From Candidatus Bathyarchaeota archaeon RBG_13_38_9 (GTDB lineage: Archaea; Thermoproteota; Bathyarchaeia; 40CM-2-53-6; RBG-13-38-9): 35,808 nt of DNA. Where the stretch lies: the NCBI GenBank assembly GCA_001775955.1, contig MEZD01000043.1, positions 43,979 to 79,786 on the forward strand, in the 5' to 3' direction. Below the pieces are notes generated by a model that made no database searches, was not told the DNA's origin, and worked only from the letters and a program-made list of their open reading frames with translations. Position 1 is the first letter of the stretch. Each line of letters starts with the position of its first letter. A program made the position numbers and the translations under genes. Below are positions 1 to 35,808 of this stretch, piece by piece.

Positions 1-68
1 TTTCACCGACATTATTCTGGCAAAAGTTAATAGACTAATGTAAGAAAGTGTAATATGGTAGAATTCAA

Positions 69-416
69 TTGAGCGAAAAACATAGCAAATCCATTCCAAC
101 TCAAAAATTGACAGGTATGCAAGTTGTTAACTCCAAAGGAGCGATCATTGGCATTGTGAAAGATTTGGCAATTAACCCTACAAATAGAGAAGTGTTCTTA
201 CTGATCGAAACAAAAGAAGGAGGCAATATAGAAATTTCGTTGACTGATGTGAGCTCCATAGAGGATGTAATACTTCTGGCTAAATCGGAATCGGAACCAC
301 CAACTCCACCTTTGTCAACTCAAACTACTACTGCAACTATTGCATGCAGCACTTGTGGCTCATCTTTACCAGCACATGCAAAGTTTTGTGCTAAATGTGG
401 TTCACATTTAAAATAA
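69..416 (+). CDS. PRC-barrel domain protein with C-terminal zinc ribbon
   Basis: TTG start; N-terminal 'LTGMQVVNSKGAIIGIVKDLAINP' PRC-barrel-like; C-terminal CxxC...CxxC (CSTCGSSLPAHAKFCAKCG). Confidence 0.75.
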   Translation: MSEKHSKSIPTQKLTGMQVVNSKGAIIGIVKDLAINPTNREVFLLIETKEGGNIEISLTDVSSIEDVILLAKSESEPPTPPLSTQTTTATIACSTCGSSLPAHAKFCAKCGSHLK

Positions 417-435
417 CGGTCATACACGTAGCATT

Positions 436-1227
436 TTAGAGAACCGCATCCTTCAGAGCATTCCAACAATTACATGTAGCTGTTTGGGATATTTTTGGTA
501 TGGTTGAAGCAAAAAGTCTCTTTGTTTTTTCTACATTAGATTTCATAACGTTTAATATCTCATCAACACTAACGGGTTTATCTGCCCACACGTCATAATC
601 TGTAACAAGCGCCAAAGACCCATAACAAATCTCCATCTCTCGAGCAAGCACACATTCAGGATATACAGTCATACCAACTACATCAGCACCCCATTGGCGG
701 AACATGCGACTTTCTGCTCTCGTTGAGAATCTTGGACCTTCAATACACACATAAGTCCCTCCAGGTTTAATCGCTATGTTTTTTGAATGACCCTCATTCA
801 CCAAAAGAGTGTTGAGTTCAGGGCAGAATGGATCCGCCGCAGAAATATGACACACTTTGCCTCCTTCATAAAACGTACTAGGACGTAACTTGGTTCTATC
901 AATAAATTGATCTAACACTAGAATATCCCCTGGTTTATGTTTCTCTGAAAGTGAACCACAGGCATTAGATGATAATATCCGTTTAACTCCAAGTTCTTTT
1001 AATGCCCAGATATTTGCTCTATAATTTACATTGTGTGGGGGTAATTGGTGACCACGTCCGTGTCTTGGAAGAAATACAATCTTTCGTTCCAAGTATGTTC
1101 CAATTTTTAAAACATCACTCGTTCTTCCGTATGGAGTTCGAACTTTAAGATCACGAACATCTTCTAATAGATCTTGATCGTAAAGTCCTGAACCTCCAAT
1201 TATCGCTATTTCTGCAGTAGGCTTCAT
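436..1227 (-). CDS. mtnP: S-methyl-5'-thioadenosine phosphorylase / purine nucleoside phosphorylase family
   Basis: 'IIGGSGLYD', 'FLPRHGRGHQLPPHNVNYRANIWALKELGV', 'GPRFSTRAESRMFRQWGADVVGMTVYPE' are MTAP hallmarks; C-terminal CxC. Confidence 0.93.
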   Translation of the reverse strand: MKPTAEIAIIGGSGLYDQDLLEDVRDLKVRTPYGRTSDVLKIGTYLERKIVFLPRHGRGHQLPPHNVNYRANIWALKELGVKRILSSNACGSLSEKHKPGDILVLDQFIDRTKLRPSTFYEGGKVCHISAADPFCPELNTLLVNEGHSKNIAIKPGGTYVCIEGPRFSTRAESRMFRQWGADVVGMTVYPECVLAREMEICYGSLALVTDYDVWADKPVSVDEILNVMKSNVEKTKRLFASTIPKISQTATCNCWNALKDAVL

Positions 1228-1374
1228 AGGATCATATTTTCAGTCACGATCTATAAAAGTGCAAGCTACAAGAGAAAATGATCAAACTATCTCACTCATC
1301 AATATAGGAATACTTATTATAATTTAACTAACTTTGAGACAATCTGTGTAAATTAAAAAGAAAATTCCAGTGAG

Positions 1375-2031
1375 ATGGAATTGTCAGAATTCAAATGCGA
1401 AGTTATGGATTGGGAAAAATTCTATCAGTTATCAAGAATAGCGGCAAAAAAAGTTAGAAAATCAGGCTATAAACCTGATGTTATAATCGGTCTGGCGCGA
1501 GGAGGCTGGATTTTTTCACGAGTTCTATGTGATTTCCTTGGAGTAAAAGATCTTTTTAGTCTAAAAGTTGAACATTGGGGTATCACAGCTAGTCCTGATG
1601 GCGAAGCAAAAGTTAGACATCCATTATCAATAGATCTTTCTAACAAGAAAATCTTGATCGCTGACGATATTACAGACACAGGTGAGAGTATGAAAAAGTC
1701 TGTCGAACATCTTAAATCACTTAATCCGGCCGAAATTAAGACAGTAACTCTCAGACACATTGAAGGGGCTAAGTTCATCCCTGATTACTTTGGTGAACAG
1801 ATAAAATGGATATGGGTAATTTTTCCTTGGAACTACGTCGAAGACCTTTGTAATATTTTACCTAAGGCAATTGTTCTTAGGAATAATGAAGTTGACCAAA
1901 AGAAATCAATCATTAAACTTAAGGAATCATTCAATGTGTCTATAGATCCAGAGATTCTTAACGACGTACTTGATGAATGTAAGATTAGAGGAACTCTACA
2001 AGAAGGAATAGATAAAAATTCTGGACAGTGA
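1375..2031 (+). CDS. Phosphoribosyltransferase (purine/xanthine-guanine type)
   Basis: 'DVIIGLARGGWIFSRVLCDFLG' and PRPP loop 'ILIADDITDTGESM'. Confidence 0.85.
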   Translation: MELSEFKCEVMDWEKFYQLSRIAAKKVRKSGYKPDVIIGLARGGWIFSRVLCDFLGVKDLFSLKVEHWGITASPDGEAKVRHPLSIDLSNKKILIADDITDTGESMKKSVEHLKSLNPAEIKTVTLRHIEGAKFIPDYFGEQIKWIWVIFPWNYVEDLCNILPKAIVLRNNEVDQKKSIIKLKESFNVSIDPEILNDVLDECKIRGTLQEGIDKNSGQ

Positions 2032-2109
2032 TTATCAACTTTCCTTCGCTAGACAATAATCATCATACAATAATACCATTCAACACGTTGAATTATCATA
2101 CTCTTTAGG

Positions 2110-2118
2110 TTTTATATA
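2110..2118 (+). promoter_or_regulatory. Candidate archaeal TATA box upstream of hppA
   Basis: 'ggttttatataca' about 55-60 bp upstream of the ATG at 2171; purine-rich GAGGG near 2159 as possible SD. Confidence 0.4.
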
Positions 2119-2170
2119 CAGTTTGAATGCTAATTTATGAAGTTTCCAGTTTCCTCATTGAGGGAAAAAA

Positions 2171-4345
2171 ATGAGTTTGACTATCGAAGAGACAATGCTA
2201 TGGATAGTCATTGCAACGGCTCTTGGCGCATTAATATATGCGGTATTGCTCGCACGTCAGACACTTAAAGAAAAAACTGGAACGGGGAAGATGCTCCAAG
2301 TATGGAGGGCCATATCGGAGGGAGCAAATGCATACCTTAAAAAACAAATCAAATCCATTTTGCTTATTATTATTGTATTAGCAGTTGTTCTCTACTTATC
2401 TTCAGTTCTCGTTGGTGGGCCACCATCAATTGCAATTGGAAGAGCACTGGCCTTCGTTATGGGAGTCGCTTTTTCTGGAATGGTTGGCTTTATTGGAATG
2501 AATATGGCGGTAAAAGGTAATATCAGAGTTGCTGAGGCAGCTCGACGAAATTTTCATGATGCTTTGAGAATAGCATATCGCTCTGGAACAATCACAGGGA
2601 TGTTAACAGATGGTCTTGGGCTGCTTGGTGGTACAGCAATCTTCATGATTTATTTCAGAGATGCACCAGAGGTATTGTTAGGCTTTGGTTTCGGTGGCAC
2701 TCTTATTGCACTATTCATGCGGGTCGGAGGTGGGATATATACAAAAGCAGCAGACGTGGGCGCAGACCTTGTAGGAAAAGTTGAGAAAGGCATCCCAGAG
2801 GATGATCCAAGAAACGCTGCTGTAGTGGCAGATCTGGTAGGGGATAATGTTGGAGATTGTGCTGGGATGGCTGCAGACATATTCGAATCTTATGAAGTGA
2901 CAATAGTCTCAGCGATGATATTAGGACTTGCTTTAACACCATTTGATATCAAATGGATTATTTTCCCTCTTCTTGTTAGAGCTATAGGAGTAGTCAGCAC
3001 AATTATAGGAACTTATTTCGTCTCAATTTGGCCTGAAAAAATTGTTAAAGGTGATGCATTCAAGGCCATGGACTTATCGTACGATTTATCAGCCGCAATC
3101 TCAGTCACAAGTTTCCTCGTTCTCGCACAAGTGTATGTTCAAGATCTTCGTGTTTTTGCGGCTACCGCTGCTGGAGTATTTCTTGCAATAGGATTCAACA
3201 AGATCACAGATCATTTCACAAATCCAAACAAGAAAACAGTAGATGAACTCGCACGTTCATCAAGAACGGGACCTGCCACAGAGATACTTGAAGGATTATC
3301 AATGAGTTTCGAAGCAACAGTATGGAATCTACTAATCATTTGTTTAGCAATAATTGCGTCTGTTTTCTTCTTTTCAGGTTCTTCTGTCATATTCGTGATG
3401 TACGGAATAGCTCTGTCGGGAATAGGTATGCTAACTCTTACAGGGAATAACATCTCAATGGATGCATTCGGCCCGATTGTTGATAATGCAAATGGCATTG
3501 GAGAGATGGCTGGCGTTGAACCAGAAGCAAGAAAGATCTTGGCTGATTTAGATGCTTCAGGAAATACTACTAAAGCCGTAACAAAAGCAATAGCAATAGC
3601 GTCAGCAGTTATTGCCGCAGTCTCTTTATTCGGAGCCTTTGCTGAAACAACTGGCCTTGAAAAAATTGGTTTAAACATCATTGAACCAATAGTTTTTGTT
3701 GGCCTGTTAATTGGCGGAGCGTTACCTTTTCTATTCAGTTCTATTTCTATTCGTGCTGTTAGCCGTGCCGCCGGACACATAATCGAGGAAGTTAGAGAAC
3801 AATTTAAAATCCCTGGCGTTATGGAAGGAACCGTACCACCCAACTACGCACGAGTCGTGACTATCTGCACTGCGGCAGCTCAAAAAGAATTAGTTGGTTT
3901 AGCACTATTAGCAATATTAACGCCTTTAGCAGTCGGATTCTTATTAAAACAAGCCGCACTTGGTGCATTCCTCGCAGGGATCATAGTAACCGGACAATTA
4001 CTAGCAGTTTTCATGGCGACGTCAGGTGGAGCTTGGGATAATGCCAAAAAAAAGATCGAAGATGGATTTTATGGTGGCAAAGGATCTGAGCAACATAAAG
4101 CAGCAGTGGTTTGTGATACAGTAGGTGATCCACTCAAAGATACCTCTGGTCCCGCATTGAATCCTATGATTAAAGTGATTAATCTGGTGGCGCTTATTTT
4201 CGCACCAGTATTATTGCAGTTCTCAGCTATGCCAATTCTAATGACGTTAACTGGCTCCATACTTGTTTTGATACTCGCTATAGTAATTTGGCATGGAAAA
4301 CGAGAAGGAGTTTTTACCAAAAACAGCCTTAACCCAAAGCAATAG
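2171..4345 (+). CDS. hppA: Membrane-bound pyrophosphatase (H+-PPase), K+-independent type
   Basis: 'DVGADLVGKVEKGIPEDDPRNAAVVADLVGDNVGDCAGMAADIFESYE', 'GNTTKAVTK', 'KAAVVCDTVGDPLKDTSGPALNPMIK'; polytopic. Confidence 0.97.
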   Translation: MSLTIEETMLWIVIATALGALIYAVLLARQTLKEKTGTGKMLQVWRAISEGANAYLKKQIKSILLIIIVLAVVLYLSSVLVGGPPSIAIGRALAFVMGVAFSGMVGFIGMNMAVKGNIRVAEAARRNFHDALRIAYRSGTITGMLTDGLGLLGGTAIFMIYFRDAPEVLLGFGFGGTLIALFMRVGGGIYTKAADVGADLVGKVEKGIPEDDPRNAAVVADLVGDNVGDCAGMAADIFESYEVTIVSAMILGLALTPFDIKWIIFPLLVRAIGVVSTIIGTYFVSIWPEKIVKGDAFKAMDLSYDLSAAISVTSFLVLAQVYVQDLRVFAATAAGVFLAIGFNKITDHFTNPNKKTVDELARSSRTGPATEILEGLSMSFEATVWNLLIICLAIIASVFFFSGSSVIFVMYGIALSGIGMLTLTGNNISMDAFGPIVDNANGIGEMAGVEPEARKILADLDASGNTTKAVTKAIAIASAVIAAVSLFGAFAETTGLEKIGLNIIEPIVFVGLLIGGALPFLFSSISIRAVSRAAGHIIEEVREQFKIPGVMEGTVPPNYARVVTICTAAAQKELVGLALLAILTPLAVGFLLKQAALGAFLAGIIVTGQLLAVFMATSGGAWDNAKKKIEDGFYGGKGSEQHKAAVVCDTVGDPLKDTSGPALNPMIKVINLVALIFAPVLLQFSAMPILMTLTGSILVLILAIVIWHGKREGVFTKNSLNPKQ

Positions 4346-4458
4346 AGAAAAAGTTTAAATTCTGATTGATAGTTGAAAACATATTGCGTGAACCCTATCA
4401 TCACATGATTATCCAAGTAAGATACAAATTCTTTAAGTAAATTTTAGGTTGATGTTAC

Positions 4459-4746
4459 TTGTCAGTTGGATCTAAGAAATGTTTTCCCGACTGTGAACTG
4501 TTTAGATGTGAACAAAGAACACTAGTATTTCGAGGCAAAACATCATATTGCAGATTTGCAGATGACGAATGCATACCTCAAAGCTGTAAATATACGAAGT
4601 GTGTCAAAGGCAGATTTCTTCCAAATGGAACATGTGGTCTTAACATGAAAACCCGAGAGCTAGACATTAGACCTGATGAATGCGTGGACCCTATGGAAAT
4701 TCCTAGCAACTTGGCACAGAAAATGAAGAATAGAAGACCTTATTGA
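4459..4746 (+). CDS. Cys-rich small protein, putative metal-binding, unknown function
   Basis: 95 aa ORF with 9 Cys; TTG start; no recognised family. Confidence 0.6.
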   Translation: MSVGSKKCFPDCELFRCEQRTLVFRGKTSYCRFADDECIPQSCKYTKCVKGRFLPNGTCGLNMKTRELDIRPDECVDPMEIPSNLAQKMKNRRPY

Positions 4747-4770
4747 GAGCCTAACAGCACCGCACACGCT

Positions 4771-5664
4771 TTAATCATTTATATCCTTTAGAGACAGCCT
4801 TTGAATTATTTTGACTACTGCAGAATGATCTAGATCTTCGAAGCCGACAGCTTTAGCAGATTCATACATTTGGTGAGCTAAACTCGTCATTGGTAGTGAT
4901 GCATTCATTTGTGACGCAAGACTCATAGCCAATGCAAGATCTTTATGTTGAAGCCATACTTTGAATCCTGGTTCGAAATCATTTTTTATCATTTTAGGTA
5001 ACTTTTGTTCTAATGCCCATGAATTCCCTGCACTTGTCTTTAGGACCTCATAGAGTTTCTCAAGATCGATACCGGTTTTTTTGGCTAGAACAAACCCCTC
5101 ACTTATACCAACAAGGTTGATTGCCACAAGCATGTTATTGATGAGTTTGAAAATTTGACCAGCACCAGTATTTCCAACTTGGTAAATATTTGTACCAATA
5201 GCCTGGAGAACATGTTTACACTCATCTACTTTCTCATTAGGCCCTCCAACCATTATCGAGAGAGTTCCTTTCTCAGCTCCAATTGTTCCTCCACTCACTG
5301 GCGCATCAATGAAGGTGATACTTTTTTGATTGCATTCATCAGAAAATTTTTTTACCGCAGCTGGGTCGATTGTACTTGCATCAATTATTATCCCTCCTTC
5401 AGGTAGACTATGAATAAGACCATTTTCTCCTAGCACTACATACTCAACTTCTTTCGATGATGGAAGGGACAATAATACGATTGTAGATGTGTTTCCTACA
5501 TGTTTAGGAGATTTAGCAGCCTTTGCTCCTAATTTCTCAAGAACTCTGATAGGTTCATCGCGCACATCATATACTGTGAGGTTAAATTTATTTTTCAGAA
5601 GATTTTTACCCATGTTTAGCCCCATAGCACCTAGACCTATCAGTCCAACATCATTATTTCTCAT
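4771..5664 (-). CDS. NAD(P)-dependent oxidoreductase, 3-hydroxyisobutyrate dehydrogenase family
   Basis: 'VGLIGLGAMGLNMGKNLLK' Rossmann; 'FIDAPVSGGTIGAEKGTLSIMVGG'; 'GAGQIFKLINNMLVAINLVGISEGFVLA'. Confidence 0.93.
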   Translation of the reverse strand: MRNNDVGLIGLGAMGLNMGKNLLKNKFNLTVYDVRDEPIRVLEKLGAKAAKSPKHVGNTSTIVLLSLPSSKEVEYVVLGENGLIHSLPEGGIIIDASTIDPAAVKKFSDECNQKSITFIDAPVSGGTIGAEKGTLSIMVGGPNEKVDECKHVLQAIGTNIYQVGNTGAGQIFKLINNMLVAINLVGISEGFVLAKKTGIDLEKLYEVLKTSAGNSWALEQKLPKMIKNDFEPGFKVWLQHKDLALAMSLASQMNASLPMTSLAHQMYESAKAVGFEDLDHSAVVKIIQRLSLKDIND

Positions 5665-5667
5665 AAA

Positions 5668-5856
5668 TTATCTACCACCATATCTTGAACCAGGTGTCTT
5701 TTTCTTCCACAAACCAAATACTCTTTCAGCCAGACCTTTATGTCGTAACTCCCACGACATGTGTTTATCATAACAATCTGAACACATTTTTTTTTGACAA
5801 TATCTGCAAGTCTTGAGGTTTTCGTAATTTCCTCTGCATTCTTCACAAGCAGCCAT
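5668..5856 (-). CDS. Small zinc-finger protein (B-box/treble-clef-like)
   Basis: CEECRGNYENLKTCRYCQKKMCSDCYDKHMSWELRHKG; Cys pairs plus His; ATG start; 4 bp from the downstream dehydrogenase gene. Confidence 0.65.
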   Translation of the reverse strand: MAACEECRGNYENLKTCRYCQKKMCSDCYDKHMSWELRHKGLAERVFGLWKKKTPGSRYGGR

Positions 5857-5927
5857 TAATATACACTTTGATTATTTGTTGAATATGAATAGAGGTAAGG
5901 GCATAATTAAGAGAATGGTGCTTTTAA

Positions 5928-6710
5928 TTATTCTTCTTGTTTTTTCGCTTTCCTAGCAAATGTCAAGTATCCAGTATGCCCAACCATGTGTGTCTCAGGC
6001 CTTGATTTTCCATCCTCTATCCGAATACGACGTAGTAACAGCTCGATTGTTTCGATGGCTAGAAAACCTTCATTTTTCATAGTAGAAACAGCTTTTTCAA
6101 CTTGGTTAATAGTGGGACTGAAGGAAGCCAGATTTGACCCATCTTCCAGGGATTTAAATGCATGCGGTATAACATTCCATGGATCGCCTAAATCTAGAAA
6201 TACAGCATCAACCTCAGATTCTTCGAAACCGCGCCGTGCATCTGAACATTTGATTGTTACATATTTCAGTAGGCCAACTTTGGAAAGATTCGATTTTGCG
6301 TTTTCCGCAAAATCTTTGTTCACCTCATACGAGTATACATGACCATCTGGTTTTACGATATTTGCAAGGGAAGCGGTAACAACTCCACTTCCCGTACCTG
6401 TTTCGATTACTCGCATTCCCGGTTCTACTCCCAACTTGAACAGAGTGAACCCGATGTCCTTGTCATAAAGTATCTGCGTAGGTCTTCTAAATGTCTGGAT
6501 TTTATCATAGAATGAGGGTTTTAGAATGTACAACCTATGTCCAGTTGTCGTGACTACTGAATCTCCAAATTTTTTCCCTAATATTTCAGATGTTTTTACT
6601 ATTCCTTTGTGAGTGTGAAATTCTTCTTTATCTAAAAGATGAATCAACCAATTTCTTCTATTATCAAGCCATAAAAGAATATACATTCCAATTTTTATCT
6701 TTTGATTCAA
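5928..6710 (-). CDS. trmI: tRNA (adenine-N1)-methyltransferase, archaeal TrmI-type
   Basis: 'FRRPTQILYDKDIGFTLFKLGVEPGMRVIETGTGSGVVTASLANIV' SAM motif; 'DAVFLDLGDPWNVIPHAFKSLEDG'; TTG start. Confidence 0.88.
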   Translation of the reverse strand: MNQKIKIGMYILLWLDNRRNWLIHLLDKEEFHTHKGIVKTSEILGKKFGDSVVTTTGHRLYILKPSFYDKIQTFRRPTQILYDKDIGFTLFKLGVEPGMRVIETGTGSGVVTASLANIVKPDGHVYSYEVNKDFAENAKSNLSKVGLLKYVTIKCSDARRGFEESEVDAVFLDLGDPWNVIPHAFKSLEDGSNLASFSPTINQVEKAVSTMKNEGFLAIETIELLLRRIRIEDGKSRPETHMVGHTGYLTFARKAKKQEE

Positions 6711-6734
6711 AAATATTTCACACCATCATATTGA

Positions 6735-7127
6735 TCATTTATTCATGATTTTATGGATCTCTTTAGCTGTTGATTCTCCCTTTGACCTTGATATAAAATG
6801 TAACACTATCGAGTCATCATATCCAGAGGAGAATATCCTCATCGTCGAATATTTTGACCGAAGAATTGCAATGATGAGGCAGAGTATGACTGGAATATTT
6901 ATTAGAAATATTGTTGAAATACCCTCGATGGTTGTGTTCATCTTACCAAAAAATAACAAAATTGATTGAGCAATTAATAAGAAAATTGAGAACACTAAAG
7001 GAGGTATAACGCTTTTTCCATAGAGCTCTATAGATTTAACATTTTTAATATTAATACGTATTTTTGAAATAAAAGGTATTTTTGAAATAACAAGATCATC
7101 TTTTGAAATTCTGATCCGTGAATACAT
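6735..7127 (-). CDS. Small membrane protein, unknown function
   Basis: 130 aa ORF with two hydrophobic segments and flanking basic/beta regions; antisense alternative is shorter. Confidence 0.55.
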   Translation of the reverse strand: MYSRIRISKDDLVISKIPFISKIRINIKNVKSIELYGKSVIPPLVFSIFLLIAQSILLFFGKMNTTIEGISTIFLINIPVILCLIIAILRSKYSTMRIFSSGYDDSIVLHFISRSKGESTAKEIHKIMNK

Positions 7128-7218
7128 TTTAAGACATCTACGCCAAACAGACCCTAAATAATATCTATTTTCATTTTATTGCAAAATATAAATACTGATA
7201 TTTCTAAACCAAGTTTAA

Positions 7219-7881
7219 TCAAAATTTGGTATTAGCCTTTATGATCTTAAATATTTCCATTAAATCCTCTCCTCTGACAATAAAGTCAGCAGCATTTTCA
7301 GCTTCCGTATGTCTTGGATTGAAAGCTATTTTGAGTCCTGCTTCTTTTGGTAAATCAAAAACATGATCACCTACAACAACGACTTCAGACATGGTTAATG
7401 ACATTGACTGAGCTATGTCTTGGATTATCGTTTTTTTATTATCGATAGAGACTTTTGTTTCGATCTCTCCAGTAATAACATCATTTGATATTTTGAGATC
7501 ATTAGACATAACTACATCCACATTCAGATCTTTTCCAACTTTTTCAGCAAGAAAAGAAAGTCCAGCACTTACGATTCCTACTTTTATTCCAGCTTTCTTT
7601 AGTCGATCAATAGTTTCTGTTGCACCATCAAAATATTTTATCTCAGACGTTATTTGTAAGATCTTTTCTAGTTTGGTTCCTTTCCATAATGAACAATCTA
7701 ATTTCGCCCATTCTTCATAGCTTATCTCACCATTTCGATATTTTTGCGCATAATTCTTGGCCCATTTCCAAGTACCAAGTTTGGAATGAAGATGTTTCCA
7801 TATATTTGGTGATCGTGTAATAGTGCCATCAAGATCGAAAATAACTAGTTTCACTATTGATTTTGAAATAATTCTTTTCAA
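7219..7881 (-). CDS. HAD-superfamily phosphatase (SerB-like)
   Basis: 'LVIFDLDGTITRSPN', 'GIVSAGLSFLAEKVGKDLNVD', 'VVVVGDHVFDLPKEAGLKIAFNPR'; TTG start. Confidence 0.85.
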   Translation of the reverse strand: MKRIISKSIVKLVIFDLDGTITRSPNIWKHLHSKLGTWKWAKNYAQKYRNGEISYEEWAKLDCSLWKGTKLEKILQITSEIKYFDGATETIDRLKKAGIKVGIVSAGLSFLAEKVGKDLNVDVVMSNDLKISNDVITGEIETKVSIDNKKTIIQDIAQSMSLTMSEVVVVGDHVFDLPKEAGLKIAFNPRHTEAENAADFIVRGEDLMEIFKIIKANTKF

Positions 7882-8005
7882 TTACTCCATCCTTGATTAT
7901 TTAATCTGAAATTAAAACCTGGGAATAAATGCCTAATTGTTAAGGTTTCTCCCTTTCAAATACTAATTAGACATCAAAGTTTGAAATATTAATTACAAAG
8001 TTCAT

Positions 8006-9631
8006 TCAAGTAGCTTTTTTTAGAGTTTTTGAGACTATGTAGTTAGATCTAGGGAATGCCCAAAAAGAGAAAACTTTTAGATAGTTTATTCCAGCGGCTT
8101 GTCTTAGATTTTCCGAATTACCTTGTTCACTATATCCATGAATAAAAGATTCAGTCAATTGTTTCATTTTATCGCCATATGGGGTCGAATAATGTGCTGA
8201 AAAATATAGAAAAACTGCAATATCCCAAGCAAAATCTCCACCTTTCTTCGCCTGCTCCAAATCTAAAATGAAAACTTTACCTTCAGCATTTCTAATGAAG
8301 TTCTCAGGTTTACTATCTCCCAGTTGAATACCCAGCGTATGTACTTTTGCAATATTACGCCCAACATCTGATATACTTTCATAAAGACTCTGTTCATGTC
8401 TTTTTTTACTTACAATTTTTTTAATAATATCAACAACTGAAATACCATCAACATATTTCTCAATCAAAATTCTATCAGAAATGCTAATGTGAAATATCTC
8501 TGGTACATTCACAAAGTTTTTTTGTAACAAATGATTTATTCCAAATTCATTTGTTAATCTGGCTTTACCGGAAACAAAAAATGATTTTGTCCCAAGCGCT
8601 ACTAAATTCAGAGTAAACCATTTGAAGCCGTGCCAGTCAGTAAATTTTTTTGCAACAAGCTTCTCTCCATTTGCATGAACAAGATATACTTCATTAAGAA
8701 CACCTCCTAGAGGATTAATGAGTATTCGAGAATCTGGCCTAATTTTCACTATTATCTCTCTAATGTCTCCTCTTGCATCAATAGGTATCAATCCGGTCTT
8801 TGTTTTTAACGATAAATAGATTCTTGGATCTTCCATTTTAGGGCTCTTTGTAGTTAGGACAAATTCGCGTTTGAATTTCGATGCTAGTTCTCTTGATATT
8901 AGTTCAGGTGATACTAATCCTACTCTACCATGCATCAGATATGACGACAAAGCCTTCCTGCTGATTTCGACAACATTTACCACTTTATCTGCAGTGCTTC
9001 GTGAGATGATGTCATCAATGAAATCTTCACCTATGGATATTCCTAAAGACTCGTGGTGTAGGATTCCATCATTTACCAATTGTTCAATTGCACCGTCATA
9101 TCCTGACATAACTTTCTCTATGTTTTTTTTCCGCAAATCACTCCTAAACGTATTTAGATAGCTGTACCTTATTGGCGGGAATGTTTTGGATAATCTCGAT
9201 ATATATGATACTGCAAAATAGTTGGGATCTATAATTATTCCTCTTGATGCTTCACCATATTGTTGAATTATATATTCAATATCTCGTTTAATCACTTCTT
9301 TTTTTAATTCCACTTCCTTTTGTTTTAGATATTCTAAACCCTTCAGGCCAAGATATGGGAAAAGCATTCTACCAGCAACAAAACCACCAAGAGCGCCTTT
9401 TTTTACGTCTAGAATAAAGAGTTCTTCATCAATTGCTAATATTGAAGCCTGATCGCCATTAAATTTCTCAAGATGATATCTGGCACCACCAGGATAATGA
9501 CATATCGCCATACAATCATACAGACTATTCTCTCTCGCGTAACCTGCGACTCTTGATCCGTAGATTAGAGACGCCACAGGATCATATTCTTCAGCAAGTC
9601 CACCTATTAACTCGAGTAGAGAGTTATCCAT
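8006..9631 (-). CDS. Nucleotidyltransferase-like domain fused to Bud32/RIO-like protein kinase domain
   Basis: N-terminal 'YGSRVAGYARENSLYDCMAI' (NTase GS motif); C-terminal 'HTLGIQLGDSKPENFIRNAEGKVFILDLEQA' (kinase catalytic loop and metal Asp), VAxK Lys 'LVAKKF'. Confidence 0.75.
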   Translation of the reverse strand: MDNSLLELIGGLAEEYDPVASLIYGSRVAGYARENSLYDCMAICHYPGGARYHLEKFNGDQASILAIDEELFILDVKKGALGGFVAGRMLFPYLGLKGLEYLKQKEVELKKEVIKRDIEYIIQQYGEASRGIIIDPNYFAVSYISRLSKTFPPIRYSYLNTFRSDLRKKNIEKVMSGYDGAIEQLVNDGILHHESLGISIGEDFIDDIISRSTADKVVNVVEISRKALSSYLMHGRVGLVSPELISRELASKFKREFVLTTKSPKMEDPRIYLSLKTKTGLIPIDARGDIREIIVKIRPDSRILINPLGGVLNEVYLVHANGEKLVAKKFTDWHGFKWFTLNLVALGTKSFFVSGKARLTNEFGINHLLQKNFVNVPEIFHISISDRILIEKYVDGISVVDIIKKIVSKKRHEQSLYESISDVGRNIAKVHTLGIQLGDSKPENFIRNAEGKVFILDLEQAKKGGDFAWDIAVFLYFSAHYSTPYGDKMKQLTESFIHGYSEQGNSENLRQAAGINYLKVFSFWAFPRSNYIVSKTLKKAT

Positions 9632-10015
9632 TATCTTTCTATACCTTAAACTGAGCCTATTTATTGTGGTTTAACCGTATTTATGAGGTCCCGCAATATC
9701 AAAAATTACCATAACATCGACTAGTTCTTGACCATTAACAAAACAATCAGTGTTCTCAACTTGGATTTTTTAAAAATATGACCACAATTCAACAATTTTG
9801 AAGTTAAAAACGGCATATTGTCACAATTACCAAGTTTTTCCAAATGTATAACACATTTTCGTTTTTGGATCCTGAATTCCTTTTAACAATGGAAACATAA
9901 GTGAAAATCATCCCAATCAAGAAGATTAAATATCAAGACATAATTAACACCATCTTGAATATTTAGAAAAAAACTGTTTTCAACACATGGTGAAGATTTC
10001 GTCAGGTAAGGATCC

Positions 10016-10894
10016 ATGTCAACTTTATTCTCCGTAAAATCATCATACAATCTTAGAATTCAAACTGTAGGAATATTACTAATTCTATTAATCTCAACAC
10101 TAACTTATTCTACTTTAATTTCTAAAGCGAATTCACAATCACCAACGCACTCAGTTTTTGTAGAAATCTTTACAAGCACATGGTGTGACCCATGTCAAAC
10201 AGAGCAATTATTAATTAAAAAAACATTTACGAACGATAGTCATATCGCCCATTTCCTTGTGTATCATCTCCAAGATGTTTGGAGCACAACGGCTTCGGTC
10301 GATAGAGCAAATCAACTAGACTTTCATTTTGTTCCATCACATGCATATGACGGAGGATACTCTAGAACAAGTGGTTCAATTATTAATTCTTCTGAAATAG
10401 AATCACTTACTTACAAAAGTGTTCACTTAATTGAATTAACAGTAACAAAAGTTATTAACGTAAATTTATTGACTACTCAGATTTCGGTAGCTGAAAGAAA
10501 CGGTTATTCTTTTAGTGGAGATGTAGCTGTTTATGCAGTCGAAGACAAGATTTTCCATAATGGAACAGAATGGAATTCTATCTATAGAGATCAAATATTC
10601 AGACAGGGAATTTTTCTAAAACCTAATTCATATGAAGTCCTTTCAGGAAATTGGTCAATACCAGAAGAGAGTATACCAGAAAATATTGAGATTATTGCGG
10701 TCGCATTCGATAAGACTTTAACTGGCAAATATGGACCTTACGCAGTTCAATCTGCTTGTAGCAAGGATAGTGAACTTGCCATTCCTGAATTTGGGACTCT
10801 ATTCCCAATCATTGCAGCATCCACCATGCTAATCACATTTCTAACATTGAAGAGAATTAATTTGAGAAAAAATGGTATTGACTCTAACATCTAA
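10016..10894 (+). CDS. Secreted thioredoxin-fold (Omp28-like) protein with PEF(G)-CTERM-like C-terminal anchor
   Basis: Signal peptide; 'EIFTSTWCDPCQTEQ' CxxC; C-terminus 'IPEFGTLFPIIAASTMLITFLTLKRINLRKN' (PEF motif + TM + basic tail). Confidence 0.75.
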   Translation: MSTLFSVKSSYNLRIQTVGILLILLISTLTYSTLISKANSQSPTHSVFVEIFTSTWCDPCQTEQLLIKKTFTNDSHIAHFLVYHLQDVWSTTASVDRANQLDFHFVPSHAYDGGYSRTSGSIINSSEIESLTYKSVHLIELTVTKVINVNLLTTQISVAERNGYSFSGDVAVYAVEDKIFHNGTEWNSIYRDQIFRQGIFLKPNSYEVLSGNWSIPEESIPENIEIIAVAFDKTLTGKYGPYAVQSACSKDSELAIPEFGTLFPIIAASTMLITFLTLKRINLRKNGIDSNI

Positions 10895-10920
10895 ATGGTC
10901 AACGGGAAGAATACGCGCAG

Positions 10921-13053
10921 ATGAATAAAAAGATCATCGCGAAAGATACTATCCCATTATTAATCGCATTTATAATAGGAATTTTAATTGTCATCCCGCG
11001 TTTATTGCCAGGGATTCCTCAAGGTGTTGATTCTGCCAGTCACCTGAGCAAGATTCTCTTTATGTTCAAATGGTATAATAGACTCGGTTACATTCCTTCT
11101 TGGTTTCCAGATTGGTATTGTGGAACACCTTTTCTCCTATTATATTCACCTTTAAGTTATTTTCTCACATTCGCAATCGCTAATATTGGAAAAGATGCAG
11201 TAAGCGCTTACAAGTTCATAGACACCATTTTTTTTCTTGTAACTCCCATTACGGTATATCTACTGGGTCGAGAACTTAGATTAAGTATTAGAGAGGCTTC
11301 TTGGAGTGCATTAATTTTTGGATTGACTCCAACAGTTATTGGAAATTATATTTTTTATGATAGATTCCCAAACATCATTGCTTTGCCAATCATATGCTTA
11401 TTACTAGTTACTTTCATTCGCATGTTATCTAAGAAATCAATGATATGGTTCGTCTATTCAATTTTACTTCTCGGGACAGTTATTCTCACTCATCATCTCT
11501 CAGCATTAATAACATTCTTTATCTTATTATTGGCGTTTTTGTCACTTACACCTTCATTTACTGAGTTCAAATTAAATTTACTCAAATTTTTAGGTGTAAT
11601 TTTTGGCGGAATTGCATTGACAAGTTTTTGGTTAATCAATTTCATTCAAGCTTCTTCTCAAATCTCAGATAACCCATTTTATAATAGGACGATGGAATTC
11701 CCCTTCATCAAATTATCCTATGCTTTGTATGATTATCTAATTCTAGAACAAGGAATAATTCATTTTATCTTGGCGATTAGCGCCATTTTCCTTTGGGTTT
11801 CCAAAGATTTTAAAAAATCAGCAATTGTTTTCGCCCTTGTTTTGCTATTCTTAGGCATGTCATTTTTTGAAATTGGATATCAAACTTATCTTAATATCCA
11901 AATGATTGGACAAGCGCTTGTAATAATCGCACTTATTTTCATGGCAGGTTTAGTAATATTTAGGACTCGAAGAAGTGAATACAATCATTTTACTTTCTTT
12001 CTTGTATTATGGTTTGTATCTTTCTTCTGGCTTGGTCTGGGATATTATGCAATTCCTATTGTGAAGATTCCTTTATTGCAAGCCATTTGGAGAAGCCTTG
12101 ATGTATACAGATTCTGGCTATTCCTCAGTCTGCCGATCGCCTTTCTTACTGGTACATTAATCGAAGAAGTTATCTGCAGAATGCGGAGAAACATGAAATT
12201 GTTAATGTTGACAGTTATTCTTCTATTGCTTTTTACTGGTGGAATAGTCAAATCTGTTTATTTACTAAATCAAGACGTTAATCCCCATCTACCTTATACA
12301 GTTCAAAATTCCGACATTCCAATAGAATTACTGGAATATCTACGATTGCAGAATGATTATGGAAGGATTCTGTCTGTCAGATGCCCTATGTGGATATACA
12401 TGATCCCTAGTTATACTGGAAAAAATATTATAGACGGGTGGTATCCTCAAGAAAAACTTATTCTTAGTTTGCTTGAAATAAATGACTATCGGATTAATGA
12501 TTTGGAAACAACAGAAAACAGGGTAGAGGAATGGAAAAAACTCATTGATAAAAATCAAGAGCTTGGGATACATTGGGTAATTGTAGGGAATTCTAATAAA
12601 ACTTTGATTCGAGATCTTACAAATTCGACATTCAAACAAGATGCTTTTATCACTCATGAAGGAGGAAATCTGACTATTTTAAAAAATACCGTCCCCAACT
12701 CTTTTGTTCAATTAATTACTGAAACGGGTAATGTTGATTATGAATTTGACAGGTCTAGTCCAGAAAAAATAAACATTGAGATCATAGATAAATTTTCAAA
12801 CGTTAAAATTTTTGTGAGAGAAGCTTACTACATAGGCTGGATTGCAACAGTCGATAATGATACAACCAGCGTTATGTCTACTTCCAAGGGTTTCGTACTT
12901 ATTACCACAGAACCAAGCCCCGCTCAGGTTACTTTGGAATATACTAAATCCGACAATCCATACATCTGGCTATCTTTGCTAATGATTGGCTTAATCATTC
13001 TACTTTTAATATACTCAAGAAAATGTACAAATAACTTGATGGAAATAATATGA
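10921..13053 (+). CDS. Polytopic membrane protein, GT-C/6-pyruvoyl-tetrahydropterin synthase-related type
   Basis: Many TM helices; 'LPGIPQGVDSASHLSKILFMFKWYNRLGYIPSWFPDWYCGTPFLLLYSPLSYFL' typical of PTPS-related/GT-C-like proteins. Confidence 0.7.
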   Translation: MNKKIIAKDTIPLLIAFIIGILIVIPRLLPGIPQGVDSASHLSKILFMFKWYNRLGYIPSWFPDWYCGTPFLLLYSPLSYFLTFAIANIGKDAVSAYKFIDTIFFLVTPITVYLLGRELRLSIREASWSALIFGLTPTVIGNYIFYDRFPNIIALPIICLLLVTFIRMLSKKSMIWFVYSILLLGTVILTHHLSALITFFILLLAFLSLTPSFTEFKLNLLKFLGVIFGGIALTSFWLINFIQASSQISDNPFYNRTMEFPFIKLSYALYDYLILEQGIIHFILAISAIFLWVSKDFKKSAIVFALVLLFLGMSFFEIGYQTYLNIQMIGQALVIIALIFMAGLVIFRTRRSEYNHFTFFLVLWFVSFFWLGLGYYAIPIVKIPLLQAIWRSLDVYRFWLFLSLPIAFLTGTLIEEVICRMRRNMKLLMLTVILLLLFTGGIVKSVYLLNQDVNPHLPYTVQNSDIPIELLEYLRLQNDYGRILSVRCPMWIYMIPSYTGKNIIDGWYPQEKLILSLLEINDYRINDLETTENRVEEWKKLIDKNQELGIHWVIVGNSNKTLIRDLTNSTFKQDAFITHEGGNLTILKNTVPNSFVQLITETGNVDYEFDRSSPEKINIEIIDKFSNVKIFVREAYYIGWIATVDNDTTSVMSTSKGFVLITTEPSPAQVTLEYTKSDNPYIWLSLLMIGLIILLLIYSRKCTNNLMEII

Positions 13054-14306
13054 AAACAAACGAACAGTCTGAACCAGTGGATTTGAAGAGATACGAACAT
13101 TTTACTCTTCGCATATTCTATCTTTTTACTGCGGGATTTCTGTTTTATGAGAGTTTTCAAAATTGGCTAAGAGGCAAAATAGAAACTCACCCTGAGGTCG
13201 TTGTACTTTGTGTAATAGGTTATTCGCTAGCACTATTCCTTATGACAGCTTCATTGTCTTCTATCAAAATTTTACAAAAATTTAAGATCATACCTCTAAT
13301 AGCACTATTATTAATCATGTCGTCTAGCATCTATGTGATAGCAGAGATTCAATACACTGGAGTCTATAGAACAGACTCAATGGCTTTCACACACTATGCA
13401 TCACAACTATGGCTTTTCCCCTCTTGGAATCCTTATGGTCACGATCTTCAGATAGCTTTGGAAATGTTTACTGTAGATGTAGATTATGTTACATTGAAAC
13501 CAGATGGAGATCTGGTTACGAACCTGAACTATCCAGCGCTTCACTTACTATTTTTCACACCTTTTGCATATTTTGGATTGCAGGATATGAGATGGGTCAC
13601 ATTCATTTTTGCAATAGCGATAATTTTAATTCTCTATTGTAAATCACCCTCCGAAATTAGACCTTTAGTTCTAATTCCTTTCTTTGCCGGGGTTGATCTG
13701 GCGATAAATTTCACAGCAGGGTGCCTAAACGATTTTCTATGGGTACTTCCGCTTATTATTACTGCATTTTATATTGGCAATCCACTAATTGCAGGATTAT
13801 CATTTGGATTAGCAAGTGCAGTTAAACAACAACCATGGATCCTTTTTCCATTTCTATTAATATATATTTGGAGATCTGGAGAATATGCTGGAAAGAAAAA
13901 GACAAAATCAATTCTCATGTTTACCACCTCAACAATAGTTGGTTTCTTACTACCCAACATTATTTTCATCTTAAAAGATCCTAAATCATGGTTATCTGAT
14001 GTCACAACTCCTTTTTCCGGTCAATTGATTGTAATAAGCCAGGGACTATCTACAATAACTCAATCTGGATATGTGCCTCTTTCAAACAATTTCTATTTCT
14101 TTTTTGCAGTGTCAATTTTTTTCCTTCTTTTAATATATTACAATCTATACTTTGAAGATCTAAAATATGCGATTTGGGCCTTTCCAGCATTGATATTATG
14201 GTTTTCACCTCGCGGACTCCAGAATTACTTTATTTATCTAATCCCAATATGCCTCGTTGCAATCGTGACATGGTATAAAGCATCATTTGGGCGTGACCTA
14301 AAATGA
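13050..14306 (+). CDS. GT-C-like (mannosyltransferase-type) membrane glycosyltransferase
   Basis: Start overlaps upstream stop (ATGA); polytopic; first-loop 'TGVYRTDSMAFTHYASQLW', 'NLNYPALHLLFFTPFAYFG'. Confidence 0.65.
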   Translation: MKTNEQSEPVDLKRYEHFTLRIFYLFTAGFLFYESFQNWLRGKIETHPEVVVLCVIGYSLALFLMTASLSSIKILQKFKIIPLIALLLIMSSSIYVIAEIQYTGVYRTDSMAFTHYASQLWLFPSWNPYGHDLQIALEMFTVDVDYVTLKPDGDLVTNLNYPALHLLFFTPFAYFGLQDMRWVTFIFAIAIILILYCKSPSEIRPLVLIPFFAGVDLAINFTAGCLNDFLWVLPLIITAFYIGNPLIAGLSFGLASAVKQQPWILFPFLLIYIWRSGEYAGKKKTKSILMFTTSTIVGFLLPNIIFILKDPKSWLSDVTTPFSGQLIVISQGLSTITQSGYVPLSNNFYFFFAVSIFFLLLIYYNLYFEDLKYAIWAFPALILWFSPRGLQNYFIYLIPICLVAIVTWYKASFGRDLK

Positions 14307-15013
14307 ATACAGTGAACCGCCGACGTTTGACATATATCACTTTGATTTTATTCATACTGATAATCGGAATATCGTTTTTTCAAAATCTTGGTAAATCTCA
14401 AGATTTTCCTCTTATTCTTAATCCAAAATTCAAATACTTTACAAAAGATCCACAGACTGGAATGCAAAGGCCGTTCTTATGGGAAGCCACATACACATTA
14501 GGCCCAAATGATTCAGGTTTTCTTAGACGTGATATTGTGGCAGATAATGAGTGTTTGGGCCTTCATTTATACCAAGATGGCGCTAATGATACATACGCTT
14601 GGGCCAATATTCATGTCAAACAGGCGATAAGAGGATCAGATGTATCAAAACTTCTAAGATCAGATGTTTCATTCTGGATTTACCCAACTTTTAGCTTTGT
14701 TCACGATATAAATTCAAAAGAGCCTTGGAATATTTTTGGTTTAGAGGTAAACGATGGTGCCCACATAATATGGTTCATCTTTTCAGATTCTGCTGAACAA
14801 ACGTACCAATTACGAAATCACAGAATAGTTCATACAAATTTGCCACTCAATCAGTGGTCATATGTCAAACTTGATATAGCCAAAGAGTACGCCAAGGCTG
14901 GTTGGGAAGAACCTTCTGATCTGTCATTTATCCTTATATGTGGAGCTACAAAAATGACTCCTGGAACCTATGCTGGGTATTTCCGTGAAATTGATGTATA
15001 TGCCGGACAATAA
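14303..15013 (+). CDS. Signal-anchored extracellular beta-sandwich-like protein, unknown function
   Basis: ATGA overlap with upstream gene; N-terminal TM 'YITLILFILIIGISFF'; remainder soluble, Trp/aromatic-rich, LamG/CBM-like feel. Confidence 0.6.
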   Translation: MNTVNRRRLTYITLILFILIIGISFFQNLGKSQDFPLILNPKFKYFTKDPQTGMQRPFLWEATYTLGPNDSGFLRRDIVADNECLGLHLYQDGANDTYAWANIHVKQAIRGSDVSKLLRSDVSFWIYPTFSFVHDINSKEPWNIFGLEVNDGAHIIWFIFSDSAEQTYQLRNHRIVHTNLPLNQWSYVKLDIAKEYAKAGWEEPSDLSFILICGATKMTPGTYAGYFREIDVYAGQ

Positions 15014-15096
15014 GGTTATTGACATCAATTATAAGCACAAACATGGTTTGAAGTTATGACATTATAATTAATTCATTAAAATTGTAGGAAATCAAG

Positions 15097-15786
15097 ATGT
15101 TTGGTCGCATCAAAAATAAATTCTCCTATAAGAAAGAACTTTTTTCTGACTTGTGGCATGTAGCAGTTGTCTTGGTAGTCTGTTCAATAATTTTGGCCTT
15201 TACTCCTGCACCAGCATATTTGGTATTCATTGGAGGGGCCATCATGATATCAATATTCATTCTTCCAAGGATTAGAAGTATAACCAACCAAATTTATTCC
15301 CTTTTATCGTGGATATTCGGAACCACTGCTGTTCTAGTGCTAGTGCTCTACGCTGTAAGAACAACTTTCCCCTACATAGTTGGGGATAATCTCGTATTGG
15401 TACAGGTTGAAGTTGTCCCCGGCATATTTATGAAGCCTATAACCATTTTCATGTTTTCTTTCTTCCTATGGTTTATATTTGGATTGTATACGCCATCATC
15501 TATAAGCCGCTTCGAACAGATGCTCCCAGAGGTTCGAAGACTTCTATATTCATTTGCTTGGTTCGGGGTATTGGCTAGTGGCTTTGAAATAATATATCAC
15601 ATAGTGGTTTGGACGGCAGCATTATCCGTGCAGGGTCTACAAAATCCCGATATTATAGTTAATCCCTGGCCTTTGCGAAGTATGACTCCAATAAATATTG
15701 TTTTTGCAACAAAGCTAGTATTTCTAATATTTGTAATATGCTGTTTTATGATAGACTATATCAAAATGATAGATTCTAAAGGGTAG
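15097..15786 (+). CDS. Polytopic membrane protein, unknown function
   Basis: 229 aa, about 5-6 predicted TM helices; ATG start. Confidence 0.6.
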   Translation: MFGRIKNKFSYKKELFSDLWHVAVVLVVCSIILAFTPAPAYLVFIGGAIMISIFILPRIRSITNQIYSLLSWIFGTTAVLVLVLYAVRTTFPYIVGDNLVLVQVEVVPGIFMKPITIFMFSFFLWFIFGLYTPSSISRFEQMLPEVRRLLYSFAWFGVLASGFEIIYHIVVWTAALSVQGLQNPDIIVNPWPLRSMTPINIVFATKLVFLIFVICCFMIDYIKMIDSKG

Positions 15787-15852
15787 CCTTTAATCAGTAC
15801 TCTTTAAATCAAGAGAGATGATAGGCGAAAGTCTCGATAAGGTCGTTGAATA

Positions 15853-17736
15853 TTGAATCGAATGATCTTAGTTGCGCTTTTTTCAATTCTGTCATTACTA
15901 CCGATAGATGCTACATTAGCGCAACAGAGGGTCGATTCAACGGAGACAGTTGATCTGTACGCTCATACAGACTATACCATGGGCGTTAAAGGTGGAAGAA
16001 TACTAAGTACTGCTCCGCCATACGGGGAAAGTCGTTCGGCTCTTCTCGACAGAGAGATTAATTTCACTTTGTATCCAACATTAACCAGAGACATAAAGCT
16101 AGAAGGATCTGTAAACTATAGAATTCATTTACGTTCACCAGTGAAAAGGACTGTTAATCTAAATGTTTCATTGTACGAAATAGGAACTGAAACTGAGATA
16201 AAACAGGTCTCCAGTGCTCTGATCGCATTACCAGTTGAAGACAAGATTAACAAATACGTCCTTGGAATCCCTATAAGTCACACATTCCAAAACGAATCAA
16301 CAATTCTGTTCTCTATCGAACCAGATCCTGATATCCAATCACTGACATTGTATTGGGATGGTGAGAAGACTGCAACATCAGTATCTTTACCAATACCACT
16401 GGAAGAAACTTTCAACATATTTGATTTAGAAATTCTTGACTCCAAAGACATACCACTGAAAGGAGCGAACGTTACTATACTTGTTGATAATAGGCGCATT
16501 TGGACAGGCAGAAGTAACTCTATTGGCGAGATTAGAGCTTTAGTTCCAAAATCAGGAGATACAGTTTATGAATTCATTGTGATTTGGAAAAGTATCATCG
16601 CTAATAGAACACTTTATCACACTTCAGAAAATCTTGATATTCAGATTCGTTGTACTGTATATAGCCTTGAATTATTGGTAAGAGATCTACTTGGTTTCCC
16701 AGTTGAAGAAGCGAAAGTGGTCTTATTAAGAAATGATTCTATTGTTGACCAAGGAAACACAACAATTGAGGGTAGAATCAGTTTTCTCCAACTTCCTGGA
16801 TCTCAGTATAAAGTTCAGATTAGTAGAGAACTTTTGATTCTTTTTGTTCCGATTTCTGTTTCAAATGATTTTGATATTCAGTTGTCCTCTGATGCGAGCA
16901 GAGAGATTGTGTTGCGTATCGTCAAACCTTGGATGATAAACTCCGTATTGTTGATACTCATCATTCTAACATCATCATTATTGGCTTTGAATCTTTTCAG
17001 AAAAAGGAAAAAAGGATTCCGCGAGTATGATTTTGAATATTTCTATAAAATGGTGGGTGGCGATATTTCATCATCCTCATCAGTTATGATATCTGGATTA
17101 CCTGGATCAGGTAAAACAGTTATCCTTGCCCATTTTCTAATTAAGAGTCTAAGAAGTGGAAAACCCTGTATTTTTATCGTTAATTTAGATTTTCCATCTA
17201 ATTTACGAGAATATCTAAAAGGTTTTGAACCTGATCTAGAGAAATATGAAAAATCTTCAAAACTAATCTTTATAGATGGCTATTCAGCTTCTGGCGGAAA
17301 GGAGTCTTCTGAAAAACATCAGATATCTTCAATGGGGGACCTTACTGGACTCGGTGTACAACTTTCTTCTTGTCTTGAAGAATTAGGCCAAGATACTGAT
17401 GTTTTCTTAGATTCATTAACCCCGTTATTTACAATGCTTAGAGATGAGTATATCGCCAATTTCATTCATTCAGTCGGTGCTAAAACCAAAGGTGTTAATG
17501 GAAGATTTTTCTACACCACAGGATCAGCAGTTGGAAGAAAAGGTCTTAATGCTATAGAGGCCCTCTGCGACAGTGTGATTGAGTTATCTTCTACCGATGA
17601 AGCTGGCGAATATCAGAGAAAATTACGTATTAAGAAAATGAGAAGGAAACATTTTGAAAGGTGGATCGACTTCAGGGTAGACGGTGATAAAGGCATCATG
17701 TTTAGAACTAGAAACTCGCGAAAGTCCAAACTATAA
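15853..17736 (+). CDS. Transmembrane protein: signal peptide + extracytoplasmic beta domains + TM + cytoplasmic KaiC/FlaH-like ATPase
   Basis: Signal 'MILVALFSILSLLPIDATLAQQ'; TM 'WMINSVLLILIILTSSLLALNLFRKRKK'; Walker A 'GLPGSGKT' (nt 17095-17118); Walker B 'VFLDSLTP' (nt 17401-17424). Confidence 0.8.
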   Translation: MNRMILVALFSILSLLPIDATLAQQRVDSTETVDLYAHTDYTMGVKGGRILSTAPPYGESRSALLDREINFTLYPTLTRDIKLEGSVNYRIHLRSPVKRTVNLNVSLYEIGTETEIKQVSSALIALPVEDKINKYVLGIPISHTFQNESTILFSIEPDPDIQSLTLYWDGEKTATSVSLPIPLEETFNIFDLEILDSKDIPLKGANVTILVDNRRIWTGRSNSIGEIRALVPKSGDTVYEFIVIWKSIIANRTLYHTSENLDIQIRCTVYSLELLVRDLLGFPVEEAKVVLLRNDSIVDQGNTTIEGRISFLQLPGSQYKVQISRELLILFVPISVSNDFDIQLSSDASREIVLRIVKPWMINSVLLILIILTSSLLALNLFRKRKKGFREYDFEYFYKMVGGDISSSSSVMISGLPGSGKTVILAHFLIKSLRSGKPCIFIVNLDFPSNLREYLKGFEPDLEKYEKSSKLIFIDGYSASGGKESSEKHQISSMGDLTGLGVQLSSCLEELGQDTDVFLDSLTPLFTMLRDEYIANFIHSVGAKTKGVNGRFFYTTGSAVGRKGLNAIEALCDSVIELSSTDEAGEYQRKLRIKKMRRKHFERWIDFRVDGDKGIMFRTRNSRKSKL

Positions 17737-17740
17737 CGAA

Positions 17741-18502
17741 CTAGGTCGGTTGACTTTCAAATACACGATCTTTAGGATAGACCTCTATTCCCTTTGACGT
17801 TATTTGGTAAGGCCTAAGTTGAGCGTCATGTGCTATTCCCCGCATTTTCTCCACCTGAATAGCTCGTATAACCGTTCCTGCGTGAACCATTGTATGCATA
17901 AGGATCACTCCTTGGGAGAGAAATTCTTCCAACTGAAATGATCGGCTAAGCATACCAGTTCTCAATTCCGTACTTACAAGCGATGTGCAACCTGAATTGA
18001 TTAAAGAATCAAAGAAAGTCAACAATGCTCTTCTCTTCTTGAATGTCGCATCATATCGAAGCATAATAGAAGTTACAGGATCAACCGCAATTCTCTGTAT
18101 GTCTTCCTCTTTTACAATTTTTGTAATAGTCTCAACCAGAAATCTAACAGTAATTTTAGGTTCTGAAGAGTCTTCGAATTTCGAAGAAACTAGAACATTA
18201 TTTTTTCGGATCCCTCCTTGCCTTAGCATTGTAGCATCTAAAAAGAGAATTTCACCATTTTTTTCCAGCCCCTCAATATCCCATCCAAATGAAGACAAGT
18301 TAGTTTTGACTTGTTCAGGAGTTTCATCCATTGCCACATATAATCCACGCTCATCAGCTTTTGCACCGCTTGTCAAAAACTGCATTTGAAGAATTGTTTT
18401 TCCTGCGCCTGGACTGCCTACCACAAGAACGCATTTTCCTTTAGGAAGACCCCCTCCAAGTAATTCATCTAAACCTTTTACCCCAGTCGAAATGAGTTGC
18501 AT
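17741..18502 (-). CDS. KaiC/RAD55-family RecA-like ATPase, single domain
   Basis: 'STGVKGLDELLGGGLPKGKCVLVVGSPGAGKTILQMQFL', 'RIAVDPVTSIML', 'MRGIAHDAQLRPYQITSKGIEVYP'. Confidence 0.9.
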   Translation of the reverse strand: MQLISTGVKGLDELLGGGLPKGKCVLVVGSPGAGKTILQMQFLTSGAKADERGLYVAMDETPEQVKTNLSSFGWDIEGLEKNGEILFLDATMLRQGGIRKNNVLVSSKFEDSSEPKITVRFLVETITKIVKEEDIQRIAVDPVTSIMLRYDATFKKRRALLTFFDSLINSGCTSLVSTELRTGMLSRSFQLEEFLSQGVILMHTMVHAGTVIRAIQVEKMRGIAHDAQLRPYQITSKGIEVYPKDRVFESQPT

Positions 18503-18732
18503 TTTCTATCTTAACCGCCACAATACTTTGTGAAAACTCGATTTAAGATTTGCACGGAACATGGATATATGGTTTAGAGTTCGATTTTACAGATAAGCGA
18601 ACCTTTTCTACCTTAAATTCTAAGCAATTGTGGCATATATTTGGATATTTGTTAATTTTGAAGTGTCCAATATTCGAAATTTAAGTAATCTAGATCATAG
18701 ATGTTTATGAAATTGTATTGGCGACTCTAACT

Positions 18733-18849
18733 GTTTGCTGTGAAGGGTTTAAACTATGAAACCATTTTTGAGACATCAATGTATGCCGTATTGATACATA
18801 AACAGCAAACCATGCGCACGGATGATCCGATCTATGGTATAGCGTGTGC
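18733..18849 (+). promoter_or_regulatory. Candidate structured 5' leader / regulatory inverted-repeat region
   Basis: GTTTGCTGT (18733-18741) / ACAGCAAAC (18802-18810) enclosing ATGTAT/ATACAT (18779-18784/18794-18799), then GCGCAC/GTGTGC (18814-18819/18844-18849). Confidence 0.4.
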
Positions 18850-18867
18850 TATTTGGAGAAAATAATT

Positions 18868-21273
18868 ATGTTCAAAAATTACAGTAAAAGAAGAAATCTC
18901 AATGCGATATTAATGCTCATTATTTTGACACTACTAGTACAAACGTCTTCCTTTTACGTGGAACACGCAGTAGGCACAGATGAAAATAATCTCAATTCAT
19001 TTTCTTCGAACTTACTAACAGATGAAATGGAGATTCCAAAATTCGAAATTGTTGGTGAAAATTATATAGGAGATAAAATATCCATCTCTGAAAAAGGTGG
19101 GATAATTGAGATTTCTGGGACAGAATTCTTTTTCTTTCCATGGAAACACATTTCCTGGACAGAAAATAATGTGGACGTCATCTTTGTAGCCAATGTTACA
19201 GAATCGAATTTTCGTATAGGATTTTTATTTTTAACAAATGGTTCATCGAGTTTTGATGTAAAAATCTTTGAATATGCATCAGCAACCTATCAGAAAATGA
19301 CATTCCAAGGAAAAACCTTCATCACAGAAGACTTTGTTAAACTAAAAAAAACATTTGAGAATAAGATATCAATCATTCCTTCTGGTAAGATTGACAACAG
19401 ACTTTTTGCCACAGGCCCCAGTTTATTCATCGTAAGCCATGAGGGAAAATTAAAGCTTGACTCTTCAATCATGAAACTTTATGTCATACACAATACAATA
19501 AATCCATCTTCAGGTTGGAATGAACTCTGGACATTAGGTGTAACTGAATCAAAGGATTATTATTTCAACATTTTTTATATGAATACTAAAAATAAGAGTG
19601 ACATCATTTTTGGTCACTCCCTTTGTCTGAATGACTATGCAGTTCTTGAGCAGAAACAGTTAGATTCGACGTGGTTTTTGAAAGGTGAAGGTTATCAACT
19701 ATCAGTAATGGTGCCTCTTGAGATAAAATCTCTTTGGGTAGATGGTTTTCGTTTTGAAAAAATAGATGATTCCACATTTTATAGTATGTTGAATGAAGGA
19801 ACTCACATAATATCAATAGAGAATGGAACTTCTCAAGTTGATGGTATACGTTTTGGATTTAATAAATGGTCAGACGACGTTGATAAGAACCCTCGAACAA
19901 TTACCCTTGATTCTAATGTTACGCTTTCAGCGGAATACTCAAGAGAGTTTTTACTCACAGTCGATTCATTGAACCCAGATGTAGATGTAAGTGGATGGTA
20001 TGATGAAGGAGAAGAAGTTCAACTACCTATGTTTATTGATCATGAAGATGGAGACATTAAATATATTCTTGAAAGTTGGTCGGGAGACATAAGTGTAAGT
20101 GAAAATTCTACTTTCGTATTGATGGATGCTTCAAAAACGGTTCATGCAAACTGGAGAAAACTATACAAAGTTATTGTTTCAAGTGAAGGTCTACCAGCAA
20201 ATTCATCTTTGAGTTATAAAATCAACGAAATTGAGATCTCTGTAAGATCTAATGAAATCGCCTATGATTGGGTTGAAGAAAATTCTCTTATTCAAATAAA
20301 CGCGAGTATACAATCTACTTCATCTTTAGCGGAATTTTTTTTAGATCATTGGAAGAGTGTTGAAATTCCTGAGATAATATGGCCAGTTCGAATACATCAA
20401 CCAGAACAATTTACGGCAGTCTTTACGAATCAGAAACGCGACTCCCAACTGTCATGTGATCTATCCAATGCTTATCTCATGACTACTGGTCAACTCATAA
20501 TTAAAGGCAAGTTGGACCCACCTAAGGAAACAAAAGTGATTATAGAATATCGAGTTAGCGGTCAAAAATGGAATACGTTAGCGGAAGTTGAAACAGACAT
20601 TTTGGGTAATTACGAGTATTATTGGTATCCTAATGTTACAGGAATAATACAAATAAAATCTGTTTGGCCAGGAGATGTAACGTATAATCCTACTGCAAGT
20701 CAAACCGAGAGTATGGCAATTAGCCAGAGCATGTTGAAATTCAAAAAACTCGCAAATACATTCAACAGTTCAACCTCCTTAGTATATGATGAATTAAATG
20801 GCCCACAAGATATTGAAAGAGAATTGGGATTGCCGTTTACATTTGGCATGAACATAGTAGACACGTTATATGTTGAATTGTCTACAATTAGGCCATTGGG
20901 TTCAATCGCCGCTATAGTCGTAGGATCGGCAATCATTGGATTCTTTTACATTTTTCCTTGGGCGATTTTAATATCAGTTATAGCAATCATTGCAAGAAAA
21001 AGATCGATAAATAAGAAATTACTTTTTCCATTATATATTTTCTGGATGATCAGCTTTTCATACCTCATATTGCATGAATTAAATGTAGGATTGTTCATCG
21101 AACATTCACGATATTTACTTACGATATTAACTGCAACATTAGCGTCTGTAACTGGACTTTTGATAGCCTTCCTACCATCCTTTAAGATCACAAATCGACT
21201 TGCGAAAAGATGGCAACCTAACGAAAAACAGTCAACTAAATATTTGAGTCCTCAACAATTTCGCGCGACATAA
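18868..21273 (+). CDS. Large secreted/membrane-anchored protein with Ig-like/InlB-B-like repeats and C-terminal TM segments
   Basis: ATG 18868 preceded by GGAG (18855-18858) and followed by signal peptide; repeats 'FNKWSDDVDKNPRTITLDSNVTLSAEYSREF' and 'LESWSGDISVSENSTFVLMDASKTVHANWRK'; ORF track start is 18844. Confidence 0.75.
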   Translation: MFKNYSKRRNLNAILMLIILTLLVQTSSFYVEHAVGTDENNLNSFSSNLLTDEMEIPKFEIVGENYIGDKISISEKGGIIEISGTEFFFFPWKHISWTENNVDVIFVANVTESNFRIGFLFLTNGSSSFDVKIFEYASATYQKMTFQGKTFITEDFVKLKKTFENKISIIPSGKIDNRLFATGPSLFIVSHEGKLKLDSSIMKLYVIHNTINPSSGWNELWTLGVTESKDYYFNIFYMNTKNKSDIIFGHSLCLNDYAVLEQKQLDSTWFLKGEGYQLSVMVPLEIKSLWVDGFRFEKIDDSTFYSMLNEGTHIISIENGTSQVDGIRFGFNKWSDDVDKNPRTITLDSNVTLSAEYSREFLLTVDSLNPDVDVSGWYDEGEEVQLPMFIDHEDGDIKYILESWSGDISVSENSTFVLMDASKTVHANWRKLYKVIVSSEGLPANSSLSYKINEIEISVRSNEIAYDWVEENSLIQINASIQSTSSLAEFFLDHWKSVEIPEIIWPVRIHQPEQFTAVFTNQKRDSQLSCDLSNAYLMTTGQLIIKGKLDPPKETKVIIEYRVSGQKWNTLAEVETDILGNYEYYWYPNVTGIIQIKSVWPGDVTYNPTASQTESMAISQSMLKFKKLANTFNSSTSLVYDELNGPQDIERELGLPFTFGMNIVDTLYVELSTIRPLGSIAAIVVGSAIIGFFYIFPWAILISVIAIIARKRSINKKLLFPLYIFWMISFSYLILHELNVGLFIEHSRYLLTILTATLASVTGLLIAFLPSFKITNRLAKRWQPNEKQSTKYLSPQQFRAT

Positions 21274-21390
21274 AAATGCTTTTAAAAGAATTGTTGTTGA
21301 GAATGGGATTTCAAAGTGGATAAATGAATTCAGATTTATAAGGCTAGTACGGCATTCAGTCCACTAGGAGCCCATTTGCGCTGATACGAA

Positions 21391-24300
21391 TTGAAACAAC
21401 GAAAATCAATATTAGCTTTAACATTATTTTTAGTATTCATAGGATCGATTGGCTCTATTGAAAACATAGAGTCTCAAGAAAAAGACTTACAAATAAAACA
21501 CGCATTGCACATTCTTGCTCCTGATGAATCAGAATATGGCTATATAAGCAAGAATATTCATGAAACCACAATCAACGATAGTCGAGTAGAGTTTCACGCT
21601 TCAGTTAATATTCTAAAAGTCCAGTCCAAATCTCCGGGGATTGTTCTTCAGATAGATGCTCGGGGGACCAGTCATTCTGAAGAAAGCGATTATGGTGCAA
21701 CATCATCAAAGGATGAGCTTAGGTATGCATTTAGACTAGCAACCGATGGAAGTGTGATTTTCTATTATCCATTTATGGATTCCTCGGCTGCTGTAACTGT
21801 AAAAGATGGATGGAAATTAGGAAAATGGATCCATCTTGCAATAATAGTTGATACAGATTCAGCTAAATTTTATATCAATGGAGTATTGGTCAGCGAGAGC
21901 GATAATGAACTATCACCAAAACCTGGCGGTTTTTATGTTTCGAAAATCGGCATGGGCAAGACAGATAGATTAAGAAGAGGCATGGAGGCTTTTATCACAA
22001 GAGTTTTGCTTGTTAAAGATGGATCAAATATATTCGCAGAGAACTTTGAATATAACCTTGAATCTTATGAAATCAAAAAGTCAGCTTATGCAATAGTTCA
22101 AGTGATCGATCTAGTTCGATTTACAAGCATTGAAGTATTTTCATCTCTGAAATCAATACCTTCAGGCGATTCTGCGCTTCCAAGAGCTAGACTTTTTGAT
22201 TCCTCTTTAAACGGAATTTCTAATAAGACAATTATTTTTGAATACCAATTTAATGACCTATGGGTAAAAATTGGCGAATCAAAAACAGACTATAATGGTA
22301 CAGCAGAATTCAATTGGAAGGTCCCTAATGATCTACAAGGATACATTTATATAAGAGCCATTTTCCAAGGAGACACGGAATTTGCTGAATCCCAAAGCAA
22401 AAATCTACCCATTCAGGTCACTATAACATCTGGTCCAAAGATTAAGACTCTCATCACCATATTTTCGATCTTTACCATTGGATTAGTAGGCATAGCATTT
22501 CTATCTTACAGATTAGGTCGAATCAAGTTCTTGAGCATTATATTACCGATAATCTGCTCAATCAGTCTTTTTTTTAGTCTACCCATATTAGCTAATGCCT
22601 TTGAAATTCAAACATATGTTGCTTATGAGCTTACTACAGTTTCATTACAAATATTCGATACACAAATTGATCGAATAATTTGGCTTTCATCTAGCATTAT
22701 TATGTCTATCTCCTGGATGGTACTTTATACAAGAAAGATATTAGAAAGGAAAATAACTGCAATCCCAATTATTTCAATGATCTTATCGATAACTCTTCCA
22801 TTATTAGGAATAGATCATGTTGGATCATTTTTTGCTTTTCTTTCACCGATATTAGTAGCATTTACTCCATTACTAATTCACAATAAACGAGAATTACCTA
22901 ATTCAATAAATTCTGCAATTATGTTTTTGATTTCATTTCTTTCCATAATATGTTTAATTGAGGTCGGTTCTGCTCTTGGTTGGGTTTACAATTCACTCGA
23001 TCCGCATGCTCCTTTCGATGGAGATCCTAGATGGATTTTACCTTCACTTGAAGCTAATTTAACCGGAATTCTCTATCCATTTACCTTGTCTGCCCTTATT
23101 GTACTTGTGTTTTCGTGGGCATGGATTCCCATATTAAACAAAGTTTACAGATCATTCATCAAACAGCATATCGAAAACACAATTATAAAAACAAAAGAAC
23201 ATCTTAACTCACAAAAACAAGAGAAACGAATCTCAAGAGATAACCACTACAAATTCCTGACTTTACTCATCATTCCAGTAATAATTTTGACATCCTTCTT
23301 TCTCGTATACTATCCTTATTTCTATACTCCTAGACTGATTGGCGTTGATACACCTTGGTACTACGAGAATCTTCTTGCTATCTCAAGCTCGGAGGGAATA
23401 CAACATGTGATATCCGATTATGGCGCGGTAACAAGACTGCCGTATCTACTAATCCTCTATGCCCTAATGACTGTTTTTTCTCTCCCGCCTATGATAGTTG
23501 TCAAAATAGGCCCAGCGATACCTGCTGCTTTAATGGGCATCTCTTCATTCTATCTTACCCAAACGCTTACACGCAATGATTTCATAGCTACAATCTCAGC
23601 ATTTTTAGGATTATTTTCAATAGCTACGACCGTAGGTATTTTTGCTGGTGTTTATGCAAACTGGCTTGCTTTAGGTTTCGTTTTGATATTTTGGACTTTA
23701 TTACTTAAGGTCTGGCAAAATCCTTCAAGAAGTCTTATTTTAATTACGGTCATAACGAGTTTCTTGATCTTAATTACTCACCCTTGGACATGGGCCATCA
23801 TTCTAGCAAGCCTCGCAGCATATCTAATGTTTAATCTAATCTTACACCGTTCAGACAATAGTAACAGTTCCCAAAAGATCACTGCTAACAAATCTACTCT
23901 AATTATTCTATGCATAAATTTCGTATTGATGGTAATTCTTCTGACAGTTTTCTCTAGTGGAGAATTCATTCGACTATCAACTGAAGTACTTGCTGCCATG
24001 AATTCAAAATATCTAACACATTTTTTAGGAGTCATGACATATTCTCTACGGTTCTATGTGGGCGGGTTTTTAGCCAATACAATCATCATAATATTATGCA
24101 TACTGGGTCTTTTTACAATCAAGAATCTAAAAAGACAATTCTATGCAGTTTTCATCTCTTTGCTCTTAGTAGCTTTCGTTCCTTTACTACTCTTGGATTC
24201 TTGGTGGCAGTGGAGGTTACTCTATATGATCCCATACAATATACCGGCGACGCTTTTTTTATTCTATGCATTAGATGCGTCTAAAAAATCTGGAATAAGA

Positions 24301-24393
24301 TACGCATTTATTTCCACGATTTTATTTTCTCTGATAATGGTATTATCTTCATTTAACTACGCCTTAAGATGTCTGAATTATATACCCGGTTAA
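21391..24393 (+). CDS. LamG-like + Ig-like ectodomain fused to polytopic GT-C-like glycosyltransferase
   Basis: Signal peptide; LamG-like 'GKWIHLAIIVDTDSAKFYINGVLV'; Ig-like 'YIRAIFQGDTEFAESQSKNLPIQVTI'; later TM region with 'RLIGVDTPWYYENLL'. TTG start. Confidence 0.7.
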   Translation: MKQRKSILALTLFLVFIGSIGSIENIESQEKDLQIKHALHILAPDESEYGYISKNIHETTINDSRVEFHASVNILKVQSKSPGIVLQIDARGTSHSEESDYGATSSKDELRYAFRLATDGSVIFYYPFMDSSAAVTVKDGWKLGKWIHLAIIVDTDSAKFYINGVLVSESDNELSPKPGGFYVSKIGMGKTDRLRRGMEAFITRVLLVKDGSNIFAENFEYNLESYEIKKSAYAIVQVIDLVRFTSIEVFSSLKSIPSGDSALPRARLFDSSLNGISNKTIIFEYQFNDLWVKIGESKTDYNGTAEFNWKVPNDLQGYIYIRAIFQGDTEFAESQSKNLPIQVTITSGPKIKTLITIFSIFTIGLVGIAFLSYRLGRIKFLSIILPIICSISLFFSLPILANAFEIQTYVAYELTTVSLQIFDTQIDRIIWLSSSIIMSISWMVLYTRKILERKITAIPIISMILSITLPLLGIDHVGSFFAFLSPILVAFTPLLIHNKRELPNSINSAIMFLISFLSIICLIEVGSALGWVYNSLDPHAPFDGDPRWILPSLEANLTGILYPFTLSALIVLVFSWAWIPILNKVYRSFIKQHIENTIIKTKEHLNSQKQEKRISRDNHYKFLTLLIIPVIILTSFFLVYYPYFYTPRLIGVDTPWYYENLLAISSSEGIQHVISDYGAVTRLPYLLILYALMTVFSLPPMIVVKIGPAIPAALMGISSFYLTQTLTRNDFIATISAFLGLFSIATTVGIFAGVYANWLALGFVLIFWTLLLKVWQNPSRSLILITVITSFLILITHPWTWAIILASLAAYLMFNLILHRSDNSNSSQKITANKSTLIILCINFVLMVILLTVFSSGEFIRLSTEVLAAMNSKYLTHFLGVMTYSLRFYVGGFLANTIIIILCILGLFTIKNLKRQFYAVFISLLLVAFVPLLLLDSWWQWRLLYMIPYNIPATLFLFYALDASKKSGIRYAFISTILFSLIMVLSSFNYALRCLNYIPG

Positions 24394-24511
24394 TCCTATC
24401 TTTAAAAACCATAGCAAATCAAGGATAGTCTAATCTGATTGAATCGTTTAAAAGAAAGCAATATCTTTTGAAAGAATACTTGGAATATTATTGGAATAAT
24501 AAATATGAGAT

Positions 24512-25189
24512 ATGATCTCGGTGCTGTTGTTGAAGGTAGTTTGCGTCATTCCCGCACATAATGAAGAGTCGACTATTAGTTCCGTCGTTAGAAATGCAAG
24601 AACTATCTGTAATCTGGTTATTGTTGTTGATGACGGCAGTACCGATAAAACTGTTGAAGAGGCAACCAAAGCGAAAGCAAAAGTAGTGAGTCACATTATC
24701 CGATTAGGTGTTGGAGCAGCTCTTTCAACGGGGTTACGTGCAGCCTCTAATCATGATGCCGAGATAATAGTTACTCTTGATGCTGATGAACAGCACGATC
24801 CAAAAGAAATTCCTAACGTAATTGCTCCTATAGTTGATGGAAAGGCAGACTTGGTCATCGGATCCCGGATATTAGAAAAGAATTCTGAAATGCCATTTCA
24901 AAAGTTAGTTGCAAATAAAATTCTATCAAAATTGACTTCATTTGCCTCTGGAATTGAAATTAAAGATTCACAATCTGGATTCCGAGGAATGTCCCGACAT
25001 GTTGCAGACAGCATAAAATATGAATCAACAGACTATCAATGGGCCTCTGAGATGATAATTTCACTGTCCAAACGTGGATTCAGAATAGTTGATGTGCCTA
25101 TCAAAACTGTTTATTTTAAATCACGTAGACGGGGAGCTGGTTTTCGAGACGCGATAAAGATACTTTATAACATCCTGCATCCTAAGTAG
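24512..25189 (+). CDS. Glycosyltransferase family 2 (dolichol-phosphate mannosyltransferase-like)
   Basis: 'VVCVIPAHNEESTISSVVRNA', 'VVDDGSTDKT', 'IIVTLDADEQHDPKEIP', 'DSQSGFRGMSR'. Confidence 0.93.
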   Translation: MISVLLLKVVCVIPAHNEESTISSVVRNARTICNLVIVVDDGSTDKTVEEATKAKAKVVSHIIRLGVGAALSTGLRAASNHDAEIIVTLDADEQHDPKEIPNVIAPIVDGKADLVIGSRILEKNSEMPFQKLVANKILSKLTSFASGIEIKDSQSGFRGMSRHVADSIKYESTDYQWASEMIISLSKRGFRIVDVPIKTVYFKSRRRGAGFRDAIKILYNILHPK

Positions 25190-25199
25190 CGACAAATAA

Positions 25200-25559
25200 G
25201 TGGCGATTTCACATATGATTGAACCCTACGGATTAATAGTGATTTTACTAGGACTCATAATGGCGGCATATACTTTCAAGGAATTTTATCGAAAAAGGAT
25301 TGGAACAATTCCTTTTATAATATGGACAATAATTTGGATCGCTTTAATTTCTACAGGTGTATATCCACAGCTTTATCTCGGACTTGCATCGAGCTTGGGT
25401 ATGGCCGCACCAATTCAATTTGTGACAACTTTTTCTATCATGATATTATTTGCAATAGTCTATCAAATCTTCAGGACAGTTGGGGATATCAATAGAAAAA
25501 TTACTAAAATAGTTCAACAATTAGCTCTGGAAAAAACTGAGGTTAAAATGGATCAGTAA
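25200..25559 (+). CDS. DUF2304 family membrane protein
   Basis: About 119 aa with 3 TM helices directly following a GT2 gene; GTG start; matches typical DUF2304 size, topology and context. Confidence 0.7.
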   Translation: MAISHMIEPYGLIVILLGLIMAAYTFKEFYRKRIGTIPFIIWTIIWIALISTGVYPQLYLGLASSLGMAAPIQFVTTFSIMILFAIVYQIFRTVGDINRKITKIVQQLALEKTEVKMDQ

Positions 25560-25590
25560 ACATTTGACATATGCTGGAGGATCATAATTT

Positions 25591-26622
25591 TTGAAAACAA
25601 CAATAGTAAAACTTGAAGATTCCGTTGGTAAAGTATTGTTTCACGATGTCACTAGAATAACTAAAGCTGGCAAATTCAAAGGTACATTATTTAAAAGAGG
25701 GCATTTGATTCAGAAAAAAGACCTTCCTAAACTTCGTAAGATAGGCAGAGAACATATTTACGTGTTAGAACTTGGACCTGATGAACTTCAAGAAGAAGAT
25801 GGTGCAGCCAAACTTGCCTCTTTGATTACCGGTACAAATCTGAGAAAAGCAAAACCAACCGAGGGCAACGTAGCTATTATTTCGGATACTGATGGGATAC
25901 TTAAAATCGATGTTGATCGTCTGCATCAAATTAATGAAATTGATGGTTTGGGAATAGCAACTCAACACAAAGATCGATTAATTAATTCTGACGAGAAAGT
26001 TGCAGTCGCAAAAGTATTTCCTCTGACAATAAAGAAAGAACAAATCAATCGTGTAACTCAAATCTGTGAAAATGGCGGACCAATTATAAACGTAATCTCA
26101 CTTAAAAAAATGGATATTGGACTTATCATAACTGGCAATGAAGTTTACCATGGTTTGATCAAAGACGAATTTGGTCCAGTAATGAAAAAGAAAATTAAAA
26201 AACTTGGCTCTACAGTTACAAAAATTATCTTTGCACCTGATGATCCAAAACAGATTGTAGATGAAATGTTAAAATTACAAAATGAAGGAGTTGATCTAAT
26301 AATTGCTACCGGAGGAATGGCGGTAGATCCTGACGATGTGACATTAAGAAGCGCCTTGGAAGCGAAAGCTAATATAATAATATATGGTGCACCAGTACAA
26401 CCAGGTTTCATGTTTATGATCTCATATCTCAATGATACACCATTACTAGGTATTCCAGCATGTGCAATGTTTTATGATACAACAATTCTTGATTTAGTAC
26501 TACCAAGAATCCTGGCTGGAGAAAAATTAACTCGCAAAGACATAATTTCCTTAGCTCATGGAGGACTCTGCCTGAAATGTAAGAAATGCACTTTCCCCGT
26601 CTGTCCATTCGGTAGAGGCTAA
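25591..26622 (+). CDS. Molybdopterin-binding protein (MoeA/MogA-like), Cys-rich C-terminus
   Basis: 'DIGLIITGNEVYHGLIKDEFGPVMKKKIKKLG', 'DLIIATGGMAVDPDDVT'; tail 'GGLCLKCKKCTFPVCPFG'; TTG start with GGAGG at 25576-25580. Confidence 0.85.
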   Translation: MKTTIVKLEDSVGKVLFHDVTRITKAGKFKGTLFKRGHLIQKKDLPKLRKIGREHIYVLELGPDELQEEDGAAKLASLITGTNLRKAKPTEGNVAIISDTDGILKIDVDRLHQINEIDGLGIATQHKDRLINSDEKVAVAKVFPLTIKKEQINRVTQICENGGPIINVISLKKMDIGLIITGNEVYHGLIKDEFGPVMKKKIKKLGSTVTKIIFAPDDPKQIVDEMLKLQNEGVDLIIATGGMAVDPDDVTLRSALEAKANIIIYGAPVQPGFMFMISYLNDTPLLGIPACAMFYDTTILDLVLPRILAGEKLTRKDIISLAHGGLCLKCKKCTFPVCPFGRG

Positions 26623-26628
26623 ACTATC

Positions 26629-27429
26629 TTGAAAAAAGAAGCTATTGTACTCATTAAAGGTGCAGGTGATGTTGCGACCGGTGTGGCTCATACACTAGTT
26701 AAGAATGGATACCATGTTGTTATGACTGAAATCCCAAATCCAACAACTGAGAGAAGAGCTGTAGCATTTTCAGAAGCCGTATATGAGGATGAATGGCATG
26801 TTGAGGGGTTGACGGCAAAAAAGACCGCCCCAAACGAAATTCAGCATACTATTTCTGAAGGAAAGATTCCAGTTGTTGTTGATCCTGAAACTAAGATTCT
26901 AAAACATCTCAACCCCGATATTTTGATTGACGCAATTATGACTAAAAGGAATACTAGTACTAACTTGCATGATGCTCCAATAACTATTGGCCTAGGACCT
27001 GGGTTTGAAGCAGGTAAGAATGTTAATGTTGCCATAGAAACCAGTGAAGGACCTAACCTTGGAAAAGCGTACTATCAAGGAAGCCCTCAACCTTTTCATG
27101 GCATACCCTGCAAAATTGAAGGGAAGACTCATGAGAGAGTCATAAAAGCTCCTCAAAACGGTACGCTCAAAGTCTTGACATCAATCGGAGAACATGTTGA
27201 TGAGGGACAAATTATAGCCAAAGTTGACGACCTTGAAGTTAAAGCAGGGATAAATGGTGTCTTACGAGGCATTATGAGAAATGGACTCAAAGTTAAGAAG
27301 AACACAAAACTTGGCGATATTGATCCTAGAGATCAAAAAGAATTTTGCTTCTCAATTGCACAGCGTTCAGAAATTATCGGTGTAGGAGTTCTGGATGCAA
27401 TTAAGACTCTCCGCTCAAGATCAAATTAG
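26629..27429 (+). CDS. EF2563/YqeB-family selenium-dependent molybdenum hydroxylase system protein
   Basis: 'VLIKGAGDVATGVAHTLVKNGYHVVMTEIPNPTTERRAVAFSEAVYE'; 'IGLGPGFEAGKNVNVAIETSEG'; C-terminal biotinyl-like region; TTG start. Confidence 0.85.
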   Translation: MKKEAIVLIKGAGDVATGVAHTLVKNGYHVVMTEIPNPTTERRAVAFSEAVYEDEWHVEGLTAKKTAPNEIQHTISEGKIPVVVDPETKILKHLNPDILIDAIMTKRNTSTNLHDAPITIGLGPGFEAGKNVNVAIETSEGPNLGKAYYQGSPQPFHGIPCKIEGKTHERVIKAPQNGTLKVLTSIGEHVDEGQIIAKVDDLEVKAGINGVLRGIMRNGLKVKKNTKLGDIDPRDQKEFCFSIAQRSEIIGVGVLDAIKTLRSRSN

Positions 27430-27463
27430 AAATTAATTTGCATATAATAAACAGTAAGGGCTT

Positions 27464-28078
27464 ATGATTCGAATTTCCGGTATTCTTTTGGCTGCAGGCG
27501 AATCAAAAAGGATGGGTAAACAAAAATTATTACTCAATCTTGGAAAATCAAACATCATCAATACTACCATAGAAAATCTTTTGAAATCTGAAATTTTTGA
27601 ACTTATTATTGTTCTTGGCCATGAAGCGCAAAAAATAGAATGTTCATTATCAGAACAGGATAAAAGAATCAAGTTTGCTACTAATAAAAACTATAGAGGA
27701 GGAATGAGTACTTCAATAATATGTGGAGTTCTTACAGCATCAAAGGAAAGTGAAGCTTTTCTCATAGCTTTGGGTGATCAGCCTCTAATATCACCTAAGA
27801 TAATTAACCGCTTAATGGAAAAATATCAATCATCGAGAGCAGGCATAGTTACAGTAATGTATCAATCCCTGAGAGGTCATCCAGTAATAATCTCAAAGAA
27901 ATATCTTCAAGAAATCTTAGCACTTAATGGAGATATTGGAGCAAGAGACTTGCTCAAGCAACATTTAGACGATACAACATCTATTAATATAGAATCATCT
28001 GAAGAATTCTTTGATATTGATAGAATTCAGGATTATGAGGAATTAAAGAAGATTTTTGATCGTAGAATCTCTAATTAA
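27464..28078 (+). CDS. MobA/MocA-like NTP transferase (molybdenum cofactor cytidylyltransferase-like)
   Basis: 'GILLAAGESKRMGKQKLLLNLGKSNIINTTIENLL', 'FLIALGDQPLISPKIINRLM', 'GHPVIISKKYLQEI'. Confidence 0.85.
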   Translation: MIRISGILLAAGESKRMGKQKLLLNLGKSNIINTTIENLLKSEIFELIIVLGHEAQKIECSLSEQDKRIKFATNKNYRGGMSTSIICGVLTASKESEAFLIALGDQPLISPKIINRLMEKYQSSRAGIVTVMYQSLRGHPVIISKKYLQEILALNGDIGARDLLKQHLDDTTSINIESSEEFFDIDRIQDYEELKKIFDRRISN

Positions 28079-28126
28079 AATTGTTTGATTTCATGAGTTA
28101 GCTCGTTGACGATATCATAATTTCTA

Positions 28127-28618
28127 TCACTGATTTTGAATAACTTCAATAATTGTATCACTCAAAGATTTTACTGCCTGCGAAACCTCTAATGAAAGGG
28201 ATTCTCCAAATTCCAAATTTTTTGGTTGAACAGCTAAAAGCGCTATCATAGTATTTGTTTCTTTTTTCAAATAATCCGCGAAAACATTCAACGGCAAAGT
28301 GTGAGTAGAAATTGTTAGACCCTGTATCTCCTCTGGAAAAACAAATCTAACTGTTCCTGGCTTGAAACCTATTTCGCCTGCATCTATCATCAATACATGA
28401 GAAGGATTGAATTTTCTTATTGGTCCAACAAAAGTCTCTGGGACCGTTCCACAATCTATCAGAAGTATGTTGTCAGTCGTTTTTCCCTGTAACGCTTTAA
28501 CAATAACTACGCCGAGTCCATCATCACTCTTCAACAAGTTACCGATTCCAATAATTACAAGACGGAACTCTTGACCTAGCCAATCCATCAACATTTGTCT
28601 TACATTTTTTGAATGCAT
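28127..28618 (-). CDS. hycI: [NiFe]-hydrogenase maturation protease, HycI family
   Basis: 'LVIIGIGNLLKSDDGLGVVIVKAL', 'LMIDAGEIGFKPGTVRFV', 'STHTLPLNVFADYLKKE' provide GxGN and putative Ni ligands Asp, Asp, His. Confidence 0.88.
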   Translation of the reverse strand: MHSKNVRQMLMDWLGQEFRLVIIGIGNLLKSDDGLGVVIVKALQGKTTDNILLIDCGTVPETFVGPIRKFNPSHVLMIDAGEIGFKPGTVRFVFPEEIQGLTISTHTLPLNVFADYLKKETNTMIALLAVQPKNLEFGESLSLEVSQAVKSLSDTIIEVIQNQ

Positions 28619-28623
28619 AGAGT

Positions 28624-28664
28624 CGCCATCTCAATGGCGTGTAACTCATCTGTCCAATTAGATG
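28624..28664 (-). promoter_or_regulatory. Tandem small hairpins in the nuoN-hycI intergenic region
   Basis: Perfect CGCCAT-CTCA-ATGGCG (28624-28639) and CATCT-n8-AGATG (28647-28664), just upstream of the hycI ATG (28616-28618). Confidence 0.4.
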
Positions 28665-28722
28665 TACAAATCATTATTATTTTTGAACCAGAATGCAATT
28701 CACTCAATTCAAATTCCTGGAT

Positions 28723-30234
28723 TTATCCTACAATTGCTCGAACATAATTATCCAAATTAAGTGCTGCTTCAGCTGCTTGATTTGCAAAATCAGCGAATGG
28801 ACCGGGATATATTCCTATCACTATACAAAGTATGGCTAAGATAATCATTGAAAAGAGCATGGGTGCAGGCGCTTCTTTTGCTTTCTTAGCAAGGTCAGTT
28901 GGTTCGCGTAACATAATGATTTGAATTATTCGAAGATAATATCCGACTGAGAATAATATGTTCAGGACCATTATTGCCGATAGGCCATACCATATTCCGC
29001 TCGTTACACCTTGTTGTATTCCAGCTAATATTATCATGAATTCGCTTTGGAAGGCGTTTAATGGCGGTATTCCTGCCAATGCGAGAGATCCGATAATAAA
29101 TGTGAGGCCGGTTATTTTCATTTTCTTCCCAATTCCAGCAAGATCATCCAAGTTTCTGCTTTCAACAGCAAATAGAAATGCCCCTGCGCAGAGGAAGAGG
29201 AGAGCTTTTCCAATAGCGTGATTCATAATATGAAATATCCCGCCTGTTAACCCATATACTGAAGCGATTGAAAGTCCAAATATTATGTATCCTATGTGGC
29301 CGATGCTGCTAAAGGCTAAAAGTCTCTTAATGTCGTTCTGTAGTAGAGCCATAACATTGCCGACTGTCATTGTGATTATCGCAAATATTGCGAGTAACAA
29401 TTGCCATTGATATTCTGCTGGTGCGAAAATCAATATCATTATACGAATCAGACCATAGACGCCTGTCTTGATGACAACGCCCGATAACATGGCACTTATC
29501 GAGCTGGGTGCGGCTGGGTGAGCATCTGGTAGCCAAGTATGGAAGGGCACGATAGCTGCTTTGACTCCTAATCCGAGAACGATCATGGCTAATGCAAGGA
29601 TTGACCAGGGTGTTGGCGTATTGGATATTGTACTACTTAGGTAGGCGAAATTCAATGTGCCAGCCATACCATAGAGTATGGACATTGCGAAGAGGACTGT
29701 TGCGCTTCCTGCTGAGCTTATAATCAGATATTTGAATCCTGCTTCAATTGACTCCCATTTTTCTTTTCTAAAGGCAACTAGCACGTATGAGGTTATACAC
29801 ATTATTTCCCAGAATAGGAAGAATGTGAAGAAATCTCCTGCAAAGGCAACGCCAATCATACCGGCTACCATTAATAGTAATAATGTGTAGTACTCTGCAT
29901 GACCGGTATCACGTTCCATATATTTTGTTGAATAAATCGCGGTCAACAAACCTATCAAAAGAAATATGGCAGCCATGAATATGCTTAGCATATCTATCTG
30001 AAGGATTGCGATACCTCTGAGCTGTTGTCCGGCCCAGTAATGAGTTATGATTCCTTCAGCAGCCACCTCATTGTATAGAAGATAGAGTGCGATGGCCGAT
30101 ACCAGGAATCCAACTACAGCCCAAATATCTACAATCTTTCTGGTGCGCATTTTAACGCCAAGTAAGTAGACGATTGGCGCTAGTATGGCGAATAAAATCA
30201 GTAGGTCTATTGGTAATGATAAGATCATTTTCAT
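28723..30234 (-). CDS. nuoN: NADH-quinone oxidoreductase-like subunit N (proton-translocating antiporter-like)
   Basis: 'FFTFFLFWEIMCITSYVLVAF', 'VPFHTWLPDAHPAAPSSISAMLSGVVIKTGVYGLIR', 'NDIKRLLAFSSIGHIGYI'; end of H-N gene order. Confidence 0.85.
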   Translation of the reverse strand: MKMILSLPIDLLILFAILAPIVYLLGVKMRTRKIVDIWAVVGFLVSAIALYLLYNEVAAEGIITHYWAGQQLRGIAILQIDMLSIFMAAIFLLIGLLTAIYSTKYMERDTGHAEYYTLLLLMVAGMIGVAFAGDFFTFFLFWEIMCITSYVLVAFRKEKWESIEAGFKYLIISSAGSATVLFAMSILYGMAGTLNFAYLSSTISNTPTPWSILALAMIVLGLGVKAAIVPFHTWLPDAHPAAPSSISAMLSGVVIKTGVYGLIRIMILIFAPAEYQWQLLLAIFAIITMTVGNVMALLQNDIKRLLAFSSIGHIGYIIFGLSIASVYGLTGGIFHIMNHAIGKALLFLCAGAFLFAVESRNLDDLAGIGKKMKITGLTFIIGSLALAGIPPLNAFQSEFMIILAGIQQGVTSGIWYGLSAIMVLNILFSVGYYLRIIQIIMLREPTDLAKKAKEAPAPMLFSMIILAILCIVIGIYPGPFADFANQAAEAALNLDNYVRAIVG

Positions 30235-31727
30235 GCCCCCACCAATATTTTCATTACAGCTTCTGCAGCCGGATACACTATTTCAAGTGGTACAAATGCA
30301 AATATTCCATATGCAACTGTGAAAAACGTCAGTATAGCTATTGGAATAAGCATACTTATTGGAGCTTCTTTTGTATTCGATAGATTTGATGGACATTCAC
30401 CGAAGAATACCCGTTTGACCATTCGTAGGTAGTATGCTGCTGTTATTATTGCTGCACCTACTGCGAGGAATGCTAATATCGTGTAACCCGCTGCAAAGCC
30501 TCCTGCAAAGATCATCCATTCGCTGGCGAATCCTGCAAAGGGTGGAGTGCCAGCAATTGATAATCCACCACAGAGGGTAGCAACTGCTGTTATAGGCATT
30601 TTACTGGCTAATCCTCCGAGTTGTTTCATATCCCTTACTCCAGTTGCATAGATGACTGCTCCAGCACACATGAAGAGAAGGCCTTTCGCAATTCCATGAT
30701 TAATAATATTAAATAACCCACCGCTGAGACCTATCACGTTTAGACACATTATTCCAAACAGGATGTAGCCTACTTGACTTATACTGCTGTATGCAAGCAT
30801 TCGTTTTAGGTCAGTTTGTACGAAAGCCATTATTCCACCCCAGAAGACTGTGATTATAGCTAGAATGGCTAAACTGTAAGCAACTGTCATGATCTGTGAC
30901 GGGAACAGTGTTAAGGTAATTCTTACGATTGCGTATGCACCAGTTTTAATCATGACTCCACTCAACAATACACTGATCGGAGTAGGTGCTTCTGCGTGAG
31001 CATCAGGAAGCCAAGTATGAACCGGAAAGATTGCAAGTTTAACTGCGAATCCAATAAACATGAGTATCATTATTCCCTTAAGAATTCCAGGTGCTACACC
31101 AGTTAAGAGGTCTGGTAATTCTAATAGATTGAAGGTTCCGGTTACGGCGAAAGTTGTTAGAATTCCAAAGATTAGGGCTGCTGCACCTGCGTGTGTAAAT
31201 AGGAAATATTTCATACCTACTATTCTCGGTTTTCCGGATCCCCAGTATGCTATCAGGAAGTAAGATGGAATCAACATCATTTCCCAGAAAACATAGAAAA
31301 GTATCAGGTTTGCAGACAAGACTACTCCGATCATTCCTGATACGAAGAGAAGCATTGAGGCAAAGTATATCTCATGATTATGTTCGTGACTCATGTATGA
31401 TATCGAATAGATCGCTGCTAGTGTCGATATTCCTGCTATCAATACAGAGATTGCAAAGCTCAGATGATCTTGTAGGAATATTGCTTCGATCTTAAAGAGT
31501 CCTATCCATACACCATAGTTTTCTATAACATGACCTTGACTCAGAATTGTATTCCAAGAACCTAGTAGAAGCAATGTGGAGATAGCTAATGCTATCGTTG
31601 CCATTATTCCATTGCCGACTCTACCGATTTTCTTTCCAGCTATGAAGCATATTGGTGCAATTATAGCAGGGATCATTATTGCCAGAATCAAATCCATACC
31701 TGTAAATCCACTCATCCAAATCACCAT
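30231..31727 (-). CDS. nuoM: NADH-quinone oxidoreductase-like subunit M
   Basis: 'VFWEMMLIPSYFLIAYWG', 'FPVHTWLPDAHAEAPTPISVLLSGVMIKTGAYAI', 'TDLKRMLAYSSISQVGYI'; 4 bp overlap with nuoN. Confidence 0.9.
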   Translation of the reverse strand: MVIWMSGFTGMDLILAIMIPAIIAPICFIAGKKIGRVGNGIMATIALAISTLLLLGSWNTILSQGHVIENYGVWIGLFKIEAIFLQDHLSFAISVLIAGISTLAAIYSISYMSHEHNHEIYFASMLLFVSGMIGVVLSANLILFYVFWEMMLIPSYFLIAYWGSGKPRIVGMKYFLFTHAGAAALIFGILTTFAVTGTFNLLELPDLLTGVAPGILKGIMILMFIGFAVKLAIFPVHTWLPDAHAEAPTPISVLLSGVMIKTGAYAIVRITLTLFPSQIMTVAYSLAILAIITVFWGGIMAFVQTDLKRMLAYSSISQVGYILFGIMCLNVIGLSGGLFNIINHGIAKGLLFMCAGAVIYATGVRDMKQLGGLASKMPITAVATLCGGLSIAGTPPFAGFASEWMIFAGGFAAGYTILAFLAVGAAIITAAYYLRMVKRVFFGECPSNLSNTKEAPISMLIPIAILTFFTVAYGIFAFVPLEIVYPAAEAVMKILVGA

Positions 31728-33583
31728 CCGATTAGTATTAACGCTAGTATTAGGAACCCAGCGAGTCCGACTAAGACCGCGGACATATTTGTATTAAGGT
31801 TACCAGTGTGAGAAGGTCTGAAACCTTGACTCATCCATTGAGCCGTTCCAGATATCACATAGTTAAAGCGATCTATTACTGCATCTTCAATCCAGTTGAA
31901 AAGCCAATTACACAATCGTGTAAATCCGTTTACAAATATCGCATAGTACATTTTATCAAAATAGTAGCCTTCAGACAACAATGCGTGTATAGGTTTCAAT
32001 GCTCCTGTTCGTAATTTCTCTGCTGAAATGACTTTTCTGAAATAGATTAGATATGAAATGATGAAACCAAGTATGAGTGCTGTAAGAGATATCAACACGG
32101 GTATCGGTTCAATACCCGGCATATGACTTAGTCCCAAATATTCTAGGAAAGGTGCTTCAAAGAATCCTGATATTACAGCGGCAACTGCTAGAATAATTAG
32201 AGGTATTGTCATAATATAAGGTGACTCGTGTAAATGATGAGTATCCTTGAGTCTTGTCTTGTCTCCCAAGAATACGAGGTAGAGCCATCTAAAACCATAA
32301 GCTGCAGTACATAGACTTGCTGCAAAGATCATTATCAATGGCAGATATAGGTGAGCTTCAAATATTGCTGCAACTATTAGATCTTTGCTCCAAAATCCAT
32401 TAAACGGTGGAAAACCTGTTAGAGCAAGTATGCCAACTAAACTTGTTACGAATGTGATGGGCATATATTTTCTTAGGCCCCCCATCTCTCGCATGTCAGC
32501 AGTACCAACTGCATGCATTACTGATCCAGCGGCAAGGAAGAGCAATGCTTTGAATAATGCATGACTCATGACATGGAATTGGCTTGCAAACCAACCGAAT
32601 TGGGTTCCAATTCCAAGTGCGGTTATCATGAATCCAAGTTGGCTGATTGTAGAATAAGCTAGAACACGTTTGATATCAACAGATACCAAAGCCATTGTTG
32701 CTGCGATTAAAGCAGTTATCGCACCAATGTATAGGACGGTAGTTAGCCATTCCGGTACTCCACCAAACAGTATGAAAGTTCTAGCGGTAAGATATACTCC
32801 AGCTTTAACCATGGTCGCGGCATGTATGAGAGCACTGACTGTCGATGGGCCTTCCATTGCATCTGGAAGCCATATTTGAAGAGGAAATTGAGCCGATTTT
32901 CCTATTGCTCCAGCGAAGATGAGTAATGAGGTTGCCATCAGTACCGCGAAGATAATCTTGCCCGACTCTATTGCTGCAGCTGATTCAAGGAAACTGAATG
33001 AGCCTACATGCAGGTACAGAATAAGTATTCCTGCCAACAACATTACATCTCCTACTTTGGTCACTAAGAATGCTTTCATTCCAGCTCTTGAAGCGCTCTC
33101 TTTCTTGTACCAGAATCCTATCAGTGCATAAGAACATAAACCAACTATTTCCCAGAAGATGAACAATTGGAGGAAGTTATTTGCCATTACGAGTCCGTTC
33201 ATTCCACCAATGAAGAAGAGTATGAAAAAGTAATATCGTGTTAGACCTTCTTCATGAGACATATAACCTATAGAATATAGGACAATGAGCGCCCCAACGC
33301 ATGAAGCCACAGTAACCATGAAGACGCTCAGTGGATCTACAGTTACCCCAGCTTCAAGACCTATCTGTGGGATCCAAGTAACAGTCAAGTCCTTGGCCTG
33401 ACCATGGAGGCTCAATACTTGAGGAATCATTGACACTGCATAAGCTGCACCAATAAATGATACAATTACAGCAAACCAGTTTCTGAGTCCGGAGCTGATC
33501 TTGCTAACTATTGGAATTAACAGTGCACTAACTAATGGTATTACCCAAACTAGCCATGGAGCATATTCATCGAATGGAATCAA
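31721..33583 (-). CDS. nuoL: NADH-quinone oxidoreductase-like subunit L
   Basis: 'FWEIVGLCSYALIGFWYKKESASRAGMKAFLVTKVGD', 'LQIWLPDAMEGPSTVSALIHAATMVKAGVYLTAR', long C-terminus. Confidence 0.95.
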   Translation of the reverse strand: MIPFDEYAPWLVWVIPLVSALLIPIVSKISSGLRNWFAVIVSFIGAAYAVSMIPQVLSLHGQAKDLTVTWIPQIGLEAGVTVDPLSVFMVTVASCVGALIVLYSIGYMSHEEGLTRYYFFILFFIGGMNGLVMANNFLQLFIFWEIVGLCSYALIGFWYKKESASRAGMKAFLVTKVGDVMLLAGILILYLHVGSFSFLESAAAIESGKIIFAVLMATSLLIFAGAIGKSAQFPLQIWLPDAMEGPSTVSALIHAATMVKAGVYLTARTFILFGGVPEWLTTVLYIGAITALIAATMALVSVDIKRVLAYSTISQLGFMITALGIGTQFGWFASQFHVMSHALFKALLFLAAGSVMHAVGTADMREMGGLRKYMPITFVTSLVGILALTGFPPFNGFWSKDLIVAAIFEAHLYLPLIMIFAASLCTAAYGFRWLYLVFLGDKTRLKDTHHLHESPYIMTIPLIILAVAAVISGFFEAPFLEYLGLSHMPGIEPIPVLISLTALILGFIISYLIYFRKVISAEKLRTGALKPIHALLSEGYYFDKMYYAIFVNGFTRLCNWLFNWIEDAVIDRFNYVISGTAQWMSQGFRPSHTGNLNTNMSAVLVGLAGFLILALILIGW

Positions 33584-33588
33584 TTATT

Positions 33589-33909
33589 TTACCACCTTAA
33601 CCTCTTTAGTTCTCTAACATCGAGTGTCTTATAATGACGGTATGCATGAACAGCAATTGTTAAGGCAACAGCTACCACACATGCACCTACTACTATCGAC
33701 ATTATAACAAATGTATGACCTAGAGGATCAGCTCCTCCAGGATTTCCATAAGTAGCTAAAGCGATGAAATTTAGATTTGCAGCACTTGTAAGAATTTCAA
33801 TACCAATTATCAATTTTATCATATTGCGTTTTACTGCAAGGCAGTACATCCCCAATATGTAGAGAATTAGTGCAGTCACGATATAGTAGCTTAAAGGTAT
33901 CAAATTCAT
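33589..33909 (-). CDS. nuoK: NADH-quinone oxidoreductase-like subunit K
   Basis: 'MIKLIIGIEILTSAANLNFIAL', 'HTFVIMSIVVGACVVAVALTIAVHAYRHYKTLDV'. Confidence 0.92.
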   Translation of the reverse strand: MNLIPLSYYIVTALILYILGMYCLAVKRNMIKLIIGIEILTSAANLNFIALATYGNPGGADPLGHTFVIMSIVVGACVVAVALTIAVHAYRHYKTLDVRELKRLRW

Positions 33910-34187
33910 TCTTTCTCCTTACCATACCTCAACATAGCGATACATCCTGCTGCCGCTGCGAAAACAAGGACCGCTTGAATAATGACATCAAGAGTTCGAT
34001 TATTCCAAAGATATGCAGATGTAATTTGTCCAATACGTTCTTCAGCAAAATCTGAGCTGAATCTTGTAAACGATTCTAGTTGCAGGATGTCACTAGAACC
34101 AACCCATAGTAACATTACTAAAACAATGATTGATAACAGAAGTCCTGCTAAACTTATCTTGTCAGTGAATTCTTCTTTATATGACAA
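33906..34187 (-). CDS. NuoJ C-terminal-part-like small membrane subunit (split J)
   Basis: 93 aa between J(N) and K; 'NNRTLDVIIQAVLVFAAAAGCIAMLR' resembles Fpo/Mbh-type J/E segment; 4 bp overlap with nuoK. Confidence 0.7.
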   Translation of the reverse strand: MSYKEEFTDKISLAGLLLSIIVLVMLLWVGSSDILQLESFTRFSSDFAEERIGQITSAYLWNNRTLDVIIQAVLVFAAAAGCIAMLRYGKEKE

Positions 34188-34188
34188 T

Positions 34189-34428
34189 TCATTTCCTCCT
34201 TGTCAGCATCACTGCTGCAATGAATAGTACAATTACGGCACCAGCGTAAATCAAGATCTGAAATACAGCAACATATGGTGCATTTAGCAACCAAAATAAT
34301 GCTCCCAACGATACTGACATGGCAGCAAGAGCTATGATTGTATGTAAAAGGTCTCTAGACTCAATTGTTAGAACTCCAAATATACATGTCGCCACCAAGA
34401 GACCTAATTGTAAAATGTCCTCAATCAT
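34189..34428 (-). CDS. nuoJ: NADH-quinone oxidoreductase-like subunit J, N-terminal part
   Basis: 'LLHTIIALAAMSVSLGALFWLLNAPYVAVFQILIYAGAVIVLFIAAVMLT' matches NuoJ TM1-3. Confidence 0.88.
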   Translation of the reverse strand: MIEDILQLGLLVATCIFGVLTIESRDLLHTIIALAAMSVSLGALFWLLNAPYVAVFQILIYAGAVIVLFIAAVMLTRRK

Positions 34429-34808
34429 TCTGTTACATCCCCTGGGGATTCGCTTTTCCTCTTATAGTCATAGATTAGACCATCTTGGTTTGAATCAGCA
34501 AGATCATAGGTTGTCTCTTGCGTTATAGCAGATCTTGGACAAATGTCAACGCACTCAGCACAAAATACGCATCTGCCGGCATACCATTTCATATCACATG
34601 TTGGGCCTTCTCCAATCATTTCAAGGGCGAAAGCAGGACATACTCGAATGCATAGACCACAGCCGATACATTTACTGTCGCTGGACTCGAGTGTATTGAT
34701 AACTATTTTTCCTCTTGACCCTGGGATCGATTCATATTTTTCGAAGGGGTATAGAAGAGTTGATGGTTTCTTTAGCAGACTTTTCGCGCATTCATCTCTC
34801 ATTGCCAT
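34425..34808 (-). CDS. nuoI: NuoI-like 2x[4Fe-4S] ferredoxin subunit
   Basis: Two CxxCxxCxxxCP motifs: 'CIGCGLCIRVCP' and 'CVFCAECVDICP'; between H and J. Confidence 0.92.
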   Translation of the reverse strand: MAMRDECAKSLLKKPSTLLYPFEKYESIPGSRGKIVINTLESSDSKCIGCGLCIRVCPAFALEMIGEGPTCDMKWYAGRCVFCAECVDICPRSAITQETTYDLADSNQDGLIYDYKRKSESPGDVTE

Positions 34809-34823
34809 TTTTTTCTTTCTCCA

Positions 34824-35795
34824 TCATATCATTAAATAGAGCTGAAGAATTACGATCTGTAAAATTGAGAGCGGGACCAAATACTTCCACGACCCACTAA
34901 TCATTTGATCAATTCTGAATCTTGCAAATTGTGCCCTAATGAATCCGATGCTAACGACGATGATTACTGTCTTTATTATGAACCATATGATTCCTGGAAT
35001 CAATGGAATAGGGCCTGTTGGTCCTCCAAGAAACAGCGCTACAACTAATCCTGAAACAAACACAAGTTCAAGATCGTGAGCTAGTCGTAGAAGTCCAAGT
35101 TTTCTACCGCTGAATTCTGTCTGCCAACCTGCAACAATCTCGGTCTCAGCCTCCGGAATATCGAAAGGCACACCCTCAATTACTGCGATAATTCCAATAA
35201 TTACTATAACGAAACCTAATGGGTTGAGTAGTATACTCCAAAAACCATCAGTCGCCTGCCATTCAACAATATTACTAACAGATAATGTTCCTGCCAGAAT
35301 AGCTGGACCTATGAATGATACAGCTAGCGGGACCTCATACCCTAAAGTTTGAAGTGCAGCTCTCATACCACCAACTAAGCTGAATCGATTTGTTGATCCC
35401 CAACCAGCTAAGAAAGCTAGAATCGCAAATAGCGTCATGATGAATATTAGAAAAATCAAATCCCCTTCAAATGATACAATTGCAGAAATTCCATTTATTG
35501 GAACCATGAAGAGAGCTGTAAAAACAAGAGTCAATAGAAGTATTGGCGCCGCTCTGAAAATCATTTTGTCAACTGCTGATGGCTCAATATCTTCTTTTGC
35601 AAGCAGTTTAATCAGGTCTGCTAACGGCTGAAATAGTCCTCGAGGTCCAGTGTGATGGGGCCCGTACCTGTTCTGTGCTCGTGCATATACTTTTCTATCT
35701 ACCCATTGATAGAACAATGCAAGTGTGACAAGGAATATTATTCCTGGATATATCAGCACACTGAATAAATCGTACGCAACTACTTGCCATGACAT
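34824..35795 (-). CDS. nuoH: NADH-quinone oxidoreductase-like subunit H
   Basis: 'RKVYARAQNRYGPHHTGPRGLFQPLADLIKLLAKEDIEP', 'GVPFDIPEAETEIVAGWQTEFSG'. Confidence 0.95.
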   Translation of the reverse strand: MSWQVVAYDLFSVLIYPGIIFLVTLALFYQWVDRKVYARAQNRYGPHHTGPRGLFQPLADLIKLLAKEDIEPSAVDKMIFRAAPILLLTLVFTALFMVPINGISAIVSFEGDLIFLIFIMTLFAILAFLAGWGSTNRFSLVGGMRAALQTLGYEVPLAVSFIGPAILAGTLSVSNIVEWQATDGFWSILLNPLGFVIVIIGIIAVIEGVPFDIPEAETEIVAGWQTEFSGRKLGLLRLAHDLELVFVSGLVVALFLGGPTGPIPLIPGIIWFIIKTVIIVVSIGFIRAQFARFRIDQMISGSWKYLVPLSILQIVILQLYLMI

Positions 35796-35808
35796 TTTTT
35801 GATGTGCC

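Follow-up and report, generated by a model that had tools for sequence, protein, structure and literature searches.

The window, i.e. the whole stretch of 35,808 nucleotides that has been analysed here, contains a gene that raises the following question: what does an ATPase domain of the KaiC family do at the membrane, when it is predicted to be preceded by a signal peptide, a large secreted ectodomain and a single transmembrane (TM) helix? A sequence-only reading of this DNA had left two answers side by side, a receptor-type ATPase that couples the outside to the inside, or a motor of surface assembly. We have addressed the question through structure prediction, the comparison of homologues across the order of the window and beyond, the residues of the nucleotide site, and the genes that accompany the membrane KaiC gene.

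Architecture, topology and conservation of the membrane KaiC protein

The features of the locus are listed below, with their positions in the window.

10016-15013, + strand: upstream genes of the run (thioredoxin-like secreted protein with an IPEFG tail, PTPS-related membrane protein, GT87-like protein, secreted jelly-roll-like protein)
15097-15786, + strand: six-TM protein directly upstream of the membrane KaiC gene, found at the locus in families f1, f2 and f6
15853-17736, + strand: membrane-anchored KaiC-family protein, a single unbroken ORF of 627 aa counted from TTG
15862-15921, + strand: signal peptide (MILVALFSILSLLPIDATLA), an N-terminal hydrophobic stretch with a helix at residues 3-14 in the AF2 model
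15940-16395, + strand: ectodomain 1, jelly-roll β-sandwich, PepX_C-like (the C-terminal domain of CocE/X-Pro peptidases), from the model, Foldseek and PF08530
16411-16653, + strand: ectodomain 2, CarboxypepD_reg/CnaB-like β-sandwich, from the model, Foldseek and Pfam matches in homologues
16657-16911, + strand: ectodomain 3, CarboxypepD_reg/CnaB-like β-sandwich, from the model, Foldseek and PF13620 (residues 275-325, E=5e-5, under its cut-off)
16927-17007, + strand: single TM helix, residues 359-385, with the basic cytoplasmic flank RKRKK, from AF2 and the topology tests
17017-17712, + strand: cytoplasmic KaiC/RecA domain, residues 389-620, from PF06745 and the Foldseek match to 2dr3
17095-17118, + strand: Walker A, GLPGSGKT, residues 415-422, with the Lys present in 24 of 24 membrane-clade members
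17188-17190, + strand: Asp446, at the position of the second KaiC catalytic glutamate (Glu in 3 of 24 membrane members)
17410-17412, + strand: Walker B Asp520 (DVFLDS, residues 516-521), conserved in 24 of 24
17635-17637, + strand: Lys595, at the position of the KaiC inter-subunit K-x-R finger, Lys in every sequence of all groups
17741-18502, − strand: soluble canonical single-domain KaiC partner of 253 aa (PF06745, E=3e-58), convergent with the membrane KaiC gene and 4 bp from it

The ATG at position 15862 (MILVALFSILSLLPIDATLAQQ...) is a more natural start than the TTG at position 15853, and is likely the true one. The full-length AF2 model (mean pLDDT 82.5, from an alignment of nine orthologous sequences) consists of three β-sandwiches at residues ~32-180, 187-267 and 269-353, a helix at residues 359-385 that is followed by the segment FRKRKKGFR, and a RecA/KaiC fold at residues 389-620; when the ectodomain is modelled alone, the pLDDT is 89 and the pTM 0.81. 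The Foldseek matches of the ectodomain are of two sorts: the CocE/X-Pro peptidases, of which PepX_C is the non-catalytic jelly roll, and Ig/CnaB-like domains of surface proteins and pilins (TIE, SdrD, SpaA). The PepX_C model (PF08530) is matched in 2 of 21 homologues and the CarboxypepD_reg model in 14 of 21, and, from the alignment lengths and the Pfam positions, we infer that the jelly roll is the N-terminal sandwich, while the CnaB-like folds are the other two. An ectodomain of about 330 β-rich residues with carboxypeptidase-regulatory or Ig-like segments, as read from the sequence alone, is thus what the model contains.

The cytoplasmic domain scores over the curated cut-off of PF06745 (91 bits against 26.6, E=9.3e-26), as it does in all 21 members; its best fold match is PH0284 (2dr3; E=2e-16, TMt 0.82-0.84), with KaiC CI also matched (TMt 0.73-0.79). 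The structure search has therefore returned the expected combination of a KaiC fold (TMt 0.84 to 2dr3) and a β-sandwich ectodomain.

The signal peptide and the TM helix have been called from hydropathy and AlphaFold, and the orientation of the protein has been assessed through two statistical signatures in 41 homologues. The number of Lys and Arg per 12 residues is 4.5 after the TM helix and 1.0 before it, a difference that has the same direction in 41 of 41 homologues. The density of N-X-S/T sequons per 100 residues is 2.35 in the outer part, where 1.20 would be expected from shuffling, and 0.13 in the inner part, where 0.37 would be expected; in the window protein, the ectodomain has seven such sites against 2.3 expected (p ~0.002), and the inner part has none. 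As the basic charges and the glycosylation sequons are distributed in this manner, an orientation with the N-terminus outside and the C-terminus inside is supported as a prediction. The proposed succession of signal peptide, ectodomain, one TM helix with a basic tail and KaiC domain agrees with the model and with both signatures, and the predicted layout is that of a transmembrane receptor, i.e. a secreted N-terminus, one TM helix and a cytoplasmic effector domain.

A frameshift or an assembly fusion, which the sequence-only reading had named among the possible refutations of this architecture, is ruled out: G002, a separate assembly, has an orthologue with 90% identity over 626 of the 627 residues, each of the six families of the order contains full-length orthologues of the same architecture, and the dN/dS ratio (0.18-0.20, i.e. 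about 0.19) is alike in the ectodomain, the TM segment and the KaiC domain. At the locus L150 3179-4905, from G033, a frameshift splits the membrane KaiC gene, which is possibly an assembly error or a pseudogene.

Outside the order, families f11 and f21, which belong to the same class, have proteins of this layout that are mostly larger and that, in the two members scanned, contain PKD repeats; in another class of the phylum (G350/L144, positions 3984-6479), a KaiC domain of the membrane-clade kind carries a fused six-TM domain. When the class and the phylum were scanned, full scoring was limited to the three or four best candidates of each genome, so that the counts given for lineages beyond the order are minimum values. 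A spread to another phylum, through a contig labelled Candidatus Njordarchaeum guaymaensis (L062 1-6277, JAUQYT010000004.1, 6.3 kb), has been set aside: this contig is collinear with the Bathyarchaeota locus L060, has 66-71% nucleotide identity to it and an equal G+C content (0.49), and is thus probably a misbinned Bathyarchaeota contig.

The nucleotide site and the soluble KaiC partner

In a tree of 83 hand-picked KaiC domains (quick search, support by SH-aLRT only, with the paralogue L075_6 on a long branch), a long branch (0.98, SH-aLRT 100) separates a clade of membrane KaiCs, f3 TM paralogues and a few soluble relatives from all the other sampled KaiCs; a second clade unites the soluble partners found in the window's order (18 of 18 sequences, support 98). 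The residue counts have also been obtained from a hand-picked sample. All 24 main membrane members have the Walker A lysine, the Walker B aspartate and the finger lysine, and the Walker A and finger lysines are also invariant in the partners; the second catalytic glutamate, by contrast, is retained in 3 of the 24 membrane members (it is lost in 21, with Asp in 13), as opposed to all 24 partners and 22 of the 23 other soluble KaiCs. In the window protein, the catalytic pair is Leu445-Asp446 and not a pair of glutamates. The ATPase that had been described as intact does keep its Walker A and Walker B motifs, but, with Asp446 at the position of the catalytic glutamate, its site is not fully so. 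From the established chemistry of KaiC, the membrane protein would be expected to bind ATP and to hydrolyse it weakly; some of the membrane members may nevertheless hydrolyse ATP, since three keep the glutamate and thirteen have an aspartate.

Family f3 presents a variation of its own. Its genomes (L075-L081, L084, L087) have many further TM-KaiC paralogues, several of which are without the Walker A lysine; in the seven that have been sampled, the catalytic glutamate is gone in all and the Walker A lysine in three, and no soluble KaiC is adjacent to any of the f3 TM-KaiC paralogues fetched.

The soluble KaiC at positions 17741-18502, which had been overlooked in the sequence-only reading, is the direct, tail-to-tail neighbour of the membrane KaiC gene in 29 of 30 cases, counted over the distinct genes of the main type in the order, and the gap between the two is -20 to +27 bp; in a genome with 11-12 KaiC domains, as counted in two genomes of the order, an adjacent KaiC would be expected by chance for ~1% of genes. 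The exception is G014, where the two genes are 95 kb apart, but both are retained. The partner scores 391-449 bits against its own profile, compared with at most 276 bits for the other KaiCs of the order (the exceptions being G002 and G034, where it is split by contig ends or gaps), and, with these split copies included, it is present in 35 of the 38 genomes of the order. The three genomes that do not have it (G025, G030 and G036) are also missing the main membrane KaiC, a co-absence that is weak alone, because all three are incomplete; in G029 and G033, the partner is retained beside a truncated or split membrane gene. A scan of the convergent region with a sigma-70-type promoter model, which does not cover archaeal promoters, has given nothing beyond chance.

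The association also extends outside the order: in f11 and f21, the partner is adjacent in seven of seven cases, two of which have it upstream on the same strand, while in G350/L144 a canonical soluble KaiC lies upstream on the same strand, in tandem with the six-TM-KaiC fusion. That the orientation varies while the adjacency is kept speaks for a link that is functional and not just inherited. What is exchanged between lineages is the outer part (jelly-roll/CnaB-like sandwiches, PKD/CARDB repeats or a six-TM module); both the KaiC part and the soluble KaiC neighbour are retained. Identity to the window copy is 53-74% for the partner and, outside the genus, 25-52% for the membrane protein, whose outer part is the least conserved; this gradient is the pattern that fits a variable input joined to a fixed transducer. 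Soluble KaiCs of the divergent kind also adjoin canonical KaiCs (L145 5066-7081, L085, L088); the one in L145 has an N-terminal stretch that resembles a winged helix, and may be a cytoplasmic version of this pairing.

Gene neighbourhood and the alternative readings

The membrane KaiC gene is the last of six genes on the same strand, with gaps of -4 to 83 bp. The first product of the run (positions 10016-10894), a secreted thioredoxin/Omp28-like protein, ends in IPEFGTLFPIIAASTMLITFLTLKR, an IPEFG motif followed by a TM segment and a KR tail, resembling a PEF(G)-CTERM sorting signal; its orthologues end in IPEFR or IPEFG. An archaeosortase gene (PF09721; E=5e-51 to the thaumarchaeosortase model TIGR04297, under its strict cut-off) is adjacent to the membrane KaiC gene in f4 and f6, within ~7 kb of it in f2 and at ~9 kb in G017 (f5); the genomes concerned hold only one or two such genes. 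The archaeosortase loci of these four families are L040 10998-12071, L041 10959-11999, L042, L043, L044, L047 and L146.

Two further neighbours recur. On the opposite strand of the window (8006-9631, − strand) lies a Bud32-like kinase that carries a fused nucleotidyltransferase-like region at its N-terminus; in all six families, a relative (in f3, the kinase part only) occurs at most ~8 kb from the membrane KaiC gene; Peptidase M6 proteins, similar to immune inhibitor A, are found near it in f1 and f4 (L041 12078-15200, L036 5253-6404). A defence system has been rejected, as the PADLOC matches are weak and limited to the P-loop.

In bacteria, co-polymerases of the Wzc/BY-kinase type combine an outer domain, TM segments and a cytoplasmic P-loop protein near sugar-polymer genes. 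The membrane KaiC could be read as their analogue, i.e. as a regulatory or coupling subunit of surface-glycan or S-layer assembly that times the adjacent glycosyltransferases and the archaeosortase; the GT-C/GT87-like membrane enzymes of the six-gene run, the archaeosortases described above and an N-terminal jelly roll that may bind sugars all speak for such a role. The resemblance to Wzc is an analogy only, as both the outer domain and the P-loop family are different, and no Wzz-like domain has been matched. Moreover, the archaeosortase is on another contig in f1 and absent from f3, and the loci of f11 and f21 are without glycan genes, and still the KaiC pair persists. An archaeosortase as an obligate partner is thus rejected: since it is elsewhere in f1 and missing in f3, the surface-assembly context is common but not obligatory, and the constant companion of the membrane KaiC is the soluble KaiC. 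We consider a role in glycan assembly unlikely, though worth keeping in mind.

The two remaining alternatives are divided by the state of the nucleotide site. An inside-out motor, in which ATP hydrolysis by the KaiC domain would act through the helix to assemble or move a surface structure, would draw on the conserved P-loop, Walker B and finger lysine, and on the precedent of ArlH, a KaiC-family member of the archaellum motor complex (PMC8978795); the loss of the catalytic glutamate in most members weighs against it, a single TM helix is an unlikely platform for the transmission of force, and we find this reading very improbable. In particular, a component of an archaellum motor is ruled out by score and by context: the window protein reaches 25.9 and 27.3 bits with the curated ArlH/FlaH models (NCBIfam), whose cut-offs are 215 and 194, and no gene of the ArlI/ArlJ type has been recognised among the annotated neighbours in the loci scanned. 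The partial decay of the same site would suit a structural anchor, in which the ectodomain would link membrane and S-layer while the KaiC domain would only dock a soluble partner, and CnaB-, SdrD- or pilin-like and PKD domains are indeed common in structural surface proteins; yet anchoring alone does not require the Walker A, Walker B and finger residues that are invariant in the 24 main members, and such an anchor seems improbable. Between the receptor and the motor of the sequence-only reading, the evidence hence favours the former, given an outer part that varies while the KaiC domain and its partner are kept.

A proposed two-subunit switch and its relation to known systems

The reading that we prefer, to which we give an even chance of being right, is that the pair constitutes a membrane switch made of two KaiC-superfamily subunits, a putative receptor-type, ATP-binding one and an active soluble KaiC. 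The ectodomain, probably glycosylated, would read or bind something at the cell surface, possibly through the outer jelly-roll domain, which is similar to folds in which sugar binding is frequent; the single helix would pass the state of the ectodomain to the cytoplasmic KaiC domain, which would bind ATP and hydrolyse it poorly; this domain would then join a ring with the soluble, catalytically complete KaiC, or nucleate one at the membrane, and the output would be the ATPase or autokinase activity of the soluble KaiC, or its release. The mixed ring, the direction of signalling, the ligand and the output are presumptive, gene adjacency being no proof of a complex. A surface-responsive switch that forms a mixed KaiC ring is nonetheless the simplest account of a variable outside module, a conserved partner and an impaired nucleotide binder that keeps the residue directed at the neighbouring site; a point against it is that, with a surface-assembly neighbourhood, the pair could serve export and not sensing.

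More tentatively, and with more doubt than confidence, we suggest that the pair represents a class of transmembrane receptors of archaea that has so far gone undescribed, where a hydrolysis-impaired membrane KaiC controls a dedicated, active soluble KaiC, with exchangeable inputs (β-sandwiches, PKD repeats or polytopic modules) and a lineage-specific expansion in f3. If true, this would be a KaiC-based counterpart of the sensor kinase and response regulator. Two-component systems are few in many archaea, for which KaiC-like ATPases have been put forward as the main hubs of signalling, with no obvious entry for an external signal; a transmembrane KaiC that is conserved and has a soluble KaiC of its own would provide such an entry point, and raises the question of whether archaeal KaiCs form mixed rings of active and impaired subunits under the control of the cell surface.

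The suggestion that the protein may be undescribed holds to the following extent: neither an ectodomain-TM-KaiC protein nor its KaiC gene pair is described in the literature searched, a body of work to which the main 2017 study of archaeal KaiC diversity does not belong, whereas KaiC signalling hubs and inactivated KaiC domains have already been proposed in archaea, according to PMC5847659, which cites Makarova 2017. The DUF7504 model (PF24336) matches the window protein (45.2 bits, cut-off 27) and all 21 aligned members (E<=0.01); it spans only a part of the KaiC domain, has no assigned function and includes no ectodomain.

Among the characterised relatives, the single-domain archaeal KaiC-like ATPases PH0284 (2dr3) and SSO2452 (2w0m) share with the window protein the RecA/KaiC fold (TMt 0.84, 25% identity), the Walker A and B motifs and the K-x-R finger; both are soluble, while the window protein adds a signal peptide, an ectodomain and a TM helix, and the catalytic glutamate pair that PH0284 keeps is replaced. 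The canonical clock KaiC has two tandem KaiC domains and the glutamate pair, as opposed to one domain (residues 389-620) without the pair. The inactivated KaiC-like domains (iKaiCs) of archaeal signal transduction, as presented in PMC5847659, are divergent KaiCs with impaired catalytic residues and an attached input module; in the membrane clade, which may or may not belong with them, the catalytic glutamate is lost (21 of 24) and Walker A and B are intact. Among the iKaiC fusions reported there are those with REC and HalOD1 domains, whereas the window protein has a secreted ectodomain, an intact Walker A and a dedicated active partner gene. By analogy, the nearest functional precedent for a membrane KaiC switch is ArlH/FlaH, a KaiC-like protein that binds ATP without hydrolysing it and is a putative switch of archaellum assembly (PMC8978795); ArlH is encoded in arl loci and has no ectodomain, while the membrane KaiC carries one.
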